A DNA stretch of 62,529 nucleotides from Chitinophaga pinensis (lineage in GTDB: Bacteria > Bacteroidota > Bacteroidia > Chitinophagales > UBA10324): positions 1 to 62,529 of the forward strand of contig CAMDOA010000009.1 in assembly GCA_945903305.1 (NCBI GenBank), read 5' to 3'. The position numbers were made by a program, and so were the translations under genes. Of this stretch, positions 1 through 62,529 are shown one piece after another. Each line of letters starts with the position of its first letter. Within the stretch, counting starts at the first letter, position 1. Under the pieces are notes generated by a model that saw nothing but the letters and a program-made list of their open reading frames with translations, did no database searches and was not told the DNA's origin.

Positions 1-37
1 GTAGCGGATAATTAAATGTTACCTGCAACCCTATGGC

Positions 38-93
38 GACACTGCTAACTTGAAACATTTGAACTTTGAACGAACAGTTTTAAAAAAAGAAAT
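38..93 (+). repeat. Shared boundary sequence upstream of accessory gene, copy 1
   Basis: GACACTGCTAAC at 38-49 is followed by ACTTTGAACGAACAG (63-77) and an A-rich run up to ATG 94. The same order, GACACTGCTAAC then TTTGAACGGACAAG then an A-rich run, precedes ATG 1269. A further TGCTAAC follows the first gene directly at 961. Conserved boundaries around unrelated genes suggest a cassette-like or recombination-prone array. No integrase is visible. Confidence 0.5.
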
Positions 94-948
94 ATGAGTA
101 AATACGGAAACATTCAATATCTAATTGACAGACCTGAGCCAACCGAAATATTTTTGAAGGCAAGACAGATTGCAGGCATTCAATTACAAGAGCAGTTCAA
201 AATTTTTAATAACGGAAAAGTAGATTCAAGTTTTGACGGCTTTAAATGGGTAAAGACTGAGTTAACTTATCCGTCATTTGACAACCTAACCTTTTCATAC
301 AAAAGTTCAGTTTATTCTGTTGTAATAGAACTAATAGACAATACGGGAAGTTCTTTTAGCTTAAAGCAAAGAGAGAGACTACTAAATGCTTGTGCTGAGA
401 ACAATTTAGTCCCTTGTCTTTTCAAAATTAACCTTCAAGAAAAGTCAAAAAACTTATTAAGTTTTATGGCTTCCAGCAATATTCAAGACGAGTATGAATT
501 AAATTCTTTAGAACAAGGTTGGAATTTGTTTAATGCAAGGACTAATCAAAAAATAAACCCCTTAACATTATCGTCTGACGAACCTACAAAAATGTCAAAA
601 TGGGAGTTAAGTAATTTTGCTATTCAAATAGTTCGCACAGACATTGAGAAAGAAGGAAATGAAGTTCTTTCATTTTGCGACCTTCCCGAAATTAACCCTC
701 AAATTTGGTTTAAGGACAAACAGGGTAATGTCTGTTGGGTCGTAGTGAAACATATAACTTCGGAAATTGATTTGGACTATAAAAAGTGGGTTGGACTTGA
801 ACAGCATAACGAACAACTTTTACCATTTGATGGGTTTTATGCTTCCATTCAGTTTCACTCTTTAAAGACGAATTCAATGATTAATTTAAATAGAGGTGAC
901 GCTTATGTGGTAAACTATAAAGGACTTGAACGAATTTATGTATCCTAA
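94..948 (+). CDS. Hypothetical protein, accessory gene
   Basis: I do not recognise this 284-residue protein. It is soluble-looking, with no signal peptide, no membrane segment and no obvious catalytic motif. Tryptophans are scattered along it (for example FKWVKTE near 50, QIWFKD near 208, KKWVGLEQ near 230), and the C-terminal half looks like a beta-rich domain. ATG 94 follows an A-rich stretch. Just upstream lies a sequence block (38-49) that recurs before the next gene at 1269, so this behaves like one unit of an accessory array. No function is proposed. Confidence 0.7.
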   Translation: MSKYGNIQYLIDRPEPTEIFLKARQIAGIQLQEQFKIFNNGKVDSSFDGFKWVKTELTYPSFDNLTFSYKSSVYSVVIELIDNTGSSFSLKQRERLLNACAENNLVPCLFKINLQEKSKNLLSFMASSNIQDEYELNSLEQGWNLFNARTNQKINPLTLSSDEPTKMSKWELSNFAIQIVRTDIEKEGNEVLSFCDLPEINPQIWFKDKQGNVCWVVVKHITSEIDLDYKKWVGLEQHNEQLLPFDGFYASIQFHSLKTNSMINLNRGDAYVVNYKGLERIYVS

Positions 949-1068
949 AAAAACGCACAATGCTAACACGAACAGACACCGCCTTGAATGTAAATCGCTT
1001 CGGACAAAGTGTGTGCGGACTTCAAACAGTTGTGCTTCAGACGGACAGCAGGGCAGCAGGTAACATAA

Positions 1069-1191
1069 GATTAAAAGAAATTTTAAAAAGAAGGGCTTTG
1101 TTCGGTAATCAAACAGTGGTGCTTCTAATAAACAGTTGTGGTATACGAACAGTGGTGCTTCTAATCCCTTCTTTTTAAAACTTCTTTAATC
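1069..1191. repeat. Large inverted repeat / stem-loop
   Basis: TTTTAAAAAGAAGGG (1081-1095) is exactly complementary to CCCTTCTTTTTAAAA (1166-1180). The arms extend imperfectly to 1069-1095 and 1166-1191, about 25 bp with one mismatch and one bulge. The roughly 70-nt loop holds two exact 18-nt copies of AACAGTGGTGCTTCTAAT (1112-1129 and 1148-1165). It could be a folded recombination site, a structured RNA or a mobile-element remnant. Confidence 0.6.
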
Positions 1192-1218
1192 CCTTCTTCG
1201 TTATCCGTAATTTTTTGG

Positions 1219-1268
1219 GACACTGCTAACTTTGAACGGACAAGCATTAAACAAGCGACAGAAAAAAA
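1219..1268 (+). repeat. Shared boundary sequence upstream of accessory gene, copy 2
   Basis: GACACTGCTAAC (1219-1230) continues as TTTGAACGGACAAG and an A-rich run to ATG 1269. This matches the layout before ATG 94, except that copy 1 has about 12 extra bases in the middle. Confidence 0.5.
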
Positions 1269-1637
1269 ATGAGCAATACGCTTGCAGATAAATATCCTGA
1301 CCTTATAAAAGAGTGGGACTTCAATCTTAACAAAGAACTTGACCCGACAACTATTCCGACTTCAAGCAATAAAAGAGTTTCTTGGATTTGTCTTAAAAAT
1401 CCTGAACACATTTGGCAGACATCAATAGCACATCGGACAGCAGGAACAAAATGCCCATATTGCTCTAATCAGAAAATACTTCCAAGTAACAGTTTAGCGA
1501 CAATTAATCCCGACTTAGCGAATGAGTGGCATCCAACATTTCTCCCCCTCCGTGTCTCTCCGCAGCCATGGAATAAGCGATGCGAGGACACGGTGGGTCA
1601 AAAGCTCAAACCCCAGTTGCAACCGTGCTGCGAATAA
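1269..1637 (+). pseudogene. Truncated zinc-ribbon (DUF4379-like) protein
   Basis: Residues 4-66 match the repeated zinc-ribbon/treble-clef module of PF14311 (DUF4379) proteins: LADKYPDLIKEWDF, then SNKRVSWIC, then the CPYC knuckle. A second module begins at SLATINPDLANEWHPT but stops matching near base 1537. The remaining 30 or so residues (FLPLRVSPQPWN and on) come from a more GC-rich segment with a different character. Family members usually carry several modules and sometimes a nuclease domain, so this looks like a 5' fragment cut by recombination. A short functional product cannot be excluded. Confidence 0.65.
1550..1593. repeat. Imperfect hairpin in GC-rich patch
   Basis: CCGTGTCTCTCCGCA (1550-1564) pairs with TGCGAGGACACGG (1581-1593) with two bulges. 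It lies in the GC-rich segment that replaces the 3' part of the zinc-ribbon gene. The GTGTC/GACAC arms resemble those of the palindromic element at 29816-29876. Confidence 0.45.
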
Positions 1638-1696
1638 GGTTAACAAAAACGCTATAACGCAAAACCCTCCCGCCTCAAGCGCGATGCCGCAAAGAC

Positions 1697-1716
1697 ATCC
1701 CAATAGCTATCGGGAT
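1697..1716. repeat. Short palindrome ending the GC-rich patch
   Basis: ATCCCAATAGCTATCGGGAT is a 20-nt palindrome with one mismatched pair. It sits where GC-rich sequence gives way to ordinary AT-rich DNA, about 95 bases before the next gene. Confidence 0.5.
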
Positions 1717-1808
1717 TCATTCCCCCAAAAAAAAAATTTGCATGCAGTAATTTTCACTCCCACAAATAATTGTTAGCACCAATCAATTATTAATAGCTGC
1801 ATAATTTT

Positions 1809-4061
1809 ATGTTTGTCTTAATGCGATTCCGGAAATATATTTTTTTCTGTTTAGTGGCCATCAACTGGCAACTAACCGCGAACAACGCAAGCGCACAAAC
1901 CACGCACGATAAATATCAATTGAACATTAGGCAAGCCACCGCTGCTATAAAAATTGATGGGGTACTGGATGAAACAGATTGGCTGCAGGCCGATGTGGCA
2001 AACAATTTTTTTTCGATACTGCCTTACGATACATCGTTTGCAAAAAGTAAAACCGAGTGCCGGGTTACTTACGATAAAAATAATTTTTATGTGAGCGCCG
2101 TGTGTTTTGATGAGTTGCCCGGAAACTATGTTATACAATCGCTTAAGCGCGATTATACTTATGCGGTTACTGATGCATTTGCCATTGTGCTCGATCCGTT
2201 TCTGGATGGCACCAATGGATTTAATTTCGGCGTTAATCCATACAATGTGCCGTGTGAAGGAAGCATAGATTATGGCGGCAGCTTTGGTGTGAGTACTGAT
2301 TGGAATGTGAAATGGATTTCGGAAACAAAAATTGAAGATGGTAAATGGGTGTGCGAAATGGCCATCCCATTTAACAGTATCCGATTTAAACCGCATGCAG
2401 ATAAGTGGTACATTAATTTTATTCGAAATGATTTAAAGCGGAATGAACAATCGGGTTGGGTGCCTGTGCCTCGCAGTTTTAATGCCAGTTCGCTTGCCTT
2501 TACCGGCACTTTAATCTGGGATAAGCCATTGGAAAAAACGGGAGCAAATTTTTCGTTAATACCGTATGCGATCGGTTCAGTGAATACGATAGCAACGGAA
2601 GGAAATGAAATTCATGCAACACCGAATTTCGGATTGGATGGTAAAGTGGCGGTGAGCAGTTCGTTGAATTTAGATGTTACGGTGAATCCCGATTTCAGTC
2701 AGGTGGAAGTGGATGCTCAACAAACGAACCTGACCCGTTACAATCTTTTTTATCCTGAGAAAAGAAGTTTTTTTATTGAGAACAGCGATTTGTTCGGGCA
2801 GTTTGGGTTCCGGCAAATAAGACCCTTCTTTTCGCGCAATGTTGGATTGAATAATGGAAATGTGATTCCCATTCAGGGTGGTTTACGATTGAGCGGAAAG
2901 CTGACTCCCAATAACCGGATAGGTGTACTGAGTATTCAAACTGCCGATGATTCAATAGGCGGCGCAGCCATCAGCGGACAGAATTATTCGGTGCTTGCTT
3001 ATCAGCGCAAATTGTTTTCGCGCTCCAATCTTGCATTCATCGGCGTGAACCGACAAGCATTCAATCATTTTGAAATACAAAAAAAAGATTTCAATCGGGT
3101 GGGCGGCATTCAATATAATCTGGCTTCGGCTAATAATAAATTGGTGGGCTTTGCATTTTTCATGTATTCAAATAATATGGTCAGCAGTTATCGGGCTTAT
3201 TCGCATGCCGCGTTCTGGATTTACAACACGCAAAAATGGACGGTGGTTTACAACCATGAATATGTAGGGAAAAATTTTATTGCTGATGTTGGGTTTGTTC
3301 CGCGTGTAAATAATTATGATGCGGCAACAAAAACTGTAATCCGGAATTCGTATTGGCGATTGGAACCGGCCATTACCCGACGGTTTTTTCCTGCAGGAAG
3401 TTTAAAGTCGAAAGTGAATAGTTTTTCGGTTCAATTGTACAGCAGCGATTATCTGAATGAAGAATACAAACCAACTGAACTTTTTAATTCAGTTGTTTTT
3501 CAAACCAACTTTCAGAACAGTGCACGATTCGGAATTGATTTAGCAACCACCCATCTGAATTTGCAGTATGGAACTTCGCTCAATTCGAAAGACACGCTTT
3601 ATTTTCTTCCCGGAAAATATAATTATCAGGATGTGGCACTCCGGTTCAATTCAAACCTGCGTAAAGTTTTTAATTACACATTGAACGCACAGTATGGTTC
3701 GTTTTACACCGGCGAAAAATTTACTTTTAATACCACTATCACTTACCGTTTGCAACCTTATGCCAATCTTTCACTCGCGGTTAATTATAATCAGGTTGAT
3801 TTGCCGGCACCGTTTCAGGATTTTTATTTGTTATTAGTGGGGCCCAAATTAGAATTTACATTCACCCACAATTTTTTCTTCTCCACCTTTTTACAATACA
3901 ACACGCAAGTTGAAAACTTTAATATCAATGGCCGCTTGCAGTGGCAATTTAAACCGCTCAGTTATTTATACCTGGTTTATAGTGATAATTATGATACTGT
4001 TAATTTTGGAAATAAAAACCGCGCCGTGGTTTTAAAATTTGTTTACTGGCTCAGCATTTAA
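1809..4061 (+). CDS. DUF5916 outer-membrane protein with CBM9-like N-terminus
   Basis: A signal peptide ending near ASAQ (about residue 30) is followed by a CBM9-like beta-sandwich: KIDGVLDETDWLQAD near 50, then YDKNNFYVSAVCFDE. The rest is the DUF5916 beta-barrel-like domain, with the family signature NPDFSQVEVDAQQTN and then LFYPEKRSFFIENSDLF near residues 295-330. Alternating aromatic strands run to the C-terminal WLSI. The length of 750 is normal. It is probably in the outer membrane; the role is unknown, although related proteins are often called hydrolases without proof. ATG 1809 or ATG 1821 could be the start. The stop is 2 bases before pcm, so the two are probably co-transcribed. Confidence 0.85.
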   Translation: MFVLMRFRKYIFFCLVAINWQLTANNASAQTTHDKYQLNIRQATAAIKIDGVLDETDWLQADVANNFFSILPYDTSFAKSKTECRVTYDKNNFYVSAVCFDELPGNYVIQSLKRDYTYAVTDAFAIVLDPFLDGTNGFNFGVNPYNVPCEGSIDYGGSFGVSTDWNVKWISETKIEDGKWVCEMAIPFNSIRFKPHADKWYINFIRNDLKRNEQSGWVPVPRSFNASSLAFTGTLIWDKPLEKTGANFSLIPYAIGSVNTIATEGNEIHATPNFGLDGKVAVSSSLNLDVTVNPDFSQVEVDAQQTNLTRYNLFYPEKRSFFIENSDLFGQFGFRQIRPFFSRNVGLNNGNVIPIQGGLRLSGKLTPNNRIGVLSIQTADDSIGGAAISGQNYSVLAYQRKLFSRSNLAFIGVNRQAFNHFEIQKKDFNRVGGIQYNLASANNKLVGFAFFMYSNNMVSSYRAYSHAAFWIYNTQKWTVVYNHEYVGKNFIADVGFVPRVNNYDAATKTVIRNSYWRLEPAITRRFFPAGSLKSKVNSFSVQLYSSDYLNEEYKPTELFNSVVFQTNFQNSARFGIDLATTHLNLQYGTSLNSKDTLYFLPGKYNYQDVALRFNSNLRKVFNYTLNAQYGSFYTGEKFTFNTTITYRLQPYANLSLAVNYNQVDLPAPFQDFYLLLVGPKLEFTFTHNFFFSTFLQYNTQVENFNINGRLQWQFKPLSYLYLVYSDNYDTVNFGNKNRAVVLKFVYWLSI

Positions 4062-4063
4062 AA

Positions 4064-4726
4064 ATGAATATCAACGATAATCGCGATACTTACCTGCATA
4101 AAGGAATGCGGAAAAAATTGGTGGAAGCAATTGCCAAACGGGGCATTATTAATAAAACTGTTTTAGAAGCAATAAACCAAGTGCCGCGGCACTTGTATTT
4201 TTTCGACTCTGTTTTTTTAGAAAAAGCGTATGAAGACAAAGCTTTTCCGATTGGCGAAGAGCAAACCATTTCTCAACCCTACACCGTTGCTTATCAAACT
4301 TCATTATTGGAAATTAAAAAAGGCGAAAAAATTTTAGAGGTCGGAACCGGTTCCGGTTATCAGGCATCAGTACTTGCCCAAATGGGCGCAAAGGTTTACA
4401 CCATTGAACGGCAAAAAAAATTATTCGAAAAAACAAAACCCATGCTTGCCGATTTAGGTTACGCAACCATCAAATGTTTTTATGGCGATGGCTTTGCCGG
4501 ATTGCCCACTTTCGCACCTTTTGATAAAATTGTAGTAACCGCTGCTGCACCATTTATTCCTGAACAATTATTAAAACAACTAAAGATTAATGGCTGGCTG
4601 GTAATTCCGGTTGGCGAAAATGTGCAGAGCATGAAGCGAATTACCCGCGTGTCGGAGTTAAACTGGACTGAAGAGGTATTTGCTGATTTTAAATTTGTGC
4701 CGATGTTAACAGGTAAATCAAGCTAA
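4064..4726 (+). CDS. pcm: Protein-L-isoaspartate O-methyltransferase
   Basis: This cytoplasmic enzyme uses S-adenosylmethionine to methylate isoaspartyl residues of damaged proteins so that they can be repaired. Family signatures are clear: VPRHLYF near 40, the substrate-binding stretch TISQPYTVAYQ near 68-78, and the SAM-binding motif LEVGTGSGYQ at 91-100. VVTAAAPFIPEQLL and GWLVIPVGE follow. At 220 residues it is full length. It starts 2 bases after the DUF5916 stop, which suggests coupling. Start ATG 4064 fits the family N-terminus. Confidence 0.95.
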   Translation: MNINDNRDTYLHKGMRKKLVEAIAKRGIINKTVLEAINQVPRHLYFFDSVFLEKAYEDKAFPIGEEQTISQPYTVAYQTSLLEIKKGEKILEVGTGSGYQASVLAQMGAKVYTIERQKKLFEKTKPMLADLGYATIKCFYGDGFAGLPTFAPFDKIVVTAAAPFIPEQLLKQLKINGWLVIPVGENVQSMKRITRVSELNWTEEVFADFKFVPMLTGKSS

Positions 4727-4777
4727 AAAATAATTTATTTTGATTTAGTAATATAAAATGCAACCAAATCAGTCTGA

Positions 4778-4810
4778 TTTGTATCTAAATAAAGTTTTCA
4801 ATTACATTTG
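4778..4810 (+). promoter_or_regulatory. Bacteroidota-type promoter for lipoprotein gene
   Basis: TTTG (4778-4781) and TACATTTG (4803-4810) match the Bacteroidota -33 (TTTG) and -7 (TAnnTTTG) elements with a 21-nt spacer. The -7 box ends 24 nt before ATG 4835. Confidence 0.5.
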
Positions 4811-4834
4811 CCACAATTTAAAAAATTAAACAAC

Positions 4835-5464
4835 ATGAAGAAATACCTTTTACTCGCTTTAGTGATTGTAACCGCCGGCGAAATTTTTTATGCCTGTAAG
4901 AAAGGGCCTGAAGATCCTTTACTTTCTTTTCGCTCACGCAAGCACCGTGTATCCGGGTTGTGGCAGGTTTGCTCTTATCGAATTAATGATGCCGATTCAT
5001 TAATTGATAATGTATCGCCAAAAGATACTGCAGCAACATTCGCAACATCAACTTGCGAAGGCAAAATGACCTATACCCGCAAAAAAACTTACATTATGGA
5101 GTTTAATGATAATGGTCTTTATATTTTCAGAAACACTTATTTGTGGACTGTAAAAAGAAAGTGGGATGTTCCGAACGCAGAGTGTCGTGACTCAACAGAT
5201 TATGTTTGGAAAGACACTACCTGGCTTACTAAAGGTCTTTGGACATTGGCCGGAGGCGTTGGAGATTTCAGAAATAAAGAATTGCTTCAACTTACAGATG
5301 GTGTGGATCAGGTTACCGGTCAATCATACGAGTTAATTGAGGTTCGCGAAAAGGAATTGAAATTCAGACAATCAGTTACCGACCCACTAACTAACGCTGT
5401 TACTAAATGGGAATGGACATTGTGTCCGTATGCTGATAGTACCATTACAAACGGCAATCAATAA
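4835..5464 (+). CDS. Putative lipoprotein, lipocalin-like size
   Basis: The 209-residue product starts MKKYLLLALVIVTAGEIFYAC, a signal peptide ending in a lipobox-like YAC, so it is likely a lipoprotein. The body has WQVCSYRINDADSLID, FNDNGLYIFRNTYLW, WTLAGG and KWEWTLCP, a pattern of beta-strands like the small lipocalin-like lipoproteins of Bacteroidota. No function can be assigned. ATG 4835 is preferred over the in-frame TTG 4808, because only the former gives a normal signal peptide and 4808 falls inside the -7 box. A strong terminator follows. Confidence 0.75.
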   Translation: MKKYLLLALVIVTAGEIFYACKKGPEDPLLSFRSRKHRVSGLWQVCSYRINDADSLIDNVSPKDTAATFATSTCEGKMTYTRKKTYIMEFNDNGLYIFRNTYLWTVKRKWDVPNAECRDSTDYVWKDTTWLTKGLWTLAGGVGDFRNKELLQLTDGVDQVTGQSYELIEVREKELKFRQSVTDPLTNAVTKWEWTLCPYADSTITNGNQ

Positions 5465-5482
5465 ATCAGTTTAAAATATAAT

Positions 5483-5524
5483 CAAAACCCCGGTTCACCA
5501 GTTGAATCGGGGTTTTGTTTTTTT
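5483..5524. terminator. Rho-independent terminator
   Basis: CAAAACCCCG (5483-5492) pairs with CGGGGTTTTG (5508-5517), and a T-run follows on the plus strand. It ends the lipoprotein gene. It also lies just past the smpB stop on the other strand, so it may work in both directions. Confidence 0.85.
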
Positions 5525-5987
5525 ATCGCTCCTTTAAAATCCTGTCGAGGTCGCGTTTTGAATCTTTCTTTTTTATCGAATCTCGTTTATCGTGCAGTTT
5601 TTTTCCACGCACTAATCCGATTTCCAGTTTGGCGAATCCTCTTTCCGAAAAAAATAAATTAATAGGAATAATGGTGAATCCACGCTCTTTCACTTTCGCT
5701 TTTAGTTTTTCGAGTTCTTTTTTCTTTAATAATAATTTTCGTGGGCGCATGGGTTCATGATTAAAATGAGACCCATTGCTGTATTCTGATATATTCAAAT
5801 GCCGAACCCATAAATCGTTTTTTTGAAATGCGCAAAATGCATCGCCCATATTCGCCTTGCCTTCGCGCACACTTTTCACCTCGGTGCCGGTAAGCATAAT
5901 GCCGGCAATGTATTTATCCATCACCTCGTATTCATACAGTGCCCGCTTATTATTTATAACCGTGTTTTTTATTTTTACTTCACTCAT
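5523..5987 (-). CDS. smpB: SsrA-binding protein SmpB
   Basis: SmpB binds tmRNA and delivers it to stalled ribosomes for trans-translation. Diagnostic stretches are visible: NKRALYEYEVMDKYIAGI (about 13-30), LTGTEVKSVREGKANMGDAF, HFNHEPMRPRKLLL and LVRGKKLHDKRDSIKKKD. The basic tail ends DLDRILKER, as usual. At 154 residues it is full length. Its start overlaps the stop of the upstream thioesterase gene by 4 bases (ATGA), so the two are translationally coupled. Confidence 0.97.
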   Translation of the reverse strand: MSEVKIKNTVINNKRALYEYEVMDKYIAGIMLTGTEVKSVREGKANMGDAFCAFQKNDLWVRHLNISEYSNGSHFNHEPMRPRKLLLKKKELEKLKAKVKERGFTIIPINLFFSERGFAKLEIGLVRGKKLHDKRDSIKKKDSKRDLDRILKER

Positions 5988-6376
5988 CTGGGTTTATTAA
6001 GTATTTGTTCCAGTTTTTCTTTTGCAATAATTTTTTGCGCTGTTTCACCACTTGCTATTAATCGGTTGTCGGCATGTGCTTCAAACGAACATAGTACCTC
6101 GTTTTTGTTCAGTGAAATAAATGTTCCGGTAAAAATTATTTCCGTTCCAACTTTTGCCGGCGCGTGATGAATGACTTTAACCATCGTTCCGATTCCTTCT
6201 TCATGAACCTCTTTTATATCGAGCACAAATAAACGGCAAACCCATTCGGCATCGCGTGTAATGGCGTAAGTAGAATAAACCGAATGTAAATGGCCGGTTC
6301 TGAATTTTACCAAATCATCGGCTTCCACCTTGCAGGTATATTTTTTTATATCGCCCGTTTTAAAAATATTTTTCAT
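5984..6376 (-). CDS. Hotdog-fold thioesterase (FlK-like)
   Basis: This 130-residue protein fits the hotdog thioesterase fold of fluoroacetyl-CoA-thioesterase-like proteins: DLVKFRTGHLHSVYSTYAITRDAEWVCRLFVLD, then EEGIGTMVKVIHHAPAKVGTEIIFTGTF, then CSFEAHADNRLIASGETAQKII. It probably hydrolyses an acyl-CoA of unknown identity in the cytoplasm. The gene overlaps smpB by 4 bases and lies 39 bases from the stop of mntH, all on the minus strand. Confidence 0.75.
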   Translation of the reverse strand: MKNIFKTGDIKKYTCKVEADDLVKFRTGHLHSVYSTYAITRDAEWVCRLFVLDIKEVHEEGIGTMVKVIHHAPAKVGTEIIFTGTFISLNKNEVLCSFEAHADNRLIASGETAQKIIAKEKLEQILNKPR

Positions 6377-6415
6377 TGTGCAAAGTTGTAAAACAAAAAC
6401 AGTAAAAAATAAAAT

Positions 6416-8290
6416 TCAACTGACAGCAAGTACCGGAATTTTAACCAGGTGCCTTACCTGCGAAATTGTTTCACCAAAAATAATATCCTTAATACCACGA
6501 TGCCCGTGTGTTCCCATTACTAATAAGTCGGCCTTAAATTCAAATACAATTTTAGCAATCGCAAAAGTTCTTTTCCCGTATCCTAATTCAAATGATGCGT
6601 GGTAACCTTTATCATTTAATTCCTTTGTCACTTGAATTAAATGTTCAATGTCTTCATGCTCTTCTTTATCTGAAATCTGATTGCCTATTAACAAAGCGCC
6701 TGCTGATTCAAGTACATGGACGAGAATATACTCAGCAGATTTACCACCAATTGCCAGCGCCTGCGAAATGGTGTTGCTGTCGTTCTTTGAGAAATCGAGT
6801 GTAATTGCAATTCGTTTAAATTGTTCCTTATTCTGAAGAGCAGGTAAACTGAAATCGTGAATTTTTATATCCCGTTCTTTTCTCCTGAAAATAAAAGGTC
6901 CGAAGGTGATGTAGAGTAAAAGTATGGCGGCAATTATGGCAACCGGAAAAACAAAAACATAAATCCACCAGGCATTATTATAATCTGTCATTAACGAAAT
7001 TATTTCTTCTGAAACCAGTTTCACATTCAGCGTAACAATAACTAATGCTGAAACCCACGAAGCTAATTTCAACCAAAAGCCAATAGCGAATTCACCCATT
7101 TTATTTTTATCGCTAACAAAATGTATGAGCGGAATTACTGCGAACCCCAATTGCATGCTGAGAATTACTTGCGATAGAATCAGCAAACTGCCGGTGGACT
7201 CTTCTCCATAATACCAAAGCACTAAGAACGCGGGCACTACTGCTAACATACGAGTAATGAGCCGCCGCAACCACGGAGTAATGCGCAAGTTGAGATACCC
7301 TTCCATAATAATTTGTCCGGCCAGTGTTCCGGTAATGGTGCTGCTTTGTCCGCTTGCGATTAATGCAACAGCAAATAAGATTGGTGCAAGCGAAGAACCC
7401 AACAATGGTTCAAGCAATTTATGTGCATCAGTAATATCAGCAATATCATGCATACCTCGGGTAAAAAAAACCGAAGCAGCAAGAATGAGAATGGCTGCAT
7501 TAACAAAGAGTGCGAGGTTTAAGGCAATGGCAGTATCAATAATGTTAAACTTTATTGCCTTTTTCATACCTAACACTGAGCGTTCAATTTTTCGCGTTTG
7601 AACCAATGATGAATGCAGGTATAAATTATGTGGCATTACTGTAGCACCAATAATTCCGATTGTTAAATAAAGTGCTGTTCCATACGGAATGCTTGGAATA
7701 AATCCGGCGGCTATATCACCCACATCAGGTTGAGCCATCATTAACTGAATAAGAAAACTTCCGCCCATAATTACAACCATTCCGATAATAAAAACTTCCA
7801 TTTTACGAATGCCGATGTTCATTAGTGTAAGAAGAATTAAGCAATCGAACACAGCAATGGTTACTCCTCCAAGCAATGGTATGTGAAACAAAAGATTTAG
7901 TCCGATTGCAAGTCCGAGTACCTCAGCAAGGTCGCATGCCGCAATGGCTATTTCGGCAAGAATATACAATGGAATATTGATGATGGGATGATACATTTCC
8001 TTCGATGCCTGGGCGAGATCACGGCCACGAACTATACCCAACCGAATGCAATGACTTTGTAAAAGCAATGCAATTAGATTCGACATAAGCAGCACCCAAA
8101 TAAGCTTGTAGCCGTAAGCGCTTCCGGCGGCAATGTCAGTTGCCCAATTGCCGGGGTCCATATATCCAACGCTAACCATGTATGCCGGTCCCAAGAAGGC
8201 AAACAAGGTTCGCCACCAGTTTTTTCCTTTCGTTTCAACTGAGGAGTGAACTTCCTCGAGTGATTTGGTTGAACTGTTTTTTGAAATCAT
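6416..8290 (-). CDS. mntH: Nramp manganese/divalent metal transporter fused to a UspA domain
   Basis: Residues about 20-460 are an 11-12 helix Nramp transporter with the metal-site motif GYMDPGNWATD near 42-52 and the second motif MPHNLYLHSSLVQTR near 220. It imports Mn2+ (possibly Fe2+) with protons. Residues about 485-624 form a universal stress protein domain, from FKRIAITLDFSKND to the nucleotide-binding-type motif GTHGHRGIKDIIFGETIS. Ordinary MntH is about 410-450 residues, so the 624-residue length is explained by the fusion. The start overlaps the mntR stop by 4 bases. It is probably repressed through the operator upstream of mntR. Confidence 0.92.
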   Translation of the reverse strand: MISKNSSTKSLEEVHSSVETKGKNWWRTLFAFLGPAYMVSVGYMDPGNWATDIAAGSAYGYKLIWVLLMSNLIALLLQSHCIRLGIVRGRDLAQASKEMYHPIINIPLYILAEIAIAACDLAEVLGLAIGLNLLFHIPLLGGVTIAVFDCLILLTLMNIGIRKMEVFIIGMVVIMGGSFLIQLMMAQPDVGDIAAGFIPSIPYGTALYLTIGIIGATVMPHNLYLHSSLVQTRKIERSVLGMKKAIKFNIIDTAIALNLALFVNAAILILAASVFFTRGMHDIADITDAHKLLEPLLGSSLAPILFAVALIASGQSSTITGTLAGQIIMEGYLNLRITPWLRRLITRMLAVVPAFLVLWYYGEESTGSLLILSQVILSMQLGFAVIPLIHFVSDKNKMGEFAIGFWLKLASWVSALVIVTLNVKLVSEEIISLMTDYNNAWWIYVFVFPVAIIAAILLLYITFGPFIFRRKERDIKIHDFSLPALQNKEQFKRIAITLDFSKNDSNTISQALAIGGKSAEYILVHVLESAGALLIGNQISDKEEHEDIEHLIQVTKELNDKGYHASFELGYGKRTFAIAKIVFEFKADLLVMGTHGHRGIKDIIFGETISQVRHLVKIPVLAVS

Positions 8291-8943
8291 AATTGTACAC
8301 TTATGTTATGAGCAATTTCTGCACTAATTTGTACTTTATTTTTTCCGTTAATAAGTAACAGCATGCTTTGATCAAAGGTGTTGCGTTCTATTACTCTCAG
8401 TTTTGAACCAATACTGATTCCGATTTTACTCAGATAGCGAAGCAATTCAGGTTGGTCTGTAACAAGATTCACAATGGCTTCCTTTTTTTCGGTTACATCT
8501 ATTAATTTTTGTAAATCAGTTTTTTTTATAATTCCTTTTTTATCTGGAATGGGGTCACCATGGGGGTCAAATTTTGGATTTTCAAGAAACGAATCCAGCC
8601 GTTCAACCAATATTTCTGATTGAATGTGCTCGAGTTGTTCAGCCACTTCATGAATTTCATCCCAACTGAATTCTAGTTTCTCTACCAGAAAATATTCCCA
8701 CAACCGATGCTTGCGCACAATGAGCAAAGCTTGCTTTGTACCCGAATCGGTCAATGTTACTCCATTGTATTTTTTATACCGGATGAGTTTTTGTGCCGAA
8801 AGTTTCTTGAGCATTTCGGTTACCGATGCTGCTTTAGTGCCCAGTGAAGCGGCAATTTCATTGGTTGTTACAGCATTATTACCAATACCTGCATGATGAA
8901 AAATAGTTTTCAGGTAATTCTCCACAGAAGTAGTTTGTATCAT
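8287..8943 (-). CDS. mntR: DtxR/MntR-family metal-dependent repressor
   Basis: The 218-residue protein has an N-terminal winged helix (SVENYLKTIFHHAG, TNEIAASLGTKAASVTEMLKKL), a metal-binding/dimerisation domain (HRLWEYFLVEKL, EVAEQLEHIQSE, DPHGDPIP) and a C-terminal FeoA/SH3-like domain (GSKLRVIERNTFDQSMLLL). These match MntR/IdeR proteins of Bacteroidota. It is first in an operon with mntH, overlapping it by 4 bases, so Mn2+ is the likely co-repressor, although iron is possible. A palindromic operator covers its own promoter, indicating autoregulation. Confidence 0.93.
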   Translation of the reverse strand: MIQTTSVENYLKTIFHHAGIGNNAVTTNEIAASLGTKAASVTEMLKKLSAQKLIRYKKYNGVTLTDSGTKQALLIVRKHRLWEYFLVEKLEFSWDEIHEVAEQLEHIQSEILVERLDSFLENPKFDPHGDPIPDKKGIIKKTDLQKLIDVTEKKEAIVNLVTDQPELLRYLSKIGISIGSKLRVIERNTFDQSMLLLINGKNKVQISAEIAHNISVQL

Positions 8944-9244
8944 TTGCTTGACTAAATATATTTTTAGGCAAACCTAAATTTTATTTTTTTAATTTCAAAT
9001 TTTTCATAATTAATTTAATACCCCGGATCAACTTCAAACCTTAATACTTAAAATCCATCTCGTTTAATTTTCAAGTTTGTGCAACCATTTACTTCTCTTT
9101 CGGCAGAAAAAAACACCGGCTGATTTTTAACACCCACATTTACAGCCAATTTGACAAGTTTTAAGCCGCTTATAAAAAACATGGTGCTACCGTTGGCTAT
9201 TAAAATTGATTTTATAATTTCGACGACCCAAACAACCCTTTGTA
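8944..9244. other. 301-base divergent intergenic region
   Basis: It separates the mntRH operon from the secreted protease gene. Apart from the mntR promoter/operator it holds only a weak candidate for the protease promoter: TTGG (9193-9196), an 18-nt spacer, then TAATTTCG (9215-9222). No gene is visible. Confidence 0.5.
8963..8999 (-). promoter_or_regulatory. mntRH promoter with overlapping DtxR/MntR-type operator
   Basis: On the minus strand TTTG (8999-8996), a 19-nt spacer and TAGGTTTG (8976-8969) form a near-consensus Bacteroidota promoter. The palindrome TTTAGG-CAAA-CCTAAA (8963-8978) lies right over the -7 box, 20 bases upstream of the mntR start. Its half-sites resemble DtxR/MntR operators. 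Repressor bound here would block sigma contact, giving metal-dependent autorepression of mntR and mntH. Confidence 0.75.
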
Positions 9245-11938
9245 ATGAAAAAAATCTTCCTTCTTTTAATTACCCTGTTCTGTTATTCAAATCAAAATGT
9301 ATTTGCACAAACCTTTGGTGGTGTGCCCTCAAGTTTTACTCAGCCTATTCTTTCAACAAAAATTCCGGCAAAAACCATGAGTATGGTTGATGTTGCTGCA
9401 TTAAATATGGAAGATTCGCTTAATACCGGCAAGGATATTCCGTATCGATTCGGTTATAATCATATAGTTAATATTAACGCAAATAATTTCGGTTTATGGG
9501 AAACATTAGCTAATGGTGATAAAGTTTGGCGCGCCAGAATAGTTTGCCCTGATGCTTTAAGCATCAACATTGCTTTTGATCATTTTCGTATTCCGCCCGG
9601 TGCTAAATTATTTTTAAGTACACCCGACAAAAAATACATAGTTGGCGCTTATACTTATGAAAACATACAGGAAGATTTGCAATTCGGAACTGATTTAGTT
9701 CCGGGCTCAGAAGTTATTTTGGAATATAATGAACCTGCATTTTCATTATTCAGTGGCGAACTGAATATTTTCCGAATAACGCATGGCTACCGCGATATGT
9801 TTAAATATGCAAAAGCATTTGGATCATCAGGAAGTTGCAATGTAAATGTCAATTGCCCGCAGGGTGCTAATTGGCAAACAGAAAAAAAAGCGGTTGCCAT
9901 TATTATTGTTGGTGGCAGCGGTGCCTGCACCGGTTCGATGATTGCCGATGTGCCTCATTCCGGAACACCTTATTTTTTAACAGCTAATCACTGCGGCACT
10001 ACCGGCACAAGCACCTGGGTTTTCCGGTTTAATTACGAAAGTCCATCGTGCAGTAATATTAACGGGCCAACCAATCAAACAGTTAATGGCGCCGCATTAA
10101 AGGCGAATAAGAATTCATCCGATTTTTGCTTGCTTCAATTAAGCAATATTCCACCTCAATCTTACGGTGTGTATTATGCCGGATGGAACCGTGGCACTTC
10201 AGCACCTACAGCCAGTACATGCATTCATCATCCAAGTGCTGATATTAAAAAAATTACTTTCGATTATGGCACCGCTACTAACGACTCATGGCCCGGCTGT
10301 CCTGCTAACTCACACTGGCACTGCGAATGGGATTTAGCAGTTACTGAAGGCGGATCAAGCGGCTCACCCTTGTTCGATCAAAATCACAGGATAATTGGAC
10401 AGTTACATGGAGGTGCCTCCTATTGCGGTGGCCCGGATTTATCAGATGAATATGGAAAATTTTCGTTTAGTTGGGATTATGGAACCACTATACCTACACG
10501 ATTGAAAGAGTGGCTTGACCCGCAAAACACAGGAAACTTGACTGAAGACGGATTTGATCCATGGGCACCGGTTGACACCATTAATCTTTCCCTGGTCAAC
10601 TTTAACAGTACCGGTGCAAGTATCTGTCTCGGCGACACAGTGGTCCCTGCTTTTACAGTAAAAAATTTAGGTTCCGATACAATTACCTCATTTAATATAG
10701 AATATAATTTAGATGGTGCTGCAAATCAGAATTATGTTTGGAACGGATCATTACCACACAACGGAATCACAACCATTATACTTCCATCATTTGTACCGGC
10801 AACCGGAAGTCATAATTACTGGGTTCATGTTTCTATAGTAAACGGAATGGGCGCCGATGAACAACCGGTTGATGATACATTGCAAACTTCGTTTACTGTT
10901 ATTTCAGGATTGCATTTAGCTATTACATTAACTACTGACAACAATGGCTCACAAACTTCAATAGAAATTAAAAACTCAGCTGGCGTGGTGGTTAATACCT
11001 GGTCGGGTTTTTCGAACAACACTACTTATGATTTTAATGCCTGCCTGGATTCAGGTTGTTACACTTTCACCATTTTTGATGCCGGAAGCAATGGTATTTG
11101 TTGCACAAATGGCATTGGTCATTTTCATGCAGAAGATGAAAACGGTAATGTGATTGTTGATGGAGGAACTTTTACATCCTCGTATTCAAAACAGTTTTGT
11201 TTGAATGTACCGGTAACAGCAATTTTTGCAGTAACAGATAATACACTTTGTCTCGGAAAAATTATTACCACATCCAACACCTCACAAAATGCCTACAATT
11301 ATAACTGGAGTTTAACCGGCCCGGTTACACAAACAAGTACAAACAATACATTCAGCTACACCCCAAGCCAGGTAGGCACTTACACACTTACCTTAATCGC
11401 AAATAATGGCGGCAATTATGATACTACTGAACAAACTATTATTGTTTTCCCCCAACAAACATTAAGTTCTACAAGCACGCCGGCAAGTTCATCAACCGCT
11501 GCTGATGCAAGCATTAATTTAACGGTAAGCGGGGGAACTTCACCGTTTACTTTTCACTGGAATAATAATGCCTCTACTGAAGATTTGAACAACATTATTG
11601 CCGGCACTTACAATGTAACAGTGACTGATGCCAATGGATGTACAAAAACCGCTTCTGTTGTTGTTCAGTTTTTTTCAGGGTTAACCGAATTGTATTTTGA
11701 AGCTATCAAGATTTTCCCTAATCCTGCGAATAATGAATTAGTAGTTGACTTAGCAGGAATAGAATTAAACAGTATTTTGTTATTTGATGAAACGGGAAGA
11801 AAAATTTCGCCTCCCCTAACTGAACAAAATCAGCTGCTTCATTTCGATATGAAAAATATTGCTTCAGGAATTTATTTTTTACAAGGCGAAAATGAAGTTG
11901 GAATTTTCACCCGGAAAATTGTAGTCATTCATCCATAG
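9245..11938 (+). CDS. Secreted Lys-C-like serine protease with SprB repeat and T9SS sorting domain
   Basis: A signal peptide (ending FAQ, about residue 22) and a propeptide precede a trypsin-fold lysyl-endopeptidase-like domain. The likely triad is His249 (LTANHCG), Asp293 (SSDFCLL) and Ser374 (GGSSGSPLF). Many cysteines suggest disulfides. After residue 450 come beta-sandwich domains, a PKD-like segment (FSYTPSQVGTYTLTL), a SprB-type repeat (SGGTSPFTFHWNNNAST to GTYNVTVTDANGC) and a C-terminal T9SS domain (IFPNPANNELVV to ASGIYFLQ). It is probably exported by T9SS and either cell-surface bound or released. A terminator follows at 12010. Confidence 0.9.
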   Translation: MKKIFLLLITLFCYSNQNVFAQTFGGVPSSFTQPILSTKIPAKTMSMVDVAALNMEDSLNTGKDIPYRFGYNHIVNINANNFGLWETLANGDKVWRARIVCPDALSINIAFDHFRIPPGAKLFLSTPDKKYIVGAYTYENIQEDLQFGTDLVPGSEVILEYNEPAFSLFSGELNIFRITHGYRDMFKYAKAFGSSGSCNVNVNCPQGANWQTEKKAVAIIIVGGSGACTGSMIADVPHSGTPYFLTANHCGTTGTSTWVFRFNYESPSCSNINGPTNQTVNGAALKANKNSSDFCLLQLSNIPPQSYGVYYAGWNRGTSAPTASTCIHHPSADIKKITFDYGTATNDSWPGCPANSHWHCEWDLAVTEGGSSGSPLFDQNHRIIGQLHGGASYCGGPDLSDEYGKFSFSWDYGTTIPTRLKEWLDPQNTGNLTEDGFDPWAPVDTINLSLVNFNSTGASICLGDTVVPAFTVKNLGSDTITSFNIEYNLDGAANQNYVWNGSLPHNGITTIILPSFVPATGSHNYWVHVSIVNGMGADEQPVDDTLQTSFTVISGLHLAITLTTDNNGSQTSIEIKNSAGVVVNTWSGFSNNTTYDFNACLDSGCYTFTIFDAGSNGICCTNGIGHFHAEDENGNVIVDGGTFTSSYSKQFCLNVPVTAIFAVTDNTLCLGKIITTSNTSQNAYNYNWSLTGPVTQTSTNNTFSYTPSQVGTYTLTLIANNGGNYDTTEQTIIVFPQQTLSSTSTPASSSTAADASINLTVSGGTSPFTFHWNNNASTEDLNNIIAGTYNVTVTDANGCTKTASVVVQFFSGLTELYFEAIKIFPNPANNELVVDLAGIELNSILLFDETGRKISPPLTEQNQLLHFDMKNIASGIYFLQGENEVGIFTRKIVVIHP

Positions 11939-12009
11939 TGAAGTTTTTTATTTGTTAAAAGTTATTTGTTGATTAGTATCAACTTCTGAATAAAATCATA
12001 TAGTAAATT

Positions 12010-12042
12010 TCGCCCCGATAATTTTCGGGGCGATTTTTTTTT
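12010..12042 (+). terminator. Rho-independent terminator
   Basis: TCGCCCCGA (12010-12018) pairs with TCGGGGCGA (12025-12033) across a 6-nt loop, followed by a run of T. It ends the protease transcript. Confidence 0.9.
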
Positions 12043-12099
12043 CCTGATAACAAACACAATTCGTCACCACCATTTCACCACAAACCATTCAACAAAAAC

Positions 12100-13599
12100 A
12101 TGCACACAACTGAATTATACAGTCAATATGTAACCTCAATGCGGAAAATTGCTGACATTAAATATTCCATTGCCTTGCTTGGTTGGGATCAGGAATGTTA
12201 CCAGCCAAAAAAAGGAGCAGCATTTCGCTCACAGCAAATTGCCACTTTGAGTGGAATGGCGCATGATTTATTTGTTAATGACAGGCTTGGTGAACTTTTA
12301 AACCGGCTCAATGAAAGCAGTGAATTAAATGAAATTCAGAAAAGAAATGTGCAAGAAACTTTTAAAGATTTCAATCGCGAAAAAAAATATTCGACCGAAT
12401 TTGTAGAACAAATTGCTCAAGTTACTTCGCAAACTTATCAGGCATGGTTGAAAGCGCGTGAGGCAAATGATTTCAAATTATATAGACCGATGCTATCAAC
12501 AATGGTGAATATAAAACGGGAAGAAGCAGAAATTCTTGGTTATGAAAATCATCCGTACAATGCGTTGCTGGATATATATGAACCCGGTGCCAATACTGAT
12601 GAACTGGATGTGTTGTTTAAAGATGTGCGCACAAATCTTGTTTCGTTTGTTAAAGATATAACAGCAACCAACCGAGTGCCCGCTGATTTTTTAAAGCAAA
12701 ATTTCCCTTATCAGCAGCAGTGGGATTTCGGTATTGATTTATTAAAACAAATGGGTTACGATTTTGAAGCCGGAAGGCAAGATGTATCGCCGCATCCGTT
12801 CACTACCAACTTCAGTATGGAGGATGTTCGGGTTACTACACGGGTAAATGAAAATGATTTTAATTCCATGACCTGGAGTTGCATTCATGAAGGTGGGCAT
12901 GCCTTGTACGAACAAGGTTTATTAATTGAAAATTATGGCTTGCCTTTAGGTGAAGCTGTTTCGCTTGGCATACATGAATCACAATCGCGCTTGTGGGAAA
13001 ACTTAGTAGGCAGAGGATTTGGTTACTGGAAAGGAAATTTTCCGAAACTGAAAAAGATTTTTGCGAACCAATTGAACCAAGTGAGGGACTTTGATTTTTA
13101 TAAAAATATAAATAAAGTACAACCTTCATTTATCAGGGTGGAAGCCGATGAATTAACTTATCACTTTCACATCATGGTGCGCTATGAAATTGAAAAACAA
13201 TTGATGGATAAATCAATTGCTGTGAATGACCTTGCTGAAATATGGAATGCCCGTTACAAAGAATACCTGAATGTAAATGTGCCGGACGATAACCATGGTG
13301 TTCTGCAGGATATTCACTGGAGCCATGGCAGTTTCGGTTATTTTCCTACTTACTCATTAGGAAGTTTTTATGCGGTGCAGTTTTTTAATCAGGCCGCGAA
13401 AGAAATATCCGGCTTAAACGAACAGATTGAAAAAGGAGATTTACTGCCCTTGCGCGAATGGTTGCGTGTAAAAATTCATGTGCATGGCAGAAGGTATTCC
13501 GCCCGTGAATTGTGCCAGCGAATTACAGGCGAACCGCTCAACTTCAACCATTTTATGAATTATGCGCGAAAGAAGTACCAAGCCATTTATGAATTATAA
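12100..13599 (+). CDS. M32 family metallocarboxypeptidase (carboxypeptidase Taq)
   Basis: A cytoplasmic zinc carboxypeptidase that removes C-terminal residues from peptides. The zinc site is H263-E-G-G-H267 with the third ligand in HESQSRLWEN (292-301). Other family motifs are GWDQE near 28-32, IRVEADELTYHFH near 345-360 and DNHGVLQDIHWSHGSFGYFPTYSLG near 400-425. At 499 residues it is full length. The gene stands alone between a terminator and a convergent gene. Confidence 0.95.
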   Translation: MHTTELYSQYVTSMRKIADIKYSIALLGWDQECYQPKKGAAFRSQQIATLSGMAHDLFVNDRLGELLNRLNESSELNEIQKRNVQETFKDFNREKKYSTEFVEQIAQVTSQTYQAWLKAREANDFKLYRPMLSTMVNIKREEAEILGYENHPYNALLDIYEPGANTDELDVLFKDVRTNLVSFVKDITATNRVPADFLKQNFPYQQQWDFGIDLLKQMGYDFEAGRQDVSPHPFTTNFSMEDVRVTTRVNENDFNSMTWSCIHEGGHALYEQGLLIENYGLPLGEAVSLGIHESQSRLWENLVGRGFGYWKGNFPKLKKIFANQLNQVRDFDFYKNINKVQPSFIRVEADELTYHFHIMVRYEIEKQLMDKSIAVNDLAEIWNARYKEYLNVNVPDDNHGVLQDIHWSHGSFGYFPTYSLGSFYAVQFFNQAAKEISGLNEQIEKGDLLPLREWLRVKIHVHGRRYSARELCQRITGEPLNFNHFMNYARKKYQAIYEL

Positions 13600-13717
13600 A
13601 ATTCATTTTGCTGACTAAATAAAAATTGAACCAGTTTAAAATCAGCTTATTATTTTTCTTGTCCATGATGTAAAGAATCAACAGTAATATAAATTTTTCT
13701 TAATCGGCATTTCTCAT

Positions 13718-15628
13718 TTATTCAACTACCACTTTTCTTATTACTACTCTTTTTTCAGTTTCAATTTTCACAAAATAAATTCCTGCTGATATAGTTGAAA
13801 GTGAAATTGAATTTTCAGTTCCGGAAATATTTTGAGTAAGAATTATTCTTCCCTGCAAATCACAGAGAGAAATAATGCCGGAAACATTTTTCATAAATGA
13901 AACATTCAAAATATCAGAAGTAGGGTTTGGGTAAACTATTACTTCATTCGCATTTGAAAATTCATCGTTCACAAAATCAAATCCTGTTTGTGGCAATGTG
14001 ATGTAAGAAAAATTGATGCTGTTCAGGTAAACCGTATTGTTAGCAATTAGCGGATTGACCAAAGAATCCAAACTATTTCCTGGATACATGATTCCATTGG
14101 TATTTGCATTGCGATTAAAACGCGGATAATTGGAAGATGAAATATCGACCCGGATTTTATGGCCGGCTAAAAAAGTAATAGCCGTGTTTGGTAATGTAAT
14201 GTTGCAATCATAAACAGTTCCGGGAATCATGCCGGCTGTATCATTTGCTGTAAATCCATTTCTGAATCGCATTCTTAAAATACCATCTGATAAAATCATT
14301 GACCTTCCATCAGGATACACATCAGTTAACCGAACAGCAAAGTCAGTATCTTTTCTATTAGAAGAAATTTTTAAATGAACAACAGGACTTCCCCTTAGTA
14401 CTACATCTTGAGTAAGCACTTCAGTTGAAAAAACTAAAACATCATTTCTGCTTTCCACCAATGGCGTCTGATTGTAAGGTCCCTGATCCAAATCGGTTCG
14501 TAAAGTGGGCCCACCAATAGTTGGCGATGGATCGCTCGGATTATAATTATATGAAAGTGCATCAGCAGCATTTGTTGGCGCTACATTATTAATTATTCCG
14601 TTCTGATGAAAATAAAAATTCGTATTCGTCATTCCGGTTGGCGGCCATGATACAGAATTCTGCCAGGTGTTTTCGCCCATTTGATAATATTGAACAAATG
14701 GAGTTTGATCCCAATTGTTATTGATATTTCTTAAATGAAAATCAAAAAATAAAAGTGCGAGTGAATCATTCCAATGTACTGCATTGGGATACGAAAGTTC
14801 ACCTTGAGTTATACTTCCAACCTGCGCAGTGCCGCTTCCGCCATGCGCCCATGGCCCCATAAGCAATCGGTGTTTATCGCGCACATTAATTGGAGATTGA
14901 GTTCTTATACCATTAAAGAACGGAAGCATTTGTTCAGGCGTGTGATCATACCAGCCACCAATCATAAAGCAGGGAACAAGAATACTATCAGGATAAAAAT
15001 TTGCATTCTCACTGAAAGCCCAAACAAAGTCGTGGACTGTGTGTGCCATGAGTACCGGAGAAATTCCATAACCCAATGCATCTAATTGTTCTACATATTC
15101 AGTTCGTAAAACACCTCCCGGAAAATATTCATCATAATCATATTGCGGGCCGGCTACCAACGGACAAATACAAGTAAGACTTGGTGGATTTTTTTTTGCT
15201 GTTTGAAATTGAACACGACCAAGAGCCGATGGCCCCCAAGCTCCTATTTTTCCGTTGCTCCATGCTTGTTGTGCAATCCATTCCACCACATCATAACCAT
15301 CTTCTCCAATTGATGGATTGCCTGCATATGCGGCTGCAGCTGAACCATAAAACCCTCGCCAGTCAACAATTACAAAAATGTAATTGCTACTGTTAAGGTT
15401 TAAACCAATTTGCAACGGCAAACTGAAATGATATAAAATACGGTTGTAGGGAGTTTGAATTAAAATGACCGGCCCTTGCGTAATGCCACTAGGAATATAA
15501 ATATCAGCCGCTAACTTTTGTCCATCGCTCATGGGTATTGAATCAATAATGGGCGATAGTTGTGCTTGTGATTTATCGGAAAATGTAATTTGAAAAAAAA
15601 ATATGATAACAAAAAAGATTTTTTTCAT
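13718..15628 (-). CDS. CocE/NonD-family alpha/beta hydrolase with T9SS sorting domain
   Basis: The signal peptide ends near QAQ (residue 23). The alpha/beta-hydrolase core carries VDWRGFYGS and the nucleophile elbow GAWGPSALG with Ser134. It is followed by a C-terminal jelly-roll of the X-Pro dipeptidyl-peptidase (S15) type (ENDVLVFSTE-like segment SRNDVLVFSTEVLTQDVVLRGSP, given here only by its ends: SRND and RGSP). The last 75 residues are a T9SS domain (VYPNPTSDILNVSF to SAGIYFVKIET). It could be a secreted peptidase, acylase or esterase; the substrate cannot be told from sequence. It is transcribed divergently from the TonB receptor. Confidence 0.88.
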   Translation of the reverse strand: MKKIFFVIIFFFQITFSDKSQAQLSPIIDSIPMSDGQKLAADIYIPSGITQGPVILIQTPYNRILYHFSLPLQIGLNLNSSNYIFVIVDWRGFYGSAAAAYAGNPSIGEDGYDVVEWIAQQAWSNGKIGAWGPSALGRVQFQTAKKNPPSLTCICPLVAGPQYDYDEYFPGGVLRTEYVEQLDALGYGISPVLMAHTVHDFVWAFSENANFYPDSILVPCFMIGGWYDHTPEQMLPFFNGIRTQSPINVRDKHRLLMGPWAHGGSGTAQVGSITQGELSYPNAVHWNDSLALLFFDFHLRNINNNWDQTPFVQYYQMGENTWQNSVSWPPTGMTNTNFYFHQNGIINNVAPTNAADALSYNYNPSDPSPTIGGPTLRTDLDQGPYNQTPLVESRNDVLVFSTEVLTQDVVLRGSPVVHLKISSNRKDTDFAVRLTDVYPDGRSMILSDGILRMRFRNGFTANDTAGMIPGTVYDCNITLPNTAITFLAGHKIRVDISSSNYPRFNRNANTNGIMYPGNSLDSLVNPLIANNTVYLNSINFSYITLPQTGFDFVNDEFSNANEVIVYPNPTSDILNVSFMKNVSGIISLCDLQGRIILTQNISGTENSISLSTISAGIYFVKIETEKRVVIRKVVVE

Positions 15629-15792
15629 GGAACTGAAAATTAAAATTTTTATGGATTGATTTCGACATACTAAAACTAATAAAGTTTAACTAATCGCTTT
15701 TATTGATTCATTATGTTTTTAAACAATAGCATTGAAACTTGTAACCTGCAAATAATTCATCATTCCATGTTTTTCTCTTAGCATCCATAGAA

Positions 15793-15800
15793 TACTTTTG
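15793..15800 (+). promoter_or_regulatory. Candidate -7 box for TonB receptor gene
   Basis: TACTTTTG matches TAnnTTTG and ends 9 nt before ATG 15810. No good TTTG lies 19 nt upstream (TTTT instead), so the assignment is tentative. It argues against a start at TTG 15798. Confidence 0.4.
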
Positions 15801-15809
15801 TCGGCCCGT

Positions 15810-18167
15810 ATGAAAAAATTTCTTTTAACACTTTCCCTAATCACTATTTGTAATTCACTTTTCACAATTGTTTCGGCACAAAACAAATTTACTTTAAGCG
15901 GTTATGTAAAAGATTCTGTTTCGGGCGAAAGTTTAATTGCTGCTTCGGTTTTTGTTAAACAAAATTCGCAAGGTGCTTATACTAACGAATATGGATTTTA
16001 TTCCTTTTCGCTTGCAGCCGGAACCTATGACATCATTTATTCTTATGTAGGATTTAAAACCATTACCAAAACAATAATTCTGAATGCAGATGTAAGAGTG
16101 AATATGAATCTTGCTTCCACCGCAAATACATTGAAAGAAATTGTGGTTGAAACGGAAAAGAAAGATGGCAATGTTCAGAATTCAGATGTAGGGAAATATG
16201 AATTGCAGATGGATAAAATAAAAACACTGCCTGCAATTTTTGGCGAAGTGGATATTATGAAAACCATTCAATTGTTGCCCGGAGTACAAGGCGGAACAGA
16301 AGGCACAAGCGGATTTTATGTTCGCGGTGGTGGTCCCGATCAAAATTTAGTTCTATTGGATGAAGCGGTAGTTTATAATACCGGTCATTTGTTTGGTTTC
16401 TTTTCGGTGTTTAATGCCGATGCTATTTTGAATACCACTTTATACAAAGGCGGAATGCCTGCTGAATACGGCGGAAGAATTTCATCGGTGCTGGATGTGA
16501 ACATGAAGGAAGGCAACAGTAAAAGTTATCATGCATCAGGCGGTATTGGTGTTATTGCATCGCGGTTGACATTGGAAGGGCCGATTAAAAAAAACAAATC
16601 ATCCTTTATGGTTTCGGGTCGACGAACTTACATTGATGTGTTATTAAAACCATTCATTACCAAATCAAAATTTTCGGGCAGCGGGTATTATTTCTATGAT
16701 TTGAATGCCAAAGCCAATTACATTTTTTCTGACAAAGACCGGATATTTCTCAGCGGATACTTCGGTCGCGATATATTCAGTTTTAAGAATGCCGATTTGA
16801 ATATGAGCATTCCTTGGGGAAACGCAACGAGTACTTTGCGTTGGAATCATTTGTTCAGTAATAAACTGTTCATGAATCTCACCACCATTTATAACGATTA
16901 TCATTTTGAACTGGCGGCCGCACAAAATGATTTTGAAATACGGTTATACAGTGGAATTAAAGACCGCAGCGCAAAAATTGATTTCAGTTATTATCCGCAC
17001 ATCCGCCACGAAATAAAATTCGGTGTCAATTACACTTATCATATTTTTCTTCCGAGCAGTGTAACCGCCAAAAGCGGCGATGTGGAATTTAATCCGGCAC
17101 GCATTGAAAAAAAATTCGGGCACGAAAGCGGAATTTTCCTGCAGGACAAATACACGATAAATGATAAAGTGGAAATTAATGCAGGTGTGCGTGTATCAAT
17201 GTTCGAACAGGTTGGACCCTACAAAAAAATAATTATCGGATTCACCGGTTTCCCTGACGACAGTATTATTTATAAAGATGGCGAGCACATTAAAACTTAT
17301 TTCGGCGTTGAACCGCGATTGATTTTAAAAGTGAGTGTAGATAAACACTCTTCCATTAAGGGAAGTTTTAATTTAAGCAAGCAATACATACATCTTGTAA
17401 GCAATAACGGAACTACACTCCCAACAGATATTTGGGTGCCGAGTTCTTTAACTGTAAAACCACAAATCGGCTATCAATATTCGGCTGGTTATTTTCGAAA
17501 TTTTTTTGATAATAAATTAGAAACATCAGTTGAGCTGTATTACAAAACACTATCAAATCAAATTGAATTCAGAGAAGGATATACTCCAACTCCCAATGAA
17601 GATTTAGAAGAGAGTTTTATTTTCGGAACAGGTGAATCAAAAGGAGTGGAAATTTTTATAAACAAAGCCAAGGGTCGATTTACCGGTTGGATTTCATATA
17701 CACTTGCATTTACCAATCGCACATTTCCAGATTTGAACGATGGAAATCCATATCCCTATCGATATGACCGTCGGAATGTGGTATCGGTTGTAGCTACCTA
17801 TAAAATTAATGACCGGTGGACGCTGGCCGGAACTTTTATTTATCAAACCGGAATAGCTTTTACTCCACCACAGGGGAAATATTTTATTGAAGGAAATATT
17901 GTTACAGAATACGGAACCACCAATGGATTCAGAATGAAAGCATACAACCGCGCAGATATTTCCCTCACTTTTGAAGGAAGAAAAAGAAAAGCAATTCAGG
18001 ATGGTTGGAACTTCAGTATCTACAATTTATACAACCGCAAAAATCCATACTTCATTTACGATAAATACGATGGCGAATTTTTAGTTGACCCAACTATCTC
18101 CGTGCAGGCAAAGCAAGTAAGTCTGTTTCCGATCATTCCTTCTGTTACCTGGAATTTTAAATTTTAG
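15810..18167 (+). CDS. TonB-dependent outer-membrane receptor with CarboxypepD_reg-like domain
   Basis: The 785-residue product has a signal peptide ending SAQ, then a CarboxypepD_reg-like beta-sandwich (LSGYVKDSVSGESLIAASV, NEYGFYSFSL; about 25-110). Next is the plug (PAIFGEVDIMKTIQLLPGVQ, YVRGGGPDQNLVLLDEAVV, YGGRISSVLDV; about 145-240) and a long beta-barrel ending in the aromatic WNFKF. It probably imports a ligand across the outer membrane using TonB energy; the ligand is unknown. The downstream DUF4249 lipoprotein is the usual partner. The signal peptide is encoded by a weakly 7-nt periodic sequence. Confidence 0.93.
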   Translation: MKKFLLTLSLITICNSLFTIVSAQNKFTLSGYVKDSVSGESLIAASVFVKQNSQGAYTNEYGFYSFSLAAGTYDIIYSYVGFKTITKTIILNADVRVNMNLASTANTLKEIVVETEKKDGNVQNSDVGKYELQMDKIKTLPAIFGEVDIMKTIQLLPGVQGGTEGTSGFYVRGGGPDQNLVLLDEAVVYNTGHLFGFFSVFNADAILNTTLYKGGMPAEYGGRISSVLDVNMKEGNSKSYHASGGIGVIASRLTLEGPIKKNKSSFMVSGRRTYIDVLLKPFITKSKFSGSGYYFYDLNAKANYIFSDKDRIFLSGYFGRDIFSFKNADLNMSIPWGNATSTLRWNHLFSNKLFMNLTTIYNDYHFELAAAQNDFEIRLYSGIKDRSAKIDFSYYPHIRHEIKFGVNYTYHIFLPSSVTAKSGDVEFNPARIEKKFGHESGIFLQDKYTINDKVEINAGVRVSMFEQVGPYKKIIIGFTGFPDDSIIYKDGEHIKTYFGVEPRLILKVSVDKHSSIKGSFNLSKQYIHLVSNNGTTLPTDIWVPSSLTVKPQIGYQYSAGYFRNFFDNKLETSVELYYKTLSNQIEFREGYTPTPNEDLEESFIFGTGESKGVEIFINKAKGRFTGWISYTLAFTNRTFPDLNDGNPYPYRYDRRNVVSVVATYKINDRWTLAGTFIYQTGIAFTPPQGKYFIEGNIVTEYGTTNGFRMKAYNRADISLTFEGRKRKAIQDGWNFSIYNLYNRKNPYFIYDKYDGEFLVDPTISVQAKQVSLFPIIPSVTWNFKF

Positions 18168-18240
18168 TTAAGCTGGTTGCAGTGAGATGGAAGCAAGAAG
18201 AAAAAAAATAGAAATGAAAAAGTATCAAGATACAAGTAAT

Positions 18241-19155
18241 ATGACGCAGGAAATAAAAAACTCCAGGACAAAAAAAATGTCGATGCAAATCTGCATACTG
18301 CTTACTGCCTTCTGCCTATTGTTCACGGCTTGCGAAAAAAATATCTCCATTGACATTCCTGCTCCATCAGAAAAATTAGTGGTAGAAAGTTTTATTGAAA
18401 CCGGTACCGGACAGTTTGATAAACCCTATATTCTATTACTAACTAAAAACTCTGCCTACTATTCTACATTTAATTTAGATGATATCAATACTTACTTTGT
18501 TCACAATGCCATTGTAAAAGTTTCAGATGGTACTGATACCATTACACTTACTGAAATTACCATTGATACTGCAGGAGTTGAAATCTCGGCGTATGTCGGT
18601 TTTGGATTGATAGTACAGGAAGGAAAAACTTATTCATTACACATTGAAGCAGATGGAAAAACAGTTGACGCAATTACAACCATCCCTCAATCAATTCCGC
18701 TCGACAGTATATGGGCCACTTATGATGAACTGGTCGATTATCCTGATAAAGTTCGCGTGAATTGCCGGTTAAATGATCCGGAAAAAATAGGTGAGTATGT
18801 GCGGTATTTTACAAAAATAAATTCTGAAAACTTTTTACCCGGATTGAATTCTGTTTTCGACGATGCATTAATAAACGGAACGGTTTTCGATTTTCCGATT
18901 GACAGAGGTTATAATCGTAATGACTCTATCGATTTTGATGTTTATGGTTTGTTTGATAAAGGGGATACAGTAACTATTAAGTGGAGCAATATTGATAAAA
19001 ATCATTTTGATTTCTGGCGAACTTTTGAATTCAGTTTAGGAAGCCAGGGCAATCCATTCGCATCGCCTATTGAAATAAAATCAAATATTGTTGGTGGTAT
19101 TGGCATTTGGGGTGGATACTCGCCCAGTTATTTAACCATGGTAATTCCGGAATAA
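18241..19155 (+). CDS. DUF4249 lipoprotein, partner of TonB receptor
   Basis: The hydrophobic run CILLTAFCLLFTAC gives a lipobox, followed by EKNISIDIPAPSEKLVVESFIETG, typical of DUF4249 proteins encoded beside TonB-dependent receptors. Later segments (VSDGTDTITLTEIT, GKTYSLHIEADGKTVDAITTIPQSIPLDSIWA, FEFSLGSQGNPFASPIEIKSNIVGGIGIWGGY) fit the family. It is probably outer-membrane anchored and helps ligand capture. ATG 18241 gives a 12-residue basic n-region; ATG 18187 would put over 30 residues before the hydrophobic core, and ATG 18277 would remove the charges. The signal-peptide codons coincide with a 7-nt repeat (18291-18325). Confidence 0.85.
   Translation: MTQEIKNSRTKKMSMQICILLTAFCLLFTACEKNISIDIPAPSEKLVVESFIETGTGQFDKPYILLLTKNSAYYSTFNLDDINTYFVHNAIVKVSDGTDTITLTEITIDTAGVEISAYVGFGLIVQEGKTYSLHIEADGKTVDAITTIPQSIPLDSIWATYDELVDYPDKVRVNCRLNDPEKIGEYVRYFTKINSENFLPGLNSVFDDALINGTVFDFPIDRGYNRNDSIDFDVYGLFDKGDTVTIKWSNIDKNHFDFWRTFEFSLGSQGNPFASPIEIKSNIVGGIGIWGGYSPSYLTMVIPE
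18291..18325. repeat. 7-nt periodic repeat inside signal-peptide coding sequence
   Basis: Five consecutive heptamers of the form (C/T)TGnnn(A/T): CTGCATA, CTGCTTA, CTGCCTT, CTGCCTA, TTGTTCA. They encode the hydrophobic core of the DUF4249 lipoprotein signal. The same heptamers form the intergenic repeat at 44431-44468. Confidence 0.65.
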
Positions 19156-19223
19156 TCAACAGAAAAAAAATTGTCGTTTTTATAATCAGGAAGTTAATAT
19201 GGCGAAATACTTTTTATACAAAT

Positions 19224-20048
19224 TTATTTCTTCATCTGGTCAACAAACATTTCCATCAATTTATCACTCACACCGGTTGAGGAAAATCCGCCGTCGTGAT
19301 ACAAGTTTTGCATGGTTACCATTTTTGTATAATCGCTGAACAAACTGATACAATAATCGGCACATGCTTCTGCGCTGGCATTTCCAAGTGGCGACATATC
19401 CTGAGCATATTTAAAAAATACATCAAACCCTTCCACTCCCGATCCGGCAGTGGTCCAGGTCGGTGATTGTGAAATAGTATTGACACGCACTTTTCTTTTC
19501 ACTCCGTAGTGATAACCAAAGCTGCGCGAAATACTTTCCAGAGTCGCCTTTGCATCGGCCATATCACCGTAACTCGGAAAAGTTCTTTGCCCCGCTATGT
19601 AAGTTAAACCAACAACTGAACCCCACTCATTCAACGCATCTAACTGGTAAGCACTTTGCAAAACTTTGTGCAGGGAAACTGCTGAAATATCGAGCGTCTT
19701 CTGCATAAATTCATAATTCAAATCAGTATAAGCTTTTTTCTTTCTGACATTCGGGCTCATGCCTATTGAATGCAAAATAAAATCAATCGGACCATTATGA
19801 ATTTCCATGCAACGCTTCAGCAAATTATTTAAATCATCCACCGAAGTAGCATCGGCCGGAACCACTTCGGCATTACACTTTGCAGCCAATTCATTTATTT
19901 TTCCCATACGCATGGCAATCGGTGCGTTAGTCAATGTGATTGCGGCACCTTCAGCAACTGCGGCTTCAGCTACCTTCCATGCAATGGAACTTTCGTCGAG
20001 CGCACCGAAAATCAATCCATTTTTTCCTTTTAAAATCTGATTTGCCAT
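19224..20048 (-). CDS. fabI: Enoyl-ACP reductase (NADH-type)
   Basis: FabI catalyses the last reduction of each fatty-acid elongation cycle, turning trans-2-enoyl-ACP into acyl-ACP. The N-terminal nucleotide-binding segment is GLIFGALDESSIAWKVAEA (11-29). The active site shows Tyr150 and Tyr160-x6-Lys167 (LTYIAGQRTFPSYGDMADAK), the FabI arrangement and not that of ordinary SDRs. RVNTISQSPTWTTAGSGV is the substrate-loop region. At 274 residues it is normal length and stands alone. It should be the target of triclosan-type inhibitors in this organism. Confidence 0.96.
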   Translation of the reverse strand: MANQILKGKNGLIFGALDESSIAWKVAEAAVAEGAAITLTNAPIAMRMGKINELAAKCNAEVVPADATSVDDLNNLLKRCMEIHNGPIDFILHSIGMSPNVRKKKAYTDLNYEFMQKTLDISAVSLHKVLQSAYQLDALNEWGSVVGLTYIAGQRTFPSYGDMADAKATLESISRSFGYHYGVKRKVRVNTISQSPTWTTAGSGVEGFDVFFKYAQDMSPLGNASAEACADYCISLFSDYTKMVTMQNLYHDGGFSSTGVSDKLMEMFVDQMKK

Positions 20049-20192
20049 GCCATTTTATTTGTCACAAACATAAAAATCAATTTGAAGAAATGTAAATCAG
20101 ATAATTTTAATTCGATGAATAAATTTCAATAGCAAAAAAGTTTTTAAATTACTTCTATAAAAATTAATCTATTCTTAAATCAAAACTGAATC

Positions 20193-21149
20193 TCAATTCA
20201 ATTCTAAAAGATTATTCAATCTTTTTAAGTCATTGGTGGAAAGTGAAAAAATTGAACTGATTAAAACAAAGGCAATAATTTTTTCAGTTTCAATGTCATA
20301 AACTGCAACAGGTTTTAAATCGAAAGAGGGAATATATGAATCACTAAAATGAAACAGATTTATTAATACAGCCGATTTTTTAAACTCAGTGTTTTCTGAT
20401 AATAATTTAAAATTGACTGCAGAAGCAGTTATAAATCCAATGTGCTTCAAATAATTTTCGCGGATAAAAGTGGTGTTATAAATTTTTCCTGTGAAATTAA
20501 TTTTTAGGGTATCTGTTTCCGGAAACAAAGAAATCAGCAATTTTTTATTTAACAATTTCGCAATGCTTTCATTAATTATTTTTAATGTATTTGGATTGCT
20601 GAAAATTCCTTGCTGTGTTTTCAGTGCCTCTTTGTTGTTCCAAATGGCAAATAAATAATCGCGCATAATTATCATGTTCAGCGGGTCAATCAGATTTTCA
20701 GCATGAAAATAAGGCGACATGATAAGTGTATTCACTGCGCCAACACCGCTCATACCTGAAGCAATTATGTTAAAGCCATTGAGCGAATCCTTGTTTTTCT
20801 GTGAGTAATCAATTTCTCGAAATCGCAAAATGCCATAAGTCATGTAATCCGCTTCCTGACTAAACTTATTTCCCACAAAATAAAAATGACCAGCTTCTGA
20901 TTTCTGTTTCTGATATTGACTAAAACTTATAAAAGTAAATTCGCTGTAATTCCAATAATCTATAAATAAAGATTGTATATGATCAGAAATTTCAGCACTT
21001 AATTCATCACTTAAAACAATTTCAAGCTTGGCTGTTTTAAGTTCAATGGCATACTTGATATTTGCAAAGCCATATCCACCGGCTATAGTTTTTTCGGGGT
21101 TTAACAACACCAACAAAACCAACATTATATATTTCAATTGATACGGCAT
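20193..21149 (-). CDS. Hypothetical secreted protein
   Basis: I do not recognise this 318-residue protein. A hydrophobic start (YIMLVLLVLLNPEKTIAG) looks like a signal peptide. The body is rich in aromatic residues and lysine, with SDELSAEISDHIQSLFIDYWNY, YFVGNKFSQEADYMTYGILRF and a tail FVLISSIFSLSTNDLKRLNNLLELN. No cysteine pattern or catalytic motif is apparent. It lies between fabI and the DUF1905 gene with gaps of about 145 and 80 bases, so it may be monocistronic. Confidence 0.65.
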   Translation of the reverse strand: MPYQLKYIMLVLLVLLNPEKTIAGGYGFANIKYAIELKTAKLEIVLSDELSAEISDHIQSLFIDYWNYSEFTFISFSQYQKQKSEAGHFYFVGNKFSQEADYMTYGILRFREIDYSQKNKDSLNGFNIIASGMSGVGAVNTLIMSPYFHAENLIDPLNMIIMRDYLFAIWNNKEALKTQQGIFSNPNTLKIINESIAKLLNKKLLISLFPETDTLKINFTGKIYNTTFIRENYLKHIGFITASAVNFKLLSENTEFKKSAVLINLFHFSDSYIPSFDLKPVAVYDIETEKIIAFVLISSIFSLSTNDLKRLNNLLELN

Positions 21150-21227
21150 AAAAAATCAATTTTGTTTTTTTTAAAATTAAATGAGTTGTTCAAAAATGCA
21201 TTTTGTGTTTTAGTAAACAAATTTTTT

Positions 21228-21728
21228 TCATTTCATTTTTTCCTTCAGCATTTCCGGAAATCCCATACTGCGGTTTAGTGCATTCACTGCTTTTGCAATT
21301 CGGTTTGCTTTAGTGTTATCGGTTTTTGCTTCCTGAATCCACTTGGAAAAATATTTTTGATGCGATCCGGTAAGTGATTGAAAATGTTTTAACCCAATTT
21401 CTTCTTCCGCGAGACAATCCATAAAATCTGCATCGAGAACAAATTCAGTTTTGTCTTCCTGTATTTGCACTTCAATCATTTCGCCGGTACGAATTCCTGT
21501 TTTTTTTCTGATGGTTGCATTCAATGGAAGAATAAAATTTCCTTCGCCCATTGGCAGCAATGCGGTTTCTTTTATAATTAAGTTGTTGATTTTTCCCTTT
21601 ACCCGAAACGATTTTTTGTTGTTCGGTTTTATTTTCTGAGCAATTTCGAATGAGATTTCAATATAAGTCCATCCGGTTTTCTCTCCCATTTTTCCAAACT
21701 TCTTTGCAACAGTTTTAAACTGAATCAT
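21228..21728 (-). CDS. DUF1905 / YdeI-OmpD-associated protein
   Basis: The N-terminal half (residues 1-95) matches the DUF1905 beta-barrel: GWTYIEISFEIAQKI, SFRVKGKINN, ALLPMGEGNFILPLNATIRKKTGI, GEMIEVQI. The C-terminal half (FMDCLAEEEIGLKHFQSLTGSHQKYFSKWIQEAKTDNTKANRIAK; ends FMDC and RIAK) is the YdeI/OmpD-associated helical domain, sometimes called bacteriocin-protection-like. At 166 residues it is full length. The biochemical role is unknown. Confidence 0.85.
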   Translation of the reverse strand: MIQFKTVAKKFGKMGEKTGWTYIEISFEIAQKIKPNNKKSFRVKGKINNLIIKETALLPMGEGNFILPLNATIRKKTGIRTGEMIEVQIQEDKTEFVLDADFMDCLAEEEIGLKHFQSLTGSHQKYFSKWIQEAKTDNTKANRIAKAVNALNRSMGFPEMLKEKMK

Positions 21729-21756
21729 AAATTGTGTGTATTCAATTGTAAAAAGT

Positions 21757-21782
21757 GTCCTTCGACAAACTCAGCATGACAA
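21757..21782. repeat. Possible dispersed intergenic repeat
   Basis: The stretch from GTCCTTCGACAAACTC to AGCATGACA sits in an otherwise AT-rich gap. From memory, near-identical strings recur in intergenic regions of many bacterial genomes, including Bacteroidota. Only one copy is in this window, so repeat status is not shown here. Confidence 0.3.
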
Positions 21783-21842
21783 AGGCGAAGTGTTAATAGT
21801 TGTTTGTGAAATAATATTCACCGAATAAATTTTATAAAAAAA

Positions 21843-22241
21843 TTAAATCACCACACTGTTTAGTTTATCAACTGATAAAGGTTTTACCAGAAAAGAAATT
21901 ACCTGCGGAAAATCTTTCGCTCTTCCATAATCCTGATCATCTAAAGTAGATGAGAGCATAATTACTTTTGGTTTTGTAGTGATATCGGGAGATAATTTTA
22001 CATACTCTTCTAAAAAACCAAACCCATCAATAATGGGCATTCTGATATCTAAAAAAATTATATCGGGCACTTTTGATAAATCAGTTGCAACCACATTTTT
22101 CAGATATTCAAGCGCATCAACACCCGAAGGCATTACTGCGATGTTTTGTCCGAACCCTGCTATTTCAATCAGGCGCTCATGCATTACATTGTTAATCTCA
22201 TTATCATCAATGAGTAAAACATTTTCGAACCTTGCTGACAT
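21843..22241 (-). CDS. Stand-alone receiver-domain response regulator
   Basis: The 132-residue protein is only a receiver domain. The acidic pair is Asp12-Asp13 (LLIDDNEINN), the phospho-acceptor Asp65 (FLDIRMP), the switch serine/threonine near 97-99 (MLSST) and the invariant Lys120 (FLVKPLS). With no output domain, it probably works by protein contact or as a phosphorelay intermediate. Its start is 4 bases after the histidine-kinase stop, so the kinase is the obvious partner. Confidence 0.93.
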   Translation of the reverse strand: MSARFENVLLIDDNEINNVMHERLIEIAGFGQNIAVMPSGVDALEYLKNVVATDLSKVPDIIFLDIRMPIIDGFGFLEEYVKLSPDITTKPKVIMLSSTLDDQDYGRAKDFPQVISFLVKPLSVDKLNSVVI

Positions 22242-22245
22242 TTTT

Positions 22246-24498
22246 CTAATTCAGTTTTACATTAGGAATTTCTACTTTAAATGTTGTTCCAACATTCGGA
22301 GTTGAAATAACTGAAATTTTTCCTTTTATTTTATTTAATGTTTCTTTTAATATATACAGGCCTAATCCGGAACCACTTCCCTGAGTGGTAGCACGATAAA
22401 ACATATCAAATATTTTTTCCTGATATTGTGGGGTAATTCCAATTCCATTGTCAGCAATGGTAATTTCAACTTTCGAAGCAGTAACTATTGCATCAACCGA
22501 AACAAATTGATTTTGCTCCGTTTTATTCTGGTACTTAACAGCATTAGAAATTAAATTATTTAAGATGACAAGCATTCTTCTTTTATCAGTATAAAGCGGA
22601 ACCTGCATATCAAAGTTCAGGCGCTTTTCAACTTTATCTGAACCATCCATAAATTGAATTCCGGCTAAAACCTCTTCGGTTAAGACATGTACATCCACCT
22701 CTTCAATTTCAATTTCAGTTCTTGTGTTTTTTGAGTATTCCAGAATTTCTTTAATTGTGTTATCTAAATTAGTAACACTTGTTCGCATCATTTCTAAATA
22801 CTTCTTTGGTTTTTCATCTGTGATAGTCAATTCAACAATATCAACCAAACCAATTACATTCATTAACGGTGCGCGCAAGTCGTGAGAAGTACTATATACA
22901 AATCGATCTAACTCTGAATTTGTTTTTATCAGTTCTTCGTTTTGTGTTTTAATTCTTTCCAGCGACAATTTATTATCAGTAACCGCTTTATCTTTTTCCA
23001 TCAGCACACCAATAATATTAACAATCCGGGTTATAATTTCTGCATCTTTTGCTTCCGGTTTTTCTTTTGCTGATTCGTAATAAGCTTCAAACACTCCCAG
23101 TACATTTCCATTTTCGGATAAAATAGGATACGAGAAACACGATGCAATTTTATAGCGTCTTGCAAAAACAAGGTACTCCTTCCACTCTTCATTGGTTTCA
23201 ATATTGTTGCAAAATGAATTGCACTTGCTCATGGCTGCTTTACCTGATGAGATAGAACCGAAACTGATATTTACATCGCCGATTGATTTTATAAAGTCAG
23301 GTGAAATATTGGGGGAAACATACCAGTTGAGTGAATTGGTTTCTTCACTTGTTTTTAAAATAGCACAACGCATTCCGCTGCTTAACTCTTCAATATTGGT
23401 AATCAAATGATTTAACGCACGGGTTAAATCATTATCCTTCGAAGCCATTTCCAATACTTGTTTTTCGGCAAGCAATAATTTTTCCATTCGCTTCCGTTCC
23501 GAAATATCAGTGATACGGATTTGTAAGTGCGGCTTACTTAAATATTCCACTACACGGAATTCCAGGTTACCCCAAAATGTTTTTCCCTTGCGCGTGTTGT
23601 ATTCCATTTCCTTTGACCAGCCCCAATTATCTTTTATCTGTTTTTTAATTCTATCTAATTCCGAATCGGCAAACGGATTTTTTTGCAGCGCAATAGGATC
23701 TAAACCCACTAATTCTTCCATGGATGAAACTTCGAATAATTCAATGGCTCTTTTATTACAATTAATAATTTTCATTTCATCTAACTTGGTCATCAAATTG
23801 GCATCAGCTGATTCATTAAAAATATTTTTGAAAAGATCTTCACTCTTTTTCAGTTTTTCCTGAGTTCGCAATTTTGAACCGAAAGTTATTCCAAGTATTA
23901 AAGCTGCTGAACCAAAAACTGTAGCAACGACATCGCTGTTCAATTCTGTTTCCTGCATGTGTGTTATTACCAAAATCAAAGTGAAATTAAATGCCAAAAA
24001 CACATACAAAATATTTGGCTTTCTAAAAACAGTGCTGCAAACCATAAAAGTTAAAAGCAATGCCACTGTATTATTTATCTCGAATTTATTTGTGGCGCAT
24101 TCATCAATACTTTGAATAAGCACCAAAAAAACAACGCCATAAATAATGGATAATAAATTCTTTTTTATATACTTAACTATAAACGAAAGCGATACCAAAA
24201 CAAGCGAGCTTACACCAATTAACATGTTTTCATAAAACAAAAATTTGCTAGTAAGATTGGATTGGTACATGGTTAACCCGAAAATAAAATAGGCGAAACC
24301 GGCCACGAATAATAACATGCGAATAAATTTCACATCATCCTCAATAAGACTGAAAATCCGTTTTGACTTATCAAAAAAATTTCGTGCCCTACTAACTTTA
24401 AATTCAGCAAACATTTGAGTGTTTTTTTGTTTATAGCGTTGCCATTCTGAAATAGTTTCCGCATTAATATAAATATTTTTTAAATACACTGATTTCAT
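22246..24498 (-). CDS. Membrane sensor histidine kinase (TM-PAS-GAF-HisKA-HATPase)
   Basis: About 60 N-terminal cytoplasmic residues precede roughly six membrane helices (about 60-210). A PAS domain follows (KKSEDLFKNIFNESADANL to ISERKRME, about 220-340), then a GAF domain (about 345-510), HisKA with His539 (YSTSHDLRAPLMNVIGL) and HATPase_c with N (NNLISNAVKYQN), G1 (DNGIGI) and G2 (GSGLGLYILKE) boxes. It autophosphorylates His539 and probably passes phosphate to the adjacent receiver. The PAS/GAF pair suggests sensing of a small molecule or redox state; the signal is unknown. Confidence 0.93.
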   Translation of the reverse strand: MKSVYLKNIYINAETISEWQRYKQKNTQMFAEFKVSRARNFFDKSKRIFSLIEDDVKFIRMLLFVAGFAYFIFGLTMYQSNLTSKFLFYENMLIGVSSLVLVSLSFIVKYIKKNLLSIIYGVVFLVLIQSIDECATNKFEINNTVALLLTFMVCSTVFRKPNILYVFLAFNFTLILVITHMQETELNSDVVATVFGSAALILGITFGSKLRTQEKLKKSEDLFKNIFNESADANLMTKLDEMKIINCNKRAIELFEVSSMEELVGLDPIALQKNPFADSELDRIKKQIKDNWGWSKEMEYNTRKGKTFWGNLEFRVVEYLSKPHLQIRITDISERKRMEKLLLAEKQVLEMASKDNDLTRALNHLITNIEELSSGMRCAILKTSEETNSLNWYVSPNISPDFIKSIGDVNISFGSISSGKAAMSKCNSFCNNIETNEEWKEYLVFARRYKIASCFSYPILSENGNVLGVFEAYYESAKEKPEAKDAEIITRIVNIIGVLMEKDKAVTDNKLSLERIKTQNEELIKTNSELDRFVYSTSHDLRAPLMNVIGLVDIVELTITDEKPKKYLEMMRTSVTNLDNTIKEILEYSKNTRTEIEIEEVDVHVLTEEVLAGIQFMDGSDKVEKRLNFDMQVPLYTDKRRMLVILNNLISNAVKYQNKTEQNQFVSVDAIVTASKVEITIADNGIGITPQYQEKIFDMFYRATTQGSGSGLGLYILKETLNKIKGKISVISTPNVGTTFKVEIPNVKLN

Positions 24499-24614
24499 TT
24501 TATTAATTTTTGTATTAAATGAAGGACAAAGCAGATTTATTAACGGAAAAGTTACTTATTTGAAAATATTTAAAGAATTTATTAATGTGAATCTTGCATT
24601 CAAATTAATAAAGA

Positions 24615-25883
24615 ATGGCTCGATTTCAAACCAACCATGAACAAAACATGCGAATAATTGATCAGGTAACAATTACCTCATCCAGTTTAGGAATTTCGCA
24701 ATTAACAACTGAAGACAATTCATTAAATGGGCGAATTATCACAGTTAACGGAAAAGAAAAGGTGAATTTTTCTTCATGCAGTTACATGGGATTGGAACAA
24801 CACCCGAAAATTAAGGAAGGAGCTATTGATGCCATTAACCGATTTGGAACTCAGTTTTCTTCTTCCCGTGCATACCTGTCACTTTCATTATATAAAGAAT
24901 TGGAAAATTTATTATCGCTCATGTTTGAAATGCCGGTTCTCGTTTCGCCAACAACCACGCTTGGGCACTTCAGTAATATTCCTGTATTAGTCAGTCCGGA
25001 TGATTTAGTTATCATGGATGCAAAACTTCATGCGAGTGTGCAAATGGCCCTGCAATTAATAAAAGCTCGTGGAGGTAAAATTGAAGTAGTGCGACACAAT
25101 AGAGTGGATATGCTGGAAGATATTATTCTGGATAATAAAGATAAGTATAATAAGATATGGTATATGGCCGATGGCGTGTTTAGCATGTATGGAGATTATT
25201 CTCCGGTAGATGATTTAATGGAATTATTAGACCGTCATGAGCAATTGCATTTGTATTTTGATGATGCGCATGGTATGTCGTGGTGTGGTAAAAATGGAAC
25301 CGGTTATGTGCGCAGTAAAATGAAAAGGCACGAAAGGTTGTATTTAACAACTTCATTGAATAAAGCTTTTGCAGCTGGTGGTGGCGCATTAATTTTCCCG
25401 AATGAAGAGGCCAAAAGAAGAGTAAAAAACTGTGGCAGCACCATGATTTTTTCCGGCCCTATTCAACCGGCAAGTTTAGGTGCCGGAATTGCATCAGCCG
25501 AAATTCATTTGTCGAATGAAATTTACACATTGCAGGAACAACTTCAGAATCGGATTACCTATTTTCATGACTTAGCGAAAAAATTAAACCTGCCATTAAT
25601 CAGTGACTCTAATTCACCAATAAAATTTATCGGCGTTGGTAAACCCGGTGTTGGATACAGTATGGTACGCCGGTTAATGGATAATGGGTTCTTTGTTAAT
25701 CTCAGTGTGTTTCCAAGTGTTTCTTATAACAATACAGGCTTAAGAATTCCAATTACTAATCATCATCGTTTAGAAGATATTGAAATGCTGTTAAATCATG
25801 TTGCGCGCGAATTGCCATTAGCATTAATAGAAGAACAGTCAAGCATCAAGCAAATTTATCAGGCATTCAGATTAGTGGGTTAG
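24615..25883 (+). CDS. Alpha-oxoamine synthase (serine palmitoyltransferase-like)
   Basis: A PLP enzyme of the alpha-oxoamine synthase family (Spt, KBL, BioF), which condenses an amino acid with an acyl thioester with loss of CO2. Features are VNFSSCSYMGLEQHPKIKEGAIDAI near 50-75, the cofactor Asp in LYFDDAHGMSW, the Schiff-base Lys in LTTSLNKAFAAGGGAL and SGPIQPASLGAGIASAEI. The usual GSGGTRNISGT-like loop is replaced by FGTQFSSSRAYLSLS. The SDR 92 bases downstream is KDSR-like, so 3-ketosphinganine or the cysteate-derived 3-ketocapnine is the likely product. ATG 24651 is an alternative start. Confidence 0.83.
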   Translation: MARFQTNHEQNMRIIDQVTITSSSLGISQLTTEDNSLNGRIITVNGKEKVNFSSCSYMGLEQHPKIKEGAIDAINRFGTQFSSSRAYLSLSLYKELENLLSLMFEMPVLVSPTTTLGHFSNIPVLVSPDDLVIMDAKLHASVQMALQLIKARGGKIEVVRHNRVDMLEDIILDNKDKYNKIWYMADGVFSMYGDYSPVDDLMELLDRHEQLHLYFDDAHGMSWCGKNGTGYVRSKMKRHERLYLTTSLNKAFAAGGGALIFPNEEAKRRVKNCGSTMIFSGPIQPASLGAGIASAEIHLSNEIYTLQEQLQNRITYFHDLAKKLNLPLISDSNSPIKFIGVGKPGVGYSMVRRLMDNGFFVNLSVFPSVSYNNTGLRIPITNHHRLEDIEMLLNHVARELPLALIEEQSSIKQIYQAFRLVG

Positions 25884-25975
25884 TTTTTTAATAAAGTGAA
25901 TTTTAATTTTATTAAGAAATAATTCAGTCGAGCCGAATTTTTACGAAGAGAATTTAAAATTCAACTAACTCAATT

Positions 25976-26815
25976 ATGAAAAAAAATGATCCTAAAAACA
26001 AAGTGGTTGTCATATCGGGCGGATCAAGCGGCATTGGATACGCCATAGCTGATAATTTGTTAAGCAAGGGTGCCATTGTTTGTTTAATTGCCAGAGATGA
26101 AACCAAATTGAAAAACGCATCAGAATTATTAAGGCAAAAACATCAGGATTCATTCGTATATTTTTATGCTTGCGATGTTAGCAATCACGACCAATTGAAA
26201 GTAACTGTTGAAAAAATTATTGTCGACAATAAACAAATTGATTGGGTAATTAATAATGCCGGCATTGGCGAAACCGGCCGATTTGAATCGCAACCCATTT
26301 TAGTGATGCAAAATGTTATGAATATTAATTATTGGGGATCGGTTTATCTCACGCTGTTAACAATGCCATATTTAAAAAAATCGAATGGCGCCGCCATTGC
26401 TTTTGTCAGCAGCATTGCCGGTTATGTGGGTCTATTTGGTTATACGCATTATGTGCCATCAAAATTTGCAGTTACCGGATTAGCCGAATGTTTACGAATG
26501 GAATTTAAAGATTATGGAATACCGGTTACAATCGTATATCCGCCGGATACTGATACGCCGATGCATGAAAGAGAAAAACTGAATACTTTACCTGAATGTA
26601 CCGCGCTTAGTGCCAACGCAAAAGTGGTATCGGCTGATTCTGTTGCATTGAAATTAATTGAGGGTATGGAGAAAGGTAAGTATGAAGTGTATTGCAATGG
26701 CGAAAGCAAAACAATTCGGATATTAAGAGGATTAATGCCAAAGTTATTTTTTAATTCTGTTGATGGTATTGTTAACAAAAGCAGAAAGAAATTGCTGATA
26801 AAAGCAACCAACTGA
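25976..26815 (+). CDS. SDR reductase, 3-ketodihydrosphingosine reductase-like
   Basis: A 279-residue short-chain dehydrogenase with cofactor loop GGSSGIGYAIA (about 15-25), NNAGIG, catalytic Ser in VSSIAG and YVPSK (Y-x3-K). The segment LFGYTHYVPSKFAVTGLAE followed by YPPDTDTPMHEREK closely resembles eukaryotic and bacterial 3-ketosphinganine reductases, which share PPDTDTPG. It should reduce a 3-keto long-chain base with NADPH. Placed just after the oxoamine synthase, it completes the first two steps of sphingoid-base synthesis. Reduction of 3-ketocapnine is the main alternative. Confidence 0.85.
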   Translation: MKKNDPKNKVVVISGGSSGIGYAIADNLLSKGAIVCLIARDETKLKNASELLRQKHQDSFVYFYACDVSNHDQLKVTVEKIIVDNKQIDWVINNAGIGETGRFESQPILVMQNVMNINYWGSVYLTLLTMPYLKKSNGAAIAFVSSIAGYVGLFGYTHYVPSKFAVTGLAECLRMEFKDYGIPVTIVYPPDTDTPMHEREKLNTLPECTALSANAKVVSADSVALKLIEGMEKGKYEVYCNGESKTIRILRGLMPKLFFNSVDGIVNKSRKKLLIKATN

Positions 26816-27239
26816 TTCTATTTATTTCTATAAGTCGCGAGACTTTGTGCGCTGATATCTGATTCAGTATTTTATTTCTGAAATTTTCGGTTGGCGTGTA
26901 ATTACCAATGGCACGAACATCGAATAAATGCCCTTCCATTTAATGAGTATTTTAGATAAAACGCATTGCATGCACAACCACAGAAGTAAAACCATACATG
27001 CATTTGATTCCGTGCAAGACAAACCTGTTCATCGGATACATCCAATGACCTTGGTGGATGCCAATGTGGTGCATCGTATACATCTACTTGCTTTGGTGGT
27101 GGCCACGGAAGCTAGTGGATACATTAAATGACCTCAGTAGCCGCCACGGAAACGATTTGATACAACGAATTGATTTGGTGGCGAAATTTTGAGGGTTTTA
27201 TACCAATACAAATCGTTTGTTGAATTGAAATCGTGTGTT
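26816..27239. other. 424-base gene-free region with degenerate tandem repeat
   Basis: No credible gene. A 67-codon frame at 26928-27131 is repeat-derived (HRIHPMTLVDAN, HRIHLLALVVAT). Three degenerate copies of a roughly 42-bp unit run from 27030 to 27150. The rest is featureless AT-rich sequence between two convergent genes. Confidence 0.55.
27030..27150. repeat. Degenerate ~42-bp tandem repeat, three copies
   Basis: Units begin at about 27030 (CATCGGATACATCCAATGAC), 27072 (CATCGTATACATCTACTTGC) and 27114 (AGTGGATACATTAAATGACC), and each ends in a GGTGG/GCC(A/G)CGG-like stretch. The spacing is 41-42 nt. Confidence 0.5.
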
Positions 27240-29069
27240 TTATTCTTTTACAAATTGTTTTATCAAAACACTTCCATCATTTTTTCTGATGGAAATAAAA
27301 TATTGAGCTGCGGATAAATTGCTCACATCAATTGTGTTTGAAGATTCTTCAATTGTTTCCTTGGAGAAAATAGTTCTGCCAAGCAAATCTTTTATTTCTA
27401 TTATATCACCTATAGAAAAATCTGATGTAACGGTCAGCAGTTGCGAAACCGGATTCGGATAAATAATAAAATCAATAGTTGCATTATCCATGCTTTCATC
27501 TTCCATGCGAAGCGGAGTGCTGAATGTGCTGATTGCTGTCCACGGTGAAGTTGGAATGCCTGATGCATTGCAAACAGTTTGCATTCGGTACTGATAAGTG
27601 GTATTTGCTGTTAAACCATTTAATTGTTTAATAGTGAGAGGCGCAATAATGGTGTAGGTAGTCCATGCAGTGGTTCCGAGTTTTCTACCTGAAAATTTAT
27701 AAGAGTATGCATTGGCAACCGCAGCCCAATTAATAGTTGCATGTATTGGTGTCAGGTTCGAAATTGTTATACCGGTCGGTGCCACACAACTAACGAGTGT
27801 TGTAAAAGTTTGTATCGGCGACCAGGATGAATAAGTTGTTCCATCAGTGCATTTAACTCTCATGCGTATATCATATGTGGTAACCGGAGATAATGCAGTT
27901 AAGTTTTTTGAAGTTGCAGTTGCTACTGCTGTAACAGTACTCCATGTAGTTGTGCCGGTAATTCTTCTCTGAATTTGAAACTGCGAGCAACACTCAGTGC
28001 TCCAGTTAACTTTTGCTGATGTGGATGTAATGTTTGAAGTTGAAATGCCTGATGGAAAAGTGCAAATACAAATTGGCATATTGTCAATTTGAGAAATGAA
28101 GCCTGTATGTTGAATGACATTGGGAAAGCAAGTAATTCCTGTGCCTGCAATATCAAAATCAGAAGATGAACCAGTAAAATTTTGTAATACTGGCATGCAC
28201 TTTATTTCCGAATTATAGGCTATCTCAAATTTAGTCATTGTTGGAGGTAATTGAGGTAAACTTTTTAAATCATTATTCGGACAATACAAATCAATCAAAG
28301 AGTTTGGTAAGGCAGGCAACGACAAAAGATTATTATTCTGGCAATGGAGTTGAATCAAAGAGTTAGGAAGATTTGGTAAGCTTTGAAGATTATTAGAATG
28401 ACATGCGAGATATTGCAAATTGGATGGGAGAGCAGGTAAACTTTGAAGATTATCATATTGGCAATATAACGCGACCAAATTATTGGTTAGTACAGGTAAA
28501 TTAAAACTGGGATTATGTCCGCAACCAAGAGATTCAACATTTTCCAAAGGTGGTAACCCACCAAGATTATTATCAGAAACATCTAACCATATAAGACTTG
28601 GTGGAATAGCAGGAAAACTTGTAAGATAATTCGAAGCACAGCCAAAATCATATAATGAAGTAGGCAATGGCGGTAAACTTGTTAGATTATTATAAGAGCA
28701 CGCTAAAGTTACTATTGAATTTGGGAGGTTAGTGAAGTTTGAAATTTGATTGCTGCTGCAATCAACTATTGTAATTGAATTTGGAAGCTCAGGAAGAAAT
28801 GTTAATTGATTTGAACTACAATCCAATTGCCACAGATTTACAAAATAATGAATTCCTGTTAAGTCAGAAATATTTTGACCAGAGCAATTAACAATCATTT
28901 CATTCACAATATCACTGCAAGAAGTATTCATCTGATTTCCATTCATACAAGAAGGATAATATGTTTGAAGAAATGCAACAAAATTCGCATCCGGAATTGT
29001 AACCCACTGCGCTTTACAAAAAGAGAAAGAGAAAATAATAAGTAGAGTTGCAAGAATTTTTTTACTCAT
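27240..29069 (-). CDS. Secreted leucine-rich-repeat protein with two FN3 domains and T9SS sorting domain
   Basis: After a signal peptide (ending CKAQ) and a short cap, about ten short LRRs of the bacterial LPx type run from residue 65 to 300. The pattern is LPxLPxSLxxLxCxxNxLxS, with a cysteine in almost every repeat. Two fibronectin-III-like domains follow (about 340-425 and 430-520: WSTVTAVATATSKNLTALSPVTTYDIRM, TTYQYRMQTVCNAS; ends WSTV and CNAS). The T9SS domain closes it (IYPNPVSQLLTVTS to SAAQYFISIRK). It is likely a surface adhesin or binding protein. Confidence 0.88.
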   Translation of the reverse strand: MSKKILATLLIIFSFSFCKAQWVTIPDANFVAFLQTYYPSCMNGNQMNTSCSDIVNEMIVNCSGQNISDLTGIHYFVNLWQLDCSSNQLTFLPELPNSITIVDCSSNQISNFTNLPNSIVTLACSYNNLTSLPPLPTSLYDFGCASNYLTSFPAIPPSLIWLDVSDNNLGGLPPLENVESLGCGHNPSFNLPVLTNNLVALYCQYDNLQSLPALPSNLQYLACHSNNLQSLPNLPNSLIQLHCQNNNLLSLPALPNSLIDLYCPNNDLKSLPQLPPTMTKFEIAYNSEIKCMPVLQNFTGSSSDFDIAGTGITCFPNVIQHTGFISQIDNMPICICTFPSGISTSNITSTSAKVNWSTECCSQFQIQRRITGTTTWSTVTAVATATSKNLTALSPVTTYDIRMRVKCTDGTTYSSWSPIQTFTTLVSCVAPTGITISNLTPIHATINWAAVANAYSYKFSGRKLGTTAWTTYTIIAPLTIKQLNGLTANTTYQYRMQTVCNASGIPTSPWTAISTFSTPLRMEDESMDNATIDFIIYPNPVSQLLTVTSDFSIGDIIEIKDLLGRTIFSKETIEESSNTIDVSNLSAAQYFISIRKNDGSVLIKQFVKE

Positions 29070-29156
29070 AAGAATTTATTTAATTGTAAGGTCTTCGTGA
29101 ATCTTCGATTTCATGATTGAAAGTTGTGTTGGTATAAATGTAAATAAAAACTCCAA

Positions 29157-30848
29157 TCAACACCCCACAGAAACAAACTCAAACTTCTTCCCGCTGAACA
29201 AACCTTTATCGCTCAGTTTCAAATCAGGAATCACGAGCAATGCCATGAATGAAAGAGTCATGTATGGTGCATTCAGTTTGGTTCCAAGTTGTTTGGCGAA
29301 TGCATCAATGGAAGAATAGTTTTCTGCTACTTCGTAAGCATCAGCATTGGTCATGATGCCTGCAACAGGCAATTGAAGAATTTTATCGGTTACACCATCA
29401 GTAGCTGAAAGTCCACCCTTAGATTTTATAATCAGATTCACTGCACGGCAAATGGATTCATCATCAACACCCACACAAATAATATTATGCGAATCATGAC
29501 CAACGCAGCTTGCAATGGCTCCGCGTTTCAATCCGAAATTTTTTATGAATGCTATGGCAGCTGGCGAATTGTTGTAACGATTCAACACAGTGAGTTTTAA
29601 AATATCGCGTTCCAAATTGCTCACAATAAATCCGTTATCAGTTTTTGCATCACCAATAATTTCATTGGTAATTAACTGACCTTCGAGTGCTTCAATTACT
29701 CTTATACTTTTCGCGCCGTTTGATTTCAGTTTAAAATCTTTTGGATTTTTTTCGGTGCAATTAAAATTGTTAATAATTTTTTCCTCCACACTTTCAATTA
29801 AACTCTTACAGTTCAAGCCTCGGCGCGTGTCCTCACGCGCCGAAACTTTCGGTTCGTGGAGACACGAACCGAGGCTGTTGTTTTCAGCAACCAGCTTTCC
29901 ATGAATAAAAGTCTGATGCACATTAAAATCTTTCAAGTCATTCACTAAAATAAAATCGGCGCTATCCCCTTCACACAATAATCCATGATTGAGATTGTAA
30001 TGTGTGTGCGCATTCAAGCAAGCAGCACGCAACACATCAAATAAATCAAAACCCTTCTTCACAGCACGACTAACCAATTCATTAATGTGACTCACCACCA
30101 AATCATTCGGATGTTTATCATCAGAACAAAACATAATCTTATCAGGATATTCTTTCAGTAATGGAATCAATGCTTCAAAATTTTTCGCCGCGCTTCCTTC
30201 ACGAATCAGAATTTTCATTCCGTGTTCTGCTTTAAATTTAGCTTCTTCATAAGTAAAGCATTCGTGGTCGGTGCTTATTCCGGCGCTTATATATTTCAGG
30301 GCTTGTTCACCTGTTAATCCCGGCGCATGACCATCAACAGGTTTATTTAATTTATGTGCAGCCGCAATTTTCTTTTTCACTTCTTCATCATAAAATAAAA
30401 CGCCCGGCCAGTTCATCATTTCGGTCAGGTACTTTATATCGTCCCTCTGCAATAATTTTTCTACTGCAATAGAATCCAACTGTGCCCCCGCAGTTTCAAA
30501 CCCGGTTGCCGGCACACACGATGGCGCTCCGAAGTTGAACCAGAACGGAACCTTGTTTCCATTTGCAATCATGTACTCCACTCCTTCCACTCCCATCACA
30601 TTTGCAATCTCGTGCGGGTCACTGACTGTGGCAACTGTACCATGCAAAACTGCAAGCCGTGCAAACTCCGATGGAATGAGCATACTGCTTTCAATATGAA
30701 TGTGTGCATCAATAAATCCGGGGAGAATAAATGTTGAGTCTGCTTTTTCAACCCTTGTGATTGAAATTATTTTATCGCCTTCAATAATTATTTCAGCAGG
30801 AAATATTTCTCGATTATGGATGTCAACCAATTGACCTGTGATTTTCAT
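29157..30848 (-). CDS. ade: Adenine deaminase
   Basis: It converts adenine to hypoxanthine and ammonia in purine salvage. It has an amidohydrolase fold with metal ligands in [16 protein letters not shown] (about 44-59), [39 protein letters not shown] and [10 protein letters not shown], all typical of Ade. At 563 residues it is close to the E. coli enzyme. Residues about 315-345 ([25 protein letters not shown]) are encoded by a perfect double-hairpin element and look inserted in frame between [10 protein letters not shown] and [10 protein letters not shown]. The insertion is in a linker before the C-terminal domain and need not destroy activity. Confidence 0.94.
29816..29876. repeat. Double-hairpin palindromic element inside adenine deaminase gene
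   Basis: Hairpin 1 is CGGCGCGTG-TCCT-CACGCGCCG (29821-29842). Hairpin 2 is CGGTTCGTG-GAGA-CACGAACCG (29850-29871). Outer arms AGCCTCGG (29816-29823) and CCGAGGCT (29869-29876) enclose both. The GC content is far above the surrounding gene. It is read through in frame. Confidence 0.8.
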
Positions 30849-30986
30849 ACTTAAATAATTTAAACGATTAGTTATATCAATCTGTAATATTAATTATACA
30901 AAGCTTCAATTAATTGCTACTAATTATAATGGAAACTTTGGGTACTATTATTGCGTATTATAATTTCGCTTTAAATAAATAACCAC

Positions 30987-31574
30987 ATGAAATCAAAAAT
31001 CTTTACTACGCTCTTAGTTTTAACATCTTTTTCAACCTTCGCTACAACACATATTTTCACCTTTGGTGGTTCATTGGGTGATGTATATAGTCCCATTCTG
31101 GTAAATGTTCTAGTGGGTGATACTGTTACATGGAATGGTGATTTTGCCTCGCATCCGCTTGAATCGCAAACTATACCTGCAGGTGCAGCTTCATTTGTTT
31201 GTACAACCGGAACAACTTTCAGTTATGCTGTACTGTTTGCCGGCGATTATTTTTTTCGCTGCGATAATCATTCAACCATGACCGGACAAATAAAAGCATC
31301 TACCCCATCGTCTGTCAAAATCACCGATTCAAAAAATGAAATTTCTATATACCCGACAGCTGTTCTCAGTTTTTTAAAAATAAATATGCCTTTATCGAAT
31401 AAAATATATGTGGCTGATGTAAAAAATATTCTCGGTCAAACCGTATTGCACTCCGAACTTGCCAATGGCAATGTAACCACACTCAACCTATCTGATATTT
31501 ACAATGGAATTTATTTCATTGCCATTCGTAACGATATGGATGTAGTGAAAGTGGTAAGAATTGTAAAAGAATAA
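30987..31574 (+). CDS. Secreted cupredoxin-like protein with T9SS sorting domain
   Basis: A signal peptide (MKSKIFTTLLVLTSFSTFA) precedes a plastocyanin/azurin-like domain: VNVLVGDTVTWNGDFASHPLES supplies one His, and YFFRCDNHSTMTG supplies the Cys-x2-His-x2-Met loop, so a type 1 copper site is intact (about residues 20-105). Residues about 120-195 are a short T9SS domain (SIYPTAVLSFLKIN to NGIYFIAIRND), with YPT in place of the usual YPNP. It may be a surface electron-transfer or copper-binding protein. A strong terminator follows. Confidence 0.87.
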   Translation: MKSKIFTTLLVLTSFSTFATTHIFTFGGSLGDVYSPILVNVLVGDTVTWNGDFASHPLESQTIPAGAASFVCTTGTTFSYAVLFAGDYFFRCDNHSTMTGQIKASTPSSVKITDSKNEISIYPTAVLSFLKINMPLSNKIYVADVKNILGQTVLHSELANGNVTTLNLSDIYNGIYFIAIRNDMDVVKVVRIVKE

Positions 31575-31600
31575 CTTTCGATACAAATACTATAACTGAA

Positions 31601-31636
31601 AACGCCCTTCAAAAATTTTTGAAGGGCGTTTTTTTT
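31601..31636. terminator. Terminator made of a 30-nt perfect palindrome
   Basis: 31601-31630 is a perfect palindrome with arms AACGCCCTTCAAAAA and TTTTTGAAGGGCGTT, followed by more T on the plus strand. It lies between convergent genes (cupredoxin and aconitase). With A on the other side it could act in both directions. Confidence 0.88.
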
Positions 31637-31712
31637 AAGTAATTACTTCAATTCAACAAAATATTTATTGAACTATTAAACAATTGAACAAATCAACCAA
31701 TGAACCAAATCA

Positions 31713-33980
31713 CTAACTCGCTTGCGCCATGCGAATAATATTCAAAGCGCCGCCGGCTTTAAACCATTCAATCTGTTGCGCATTGTAAGTATGGTTCACA
31801 ATAATTTCTTCCTTGCTTCCATCTGCATGATTCAATACAAGCGTTAAAGGAACTCCGGGTCTAAAAGTTTTCAATCCAACAATATCAATGTTATCGTCCT
31901 CCAGAATTTTATTGTAATCGTCTGGAGTTGCAAAAGTGAGTCCTAACATTCCCTGCTTCTTTAAATTGGTTTCGTGAATGCGGGCGAATGATTTTACCAG
32001 CACAGCACGAACACCTAAGAAGCGCGGTTCCATTGCCGCGTGTTCGCGTGAACTTCCTTCGCCATAATTTTCATCGCCAACTACAATACTTCCTATTCCT
32101 TCCGCTTTGTACGCACGCTGAACTTTCGGAACTTCATCATACACTCCAGTCAGTTGATTCTTTACAGAATTTGTTTTTTCATTGAAGAAATTCAAAGCAC
32201 CAATCAGCATGTTGTTCGAAATATTATCCAAGTGACCGCGAAATTTTAACCATGGGCCAGCCATTGATATATGATCAGTAGTACATTTTCCATTTGCTTT
32301 AATCAGCAATTTTAAATTATGAAGATCCGTTCCTTCCCATGCTTTAAATGCATCTAACAATTGCAAACGATCAGAAGCCGGATTCACTTTTACTTCTACT
32401 GAACTTCCATCATCAGCCGGCGCCTGGTATCCGGCATCTTCAACTGCAAAACCTTTTAATGGCATTTCAATTCCTTTTGGTTCTGCCAGTTTTATTTTTT
32501 CGCCCTTGCTGTTTGTTAAAAAATCAGTCAACGGATTAAAAGTTAAATCTCCTGCTATGGCAAGCGCCGTAACTATTTCAGGTGAAGCAACAAAAGCATG
32601 TGTGTTTGGGTTACCATCATTGCGCTTGGCAAAATTCCGGTTGAACGATGTGATGATGGAATTTTTTTTCGTTGGATCAGAAGTATGTCGCGCCCATTGA
32701 CCAATACAAGGTCCACATGCATTTGCCAGAACAACGCCACCCATTTTTCCGAAAGTATCTAAGTATCCATCCCGCTCAATCGTAAACCGAACCAACTCAG
32801 AACCCGGGGTAATGGTGAATTCAGATTTAGCGTTCAATCCCATTTCAACTGCTTGTTCAGCAACCGATGCACTGCGTGAAATATCTTCGTACGAAGAGTT
32901 CGTGCAACTTCCAATTAATCCAACTTCCAATTGCGCAGGCCAGTTGTTTTCTTTTACAGCTGCCGCAAATTTCGAAATCGGAAAAGCTAAATCAGGAGTG
33001 AACGGACCGTTGATATGCGGTTCCAATTCACTTAAATTAATTTCAATTACCTGGTCAAAATAGTTGGAGGGCGAATCATAAACTTCTGCATCACCAGTTA
33101 AATGTTCTGAAATTTTATCAGCCATTTGTGCAATCATTTCGCGACCTGTTCCATTCAGGTAATCAGCCATTTTTTTATCGTATCCAAATACAGAGGTTGT
33201 AGCACCAATCTCAGCGCCCATATTACAAATGGTTCCCTTTCCGGTGCATGAAATACTTTCGGCACCATCGCCAAAATATTCTACGATTGCTCCTGTCCCA
33301 CCTTTCACAGTAAGGATTCCCGCAACTTTTAAAATCACATCTTTAGCTGAAGTCCAACCACTGAGCTTACCAGTTAATTTTACTCCAATCAGTTTCGGAA
33401 ATTTTAATTCCCATGCCAAACCTGCCATCACATCACACGCATCAGCACCGCCAACACCAATGGCAACCATTCCCAAACCACCTGCATTCACAGTATGCGA
33501 ATCGGTTCCAATCATGAGTCCTCCGGGAAAGGCATAATTTTCTAAAACCACCTGGTGAATAATTCCTGCCCCCGGTTTCCAGAAACCAATTCCGTATTTA
33601 TCAGAAACAGATGCTAAGAAATCATATACCTCTTTGTTTTGCGATTTTGCTTTTGCTAAATCTTGTGTGGCACCTGTTTCAGCCTGAATCAAATGATCGC
33701 AATGAACTGTTGATGGAACAGCAACAGTCGGGCGACCGGCTTGCATGAATTGAAGCAACGCCATTTGTGCAGTAGCATCCTGCATTGCCACACGATCAGG
33801 TGCAAAATCAACATACGATTTTCCGCGTTGATGAATTTGTGTTGCCACACCTTCCCACAAGTGTGCATATAAAATTTTTTCGGTTAATGTTAGCGGTTTG
33901 CCAACCAATTTGCGGGCTGCTTCTATTCGTGCAGGGAACTGTTCGTACACCTTCTTTATCATTTCAATATCAAATGCCAT
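31713..33980 (-). CDS. Aconitate hydratase, mitochondrial type
   Basis: It isomerises citrate to isocitrate through cis-aconitate in the TCA cycle and needs a [4Fe-4S] cluster. The cluster cysteines lie in [11 protein letters not shown] and [58 protein letters not shown] and the C-terminal swivel ([22 protein letters not shown]; ends GDEN and RFLG) are family hallmarks. At 755 residues it resembles mitochondrial aconitase more than AcnA or AcnB of E. coli, as is usual in Bacteroidota. Monocistronic. Confidence 0.95.
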
Positions 33981-34073
33981 GGAATTTATTTTTTTCAGCC
34001 GCGAAAATAGTCATGGAAAACAAGGGGTGCAAAGTGTATGATATAAATTAGTTTCAAAGGTGAAATGGATTTC

Positions 34074-34081
34074 TATTTTTG
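34074..34081 (+). promoter_or_regulatory. Candidate -7 box upstream of the LTD/VTC gene run
   Basis: TATTTTTG fits TAnnTTTG and ends 21 nt before ATG 34103. The -33 position holds only a weak TTTC-like match. Confidence 0.4.
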
Positions 34082-34102
34082 ACGACCCTAAAACAATTTT
34101 CA

Positions 34103-35386
34103 ATGCGTTTACTACTTCCTCTTTTCATTTCTGTTTTTATTTTGATTTCTTCAGGCAACGCTTTTGCACAAGTCATTATAACCGAAATTAATTACAACTC
34201 CGATTCCACTACCAATTCAGGCAACTGGGTGGAGCTTTATAATAAGTCTTCTTCAATGGTAGATATAAGCGATTGGAAAATAAAAAATGCACTTAATGTT
34301 ATATATAACATTCCGGCCGGCACCCAACTAAATGGTTTATCTTATATTGTTGTCGTTCAGGATTTAGTAAAATTTAATTCCATTCATTCAGGTGTTACCA
34401 ATAAAACAGGTCCATCAAGTGTTGATTTCGGAAACAGTGGCGATAATGTTCAGCTATTAAATGCGAGCAGTGCCTTTGTTATAAGCGTTAATTACAGCGA
34501 TTCGGCTTTATGGCCACGCGGGGCAGATGGCTTCGGAAGAACACTGGAACTGGAAGATTATAACGGCAATCAAAACGATGGAGGCAATTGGTTTGATGGC
34601 TGCATGTTTGGCTCACCGGGAGTTGCATACTCACCATGCAATCCTGATTTAGTATTCAGCGAATTAAATTACAACAGTAATCCAGCTATGGATGCAGGCG
34701 ATTGGATAGAAATTCATAACACAACTTCTGCCGCAATTAATATCGGTGGTTATAGTTTAAGTGACAGCAAGGATTCAAATACTTATCTGATACCTAATGT
34801 TACTATTCCTGCAGGTGGTTATCGGGTGCTTTGTAATGATGTAACAAAATTTTTGACCCGCCATCCGGGAATTACCAATGTGAACGGTGCATTTACTTTT
34901 GGTTTTAAAGGAAAAGGTGAGGCCGCCAGATTGTATGGTGCTGATGGAAAATTAAAATTTGCATTTTTATATGATAATAAATTGCCATGGCCGGTTGAAG
35001 CTGATAGTCTTGGTTTTACTCTGGAACTTTTAGATATTCATGGCAAAATGGATGAAGCATCCAACTGGTTTAAAGGTTGTCTGGAAGGTTCGCCGGGTGT
35101 TGCATTTGATCCGGGATGTCTCGATGGTATTGAAGAAACAAATTCAACAATAAATTTTTCGATTCAACAAACATTAGTTTCAACCACGCTCAACATTAAT
35201 TATATAAGCAATGAAAATAAATCAGCAGAAATAATGGTGGTTGATTTATTAGGAAGAGTTGTGATACAAACCAAAGCAGAAACAGGAATGAATCAGTTAA
35301 ACATTTCAAATCTTGCAAATGGAATTTATTTAATCCGGTTAAAGTCAGGAAATATTTCGGTGGCTAAAAAATTTATAAAGCAATAG
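34103..35386 (+). CDS. Secreted protein with two lamin-tail domains and T9SS sorting domain
   Basis: After a signal peptide (ending AFAQ) come two lamin-tail (LTD) domains. The first is VIITEINYNSDSTTNSGNWVELYNKSS (ends VIIT and NKSS; about 22-160); the second is LVFSELNYNSNPAMDAGDWIEIHNTTS (ends LVFS and NTTS; about 185-325). Each closes with a WF-G-C-GSPG motif (NWFDGCMFGSPG, NWFKGCLEGSPG). A T9SS domain ends it (GIYLIRLKSG). ATG 34103 is chosen over in-frame TTG 34079, which lies in the -7 box and spoils the signal peptide. LTD proteins often accompany CotH/VTC gene sets, and VTC lies two genes downstream. Confidence 0.87.
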   Translation: MRLLLPLFISVFILISSGNAFAQVIITEINYNSDSTTNSGNWVELYNKSSSMVDISDWKIKNALNVIYNIPAGTQLNGLSYIVVVQDLVKFNSIHSGVTNKTGPSSVDFGNSGDNVQLLNASSAFVISVNYSDSALWPRGADGFGRTLELEDYNGNQNDGGNWFDGCMFGSPGVAYSPCNPDLVFSELNYNSNPAMDAGDWIEIHNTTSAAINIGGYSLSDSKDSNTYLIPNVTIPAGGYRVLCNDVTKFLTRHPGITNVNGAFTFGFKGKGEAARLYGADGKLKFAFLYDNKLPWPVEADSLGFTLELLDIHGKMDEASNWFKGCLEGSPGVAFDPGCLDGIEETNSTINFSIQQTLVSTTLNINYISNENKSAEIMVVDLLGRVVIQTKAETGMNQLNISNLANGIYLIRLKSGNISVAKKFIKQ

Positions 35387-35392
35387 TTTTTT

Positions 35393-35803
35393 ATGAAAAG
35401 AATAATTGCCGTTTCCATTTTCTCGCTATCTATTTTCTTTTCCTTTTCATCATGTAAAAAAACTGCCGGTATTGGTGGCACTTCTACCATAAAAGGAAAA
35501 CTGTTTGTTGCTGAGTACAATATATTGGATATTCAGGATTCCTTTTATGTAGGGAAAGAGGATATATATATCATTTATGGTGATAATGAATATTTTGATG
35601 ATAAAATTGAAAGTAGTTACGACGGTACTTTTGAATTTCCTTATTTAAAAAAAGGTAAATACACTTTGTTTTCCTATGGCGAATGTTTACCAAATGATTC
35701 ATTATGTTTTGGAGGAAAAAAAGCATTTGTAAAGGAAGTTGTGATTACTGAAAACAAACAAATAGTTGATATAGGGGATTTAAGAATTGTTTGGCTTCAA
35801 TAA
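35393..35803 (+). CDS. Small putative lipoprotein
   Basis: 136 residues with an N-terminal signal ending in a lipobox (FSFSSCKKTAG). The remainder (STIKGKLFVAEYNILDIQDS, DIYIIYGDNEYFDDKIESSYDGTFEFPYLKKGKYTLFSYGECL; ends DIYI and GECL) looks like one transthyretin/Cna-B-like beta-sandwich. It starts 6 bases after the LTD gene and ends in or just before the VTC gene, so it belongs to this operon. Function unknown. Confidence 0.72.
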   Translation: MKRIIAVSIFSLSIFFSFSSCKKTAGIGGTSTIKGKLFVAEYNILDIQDSFYVGKEDIYIIYGDNEYFDDKIESSYDGTFEFPYLKKGKYTLFSYGECLPNDSLCFGGKKAFVKEVVITENKQIVDIGDLRIVWLQ

Positions 35804-35816
35804 CAAACTAATTATT

Positions 35817-36602
35817 TTGAAAACAGAAATCAAACAAGAAATTATTGAGTTGTTAAACACCCTGAAACCCATTTCTCTTTCTGAGATGGATGATGTGGAA
35901 TTGCTAAACCGGTTTGACACCAAGTATGTAATTCATATCGACCGGTTAATTGAGTTATTGAAATTAATAAAGAATGATTATCGAATACTTGAAGTGAATG
36001 GTGTTCGATTAAATCAATACAACAACCTGTATTTCGATACGGCTGACTATAAATTTTATTTACAGCACCATAATAAAAAAGCAGGCCGATTAAAAGTTCG
36101 TTGCCGAAGCTATGTAGATAGCCATGTTACTTTTTTTGAAGTAAAAAAGAAAACCAATAAAGACAAAACAGTAAAATCAAGAGTCAGTATTCCGGCCATC
36201 ACCGAAACCTTTAATGAATCGCAACAACAATTGATTGCGAAAATTGCCCCGGATTTAAATTTCGAAAAACTGATTCCGATTCAACGAAATGATTTTTGCC
36301 GAATGACTTTGGTAAATATGCAAACCATGGAGCGCGCCACCATTGATGTTGATCTTTCGTTCTACAGAAACAATAACAATAAAAAAATTGATTTACCAAA
36401 CCTGGTCATAGTAGAGGTGAAACAAGATGTGCACTCGGGCATTTCGCCAATCACACGGAAATTAAAAGAAGAAAAAATTTATGCCACATCAATCAGTAAG
36501 TACATACTTGGCGAAATGTTATTGAATAAAGAACTGAAAAGAAATAGTTTTAAACCTAAATTGCTCACCATAAATAAAATTGAACATGCATTGGTTGCTT
36601 AA
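35817..36602 (+). CDS. VTC-domain polyphosphate polymerase-like protein
   Basis: A VTC domain (tunnel-fold polyphosphate polymerase) is shown by LLNRFDTKYVIHIDRL, NNLYFDTADYKFYLQHHNKKAGRLKVRCRSYVDS (ends NNLY and YVDS), FFEVKKKTNKDKTVKSR, RATIDVDLSF and LVIVEVKQD. The alternating basic and acidic tunnel residues are kept. It may make inorganic polyphosphate from ATP at the membrane. No ATG precedes the domain; TTG 35817 (then KTEIKQEI) fits best, TTG 35787 would overlap the upstream gene, and ATG 35886 would cut the first helix. It overlaps the DUF4956 gene by 17 bases. Confidence 0.83.
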   Translation: MKTEIKQEIIELLNTLKPISLSEMDDVELLNRFDTKYVIHIDRLIELLKLIKNDYRILEVNGVRLNQYNNLYFDTADYKFYLQHHNKKAGRLKVRCRSYVDSHVTFFEVKKKTNKDKTVKSRVSIPAITETFNESQQQLIAKIAPDLNFEKLIPIQRNDFCRMTLVNMQTMERATIDVDLSFYRNNNNKKIDLPNLVIVEVKQDVHSGISPITRKLKEEKIYATSISKYILGEMLLNKELKRNSFKPKLLTINKIEHALVA

Positions 36603-37227
36603 CGCCATTTTCGACCTGAAGGAATACAAACTATTTGATGCGGCTGATTTTTTTGATCTCGCAATCAGATATGGTTTCAACTTCATTATCACCTTTATTA
36701 TAGTCCGTTTAATTTATTATCCAATCTACCGTAACAAAGATTATCTGTTTACCTATTTTATTTTTAACAGTGTGATTTTCATGGTTCTTTATGTTATGAA
36801 CAATGTGAAAATGGAATTTGGTGTTTCGTTTGGTTTGTTTGCTGTATTCTCTATTCTCCGATACCGTACCGAAGATATTCCGATTAAAGAAATGGTTTAT
36901 CTGTTTCTGATTATTGCGGTGGCACTTGTCAATTCAATGAGCACCAAAAAAGTTTCGGTTGCAGAAATAATTTTAGTGAATGCAGTAATTGTAGCATTGA
37001 TTTTTTCAATGGAACATTTGTGGCTGATGCGCGCAGAGAACTATAAAGTAATTCTGTATGAGAAAATAGAAAATATAAAACCAGAGAATTACGAAGCGCT
37101 CTTGAATGATCTGCGTGATAGAACCGGCCTGAACATTCACAGAGCTGAAATAAAAAACATTGACTTTCAAACCGACACCACACGACTAACAATTTTTTAT
37201 CATGTGGATCCAAAAAATCCCTGGTAA
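36586..37227 (+). CDS. DUF4956 membrane protein
   Basis: 213 residues with four or five membrane helices (about 25-45, 55-70, 80-95, 105-125, 130-150). The family stretch is FGVSFGLFAVFSILRYRTEDIPIKEMVYLFLIIAVALVNSM (ends FGVS and VNSM). A cytoplasmic ACT-like C-terminal domain follows (NYEALLNDLRDRTGLNIHRAEIKNIDF; ends NYEA and NIDF). DUF4956 proteins are regularly encoded beside VTC proteins, so a membrane platform or channel for the polymerase is a reasonable inference. ATG 36586 is used; it overlaps the VTC gene. Confidence 0.85.
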   Translation: MHWLLNAIFDLKEYKLFDAADFFDLAIRYGFNFIITFIIVRLIYYPIYRNKDYLFTYFIFNSVIFMVLYVMNNVKMEFGVSFGLFAVFSILRYRTEDIPIKEMVYLFLIIAVALVNSMSTKKVSVAEIILVNAVIVALIFSMEHLWLMRAENYKVILYEKIENIKPENYEALLNDLRDRTGLNIHRAEIKNIDFQTDTTRLTIFYHVDPKNPW

Positions 37228-37245
37228 TTTATTCAGCAACCTACA

Positions 37246-37911
37246 ATGCTGTCAATGATAAAAATCCAGTTACTTGGTTTCCTTTTTATTACAGTAATTT
37301 TTATACTGATTGATTCTGAAAAAATAATTGCACAAGAAGTAGTTGGAAGCGGTGCCTGGATAGGTATTGATTTGAAAAAAAAACTATCGAAAAAATTCGA
37401 TTTTAATTTTTGTCCGCAGTTGCGAACCATTGCCACACCAGCACAATTTGGTTCACTTTTATTGGAGGCAGGTTTGGAATACGAAGTGTTAAAAAAATTA
37501 TCCGCTTCGGCTTTTTATCGTTATGACATAAGTTCCACCTCCACGCAACACCGGTTGTATTTTGATTTATCCGGTCAACATAAATTCAGTAAAAAAATAA
37601 ACACTGAATTACGAATAAGAATTCAACGGCAATTTGAGCTGAATAATTTGGCCGATAATTATCTGAGGCCTAAACTTTCAATCAAGTATAAACTCAATAA
37701 AAAAATTTCACCTTTTGTTTCAGGTGAATTGTTTTATCATATTTATTACAAAGGAAATGAGTTCGATAATTTCAGGTTTCAACCCGGCATCAACTGGGAT
37801 TTGAAAAACAACATGAGTATAAAAACATACTACCTGCTCGATTATGAATTCAATGTAAAAGCGCCTGGTGTGCAACACATTGCAGGAATAACTTTCGGGA
37901 AAGATTGGTGA
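37246..37911 (+). CDS. DUF2490 outer-membrane beta-barrel-like protein
   Basis: The signal peptide ends near IIAQ (residue 30). DUF2490 hallmarks follow: GAWIGIDLKKKLSKKFDFNFCPQLR, a series of amphipathic strands (YRYDISST, HRLYFDLSGQHKF, LRIRIQRQFE) and a C-terminal GITFGKDW. It is probably a small outer-membrane barrel. It closes the run LTD, lipoprotein, VTC, DUF4956, DUF2490, all plus strand with gaps under 20 bases. Confidence 0.82.
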   Translation: MLSMIKIQLLGFLFITVIFILIDSEKIIAQEVVGSGAWIGIDLKKKLSKKFDFNFCPQLRTIATPAQFGSLLLEAGLEYEVLKKLSASAFYRYDISSTSTQHRLYFDLSGQHKFSKKINTELRIRIQRQFELNNLADNYLRPKLSIKYKLNKKISPFVSGELFYHIYYKGNEFDNFRFQPGINWDLKNNMSIKTYYLLDYEFNVKAPGVQHIAGITFGKDW

Positions 37912-38053
37912 TGCAATTAGTTAATTCAAATTGAATTATTTTAATCGATCTCTTTTTTGAATGCAGATACATCTTGTTACGCTCCTATTTAATAAGTCAT
38001 AGCCATTATCGTTTTACATTTTTTTCATTCATTCAATTACATTCGCCACTACA

Positions 38054-39553
38054 ATGAAGATAACTAAAATTCTGATTGCAAATCGTGGTGAAATTGCTTT
38101 GCGAATTATGCGCAGTGCGAAAGAGATGGGAATAAAAACGGTAGCTGTTTATTCTGATGCCGACAGAACCGCCATGCATGTTCGATATGCTGATGAAGCA
38201 GTTCACATTGGCGATTCGCCTTCCAATCAATCCTACTTGCGTGGAGAAAAAATTATTGCCGCTGCAAAACAAACCGGAGCGCAAGCCATTCATCCCGGCT
38301 ATGGTTTTCTGAGCGAGAATGCAACTTTTGCCGATGAAGTAAAAAATGCAGGATTAATTTTCATTGGTCCATCTGCAGATTCAATGCGCATGATGGGAAG
38401 CAAATTAGCGGCAAAGGAAACGGCGAAGAAGTATAATATTCCAATGGTGCCAGGAACCGAAGGTGCCATAAGCGATGCGAAGGAAGCAATAGCGATTGCG
38501 AAAAAAATAGGATTTCCGATTCTGATAAAAGCAAGTGCTGGTGGTGGCGGAAAAGGAATGCGCGTAGTAAACAAAGAAGAAGAATTGGAAGAACAAATGA
38601 AGATGGCGATTGGCGAAGCCGTCAGTTCGTTTGGTGATGGCGCTGTGTTTATTGAAAAGTATGTGGCTGCTCCGCGACACATTGAAATTCAAGTGCTGGG
38701 CGATCAGCATAGAAATGTGGTTTATCTTTTTGAGCGCGAATGTTCAGTACAGCGCCGACATCAGAAGTTAGTGGAAGAAGCACCGAGTTCGGTTCTATCT
38801 CCAGAGTTGCGTGAGCGAATGGGTAAAAGCGCAGTGGATGCAGCGAAAGCTTGTGGCTATTACAATGCGGGTACAGTAGAATTTTTAGTGGATGAAAATC
38901 TGAATTATTATTTTCTGGAAATGAACACGCGTTTGCAGGTGGAGCACCCGGTAACAGAATTAATTTCCGGAATTGATTTGGTGAAGGAGCAAATAAAAAT
39001 TGCGCAAGGCGAAAAACTTTCGTTCACACAAAGTGATTTGAAAATTCATGGTCATGCCATTGAGTTGCGCGTATGTGCCGAAGACCCGATGAATAATTTT
39101 TTACCCGACATAGGAAAGTTGGAAAGATATGTCCGTCCGCAAGGAGCCGGTGTGCGCGTAGATGATGGAATGGAAGAAGGACAGGAGATTCCGATTTACT
39201 ACGACCCGATGATTGCTAAACTGATTGCGTATGGTAAAGACAGAACGGAAGCTATTGAAAGATTAACCCGCGCAATTGACGAATATAAAATTTCTGGTGT
39301 TGCCACAACCCTTTCATTTGGTAAGTGGGTAATCAATCATCCCGATTTTGTAAGCGGAAATTTTGATACATCATTTATAGCAAAAAATTTTACCGCTGCA
39401 ATTGAGCTGGATGAAATGAACACCGATGAAAAAACAATTGCTGCTTTATTTGCTGCTTCATTCGGAAATAAAAATGCTGCGACAGAAAAATCTGATCTAC
39501 AACAACGATCAGCCAATAATTTTTCGAACTGGAAGAATAACAGAAGTGAGTGA
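38054..39553 (+). CDS. accC: Biotin carboxylase subunit of acyl-CoA carboxylase
   Basis: It carboxylates biotin on the carrier protein with ATP and bicarbonate, for fatty-acid synthesis or for propionyl/other acyl-CoA carboxylation. The N-terminal domain is ILIANRGEIALRIMRSAKEMGI (ends ILIA and KEMGI). The ATP-grasp glycine loop is KASAGGGGKGMRVV, with HIEIQVLGDQHRNVVYLFERECSVQRRHQKLVEEAPS (ends HIEI and EAPS) and EMNTRLQVEHPVTE following. At 499 residues it is slightly longer than E. coli AccC (449). No accB or carboxyltransferase is adjacent, so the acyl-CoA partner is open. Confidence 0.93.
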   Translation: MKITKILIANRGEIALRIMRSAKEMGIKTVAVYSDADRTAMHVRYADEAVHIGDSPSNQSYLRGEKIIAAAKQTGAQAIHPGYGFLSENATFADEVKNAGLIFIGPSADSMRMMGSKLAAKETAKKYNIPMVPGTEGAISDAKEAIAIAKKIGFPILIKASAGGGGKGMRVVNKEEELEEQMKMAIGEAVSSFGDGAVFIEKYVAAPRHIEIQVLGDQHRNVVYLFERECSVQRRHQKLVEEAPSSVLSPELRERMGKSAVDAAKACGYYNAGTVEFLVDENLNYYFLEMNTRLQVEHPVTELISGIDLVKEQIKIAQGEKLSFTQSDLKIHGHAIELRVCAEDPMNNFLPDIGKLERYVRPQGAGVRVDDGMEEGQEIPIYYDPMIAKLIAYGKDRTEAIERLTRAIDEYKISGVATTLSFGKWVINHPDFVSGNFDTSFIAKNFTAAIELDEMNTDEKTIAALFAASFGNKNAATEKSDLQQRSANNFSNWKNNRSE

Positions 39554-39713
39554 GAGAATTTTAGATTTTTGATTTAAGATTTTTGATTTTTTTTGCTGCT
39601 ATAAGTTTCACACAGAGGATTACAGGAGAAAATTTCTCAGAGAAGCACAGAGAATTTTTACAAAGAACATTTTAAATAATTCTGCAAAATATTTTTCTAA
39701 AAATTAAAATCTC
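39554..39713. other. Intergenic low-complexity stretch
   Basis: It holds a near-repeat (TTAGATTTTTGAT then TTAAGATTTTTGAT, about 39560-39588) and then a purine-rich CACAGAG/CAGAGAA stretch (39609-39655). Both look like worn copies of simple intergenic repeats. No gene or clear terminator. Confidence 0.4.
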
Positions 39714-41282
39714 ATGAAAAAAATAATATCCATTCTCTTTTTTTCAATACTGATTATTCTTTTATGCAACAATTCAACTTTTGCCCAACTATCTTCTCAG
39801 GTAATTGATAGTCTTGTTCAGAATGCAATCAAAAAATTTGAAGTAGCAGGAGTTGCGGTTGGCATAGTTAAAGACGGCAAAATAATTTACGAAAAAGGAT
39901 TTGGTATGAAATCAATTGAAACAAAACAACTTGTTGATGTAAACACAAATTTTGCAATCGCATCGAACAGCAAAGCATTTACATGTGCAGCACTTTCAAT
40001 TCTGGTTGAAGAAGGAAAATTGAAATGGACTGACAAGGTGAGAGATTTCATTCCTGAATTTAAAATGTATAATGATTATGTAACTGAAAATTTCACCATT
40101 CAGGATTTACTGACTCATCGAAGCGGACTTGGATTAGGTGCAGGTGACTTAATGTTATTTCCTGATGGTTCAGATTTTACGATTGATGATGTTGTTAAAT
40201 GTTTTCAATTTTTTAAACCTGTTTCAGCATTCAGAACACAATTTGATTATGATAACCAATTGTATTTAGTAGCAGGTGAAGTGATTGCGAGAATCAGCAA
40301 AACGATCTACGAAGATTTTATTCAAAATAAAATTTTAAAGCCACTGCAGATGGAAAACTCCTACAGTTCTTTAAACAGAATGAAAGACAAAACCAATCTC
40401 GCCATACCCCACTCAACAACTTCGGGTACAATCAAAAGCATGAATTCTTTTGGCGACCAGATAAACAGCGCAGCGGGTGGCATTTATTCCAATGTGCATG
40501 ATATGTCTAAATGGATGTTGCTTCTATTAAATCATGGAAAGCATGGTGCTGATTTAAAATCTCAACTTTTCACAGAAGAAAGCCTTCAGGAAATGTGGAA
40601 GATACAAACCGTAGAAGATGCAAATCATAATCCAAGATACAACTATCATTTCAGGGGATATGGATTGGGTTGGGAATTAACCGATGTAAAAGGAAACCTA
40701 AGTGTATCACATACTGGAGGATTACCTGGAATGCTATCTATTGTTACAATGATTCCTGACTTAAATCTAGGGGTTGTGATTTTAACCAATACCGAAAGTG
40801 GTGGTGCCGGTGTTTTCTCCGCTGTAAGTCAAACCATCATAGATAGTTATCTCGGACTTTCAGATTTCGGTTGGACTGATAAATATCTAACTTATTTCCA
40901 ATCAGTAAAAAATGAAGGTGACAGTACTACCAAAATGGTTTGGGAAAAAGTAAAAAACTCCACTACTGTTTCATTTAATAAAAATGATTTCGTTGGAATT
41001 TATCGGGACAATTGGTTTGGAAAAATGGAGGTGTTTGAAAAAGAAAATCAGCTTTGGATAAAATCATACCGGTCACCGAAACTTACCGGACAATTATTTT
41101 TTTATAACGCAAATACATTTGCAATTAAATGGAATTATCAAGACATGAATTGCGATGCTTTTGCCATGTTTTCATTAGATGAAAATGGAAAAGCACAAAT
41201 CATAAAGATGAAAGGCATTTCTCCTAACATGGATTTCAGTTTTGATTTTCAGGATTTAGATCTTCAGCGATTGAAGGAATAA
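39714..41282 (+). CDS. Secreted serine hydrolase, class C beta-lactamase family
   Basis: After a signal peptide (ending TFAQ, residue 25) lies a beta-lactamase/transpeptidase-like domain. Its motifs are Ser84-x-x-Lys87 (IASNSKAF), Tyr179-x-Asn181 (FDYDNQLYL) and HTGGLPG. The C-terminal 100 or so residues (FVGIYRDNWFGKMEVFEKENQLWI; ends FVGI and QLWI) are a lipocalin-like DUF3471-type domain. Such proteins are periplasmic or lipoprotein esterases or D-amino-acid peptidases more often than true beta-lactamases. Monocistronic. Confidence 0.9.
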   Translation: MKKIISILFFSILIILLCNNSTFAQLSSQVIDSLVQNAIKKFEVAGVAVGIVKDGKIIYEKGFGMKSIETKQLVDVNTNFAIASNSKAFTCAALSILVEEGKLKWTDKVRDFIPEFKMYNDYVTENFTIQDLLTHRSGLGLGAGDLMLFPDGSDFTIDDVVKCFQFFKPVSAFRTQFDYDNQLYLVAGEVIARISKTIYEDFIQNKILKPLQMENSYSSLNRMKDKTNLAIPHSTTSGTIKSMNSFGDQINSAAGGIYSNVHDMSKWMLLLLNHGKHGADLKSQLFTEESLQEMWKIQTVEDANHNPRYNYHFRGYGLGWELTDVKGNLSVSHTGGLPGMLSIVTMIPDLNLGVVILTNTESGGAGVFSAVSQTIIDSYLGLSDFGWTDKYLTYFQSVKNEGDSTTKMVWEKVKNSTTVSFNKNDFVGIYRDNWFGKMEVFEKENQLWIKSYRSPKLTGQLFFYNANTFAIKWNYQDMNCDAFAMFSLDENGKAQIIKMKGISPNMDFSFDFQDLDLQRLKE

Positions 41283-41301
41283 AATGCAAACAACTGTTTC
41301 G

Positions 41302-42774
41302 TTATTTTTTCTTCAAAGAAATTCCTCTTCGACCAGCTTCTTCTAACATAAACTGATAGGCCTCATCATAATTGTTCGAGAGCTTGCCATCGAGAATAGC
41401 TTCGCGTATGGCATCTTTTATTTCGCCCACTTCTCTTCCGGGCTTTAAATCGAATGCTTCCATAATTATTGCTCCATCAATGGGTGGTTGAAAATTGCGG
41501 AGGTTGTCTTTCTCTTCCACTTCCTTCATTTTAATCTGCACCAGTTCAAAGTTGCGCAGAAATCGGATTACTTTTTTTTCATTCTTACTGGTGATATCGG
41601 CTTTGCATAATTTCATTAAGTCATCTACATCGTCGCCGGCTTCAAACATTAACCGTCTTACTGCCGAATCATTTACCTGATCGTTTGACAAACTGATAGG
41701 TCGTAAATGAAGCAGCACCAGTTTTTCCACATATTTCATCTTTTCATTCAACGGTAATTTAAAGCGTCGAAAAATTTTCGAAACCATCCTTGCTCCTACT
41801 GCATCGTGGCCGTGAAAAGTCCAGCCCGTTCCGACTTCAAATTTTTTAGTAACAGGTTTGGCAATATCATGCAACACTGCTGACCACCGTAACCAAAGAT
41901 TATCGCTCTTCAAACAAACATTATCAATAACCTGAAGTGTATGATAAAAATTATCCTTGTGCCCCTTGCCTTCCTTCATTTCAGTGCCGGCAAGTGCCAC
42001 AAACTCCGGGAAAATCAGTTGCATGATTCCGGTCTTATATAGGAGGTCTAACCCGATAGATGGCTTGAACGACAATAAAATTTTATTGAACTCATCGGTT
42101 ATTCTTTCAGTGCTTATAATTTTTATGCGCTCACAATTATCATTGATTGCCTGCAATGTTTTTTCTTCAATCTGAAATTGCAACTGCGATGCAAACCGTA
42201 TAGCGCGCATCATGCGCAACGGATCATCGCTAAAAGTGATGTTCGGGTCGAGTGGAGTTTTTATTAATCCTGCAGCTAGATCTTTCAATCCTGAAAATTG
42301 ATCTATTAATTTACCTGATTCATTACTGAGCAATTCAATTGCCAGTGTATTAATTGTGAAATCTCTTCGGCTTAAATCATCCAACAGTGATCCGGTTTCA
42401 ACCGCCGGTTTCCGCGAGTTTTCAGAATATGATTCCTTGCGCGCTCCCACAAATTCTACATCCATATCCTGATACCTGAATTGCGCAGTTCCAAAATGTT
42501 TAAAAATATTTACCGAAGGTGCAGGTTTAAAATTTTTAGCAACTTTTTCGGCCAGTTCAATTCCACTTCCTAAGCACATAAAATCAAAATCTTTACATTG
42601 TCGTGATAAAATTTTATCACGAACATATCCTCCAATAATATAAGCAGGCACATTTAATTCTTTTGCTGATAAAGCAACCTTGGAAATTATATTTTTTTCC
42701 TCTTGTGTAAAAATCAATCCCGGTAATTCTTGTATTTTAAATTCACTATCCATACTCGGCAAATTTAACCCCAT
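41302..42774 (-). CDS. cca: tRNA nucleotidyltransferase / poly(A) polymerase with HD domain
   Basis: It adds or repairs the CCA end of tRNAs. The nucleotidyltransferase head has YIIGGYVRDKIL (45-56), the metal-binding Asp62 and Asp64 (CKDFDFMCLG) and RRDFTINTLAIEL. The RNA-binding neck follows, with DDPLRMMRAIRFASQLQF. An HD domain (LRWSAVLHDIAKP and HGHDAVGARM) comes in the C-terminal half. At 490 residues it matches Bacteroidota enzymes. ATG 42753 (MDSEFKIQEL) is an alternative start. Confidence 0.93.
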   Translation of the reverse strand: MGLNLPSMDSEFKIQELPGLIFTQEEKNIISKVALSAKELNVPAYIIGGYVRDKILSRQCKDFDFMCLGSGIELAEKVAKNFKPAPSVNIFKHFGTAQFRYQDMDVEFVGARKESYSENSRKPAVETGSLLDDLSRRDFTINTLAIELLSNESGKLIDQFSGLKDLAAGLIKTPLDPNITFSDDPLRMMRAIRFASQLQFQIEEKTLQAINDNCERIKIISTERITDEFNKILLSFKPSIGLDLLYKTGIMQLIFPEFVALAGTEMKEGKGHKDNFYHTLQVIDNVCLKSDNLWLRWSAVLHDIAKPVTKKFEVGTGWTFHGHDAVGARMVSKIFRRFKLPLNEKMKYVEKLVLLHLRPISLSNDQVNDSAVRRLMFEAGDDVDDLMKLCKADITSKNEKKVIRFLRNFELVQIKMKEVEEKDNLRNFQPPIDGAIIMEAFDLKPGREVGEIKDAIREAILDGKLSNNYDEAYQFMLEEAGRRGISLKKK

Positions 42775-42958
42775 CTGATAAAGTGTTCAAAAATTATAGA
42801 ATACATCCATCTTCTTTTCAAAAAATATTTCAAGAACCAAATTATTTCAAAGCTTACTCGAAAAGAAATTATGTCAAATCTGAATTAAATAATGCGATAA
42901 ATATTTGTGAATACATTTTATTTCCACCTACATTTACTTTACAATTAAACTCCTGTAT

Positions 42959-43669
42959 ATGAAATACTTTTTTGCTTACCTCATAGTAATTACCACTTGC
43001 AGCAACTTATCATTTGCACAATCTTTTAGTTTTATAGACAACAAAGAGCAATTTATTAGCCCAACCTGCGCCGGTTACGACGATTTTTATGTTCACATGA
43101 AAAATGAAAAAAACGATAGTTTGTTATTGCAATGGATAGGAATACTTAATCAGTTAGATCCGTGTTGGGAATCATCGTATTCAATTTGTGATAATTATAA
43201 CTGCTACTTTGGTATTCCGACTTCGGTTAGCACCATGGCAAAAATTGGCCCGGGCGACACCACCTTTTTAAAATTTTCAAATGCGATGATGACTCATTAT
43301 GCAGGCACTCCGACAATAAAATTTTTAGTTTGGGATATGGATTTACCTACATCAATTGATACAGTAACTTACCATATTACCATTTGTCCTGATTCAACTT
43401 TATGTACCGAATTTTCCGCTGTTGCTCCTCAAAATTCATTTGCAACTTTAACTATTTTCCCTAATCCGGCTAATGAAAAAATAATTGTTCATTCAGAAGA
43501 AATACAATCTGTTCAAATAGTCAATTTGATTGGTCAGGTAATTATAAATGAGCAATTTGCGCTGACCAATGAAGTAACTTTAAATATCGCTTTACTCCCA
43601 AAAGGCATTTATTTTATCCGTGTACTTACTGCTGAAGGATGGCAAACAAATAAATTGATAAAGAGTTAA
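42959..43669 (+). CDS. Secreted protein with T9SS sorting domain, unknown N-terminal domain
   Basis: 236 residues. A signal peptide ends at FAQ (residue 20). Residues 21-155 form an unrecognised beta-rich domain with five or more cysteines (TCAGYDDF, DPCWESSYSICDNYNCYFGIP, ITICPDSTLC) and GPGDTTFLKF, reminiscent of a small DUF4625-like or Ig-like fold. Residues about 160-236 are a T9SS domain (TIFPNPANEKIIVHS to KGIYFIRVLT). It is exported by T9SS; the function is unknown. Confidence 0.78.
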   Translation: MKYFFAYLIVITTCSNLSFAQSFSFIDNKEQFISPTCAGYDDFYVHMKNEKNDSLLLQWIGILNQLDPCWESSYSICDNYNCYFGIPTSVSTMAKIGPGDTTFLKFSNAMMTHYAGTPTIKFLVWDMDLPTSIDTVTYHITICPDSTLCTEFSAVAPQNSFATLTIFPNPANEKIIVHSEEIQSVQIVNLIGQVIINEQFALTNEVTLNIALLPKGIYFIRVLTAEGWQTNKLIKS

Positions 43670-43905
43670 ATCAATTTTTCTCTGGCTGATTTTATGTTTT
43701 GTGCTGAAATCACCAAAGCCTGATATGCATTGGCAAATGGCTTAACAATGGAATCTTAATTTTTAATTTGATAGCCAGCTAAAACCCATTTAAAAATCAC
43801 ATTTATTAAAGCCCAATTTGTATTCTGATATTTATATTTCAAATTTTGATTTAACTATTTCCAACTCCGAAAATTCATTTTATTTTCCCCCCATAAACAT
43901 TACAA

Positions 43906-44355
43906 ATGAGAAAAGTACAAAATGGCGATACAGTGAAAGTTCACTATCACGGGACATTAGCGAGCGGCGAAACTTTTGATTCTTCAGAAGGCCGCGCTCC
44001 ACTCGAATTTATTGTTGGCGAAGGACAGGTGATTGCCGGCTTTGATAATGCAATGATTGATATGGAAGTTGGTCAGTCAAAAAAAGTGGAGATACCGATG
44101 CTCGAAGCGTATGGCGAAGCGCACGACGAAATGATTTTAAAATTTCCGAAAGCAAATTTCCCAGCTGATTTTGTTCCCGAATTGGGAATGAGTTTGCAGA
44201 TGAAGGATCAGCAAGGTAATCCGGTTCCGGTAATTGTTGTTGGTATTGAAGAAGAAGTAATAGTGCTTGATGCCAATCATCCTCTCGCAGGTCGCGATTT
44301 AATTTTTCAGATTGAATTGGTGGAGATTGACGGAGGGAAAATAATTATGGCCTGA
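43906..44355 (+). CDS. SlyD-like FKBP-type peptidyl-prolyl isomerase
   Basis: A 149-residue FKBP with VQNGDTVKVHYHGTLASGETFDSSEGR (ends VQNG and SEGR), PLEFIVGEGQVIAGFDNAMIDMEVGQ (ends PLEF and EVGQ), then an insert-in-flap chaperone domain (about 70-120) and the closing strand NHPLAGRDLIFQIELVEI. It catalyses proline isomerisation and has chaperone activity. It lacks the His-rich metal-binding tail of E. coli SlyD, which is common in this phylum. Confidence 0.92.
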   Translation: MRKVQNGDTVKVHYHGTLASGETFDSSEGRAPLEFIVGEGQVIAGFDNAMIDMEVGQSKKVEIPMLEAYGEAHDEMILKFPKANFPADFVPELGMSLQMKDQQGNPVPVIVVGIEEEVIVLDANHPLAGRDLIFQIELVEIDGGKIIMA

Positions 44356-44430
44356 ATAGTCAATACAAGTATTGAGTAAATACAAGTACTGAGAAAATTC
44401 AGTCAGCAAAAAAAAATTCAATAGTATTTT

Positions 44431-44468
44431 CTGCCTACTGTCAACTGCATACTGTCTACTGCCTACTG
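44431..44468. repeat. 7-nt periodic intergenic repeat (CTGnnnA)
   Basis: Heptamers CTGCCTA, CTGTCAA, CTGCATA, CTGTCTA, CTGCCTA, CTG run without interruption upstream of recQ. The same heptamers occur at 18291-18325 inside a coding sequence. Confidence 0.7.
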
Positions 44469-44494
44469 ATTTTAACTATTACATTTAGGCAATC

Positions 44495-46417
44495 ATGAAT
44501 GCCGATACAAATTCACATGAATTGCATGACCTCCTGAAAAAATATTGGGGTTACGATCAGTTCCGGCCTTTTCAGGAAGAGGTGATTCTTTCGGTTTTGA
44601 ATAAGCGGGATACTCTTGCTCTGATGCCAACCGGTGGAGGCAAGTCCATTTGTTTTCAGATTCCGGCTATGTACTTGGATGGAATGTGTCTGGTAATTTC
44701 TCCATTGATTGCATTGATGAAGGATCAGGTAAATAATCTTCGTTCGCGGAAAATTTCTGCAGTTGCCATTCACTCCGGAATGAGTTATCGCGAAGTGGAT
44801 ATGACTTTAGAAAAATGTATTGAAGGTCATTACAAATTTTTATACCTCTCTCCAGAAAGATTGACCACGGATATTTTTCGTGCGCGATTACCAAAAATGA
44901 AAATCAATTTAATCGCCGTTGATGAAGCACATTGTATTTCGCAGTGGGGTTATGATTTTCGTCCGCCTTACTTGCGCATTGCCGAAGTACGCGAAGAGTT
45001 AAATGATATTCCTGTTCTTGCATTAACTGCCTCTGCAACTAAAGTGGTTTGTACTGACATCATGCAGAAACTGCAATTCAAACAGCAGCATGCTGTGCGA
45101 AGAAGTTTCGAACGAAAAAATTTATCGTACTCCGTTTTATTTGAAGAAGATAAATTCGGCCGCTTGTTAAAGATGCTGGATAAAGTAAAGGGAACAGCAA
45201 TAGTATATGTGCGCAACAGAAGAAGAACAAAAGAGGTTGCCATGTTTCTTCAACAAAATAAAGTAAGTGCTACAGAATATCATGCAGGTTTATCACATGG
45301 CGAGCGATCGCAAAAACAGGAAGACTGGATTCAGAATAAAGTGCGCGTGATTGTTTGCACCAATGCGTTTGGAATGGGAATAGATAAACCTGATGTTCGG
45401 CTTGTGATACATTGGGATGTGCCTGATAATTTAGAAAGTTATTTTCAGGAAGCAGGTCGCGCCGGTCGCGATGAAAAAAAATCTTATGCAGTAATCCTGT
45501 ATAACAACTCTGATGTAACAGAGTTAAATAAGAGAGAAGCCGACCATTTTCCTGATTTCGAAGAAGTAAAAAATATTTACAATGCCATTGGAAATTTTTG
45601 CAAAGTGGCTGATGGTGCAGGGCAGGGCGAGAGTTTCAATTTTGATTTGAATGTTTTTTTGAAAACTTATCAGTTCAATGCCATTCGTACTTTGCAATCA
45701 TTAAAACTTTTGGAGCAGGAAGGATATTTATCTTTTTCCGATTCGGTTTACTTACCATCGAGAATTATGATGACCGTTGATAAGGAATCATTGTATCGGT
45801 ATGAAGTCATGCATCCCGAACACGAAGCGCTAATCAAAGCAATCATGCGTTCGTATGGCGGTGTATTCGATTATTTTTCTCAGGTGAGGGAAGAAGAACT
45901 GGCGAAAGCATTGAACACTACTTACATTGAAATAATCAAGCACTTGCGTGTGTTTCAACAAAGTAATTTATTGCAGTACGAAGAGCGAAATGAAAATCCG
46001 CAATTGTTTTTTCTGAAGGAAAGAATGCGAAGCGAGCAATTGCAATTCAATACCGAGCTGCTGAATCAGCGAAAGGAAAGTTATCACAATCGATTGCAGG
46101 CCATGTTGCATTACATTACTGATCATGCGCATTGCCGCAATGAAACTTTGTTAAATTATTTTGATGAAGAAGAAACCAGCCGTTGCGGAGTTTGTGATGT
46201 GTGCCTGCGAAGAAATAAACTGGAAGTTAGCGACATTGAATTTGAACACATAATTGAACAACTGAAAAGTTCGTTAAGCAAAAATCAACTGGAATTCAAT
46301 CAGCTTGTACCAACTGTTCATGGCGTTACAGAAGAAAAATTGTTGCATACTTTGCGCTGGCTCATCGACCAGAATATGATTACCGAAAACGATAGACACC
46401 AGTTGCAGTGGAACTGA
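44495..46417 (+). CDS. recQ: RecQ-family ATP-dependent DNA helicase
   Basis: A 3'-5' superfamily-2 helicase for recombination and fork repair. The Q-motif region is GYDQFRPFQEEVI, Walker A is MPTGGGKS (44-51), the DEAH box is at 143-146 with ISQWGYDFRPPY (aromatic-rich loop), and motif VI is QEAGRAGRDEK. The RQC zinc site is formed by CRNETLLNYF and CGVCDVC (about 545-575). A winged-helix-like region follows, but a clear HRDC domain is missing, so the protein ends soon after RQC. At 640 residues it is normal for the short RecQ paralogues of Bacteroidota. The stop overlaps the next start by 10 bases. Confidence 0.95.
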   Translation: MNADTNSHELHDLLKKYWGYDQFRPFQEEVILSVLNKRDTLALMPTGGGKSICFQIPAMYLDGMCLVISPLIALMKDQVNNLRSRKISAVAIHSGMSYREVDMTLEKCIEGHYKFLYLSPERLTTDIFRARLPKMKINLIAVDEAHCISQWGYDFRPPYLRIAEVREELNDIPVLALTASATKVVCTDIMQKLQFKQQHAVRRSFERKNLSYSVLFEEDKFGRLLKMLDKVKGTAIVYVRNRRRTKEVAMFLQQNKVSATEYHAGLSHGERSQKQEDWIQNKVRVIVCTNAFGMGIDKPDVRLVIHWDVPDNLESYFQEAGRAGRDEKKSYAVILYNNSDVTELNKREADHFPDFEEVKNIYNAIGNFCKVADGAGQGESFNFDLNVFLKTYQFNAIRTLQSLKLLEQEGYLSFSDSVYLPSRIMMTVDKESLYRYEVMHPEHEALIKAIMRSYGGVFDYFSQVREEELAKALNTTYIEIIKHLRVFQQSNLLQYEERNENPQLFFLKERMRSEQLQFNTELLNQRKESYHNRLQAMLHYITDHAHCRNETLLNYFDEEETSRCGVCDVCLRRNKLEVSDIEFEHIIEQLKSSLSKNQLEFNQLVPTVHGVTEEKLLHTLRWLIDQNMITENDRHQLQWN

Positions 46418-47571
46418 AACGAATCATTTTTACTGTTATCAACGATTTGAATTACGATCAGCGTATGATTCGCATTTGTACTTCAATGCATGAAGTCGGA
46501 TATGAAGTAATTTTAGTTGGAAGAGAAAAGAAAAATTCAAAACCGTTATTTCCGCAGCCATTCAAACAAATGCGCATGAAGATGTGGTTTGAAAAAGGAA
46601 AATTGTTTTACATTGAATACAATCTCCGATTATTTTTTTTCCTGCTCACTCATCGATTTGATATTGTATGTGGAATTGATTTAGATTCAATCATTCCTTG
46701 CTTATGGATTTCTAAACTGAAAGGAAAATCGTGTGTATATGATGCACACGAACTATTCACCGAAACTCCTGAAGTGGAACGAAGAAAATCAATTCAGAAA
46801 TTTTGGTTGCGTGTTGAGAAATATGCAGTGAAAAGAATTACCAAAGGAATTTGTGTTTCAGATGGATTAGCAGATTATTTTAAATCGAATTATGGAATAG
46901 AATTTTTAGTTGTCAGAAATTTTCCGGTTCAAGGAAATGAAAGCCAGTTACCAATCGAACCAACTAATGCAGTTCGGTTACAAACCGGGCTGAACAGTGT
47001 TACCGCACGGTTGCAAACCGTGCCGAGCAATCAGAAAATTATTTTATATCAGGGAACACTCAATGTAGGAAGAGGATTGGAAGCATTGCTTCATGCAATG
47101 AAATCAGTTGATGCAAAATTGGTTTTGGCAGGCGAAGGAGATTTGTCACACGAATTAAGAATACTTGTGAAAGAATTAAATCTTGAAAACAAAGTAGAAT
47201 TCAAAGGTTTTATTTCCCCTTCTGTTTTAAAAACGCTGACACGACAATCATACATCGGAATAAATTTACTGGAAGTACGAAGCAAAAATTATTACCACTC
47301 CCTTGCTAATAAATTTTTCGATTATACAGAAGCCAAAGTTCCATCACTCAATATGAATTTTCCGGAGTACGAAAAACTGAATAAAGAATTTGAAGTGGCG
47401 GTTTTGATTGATGATTTGCAAACAGAAAAAATTGCTGAATCATTAAATAGTCTGTTAAATAATGAACAACTTTACAACCACTTAAAACAAAACTGTTTGC
47501 AAGCGCGTGAACAATGGAATTGGGATTTAGAAAAAGAGAAATTGATAACTGCGTTTAAAGAAATTAATTGA
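46408..47571 (+). CDS. Glycosyltransferase, GT4-like (GT-B fold)
   Basis: The N-terminal Rossmann half starts KRIIFTVINDLNYDQRMIRICTSM (ends KRII and CTSM). VYDAHELFTETPEVERR is the GT4-type acceptor region. The C-terminal half has IILYQGTLNVGRGLEALLHAM, VLAGEGDLSHELR and the YTEAKVPSLNM donor region. It probably adds a sugar to a lipid- or cell-surface glycan. GTG 46408 is used because the first ATG would remove the first beta-strand. Residues about 190-207 (VRLQTGLNSVTARLQTVPSNQ; ends VRLQ and PSNQ) come from palindromic DNA and look inserted between the two halves. Confidence 0.87.
   Translation: MELKRIIFTVINDLNYDQRMIRICTSMHEVGYEVILVGREKKNSKPLFPQPFKQMRMKMWFEKGKLFYIEYNLRLFFFLLTHRFDIVCGIDLDSIIPCLWISKLKGKSCVYDAHELFTETPEVERRKSIQKFWLRVEKYAVKRITKGICVSDGLADYFKSNYGIEFLVVRNFPVQGNESQLPIEPTNAVRLQTGLNSVTARLQTVPSNQKIILYQGTLNVGRGLEALLHAMKSVDAKLVLAGEGDLSHELRILVKELNLENKVEFKGFISPSVLKTLTRQSYIGINLLEVRSKNYYHSLANKFFDYTEAKVPSLNMNFPEYEKLNKEFEVAVLIDDLQTEKIAESLNSLLNNEQLYNHLKQNCLQAREQWNWDLEKEKLITAFKEIN
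46972..47028. repeat. Two tandem palindromes inside glycosyltransferase gene
   Basis: CGGTT-ACA-AACCG (46975-46987) and GCACGGTT-GCA-AACCGTGC (47005-47023) are two hairpins with the same core (CGGTT-nCA-AACCG). GTTC/GAAC also flanks the first. They encode the internally repeated peptide RLQTGLNSVTA / RLQTVPSNQ, are GC-rich against their surroundings and stay in frame. Confidence 0.75.
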
Positions 47572-48695
47572 CCAACCAACTCCACATTATCTCCTTCAAT
47601 GTTCCGTATCCACCAGACTATGGTGGTGTGATTGATGTGTATTATAAAATCAAAGCACTGAAAGAAGCTGGAATAAAAATTCATCTGCATTGTTATGAAT
47701 ACGGTCGCGAACCTGCCGAACAATTGAACTTGTTGTGCGAGAGTGTAAATTATTATCACCGCGAACACAGCTTTCGCGATTTCAGCAGTTTCAAACCATA
47801 CATTGTAAAAACACGCAGAGCAAAATCATTACTGAAGAATCTTGAAGAAAGAGATGCGCCAATTTTGTTTGAAGGTTTGCATACCTGTTATCACCTCGAT
47901 GCACCTTCTCTTGAAAAAAGAAACAAACTGGTTCGCATGCACAATGTTGAAGCTGATTATTATCGCGGTCTTGGACAATCAGAACAAAACATGTTGCGCC
48001 GTTTTTATTTTTATACTGAATCTGTGAAATTGAAATTTTATGAAAAGATTTTGCACAAGGCCAATCATATACTTCCGATTTCTTCTATTGATTTCAAAAC
48101 ACTTTCAGCAAAATACAATCAAGTTAATTACTTGCCGGCTTTTCATCCGAATGAAATTTGTATCAGCAAAGTTGGTCGGGGTGATTTTATTTTATACCAC
48201 GGAAATTTATCAGTGAGCGAAAACATTCAGGCGGCTGCGTGGTTAGTGAGTAAAGTTTTCAGTAAAATAAATTATCCGTGCATTATTGCCGGAGCCAATC
48301 CTTCGCCAACTATAAAAAAATTAATTGCCCCATATCCGCACATTCAATTGGTAGAAAATCCGACTGAAGCAAAGTTGAATGAGTTGCTGGCGAACGCACA
48401 AATAAATGTGTTACCCACTTTTCAGCAAACCGGAACCAAACTGAAATTATTGAATGCACTGTTCCGCGGAAGATATGTTCTCGTGAATAAAGCAATGGTG
48501 GAAGAAAGCGGCATGGAAAGTTTATGTATCGTAAAAGAAAAATCAGAAGAAATGGTTGACACCATTCATCAACTGATGGAAAATGATTTTACACACGAAG
48601 AATCTGAAAGAAGAATAAATATTCTGGAAGAAAATTTCAGTAACAGAAACAATGCGCTTAAGCTAGTACAGTTGCTTGACTCGCCTGCTCCATAA
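47568..48695 (+). CDS. Glycosyltransferase, GT-B fold
   Basis: 375 residues: LHIISFNVPYPPDYGGVIDVYYKIKALKEAGI is a GT-B N-terminal glycine loop (ends LHII and EAGI). RMHNVEADYYRGL is the mid-domain motif, and LYHGNLSVSENIQAAAWLV with LPTFQQTGTKLKLLNALF gives the donor-binding half. It is probably the partner of the preceding enzyme in the same glycan pathway. The start is TTG 47568, overlapping the upstream stop as TTGA; no ATG is near. Its last 38 bases overlap the 3' end of ftsE, which is convergent. Confidence 0.85.
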   Translation: MTNQLHIISFNVPYPPDYGGVIDVYYKIKALKEAGIKIHLHCYEYGREPAEQLNLLCESVNYYHREHSFRDFSSFKPYIVKTRRAKSLLKNLEERDAPILFEGLHTCYHLDAPSLEKRNKLVRMHNVEADYYRGLGQSEQNMLRRFYFYTESVKLKFYEKILHKANHILPISSIDFKTLSAKYNQVNYLPAFHPNEICISKVGRGDFILYHGNLSVSENIQAAAWLVSKVFSKINYPCIIAGANPSPTIKKLIAPYPHIQLVENPTEAKLNELLANAQINVLPTFQQTGTKLKLLNALFRGRYVLVNKAMVEESGMESLCIVKEKSEEMVDTIHQLMENDFTHEESERRINILEENFSNRNNALKLVQLLDSPAP

Positions 48696-49353
48696 TGCGA
48701 CCGCCTTCGCACAATAAAGTGCGCGAAGGAAATTTTCCTATCACCATTAAATCATGCGAAGCAACTAATACAGCAGTTCCTGCTTCGCGACAAATTTTTT
48801 GTAACAACTGAATAATGTCATCGGAAGTTGCGTGATCCAGATTTCCGGTTGGTTCATCTGCAAGTATTAATTCAGGATGATTTAATAATGCGCGTGCAAT
48901 AACAACTCGCTGTTGTTCGCCTCCTGAAAGTTCGTGCGGCATTTTAAAATCTTTTGTACTCAGGCCAACCATACCCAATACCTCAACAACACGCTCATGC
49001 ATTTTATTTTTATCAGTCCAGCCAGTTGCGCGCAGTACGAATAGTAAATTTTCATTCACGCTTCTATCAGTCAGCAATTGAAAATCCTGAAACACAATTC
49101 CGAGTTTGCGACGGAGAAACGGAATTTCTTTCGCTTCTAATTTTTGTAAATCATATCCGCACACCATTCCGTTTCCACCGGCAATATCCAAATCTCCGTA
49201 CAATACTTTCAGCAATGAACTTTTTCCGCTGCCGGTTTTCCCAACCAGGTAAACAAACTCGTGCGCATTAATTTTCAGGTTCACATCATTCAATACCAAA
49301 GCTTCGTCCTGGTAAATCACTGCATTGTTCAATTCAATTATCGGAGTACTCAT
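48658..49353 (-). CDS. ftsE: FtsE-like ABC transporter ATPase
   Basis: The ATPase of the FtsEX complex, which couples division-site cell-wall hydrolysis to the divisome. Walker A is GKTGSGKSS (38-46), the Q-loop FQDFQLL, the signature LSGGEQQR, Walker B LILADEPTGNLD and the H-loop SHD. At 231 residues it is typical of FtsE in Bacteroidota, where ftsX often lies elsewhere; no ftsX is adjacent here. The start overlaps the small upstream gene by 4 bases (ATGA). A related lipoprotein-export-type ATPase (LolD-like) is the alternative. Confidence 0.85.
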   Translation of the reverse strand: MSTPIIELNNAVIYQDEALVLNDVNLKINAHEFVYLVGKTGSGKSSLLKVLYGDLDIAGGNGMVCGYDLQKLEAKEIPFLRRKLGIVFQDFQLLTDRSVNENLLFVLRATGWTDKNKMHERVVEVLGMVGLSTKDFKMPHELSGGEQQRVVIARALLNHPELILADEPTGNLDHATSDDIIQLLQKICREAGTAVLVASHDLMVIGKFPSRTLLCEGGRIMEQASQATVLA

Positions 49354-49556
49354 GCCAATTCAAGTTTTAAAATTTTTCCGTAAGGCAATTCTGCAATCAC
49401 TTTTTTTATTTTTTCTTCCTGTTCGCCCAACCCACATTTCAGCAAAGCATTTTCAGGCCGGTCGGCGCGGAAGTAAGCAAGCAGAGTGAATTTGTCGTCG
49501 CGAATTTGTACATAGTCCGGTATTTTCACTTTGCCTTTTATTTTTATGATGTACAT
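49350..49556 (-). CDS. Small conserved-looking protein upstream of ftsE
   Basis: 68 residues, MYIIKIKGKVKIPDYVQIRDDK to KILKLELA (by its ends), basic and beta-rich, with no signal or membrane segment. I do not recognise a domain. The 4-base overlap with ftsE and the balanced composition support a real gene, translated with ftsE. Confidence 0.65.
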   Translation of the reverse strand: MYIIKIKGKVKIPDYVQIRDDKFTLLAYFRADRPENALLKCGLGEQEEKIKKVIAELPYGKILKLELA

Positions 49557-49687
49557 GATTCAATTACTGCTGCGTCAAAATTAATTGTGTTGCCAATGAG
49601 AAAAGGTTTTGTTGAAATCATATTGTTAACAGAACATTGATGGTTGTCAAATGTTTTTACCTTGCTCGTACCAAAATATTTCCGACA

Positions 49688-51052
49688 ATGCAAAATGAAG
49701 TACTGGATAATATTTATGATAAAAAATATTTACGCCAAGGCGATAAAAAATTAATTCGCAGTTGGGCCATGTATGATTGGTCAAACTCAGTTTATTCGCT
49801 GGTGATTACATCAGCTGTGTTTCCGATTTATTATGATAGCGTAACACCAATCGAAGTTCATGCATTCGGAAGAGTATATATGCGCTCCGCATTATATTCT
49901 TATGCATTATCGTTTGCGTTTTTAGTCATTGCAATTATTTCGCCCTTGCTTTCATCTATTGCCGATTACAAGCGCAACAAATTATTTTTCATGCAATGCT
50001 TTTGTTACATCGGGGCTGTCAGTTGCGCTTCGCTTTATTTTTATGATGGCAGTAATATTTATTTCGGAATTATTCCATTCTCACTGGCTGCAATTGGGTT
50101 TTGCGGAAGCTTAGTTTTTTACAATGCCTTTCTTCCTGAAATTGTTGAGCCAAGCAGGCAGGACAGAGTAAGCGCATTAGGATTTTCACTCGGTTACATT
50201 GGAAGTGTTTTATTGTTGATTGTAAACCTGCTGATGATAATGAATCCGGAAATGTTTGGTTTGGTAAAGGGAACACTACCTGCGCAGCTATCATTTCTAA
50301 CTGTGGGAATCTGGTGGGTTCTGTTCGCACAAATTACTTTTTCGGCATTGCGGAATTTTCAAAAGGGATACAATCAACATTTAGTCAAGCGCGAAAAAAA
50401 GTACAATTCCATTTGGGGTGGATACAACGAATTAAAAAAAGTATGGAGTCAATTACAAGAGTTAAAACGATTGCGGTATTTTTTATTCGCATTTTTCTTT
50501 TACAGCATGGCCTTGCAAACAGTCATGTACATCGCCACACTTTTCGGAACTGATGAATTGCATTTGGAATCCACACAATTAATTCTCACTGTACTTATCA
50601 TTCAGTTAGTAGCAATTGCCGGAGCTTATTTATTTTCAGGATTATCAAAACGATACGGAAATATTCATGCCTTGCGTATTGCCATTATTATATGGGTTGG
50701 AATTTGTTTGCTTGCATTTGTTGCGTTCAAATATTTGGCAACCGACGAAGCAACAAAATCAAATTTCTTTTACATCGTTGCGTTTTGTGTGGGAATGGTA
50801 ATGGGCGGCACACAATCACTTTCGCGCTCAACCTATTCCAAGTTACTTCCTGAAACAGAAGACCACGCATCGTTCTTCTCATTCTATGATGTGTCAGAAA
50901 AATTAGCAATAGTAATCGGCACCATCACCTACGGACTCATTTACGAAATCACGGGAAGCATGCTGAATTCGTTGCTTGCTTTCTCTGTGTTTTTCATGAT
51001 TGGACTGTTTGGATTGTTCCGCGTAAAAAAAGAAATGAAAACTCATTCATAA
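49688..51052 (+). CDS. MFS transporter, UMF1/Atg22-like
   Basis: About 12 membrane helices. The opening KKLIRSWAMYDWSNSVYSLVITSAVFPIYY (ends KKLI and PIYY) is the hallmark of the UMF1 (Atg22-like) branch of the major facilitator superfamily. GGTQSLSRSTYSKLLPETEDHASFFSFYDVSEKLAIVIG (ends GGTQ and AIVIG) is the second conserved block. It may export small molecules such as amino acids. ATG 49688 is preferred; the frame opens at TTG 49637, but the first 17 residues there have no family match. Confidence 0.9.
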   Translation: MQNEVLDNIYDKKYLRQGDKKLIRSWAMYDWSNSVYSLVITSAVFPIYYDSVTPIEVHAFGRVYMRSALYSYALSFAFLVIAIISPLLSSIADYKRNKLFFMQCFCYIGAVSCASLYFYDGSNIYFGIIPFSLAAIGFCGSLVFYNAFLPEIVEPSRQDRVSALGFSLGYIGSVLLLIVNLLMIMNPEMFGLVKGTLPAQLSFLTVGIWWVLFAQITFSALRNFQKGYNQHLVKREKKYNSIWGGYNELKKVWSQLQELKRLRYFLFAFFFYSMALQTVMYIATLFGTDELHLESTQLILTVLIIQLVAIAGAYLFSGLSKRYGNIHALRIAIIIWVGICLLAFVAFKYLATDEATKSNFFYIVAFCVGMVMGGTQSLSRSTYSKLLPETEDHASFFSFYDVSEKLAIVIGTITYGLIYEITGSMLNSLLAFSVFFMIGLFGLFRVKKEMKTHS

Positions 51053-51086
51053 CAATTACTTATCGCTGTTAATTTAGCGCGCGCTT

Positions 51087-51812
51087 ATGGCAACCAAAGT
51101 CAATTTATTTATTCCGTGTTTTGTTGATCAGTTGTTTCCGCAAACTGCATTCAACATGATTAAAGTGTTAGAGAAACTGGATTGTGAAGTTTCGTACAAC
51201 CCGAACCAAACCTGTTGCGGACAACCTGCATTCAATGCCGGATTCTGGAGTGAGGCACGCGCAGTAGGAGAAAAATTCATTCACGATTTTACCGATTACA
51301 ATTATGTGGTTGGTCCAAGCGGAAGTTGTGTTGGTTTCGTTCGTAATTTTTATTCTGAACTTTTTGATAACAGTGCCTTGCACAACGATTGCAAACAATT
51401 GCAGAAAAACACTTTTGAATTCACTGAATTTTTAGTTGATATATTGAAAGTAAAAAATATCGGCGCCGAGTTCAATCACTCAATAACTTATCACGATGCA
51501 TGTGGTGCTTTGCGCGAATGCAAAATCAAAACTCCACCACGCACCTTATTAGAGAATGTAAAAGGATTGGAGATTCGTGAAATGAAGGATTGCGAAACCT
51601 GTTGCGGATTCGGCGGAACTTTCGCTGTAAAGTATGCCGACATCAGCACAGCAATGGCCGACCAAAAAGTAGAAAATGCTTTAGCTACCGAAGCAGAATA
51701 TATTGTAAGCACCGACATCTCTTGCCTCATGCACATTGATGGCTATATCAAAAAAAATAATTACAACCTGAAGGTGATGCACATTGCTGATGTGCTGGCA
51801 CAGGGGTGGTGA
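51087..51812 (+). CDS. LutA/YkgE-like (Fe-S)-binding oxidoreductase subunit
   Basis: 241 residues with two CCG domains: NPNQTCCGQPAFNAGFW (about 38-54) and KDCETCCGFGGTFAVKYADIS (by its ends; about 168-188). The N-terminus VNLFIPCFVDQLFPQ is typical of LutA. In lactate utilisation LutA works with LutB and LutC to oxidise L-lactate, but neither is adjacent, so the role may differ or the partners lie elsewhere. It lies 34 bases after the MFS gene. Confidence 0.9.
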   Translation: MATKVNLFIPCFVDQLFPQTAFNMIKVLEKLDCEVSYNPNQTCCGQPAFNAGFWSEARAVGEKFIHDFTDYNYVVGPSGSCVGFVRNFYSELFDNSALHNDCKQLQKNTFEFTEFLVDILKVKNIGAEFNHSITYHDACGALRECKIKTPPRTLLENVKGLEIREMKDCETCCGFGGTFAVKYADISTAMADQKVENALATEAEYIVSTDISCLMHIDGYIKKNNYNLKVMHIADVLAQGW

Positions 51813-51856
51813 GTAATTCTATTTGATATCGAATTATAAAAAAAAATAATTCACAT

Positions 51857-52459
51857 ATGGCAAATGACAGTAAACCTGAATTTATTTTACCGGAACAAAG
51901 TTCTGAAGAAATATTTATTGCAGATTTTCTAGAAAACAAGGGGATTAAATTTGAAAAGGAAGTAATATTAAATAATCTCAAGGATGATATTAAAGCTTAT
52001 CGTAGAGTTGATTTTCATTTACCAAAACTTGGAATTTATTTAGAATACTTTGGTCAATACAATTCAAATAAGGAACGAAGAGACGATTATGATTTTAAAG
52101 CAAAACTTTATTTTAAAAACAACATCCCAACTGTAATTCTTTACCCGCATGAATTGGGAATTATTGATTATAAATTTCATGTAAAAATTTTAAAGGTATT
52201 TAAGAATAAAAAATTTAATTTGAGTAAGCAACTGTTTAAATACAGAATGAATAGGTATGTGGGACATGTGGCAGATGATAACGGAAGTTTGAAAACATTT
52301 GTATTTAGTGCTGTAATAATTTTAGGAATAATAAATTTAAAAACTGGATTAGAAGGTGAATTTTTAGCAGTAATATTTATCGTTTGCTTTGTACTTTCAG
52401 TATTCAGCATTTTAGAAATTCTAATGGATATCAGAAGATTTTTTTATAAAGATAAATAA
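51857..52459 (+). CDS. Membrane-anchored PD-(D/E)XK nuclease-like protein
   Basis: Residues 14-100 resemble a restriction-endonuclease-like core: helix SSEEIFIADFLENKGIKFEKE (by its ends; Glu17/18), the strand YRRVDFHLP with Asp52, and GIYLEYFGQYNSNKERRDDYDFKAKLYF (ends GIYL and KLYF) with Glu63. Similar DF-LP...Y-EYFG cores occur at the C-termini of some UvrD-like helicases. The usual motif Lys is absent (E63-Y-F), so catalysis is uncertain. Two hydrophobic helices (about 147-162 and 168-188) end the protein. It could be a defence protein or a membrane-tethered nuclease. Confidence 0.6.
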   Translation: MANDSKPEFILPEQSSEEIFIADFLENKGIKFEKEVILNNLKDDIKAYRRVDFHLPKLGIYLEYFGQYNSNKERRDDYDFKAKLYFKNNIPTVILYPHELGIIDYKFHVKILKVFKNKKFNLSKQLFKYRMNRYVGHVADDNGSLKTFVFSAVIILGIINLKTGLEGEFLAVIFIVCFVLSVFSILEILMDIRRFFYKDK

Positions 52460-52486
52460 GAATAATTCCTGAAACCCAATATCTAT

Positions 52487-52538
52487 TTTATTTTTCATCC
52501 GGAATAGTTCCATTGAAAAAATCCATTCATAAAATTAT
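52487..52538 (+). repeat. Left direct repeat flanking hicBA
   Basis: This 52-nt stretch (TTTATTTTTCATCCGGAA, then TTCCATTGAAAAAATCCATTC by its ends) matches 53299-53352 at about 85% by eye with three short indels. In the frame of the potassium channel it would read FIFHPE then stop, so it looks like a decayed copy of that gene's 5' end. Confidence 0.65.
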
Positions 52539-52569
52539 AGATTTGCTTTCAGCTTGAAAAGAAAAAATC

Positions 52570-52968
52570 ATGTCGGAAAAATTAAATTTTAAAGGAAGTT
52601 TTCAGGATAGAAACAATGCCATGCACAGTGTATTGCTGTCATTATATTCTTTTAAAGAAAATGGTGTTCAGATTATTTATTCGCCGGCGCTGGATATAAG
52701 CGGTTATGGAAATAATGCGAAGCAGGCAAAATCTTCATTTGAAATTACTTTGGCTGAATTTGTAAAATACACAACCAACAAAGGCACTTTATTTACTGAG
52801 CTTAAAAAATTAGGTTGGCAGGTGCCACGCAAAAATGCTGCTTATAAAAAATTTTCGGCACCTCGATTGGAAAAGCAATTGACCACTAACGATTACCTCG
52901 CTGATATTTTTAACAGTAAAGAATTTACAAAAACAAATAAGAAGGTAGAATTGCCTGTTGCTGCCTGA
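52570..52968 (+). CDS. hicB: HicB-like antitoxin
   Basis: 132 residues. VLLSLYSFKENGVQIIYSPALDISGYGNNAKQAKSSFEITLAEFVKY (ends VLLS and FVKY) is the HicB partial RNase-H-like fold, with SPALDISGYG in place of the more usual P-L-GC-S-G. A C-terminal tail (LEKQLTTNDYLADIF) probably contacts the toxin or DNA. The HicA-like gene follows by 9 bases. The order antitoxin then toxin is the reverse of E. coli hicAB but is known in other loci. It should neutralise the HicA RNase. Confidence 0.75.
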   Translation: MSEKLNFKGSFQDRNNAMHSVLLSLYSFKENGVQIIYSPALDISGYGNNAKQAKSSFEITLAEFVKYTTNKGTLFTELKKLGWQVPRKNAAYKKFSAPRLEKQLTTNDYLADIFNSKEFTKTNKKVELPVAA

Positions 52969-52977
52969 TAAAGTAAT

Positions 52978-53216
52978 ATGGCTGCGCAACATCTCAGAAA
53001 TATATCGCTACGGGATTTTGAAATTTTTCTGATTAATCAGGGATGCAAATGCACCCGAACAAAGGGCGGTCATAATCATTGGACACGCGCCGACCTGAAT
53101 CGCCAATCACTTTGCAAACACACATTTCTCCAGTTCCCGAATTTATTTTGCGCAATTGTTTGCGCACTTTGGGTTTAAGCAAGGAGGAATTTTTTAAATT
53201 ATTTAATCAGAAATAA
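52978..53216 (+). pseudogene. hicA: HicA-like toxin, frameshifted
   Basis: The first 42 codons read NISLRDFEIFLINQGCKCTRTKGGHNHWTRADLNR (ends NISL and DLNR), with the HicA active-site region TKGGHNHW (His32). The frame then runs into unrelated QSLCKHTFLQF and stops at 53178. Shifting frame at 53103 (one C short of CGCCCA) gives PITLQTHISPVPEF, then ILRNCLRTLGLSKEEFFKLF (20) and stop at 53216, exactly what HicA homologues of this phylum should have. So a one-base deletion splits the toxin, unless it is a sequencing error or programmed slippage. Confidence 0.75.
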
Positions 53217-53298
53217 TTTCCGTTAATACAGTGAAGAAAAAATTCACAATTCACCAACAACAACCTGAATAAAATCATATCCGATATTGAATAACCGG

Positions 53299-53352
53299 TT
53301 TATTTTTCCTCCCGAAATTATTCCATTGAAAAATCCATTCAGAAAAATTTAT
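53299..53352 (+). repeat. Right direct repeat flanking hicBA
   Basis: Partner of 52487-52538, beginning 812 bases later. It covers the 5' end of the potassium channel gene, including the probable TTG start and the codons for KNPFRKIY. Confidence 0.65.
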
Positions 53353-54309
53353 CGGCCGGTGATTGGAATGATGATAATTATTATCATCGGAAGTTTGGGC
53401 TATCATACTATTGAAAATTATAATTGGCTGGAAGCAATATACATGACCGCTATTACCATCAGTACCATTGGTTTCATGGAAGTAAAGCCATTGAGTGAAG
53501 CAGGAAGAGTATTTACCATATTTCTAATTGCAGGAAATTTTACTGTTCTGGCTTACTTTGTTTCGATTTTGTGGGGCTATTTATTAGATGGAGATTTCAG
53601 AAAAGACTACCAACTTTATAAAATGAAAAGGCAAATTGAAGAATTAAAGGATCATGTAATCATCTGCGGCTTCGGTCGAAATGGAAGAGCAGCCGCACAA
53701 ATGCTTTTGCGCAATCATGTTCCGTATGTGGTGATTGAAAAAGAAATGGAACAGCTTGATGAAACTGAAATGGAAATTCCGTTTCATTTACATTCTGATG
53801 CCACGCGCGAAGAAGTATTATTGGAAGCAGGTATAAAAAATGCGAAAGCACTCATCACCACTTTGCCTGACGATGCAGCAAATGTGTTCGTCGTTTTATC
53901 AGCTAAGGAGTTGAATAAAAATTTACTGATTATTAGCAGAGCAACCAACGATTCGTCCATCAGGAAATTAAAACATGCCGGTGCTAACAATGTGATAATG
54001 CCCGACAAACTCGGTGGAGTTCACATGGCCAACCTGGTTATAAATCCAGATGTAAAAGAATTTTTAGACTGGATGCAGATGGAAGAGAAAGGTCATTTCG
54101 TGATTAAAGAAATTCGTTGCGAAAAAAATTTTGTATTGAGTGAATTAAAACTCTGGGAGAAAACAGGCGCTTCCATTTTAGGAATTAAAAATGCGCAACA
54201 CCATTTTATTTTAAATCCCGGCCCGAATTATAAAATTGAAAACGGGCAACTGCTTATTCTGATGGGTGAAGAAGTGCAGATTGAAAAAGCAAAGGAAATG
54301 TTGAGATAA
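53326..54309 (+). CDS. Potassium channel with TrkA-N (RCK) domain
   Basis: 327 residues: two membrane helices (about 10-28 and 65-85) around a pore loop, then a Rossmann TrkA-N domain (DHVIICGFGRNGRAAAQMLL near 107-126; ends DHVI and QMLL) and a C-terminal TrkA-C domain. The filter reads ISTIGFMEVKPLS, where the usual T-V-G-Y/F-G has Met for the last Gly. It should be a tetramer gated by a ligand on the cytoplasmic domains. TTG 53326 (then KNPFRKIYRP) is preferred; the frame opens at TTG 53287, but those residues lie across the direct repeat. Confidence 0.85.
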   Translation: MKNPFRKIYRPVIGMMIIIIIGSLGYHTIENYNWLEAIYMTAITISTIGFMEVKPLSEAGRVFTIFLIAGNFTVLAYFVSILWGYLLDGDFRKDYQLYKMKRQIEELKDHVIICGFGRNGRAAAQMLLRNHVPYVVIEKEMEQLDETEMEIPFHLHSDATREEVLLEAGIKNAKALITTLPDDAANVFVVLSAKELNKNLLIISRATNDSSIRKLKHAGANNVIMPDKLGGVHMANLVINPDVKEFLDWMQMEEKGHFVIKEIRCEKNFVLSELKLWEKTGASILGIKNAQHHFILNPGPNYKIENGQLLILMGEEVQIEKAKEMLR

Positions 54310-54336
54310 AAATCAATTAACTAAACTTGCAGTCAA

Positions 54337-55572
54337 ATGAATATTATTGAAAATATCAGAATGGCGCTTCGATCTATTCGTTCCAACCTTACACGAACAG
54401 TTCTCACCTGCCTGATAATAGCTTTTGGTATAATGGCTTTAGTAGGAATATTAACTGCCGTTGATTCACTTAAAGCATCAATATACAGCAACTTCAGCAC
54501 GCTCGGTTCAAACACTTTCAGTATCAGGCAAAGCGGGTTAAACATGCGCCGGCATGGTGGAGGGAATGATGAAAAAGCAAGTCCACCTATATTATTTGAA
54601 CATGCAAAACTGTTTAAAGACCGGTATACTTTCCCTGCAAAAGTTTCTGTTTCCACCATGGCAACAATGATTGCCACAGTAAAATTTAATTCAGAAAAAA
54701 CCAACCCAAACATTGGTGTATGGGGAGTTGATGAAAATTATCTGGAAGCTACAGGGTATGAAATTTCGGAAGGACGGTTTTTTACTTTTAATGAAGTTCA
54801 AACCGGAGTAAGTGATGTGGTACTCGGAAATGATGTTGTATTAAAATTATTTAAGGGAATAACTGATCCCATAAATCAATTTGTAAGCATAAACAACATG
54901 CGTTATAGAATTATTGGTGTTATGAAACCGAAAGGGAGCAGTATGGTTCGAAGTGGCGATAACACTGTTTATATTCCCATACTCAATGCTATTCGGTATT
55001 ACAGGGGACCAAAAGCTTCGGTTGGAGTTTCTGTAACAGTCGAAAATATTAATCAACTCGATTACGCAATTGATGAAGCTATTGGATTATTCAGAGGCAT
55101 CAGGGGATTACAGATTAGTGAATCGAACAATTTTGAAATGACTAAAAGTGATGCCATTGCAAACACAGTGGTAGATCAGGTGAGTTATGTAACCTTTGCT
55201 GCCACTATTATTGGGGTGATAACTTTGTTTGGTGCTGCTATCGGTTTAATGAATATTATGCTTGTATCAGTAACCGAGCGAACCCGTGAAATTGGCGTAA
55301 GCAAGGCACTTGGCGCCACCCGCAAAAATATTCGCATGCAGTTTTTAGTAGAGGCAATTGTTATTTGTCAAATAGGCGGATTGCTGGGAATATTTTTTGG
55401 AATACTTGCCGGTAACGGAGTGTCGTTATTAATTGGAGGCAATTTTATTATCCCCTGGATTTGGATTATTGCCGGTATTATTTTTTGTTTCATTGTTGGG
55501 TTGGTTTCCGGTTTATATCCGGCTATTAAGGCTTCAAAACTCGACCCAATTGAAGCATTAAGATATGAATAG
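54337..55572 (+). CDS. MacB-like ABC transporter permease
   Basis: 411 residues with the MacB/FtsX architecture: one N-terminal helix (TVLTCLIIAFGIMALVGI), a large periplasmic domain (about 45-270) and three C-terminal helices. The conserved ERTREIGVSKALGATRKNIRMQF segment (ends ERTR and RMQF) and the closing VSGLYPAIKASKLDPIEALRYE (by ends VSGL and LRYE) are diagnostic. It probably moves a lipoprotein, peptide or drug using mechanical transmission. The matching ATPase is not adjacent. FtsX is unlikely because of the long periplasmic domain. Confidence 0.9.
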   Translation: MNIIENIRMALRSIRSNLTRTVLTCLIIAFGIMALVGILTAVDSLKASIYSNFSTLGSNTFSIRQSGLNMRRHGGGNDEKASPPILFEHAKLFKDRYTFPAKVSVSTMATMIATVKFNSEKTNPNIGVWGVDENYLEATGYEISEGRFFTFNEVQTGVSDVVLGNDVVLKLFKGITDPINQFVSINNMRYRIIGVMKPKGSSMVRSGDNTVYIPILNAIRYYRGPKASVGVSVTVENINQLDYAIDEAIGLFRGIRGLQISESNNFEMTKSDAIANTVVDQVSYVTFAATIIGVITLFGAAIGLMNIMLVSVTERTREIGVSKALGATRKNIRMQFLVEAIVICQIGGLLGIFFGILAGNGVSLLIGGNFIIPWIWIIAGIIFCFIVGLVSGLYPAIKASKLDPIEALRYE

Positions 55573-55655
55573 TTTTTTATGCCGTTTTAAATCAATAACA
55601 ATTTGGAACACTTTATTTTCAAGTCATATAGCATTAAGCAACAATTTTATATCAG

Positions 55656-56240
55656 TTATTTAATCCCCATCCATCTGTTTAGATAATTTGCAGATCCACT
55701 TTCGCTAAATACACCTGCATTCACCGCCTTTATATCTTCGATTGAATAAAATGCTGAGTTATCTAGTTGCATAATCCGCTTAACAATTTCTTTTACTGTT
55801 TTTCTTTTTACGACCATGTAAATCATTTTAACCGGACCTTTTGCACCATGCGCATCAACGATAGTCAACCCATGATTTGCTGCGACCATTGCTTCAATTA
55901 TTTCTTCCGAGTTTTTATTGGTGATAATTCGAACTACCTGCAAGCCAAGTGCAATTCTATTTTCCAATACCAAACCAATATAGGTTCCGGCTGCAAATCC
56001 GCCTGCCCATCCAATATAACACGCAAAATTATTCAGGTTATTCATTACATGGCTGGCAACAATTATCCAAATTAACACTTCAAAAAACCCAAGTACCGGC
56101 GCAATATTTCTATACCCTTTTCCGACCATTACATTTCGAAGAGTGCCAAGTGTAACATCAAAAATGCGCGATAAAAAAATAATGAGCGGCAATACCACCC
56201 AATTAAATAAATCAATACTTACCATTTGCTCAACAGCCAT
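55656..56240 (-). CDS. UPF0316 / DUF2179 membrane protein
   Basis: About 194 residues with three membrane helices and the family signature IFLSRIFDVTLGTLRNVMVGKGYRNIAPVLGFFEVLIW (ends IFLS and VLIW). A cytoplasmic DUF2179 domain follows (LQVVRIITNKNSEEIIEAM, KGPVKMIYMVVKRKTVKEI). The start is placed at ATG 56240 (or 56225); a longer frame from 56312 adds 24 residues without family match. Function is unknown; DUF2179 may bind a small ligand. Confidence 0.85.
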   Translation of the reverse strand: MAVEQMVSIDLFNWVVLPLIIFLSRIFDVTLGTLRNVMVGKGYRNIAPVLGFFEVLIWIIVASHVMNNLNNFACYIGWAGGFAAGTYIGLVLENRIALGLQVVRIITNKNSEEIIEAMVAANHGLTIVDAHGAKGPVKMIYMVVKRKTVKEIVKRIMQLDNSAFYSIEDIKAVNAGVFSESGSANYLNRWMGIK

Positions 56241-56530
56241 AACTAGCAGAAAATTAAATTTTTTGTGGAAGGGAAATTGTAAACAGATTAATTTGAAAAT
56301 ATAAAAATTCAAAATTAGTGGTGCTGTTTTACACGAAGAATTATTATTAAAAGCTGCTTAAACCTTTTAATGTTTATTGTTTAGGAATTAGTGCTTGTCT
56401 GAATGTTTTTTTCCTGCTATATTCCTGCGGAATTAATTCATGAAACTAAATTTCATTCTGTAACTTTTGAAAACAGGATGCAATTAATTTATTAAAAAGC
56501 AGGAAATTAATTTCTGTTTATACCAAAACT

Positions 56531-57382
56531 TTACCTTGAATCTTGTAAATGAAACTGCACCAATTCATTTATCGGCGATTGAATAATTTTTCCGGTTTTC
56601 ATTCTAAAATCATTGGCGGTTTCTTCTAAAATTTCTTTAAAATAGTAGGAGATACTTCCAACACAATTGAATAACTGCGAGGTATAATCAGGATAATGAG
56701 ACACAATATTTTCAAAAAATTCGTGAAAAGCCTTTTCAACAATATTTCTAATAAATGGATGTGAAATATTGCGTGAAGCAAAAATTGCGAACGAAGCAAG
56801 AAATCTGTTAGGCAGGGGTTTTTCATAAATGCCCGCCAAAATCTCCAACTTATTCAATTTAAACTGCTGTTTAAATTTCTCAGTTAAATCCTCCGGCATC
56901 AAATTTCGAAGATAACTGCGAAGTAACAGCCTGCCTATATAACTTCCACTGCCTTCATCGCCCAAACCATATCCTAACGAATCAATATTCATAACCACAT
57001 CCTTTCCATCATAATAAGCTGTGTTGGTGCCTGTACCAAGTATTGCTGCAAATCCTTTTTCATTTCTTAACAATGCCCGGCAGGATGCTAACAAATCATG
57101 TTCAATATAAGCAGTCGCTTTTGGAAAGCAGAAATCAAGCGCATCTTTTATAATTTTTTGGTTGTCGGTATTTGAAACTCCGGAACCATAAAAATGAATT
57201 TCGCTAATTGAATCTGCATCAAAATCATTCAGTAAACTATTCTTCAGCGATTGAATAATCGCCGGAGTTTTTATAAAAAAAGGATTATACCCTTCAGTAT
57301 GCATTTGAGTTTGTATTTGATTTCCATTCAATACTACCCAGGTTGTTTTGGTTGATCCTGAATCGGCAATAAGTTTTGTCAT
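56531..57382 (-). CDS. BadF/BcrA-type ATPase, N-acetylglucosamine kinase-like
   Basis: 283 residues of the ASKHA fold. The phosphate-1 loop is IADSGSTKTTWVV (4-16), followed by EGYNPFF, LGTGTNTAYYDG and GYGLGDEGSGSYIGRLLLRSYL (ends GYGL and RSYL), as in eukaryotic-type GlcNAc kinases. It probably phosphorylates an amino sugar released in cell-wall turnover. ATG 57382 gives the family N-terminus MTKLIADSG; the frame is open up to 57421. Confidence 0.87.
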   Translation of the reverse strand: MTKLIADSGSTKTTWVVLNGNQIQTQMHTEGYNPFFIKTPAIIQSLKNSLLNDFDADSISEIHFYGSGVSNTDNQKIIKDALDFCFPKATAYIEHDLLASCRALLRNEKGFAAILGTGTNTAYYDGKDVVMNIDSLGYGLGDEGSGSYIGRLLLRSYLRNLMPEDLTEKFKQQFKLNKLEILAGIYEKPLPNRFLASFAIFASRNISHPFIRNIVEKAFHEFFENIVSHYPDYTSQLFNCVGSISYYFKEILEETANDFRMKTGKIIQSPINELVQFHLQDSR

Positions 57383-57488
57383 AAGTTTTTTAAAAAATGT
57401 AAAAATATATATACAATACACATCGTTTAAAAAGATTTAATTAAATCTCGTGATATCTCCATTTAGTGATATATAAATACTTTGGAAC

Positions 57489-57496
57489 TATTTTTG
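57489..57496 (+). promoter_or_regulatory. Candidate -7 box for lipoprotein gene
   Basis: TATTTTTG fits TAnnTTTG and ends 22 nt before ATG 57519. The -33 match is weak (TTAG). Confidence 0.4.
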
Positions 57497-57518
57497 GCGT
57501 TAATAAAAAAAAATTAAA

Positions 57519-58460
57519 ATGAAAGCTAAAATTTTTGTGTTTGCCCTTCTGATATCAGTTCTTGCAGTTGGAATTTTTTCAGGGTGTAAAAGAGATAAAA
57601 AAAATGAATCGCTTGATCCGCAGATTGAACAATTTAATAATGATGCGAATTATTACAAAGCCGAATCGGATCAGGTTGATAGCGATGTGAATGGCGCACT
57701 GGGTGATATTCCATCATTTGGAAAAGCCGAAGAAACCTATTCGAGCCCCATGTGTGGTGTTACTATTGATTCTACTCAAATAGCTCAACATATTTTATAT
57801 TTTAATTTTGATGGCATTACTCCGTGTTTTAGCCCATCGCGCACCAGATCGGGGCAAATAAAAGTAGAATTAACAACCGGTAATTTATGGAGCGATGTAG
57901 GTGCGGTACTTACTTTAACTTATATTGATTTTAAGGTTACAAGAATGTCAGATAACAAATCGATAAAATTTAATGGAGTTAAAACTTTAAAAAATATAAA
58001 TGGAAACAACTGGCTTACTTTTTTATTAGGCAGCATCACCTTAAAATATCAGGAGCGTGCTTTTAATATTGCTGTGGTTTTTGATGATGGAAGTACTTCA
58101 GTTTGGAACAGCGCGAGAATTACCGAATGGAGTTATTCAATGGCAGACAGCAAAATAACCTTTTCGGCATTAGGCGATACCACATTAAGTGGTTTTAGTA
58201 CTGTTGATTCATGGGGTGTAAACCGTTATGCAATGGATTTTACAACTTATTATAATACCGCTATCGTTTCCAATTCTTATTGCGGATTATGGCGCCCAAA
58301 TAGTGGTGAACTGGTGCATCATGTTGATGGGGGTGATTTTACTTTAACTCTTGGAGTAGATCAGCAAGGCAATGCATCCACTTTAGCCTGCGCCTATGGA
58401 TACAAGGTTAGCTGGACCGGAAACAATAGCAATACCTCATCAGTGATTCTTAGTTACTAA
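57519..58460 (+). CDS. Hypothetical lipoprotein
   Basis: 313 residues. A signal peptide ends in the lipobox FSGC (about residue 22), followed by KRDKKNESLDPQIEQFNNDANYYKAESDQVDSDVNGAL (ends KRDK and NGAL), an acidic linker. The body is beta-rich: CGVTIDSTQIAQHILYFNFDGITPC, a threonine-rich middle and repeated strands ending SVILSY. No known domain is recognised. It is closed by a strong terminator, so it is a single-gene unit. Confidence 0.7.
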   Translation: MKAKIFVFALLISVLAVGIFSGCKRDKKNESLDPQIEQFNNDANYYKAESDQVDSDVNGALGDIPSFGKAEETYSSPMCGVTIDSTQIAQHILYFNFDGITPCFSPSRTRSGQIKVELTTGNLWSDVGAVLTLTYIDFKVTRMSDNKSIKFNGVKTLKNINGNNWLTFLLGSITLKYQERAFNIAVVFDDGSTSVWNSARITEWSYSMADSKITFSALGDTTLSGFSTVDSWGVNRYAMDFTTYYNTAIVSNSYCGLWRPNSGELVHHVDGGDFTLTLGVDQQGNASTLACAYGYKVSWTGNNSNTSSVILSY

Positions 58461-58835
58461 CAGAGCGATTTCGAATAATTTTTTTTCAGAACGGTGAGCA
58501 ATCACCGTTCTTTTTTTTATTAATAGCATCATAGTCAATTTCATGCTTTTGTTGCCACCTAGAAATTTTTGCAATAATACTTTTATTTTAAGGGAAATAC
58601 ACTAACACATGAAGGCTGAAATTTATAAAACAGGTTTTCCATAAATGCTGATTTTATTATTGCTGACTATTTATTATTAATCCCGCTGTTATAAAAAAAC
58701 ACTTTATTAGTATACTTGATATTATTTCTGATTTTCAATTAAAATAATAATCAGCAGCAACAAATTGAATAAAATAATAAAGCACACCCCGCATTTATAA
58801 AATATTAATTTTGAATCTCTAAAATTTACAAAAAG
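58461..58835. other. 375-base gene-free region
   Basis: Apart from the terminator at its left end this is AT-rich sequence with no gene, tRNA or repeat that I can see. It presumably holds the promoter of the gene at 58836, but no clear -7 box stands out. Confidence 0.5.
58488..58518 (+). terminator. Rho-independent terminator
   Basis: AGAACGGTGA (58488-58497), a GCAA tetraloop and TCACCGTTCT (58502-58511) form a 10-bp stem, and a run of T follows. Confidence 0.92.
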
Positions 58836-59618
58836 ATGATACCGAATGAAGAAATTTTAAAATCAGGAGCCTACCACGAAAGTGGCAGAATAGTTTTTGC
58901 CTATAAATGTTCGTATGGCTGTGAGAGCGTTGAACTTTCAAATACTGATTCGGGAAAAGGGAATTCTAAATTAAACGGTTATCACCATTTAGAATTTATT
59001 CAGGCAATTTTAAGTGGTAAACCTCAAAATATCATTTCAGAAAACCCGGGTAAAGCTATTGAAGTTGCTAAAAATCTAATGGAAATTTATTGTGCAGGTT
59101 CGTGCGCTAAAAACTTTTTTGAAAACAATAAATCAACTGATGGATTAAATGAATTGGAAATTCCGGCGCAGGATGCAGGATACATCGATAAAATTCAAAA
59201 ATTTTTAAAGATTCACCATTCGAATCATACTGATGATTATCCATCGCAGGTAATTAACAGAATTTTTACTGATTTAATGAAACCCGAAATATGGAAACCC
59301 ATTGAAATTCTTGCTGATCGAATTTTAAAAACTGAGGATAAATCGCTGAATCGGTTTTACATTGAAGACACCTTGATGATGGCAGGTTTTAAAATCAACA
59401 AACAAATTATTAAGCAAGGCATTTCGGTTCAGGAAAATGAAACACCAAAAAGTAAACCTGAAGCAACACCGGAATTAAAACCGGACCTGACTAAAGAGAA
59501 AATATTAGATAAAGCATTAAACGATTTTTTGCATTTAGTAAAAAAAGATTGGGCGACCGATGAACTCGATGCTTCGTTAAATTATTTGAAATTCATTTTT
59601 AAAAAATTTAATGGTTAA
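58836..59618 (+). CDS. M41-peptidase-like protein lacking a zinc ligand
   Basis: 260 residues. The first 100 resemble the peptidase domain of FtsH-family (M41) proteins: YHESGRIVFAYKCSYGCESVEL corresponds to the HEAGHAVVAY motif, and AILSGKPQNIISENPGKAIEVAKNLMEIY (ends AILS and MEIY) to the helix that brings the third ligand. The second His of HExxH is Arg18 (H14-E-S-G-R18), so zinc catalysis should be lost. There is no AAA+ domain. The C-terminal half (about 115-260) has helices and a proline/lysine linker, unrecognised. It may be a binding or regulatory protein; the similarity is judged by eye. Confidence 0.55.
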   Translation: MIPNEEILKSGAYHESGRIVFAYKCSYGCESVELSNTDSGKGNSKLNGYHHLEFIQAILSGKPQNIISENPGKAIEVAKNLMEIYCAGSCAKNFFENNKSTDGLNELEIPAQDAGYIDKIQKFLKIHHSNHTDDYPSQVINRIFTDLMKPEIWKPIEILADRILKTEDKSLNRFYIEDTLMMAGFKINKQIIKQGISVQENETPKSKPEATPELKPDLTKEKILDKALNDFLHLVKKDWATDELDASLNYLKFIFKKFNG

Positions 59619-59660
59619 AAACAAACCGAATAGTTAATTTTAAACAAACTAATTTCTCCA

Positions 59661-60293
59661 ATGAAACACACCAAACAAATTGCACTTTTATTATTCGTAT
59701 CCACTTTTTTAATAATCGCTTTTGGCTGCAAAAAAGATAAAAACAAAATAAAAGTCAGAACGCACACTTTTGCCATCAATTGGTTCAAAGATGCATCAAC
59801 CAGCAACCCATCATCATTTATCGATTTATATAATGGCAAGGCATATAATCAGGCCGATGCTGTTTTAAAATCTGATAGTATCGATTTTTTTATTTATGAT
59901 CGCTCAGCACTGTTGGTTTCAAGTCAGGCTTTATCAGTTATAAATATGGTTTTTTATGGTAATAATAATTATTCAGCGTATGATACTTTCAATACCGTGG
60001 TTGGGGTGGTTTCTTTTCCGAATTACAATAACTCAACCATGAGCGAAGTAGCTATTACTTCAACCGAGTATAACGAAATTGAAAACAATGATGACATTGC
60101 AAATCTGTTTACCGAAAAAAGTTTAAACGGAGGTTATACAGATATTGATATTGCTGCCGCCGACTTAACTGCAACAACCAAGTACTATATGTTTAATTGC
60201 ACGAAAGTTAGTAAGCGTGGATTTTTCAGAATTGTTTCTTCAAACTATTTACCTGGAGGAAACATGACTATAGAAGTGAAAGTAGAGCGTTAA
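59661..60293 (+). CDS. Hypothetical lipoprotein
   Basis: 210 residues. A signal peptide ends in a lipobox (IIAFGC, about 23) followed by KKDKNKIKVRTHTF. The mature part is rich in Asn, Asp, Ser and Tyr (SVINMVFYGNNNYSAYDTF, EYNEIENNDDIANLF) with no recognised domain. It lies 42 bases after the M41-like gene and may share its transcript. Confidence 0.68.
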   Translation: MKHTKQIALLLFVSTFLIIAFGCKKDKNKIKVRTHTFAINWFKDASTSNPSSFIDLYNGKAYNQADAVLKSDSIDFFIYDRSALLVSSQALSVINMVFYGNNNYSAYDTFNTVVGVVSFPNYNNSTMSEVAITSTEYNEIENNDDIANLFTEKSLNGGYTDIDIAAADLTATTKYYMFNCTKVSKRGFFRIVSSNYLPGGNMTIEVKVER

Positions 60294-60339
60294 TTTTTTT
60301 TTGAATATTTCAAAAAAGAAATTGCAATAACCAGCTGTT

Positions 60340-60915
60340 TTATTTTTTAACTCTTTCCGGGTTTTCAGAAATAAAATCTTTCCAGCCTGAATAGCTTTTC
60401 CCGTTACTGACCGGTTTTCCTTTTTGAAAATGATGACAAAGCGCTACCGCCATGGCATCGGTTGCATCAAAAAATTTAGGCTGTTCTTTAATTGATAGAA
60501 TTCGACTAATCATTGCTGCCACCTGTTCCTTACTCGCATTTCCATTGCCGGTAATAGATTGTTTTATCTTTTTAGGTGAATATTCAAAAACCGGAATTTC
60601 ATTCATAATTGCCACAGTAATAGCCACGCCTTGTGCACGCCCGAGTTTAAGCATGCTCTGCACATTTTTTCCGAAGAAGGGCGCTTCAATGGCTAACTCA
60701 TCAGGTTGATACTCTCGAATAGTTTGTTGTAATCGCTGATAAATAATTTGCAATTTTCTGTATGGGTCGGCTATACTTTTTAAAATAATTACATCCATTA
60801 CCACCAATTTATAATTATCGCCCTGTACATCCAATAAACTGAACCCAAGAATATTGGTACCCGGATCAACTCCGAGTATAAGCGTGTGTGGCAACGATGA
60901 AACAATTTTTTTCAA
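60340..60915 (-). CDS. ruvC: Holliday-junction resolvase RuvC
   Basis: RuvC cuts Holliday junctions made by RecA and RuvAB. The acidic residues are Asp17 (LILGVDPGTN), Glu in AIEAPFFG and the pair in FDATDAMAVALCHH. NVQSMLKLGRAQGVAI and YSPKKIKQSITGNGNASKEQV are family motifs. At 191 residues it is full length. It is divergent from the LPG-synthase-like gene, with about 45 bases between starts. Confidence 0.95.
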   Translation of the reverse strand: MKKIVSSLPHTLILGVDPGTNILGFSLLDVQGDNYKLVVMDVIILKSIADPYRKLQIIYQRLQQTIREYQPDELAIEAPFFGKNVQSMLKLGRAQGVAITVAIMNEIPVFEYSPKKIKQSITGNGNASKEQVAAMISRILSIKEQPKFFDATDAMAVALCHHFQKGKPVSNGKSYSGWKDFISENPERVKK

Positions 60916-60920
60916 AAGGA

Positions 60921-60948
60921 TTTGAGCGTGGCTAAATGTATATTTTTG
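60921..60948 (+). promoter_or_regulatory. Candidate promoter for LPG-synthase-like gene
   Basis: TTTG (60921-60924), a 16-nt spacer and TATTTTTG (60941-60948) lie just before ATG 60960. The spacer is a little short for the consensus of about 19. The overlap with an in-frame ATG at 60936 argues for the later start. Confidence 0.45.
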
Positions 60949-60959
60949 CGCGTTCTATT

Positions 60960-61949
60960 ATGAAAAATAATACTGACAACCGGAACGAAAAATCGTATTC
61001 ATTTTATTGGTGGAAATGGCTGGTGTTTGCACTGGCAGCATTCGGTTTATATTATCAGTTATTTCAAAATGCAAACCTTAGCAGAGCTTGGTTTGAATAT
61101 AAAACCAATGTTTCTTCTGATGCAACTATTCTTACCGTGGTGGTATTTATATTGATGATTATTAACTGGAGTGTGGAGGCATACAGATGGAATTCATTAT
61201 TACGCAAAGTAGAATTGCTATCGTTTTTCGATGCATTAAAAGCTACCTTAAGCGGAATAACTTTCGCCTTGTTTACTCCTAACCGAGTTGGAGAATATGC
61301 AGGAAGAGTGTTGTTTATCAATACTGTATCAAGGTGGCGTGTGTTGATTGTTACAGCTATTGGAATATATGCCCAATTGTTAACCACCATTTTATTTGGT
61401 ACAATTGGATTAGCCTATGTGATGATAACGAACAGCGTTTTGAATGCTTCATTTTTTATTGAATGGACGGTTATTTTTTTATTGATTTTTTCGGCCATGC
61501 TTTTATTCATTCTTTACTTTAATATCAGTTTAATTGAAAATTTATTGGAGCGGTTTTCATTCCTCAGCAAGGCAAAAATTTATCTCCGGGTATTATTACA
61601 TTATTCTTCTGAAGAATTATTAAAAGTGTTGTCGTTATCTGTAATCCGATACTTGGTTTTCACCATTCAATATTTATTGCTGCTGAAAATATTTAATATC
61701 CATATTCCGTTGATTGAAGGCAGTGCATTAATTGCTGCCATTTTTCTGGTGCAAACAATAATTCCGTCTATCGCCATTGCTGAAATAGGAATTAGAGGCA
61801 GTGTGGCATTGTTTTTTCTTACTCCATATAGCAATAACGAATTAGGAATTGTAAGTGCCGCATGGGGATTATGGTTAATTAATCTGGTCATACCGGCAAT
61901 CATCGGAATGGTTCTAATTTTATTAAACAAGAGAGCAAAACGAAAATGA
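60960..61949 (+). CDS. Lysylphosphatidylglycerol synthase TM-region-like membrane protein
   Basis: 329 residues with about eight membrane helices of the UPF0104 (LPG synthase/flippase-like) family. INWSVEAYRWNSLL, GITFALFTPNRVGEYAGRVLFI (ends GITF and VLFI), and IPSIAIAEIGIRGSVALFFL carry the family's polar residues. The aminoacyl-transferase domain of MprF is absent, so lipid transport is likelier than lysyl transfer. ATG 60960 is chosen since ATG 60936 lies within the promoter. It overlaps the next gene by 4 bases. Confidence 0.85.
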   Translation: MKNNTDNRNEKSYSFYWWKWLVFALAAFGLYYQLFQNANLSRAWFEYKTNVSSDATILTVVVFILMIINWSVEAYRWNSLLRKVELLSFFDALKATLSGITFALFTPNRVGEYAGRVLFINTVSRWRVLIVTAIGIYAQLLTTILFGTIGLAYVMITNSVLNASFFIEWTVIFLLIFSAMLLFILYFNISLIENLLERFSFLSKAKIYLRVLLHYSSEELLKVLSLSVIRYLVFTIQYLLLLKIFNIHIPLIEGSALIAAIFLVQTIIPSIAIAEIGIRGSVALFFLTPYSNNELGIVSAAWGLWLINLVIPAIIGMVLILLNKRAKRK

Positions 61950-62529
61950 AAAAAATAATTTTCTTATCTGTTACTGTTTTTACTTTCAGTTCCTTCATTC
62001 AAACCGAAAATTCAAAAAGCGATTGTCATATAACAAACACTTCATTTCAACCGGGTGAAAAATTGATTTATAAAATAGCTTTCAAATGGGGCGCACTCTG
62101 GTTAAGTGCCGGCGAAGCGAGTTTTTTATTGGAAAATTCAACCTACAATAACAAACCTTGCCTGCATGCAACCGGATATGGTTCAACCTATCGCTCGTAC
62201 GATTGGTTTTTTAAAGTGCGAGATAAATATGAAACTTATTTTGATCCGGAAACTATGCTGCCCTATAAGTTTGTGCGCGATGTGAGTGAAGGTGGATATA
62301 ATTTTTATAACAATGTAACCTTCAATCATAAAACAGGGAAAGCAACTTCTACAAATGGAACTTTTGATATTCCTGAATGCAGTCAGGATGTTTTATCGGC
62401 AGTTTATTACATGCGATGTATTGATATAAATAAATATAAAGTGAATGATACTATACCAATCAAGATTTTTCTTGATGATAAAAATTATCCCTTGTATGTT
62501 CGTTACATTGGTAAGGAAGAATTAAATAC
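61946..62529 (+). CDS. DUF3108 protein, 3' end outside window
   Basis: The first 194 residues are visible; the gene runs off the window. A signal peptide (MKKIIFLSVTVFTFSSFIQ) is followed by the DUF3108 pattern FQPGEKLIYKIAFKWGALWLSAGEASF (ends FQPG and EASF), YDWFFKVRDKYETYFDPETMLPYKFVRDVSEG (ends YDWF and VSEG) and QDVLSAVYYMR. It is probably periplasmic, function unknown. It starts within the stop of the preceding gene (ATGA), so the two are coupled. Confidence 0.85.
   Translation, partial: MKKIIFLSVTVFTFSSFIQTENSKSDCHITNTSFQPGEKLIYKIAFKWGALWLSAGEASFLLENSTYNNKPCLHATGYGSTYRSYDWFFKVRDKYETYFDPETMLPYKFVRDVSEGGYNFYNNVTFNHKTGKATSTNGTFDIPECSQDVLSAVYYMRCIDINKYKVNDTIPIKIFLDDKNYPLYVRYIGKEELN

Follow-up and report, generated by a model that had tools for sequence, protein, structure and literature searches.

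A gene for adenine deaminase, ade, in the window (the whole 62,529-nt stretch of DNA analysed here) is interrupted by a short block of palindromes that is read as protein. This raises the question of what the block is, how it came to lie inside a coding sequence and what carried it there. The block is 59 bp long and reads GCCT-CGGCGCGTG-TCCT-CACGCGCCG-AAA-C-TTT-CGGTTCGTG-GAGA-CACGAACCG-AGGC, two inverted units with feet outward (Table 1). Its two perfect 9-bp hairpins with 4-nt loops are as the preliminary description gave them, and it is GC-rich in an AT-rich gene as stated there (66% GC, versus 39% in the remainder of ade). That description also saw perfect 8-bp outer arms and, through them, a potential three-way junction. 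The arms, AGCCTCGG/CCGAGGCT, are present at 29816-29823 and 29869-29876, but their inner three bases are the same CGG/CCG that closes both hairpins; arms and inner stems therefore cannot form a full three-way junction, and at most five outer pairs are left beside the hairpins. Folded as single-stranded DNA, the element reaches −28.9 kcal/mol (z = −6.65), a value equalled by none of 200 shuffles. The pattern of the second hairpin, with up to three mismatches, occurs at a single place in the window and not once in 100 shuffles; no further unit was found elsewhere in the window at up to eight mismatches, and the window has no Rfam match at the gathering threshold. Intrinsic terminator scoring marks positions 29847-29874 as terminator-like on the plus strand, antisense to ade. 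Elsewhere on the minus strand, positions 27240-29069 encode a 609-aa protein that by eye has leucine-rich-like repeats and an end resembling a C-terminal sorting domain.

Table 1. Positions of the host gene, the insertion and the parts of the element in the window
Feature	Position	Strand	Basis
Host gene ade (adenine deaminase, 563 aa)	29157..30848	-	Open reading frame; TIGR01178, 602.7 bits (cut-off 472.5); PF13382, PF01979
Inserted DNA, approximate extent; net 69 bp (23 codons) versus empty relatives, ends ambiguous by a few bases	29808..29879	-	Codon view and protein alignment
Codons of insert-encoded residues 325-347	29808..29876	-	AlphaFold2, alignment
Element, doublet (REPIN-like): two inverted 29-nt units and a 1-nt spacer	29817..29875	.	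Sequence, other copies
Unit of stem type C: foot GCCT, stem CGGCGCGTG/CACGCGCCG, loop TCCT, tail AAA	29817..29845	+	0 mismatches to C consensus
Unit of stem type F: foot GCCT, stem CGGTTCGTG/CACGAACCG, loop TCTC, tail AAA	29847..29875	-	1 mismatch to F consensus

The element is translated in the ade frame without a stop, as first noticed. Five of the six frames of its core are open; because at least five are also open in 1184 of 5000 shuffles of these letters, we rejected open frames as a mark of coding selection. The residues that it encodes, suspected from the outset to be extra, are missing from 79 of 81 ade proteins (the window's and 80 relatives from the species collection). The two bearers are the window's own protein and a second sequence (L200) consistent with the G015 locus. 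Here G000 denotes the window's own genome, in 138 contigs, and G011 to G015 the other five genomes of the genus. A smaller alignment gave the same picture, with ten of twelve rows lacking the insert and G015 filled at the same site as the window genome. The G015 insert is five codons longer and includes a partial duplication. Since G000 and G015 are the closest pair in the ade set (87% nucleotide identity, 73% at third codon positions), one insertion in their ancestor suffices. An AlphaFold2 model of the protein, built on a 28-row alignment, has a mean pLDDT of 89.9 and a sole stretch below 50, residues 326-345, which sits between predicted strands 318-323 and 347-349. The model agrees with an extra loop between two strands and, for ade, with the earlier suggestion that such repeats may be tolerated in linkers.

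Between G000 and G015, five of the 59 core bases differ, while 27% of third codon positions do (P = 0.0004); set against the whole-gene difference of 13%, the same count is unremarkable (P = 0.20). Of the five, the changes at positions 12 and 19 face each other in a single stem pair. Because of the contrast with third positions and this pair of partner changes, one may ask whether something now actively preserves the hairpin in the coding region, be it selection on the structure of the DNA or mRNA, repair templated by the hairpin, or conversion among copies; we think this unlikely.

We now turn to the copies outside ade. The preliminary description expected them, and at E ≤ 0.001 the family has matches in all six genomes of the genus: 22 in G000, 17 in G015, 11 in G011, three each in G012 and G014 and one in G013. 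From the fetched loci, rather than from whole genomes, we listed 66 elements, 54 single units and 12 doublets with inverted units and outward feet. One doublet is counted twice, at two contig ends (C72 and C129), and its removal leaves 65 elements with 11 doublets. All 12 listed doublets of the genus join an F stem (CGGTTCGTG) to a C stem (CGGCGCGTG), and 49 of the 54 single units are F. Pairs of unlike stems occur in G055 and G165 too. A rule of obligate unlike stems was nevertheless dropped, as both sides of a longer-spaced, partly decayed pair in G156 carry TTC stems.

Across 82 gathered units, 59 of them distinct, the foot is GCCT in 66 and the tail AAA in 69, letters that the search pattern favoured. 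The named stem pairs in 92.3% of cells. Changes on both sides of a pair fill 22 cells, compared with 4.2 in shuffles, and none of 500 shuffles reaches 22; the covariation score exceeds all shuffles, and two of five covariation measures lie within them (reached by 34 and 138 of 500). The pattern fixed the base and the top of the stem and left three middle pairs free, and these pairs hold 20 of the 22 double changes. The counts support a stem held as structure through two-sided change; related units share ancestry, so we attach no probability to them. Among 78 units, the bases upstream of the foot are often T at −5 (52 units) and −4 (59) and C at −2 (38) and −1 (37); this bias reflects either a preferred target or sequence belonging to the element.

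One doublet, found at unlike loci in G000 and G014, is identical over 60 of 60 bases, while third positions of their ade genes are 68% identical; this suggests that either the doublet spread after the two species split or its copies have been kept alike by homogenisation. At the level of the order, 15 of 298 genomes and 8 of 140 genera carry the family at E ≤ 1e-4, with at most three candidates scored per genome; the ten other family members within this search gave no match at that threshold. In the class, two of 395 genomes match at E ≤ 1e-5, with at most two candidates scored, namely the window's genome and G630.

Which enzyme, if any, moves these units? A family of palindromes may have no transposase of its own, as described for the CGTC repeats, and spread by slippage, template switching or recombination. 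Searches with PF01797 at first spoke for such an orphan family: among 18 matches in the six genus genomes, all viewed, and 30 viewed of the 41 in nine others, the motif found no close GCCTCGG unit, and the neighbours of these Y1 transposases are mostly other palindromes. Some copies also resemble replacements or local duplications. In G011 (contig C41, L071 684-1500), the left unit and the first RAYT codons are doubled in tandem, over 189 bp. Candidates that the motif did place near Y1 genes were set aside one by one. At L030 it found GGTTCGTG alone, with no hairpin called; L107 has a real unit, about 800 bp away with a likely open reading frame between; and the matches at L135, L139, L144 and L157 contain no hairpin unit by eye.

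The PF01797 route gave a false absence of a partner, however, because this profile misses the relevant group. A class-level search led to units around the start of a transposase in G630, and a profile of its group, FYTATI, found matches in 15 of 16 genomes, at 30 loci. With it we identified five RAYT (Y1 transposase) genes in five genera that have units on both sides (G011, G630, G055, G067 and G266), the kind of partner that the preliminary description proposed to look for. In a tree of 28 rows, these five form one clade with support 94/89, below treekit's starred class; 22 rows outside it have no units, and one further row has a single variant unit at a contig end. L307 and L308 were omitted from the tree, and L030 and L107-L113, which have no profile match, were not included. 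The flanks vary in quality. The G630 gene has stem letters TCTGTG on both sides and one flank without the GCCT foot, the two flanks of the G055 gene have unlike stems, and the G266 gene on C146 has one in-frame stop. A variant unit beside another G266 gene (C163, L148) was missed by the motif and caught by eye, and a loose hairpin scan also flagged unrelated hairpins in L285, L294 and L307. The G011 RAYT is intact at 183 aa, with motifs NHIH, FWQRD and YIHNNP; it has no Pfam match, passes NCBIfam NF047646 narrowly (80.7 against 80 bits) and weakly resembles the E. coli TnpArep 4er8 (E = 0.022). The five unit-flanked genes in one clade make an orphan family decidedly improbable.

In the window's own genome, the RAYT survives beside units as fragments, one on C37 (79% identity over 103 aa) and one on C2 near 108.1 kb (70% over 27 aa). 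Further fragments lie beside units on G015 C5 (74% over 38 aa) and G014 C8 (65% over 34 aa); the identities are to the G011 protein, the closest among 11 RAYTs compared. Two fuller RAYT matches in G000, C56 and C2:26872, fall on neighbouring branches outside the unit-flanked clade and have no family unit beside them. As that clade is represented in G000 only by fragments, it is doubtful that units still move there, unless another RAYT acts on them; C56 and C2:26872 could in principle do so. Single units and doublets, we infer, may be deletion products of an element of the form unit-RAYT-unit.

Other palindromes accompany other transposases in these genomes. In G000 (C14:24904-25245 and flanks, L030 1090-2780), a different Y1 transposase lies amid CCGCCGACTTTAGTCGGCGG and GGCTAAAGCC palindromes, an arrangement that looks like a second REP/RAYT system of this genome. 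Another Y1 group, of 191 aa with REKDGIYFLTSTIVGW, is found in G014 (L114, L115) and G012 (L116, L119) with its own flanking palindrome GCTCGATTTGCAATCGAGC and variants.

We next consider where the units have landed. That the family can land in genes, as had been supposed from the ade copy, is borne out by alignment for 14 of the 66 listed elements. They occupy at least six sites in four genes, inherited copies being counted once per species. For the remaining 52, the judgement rests on open frames; some of these lie near starts and are uncounted. In a G015 sulfatase-fold protein (PF00884), a doublet adds 26 aa at a site that is empty in all seven aligned relatives. In a metallo-beta-lactamase-fold (MBL) protein of G015 (PF00753), two single units add 13 and 7 aa and are absent from all 11 aligned relatives, those of G003, G008 and G009 being left out of the alignment. 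The fourth gene encodes a membrane protein that matches nothing in Pfam or NCBIfam. Its site 1 holds one unit common to four species, with near-zero net length change versus G002. Its site 2 holds, by eye, 3, 2, 1 and 0 units in G015, G000, G012 and G011; the element list omits one of the G015 units, which is too diverged. Three different translated readings are in use, SLGSxPHEPK, SVREETNRG and PRFVSSRTE. At the start of a VWA-like protein (so judged by eye), four species have a family unit (L021 1440-1600 in G000:C10, L069, L094 and L095) that adjoins repeated TCTGAGCTTGTCGAAG blocks with a signal-peptide-like reading.

The junctions of these copies bear on a further explanation, in which the element is a MITE belonging to an ordinary DDE insertion sequence, bounded by terminal inverted repeats and flanked by target duplications. 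The ends of the element are inverted repeats, and the sulfatase-fold insert lies, by eye, between near-direct repeats ATAATGAGTTTG/ATGATGAGTTTG of 12 bases with one mismatch, as such an element would leave. The same repeats count against the RAYT route in the chemistry of insertion that it would imply, as an IS200-like mechanism does not predict them. The ade and MBL inserts, judged by eye, have no clear target duplication, however; the element has two internal hairpins instead of simple ends, and the gene found between units is a Y1 RAYT. We regard a MITE as very improbable. Junctions are not uniform across copies: one MBL unit replaced about nine bases by eye, and both this site and membrane site 1 have the look of replacements in which little net length, if any, was gained. 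The other MBL unit (L176 1108-1938, G015:C72) is followed by GATCATTT, which is repeated slightly downstream, as if by template switching. That the block never moved, being instead a loop long present or selected in this lineage of ade, or else an artefact of assembly, is scarcely credible: the core's deficit of changes relative to third positions would fit constraint and vanishes against the gene-wide rate, most homologues lack the insert, the same block stands at many other places, and a separate genome, G015, is filled at the same site.

We are thus left with a RAYT-associated REPIN family with a GCCT foot, spread by its RAYT, of which one copy was inserted in frame in ade, and we hold this reading with considerable confidence. 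The ade block would be a single copy of a small mobile element that is non-autonomous and consists of two inverted REP units. Most simply, it entered ade in the ancestor that G015 shares with its sister, the window's species. It would have been kept because it happened to be in frame, free of stops in that frame and placed in a loop between two strands, where a working ade protein could accommodate it. Its spread was most likely in trans, by a Y1 HUH transposase (RAYT) like those of the Bacteroidetes subclass 2.6; such an enzyme would recognise the hairpins of the units in single-stranded DNA. The case offers a Bacteroidota REPIN/RAYT pair with empty, filled and altered gene sites across six congeneric genomes, and with it a natural test of how REP transposases insert and of how often a 59-bp hairpin becomes protein. 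It is also a natural test of how long such a family persists beyond its transposase, with one intact gene in G011 and fragments in three other species.

Comparison with published systems places the family near several of them. Literature searches, including one combining REPIN, RAYT and Bacteroidetes, did not find this GCCT-foot family or three of its unit strings, nor a REP report with Chitinophaga. The kind is known, however, since intragenic REPs are already in print (PMC3733652). As in the REPINs and RAYTs described in PMC3116915, REP units here form inverted pairs, singles stand beside doublets, a RAYT adjoins units and copies are scattered. The family differs from that description, which concerns extragenic space, in its GCCT foot, 1-nt spacer, 59-bp length, 22 matches and copies in frame in genes. 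Among intragenic repeats, it resembles the GTAG and CGTC REPs, including Rickettsia RPE-4 and RPE-6, in having units and dimers in genes that contribute 20 to 30 residues, the dimers often of unlike units (PMC3733652); Di Nocera and colleagues describe such heterodimers there and suggest that they may escape removal. It falls outside the GTAG super-family by its foot, GCCT. The CGTC super-family is described with a foot of CGTC, TGTC or CCTC, an AT-first stem 8-9 bp long, tails that are mostly CCA and no transposase (PMC3733652). Our units share with it a stem of nine and a loop of four, and CCTC can be read across their foot; they are placed outside it by a stem that starts with CGG, a tail of AAA and the RAYT found here. 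Rickettsia RPE-1, as cited in the same paper, is likewise a palindromic repeat translated in frame in unrelated proteins, as seen here in four genes at no fewer than six sites; going by its description, it is longer. The enzyme has its likeness in TnpA-REP subclass 2.6, which corresponds to Bertels group 5 and is mostly from Bacteroidetes (PMC6006769). The available account of this subclass gives no foot, doublet form or intragenic copies, and the comparison is by motifs and length: NH[LIV]H, WQ, YIH[QN]NP and 179 aa there, NHIH, WQ, YIHNNP and 183 aa in the G011 RAYT, whose motifs agree with those of subclass 2.6 / group 5. Genes of that subclass are, moreover, reported to lie between 'atypical secondary structures' that recur elsewhere in the genome (PMC6006769).
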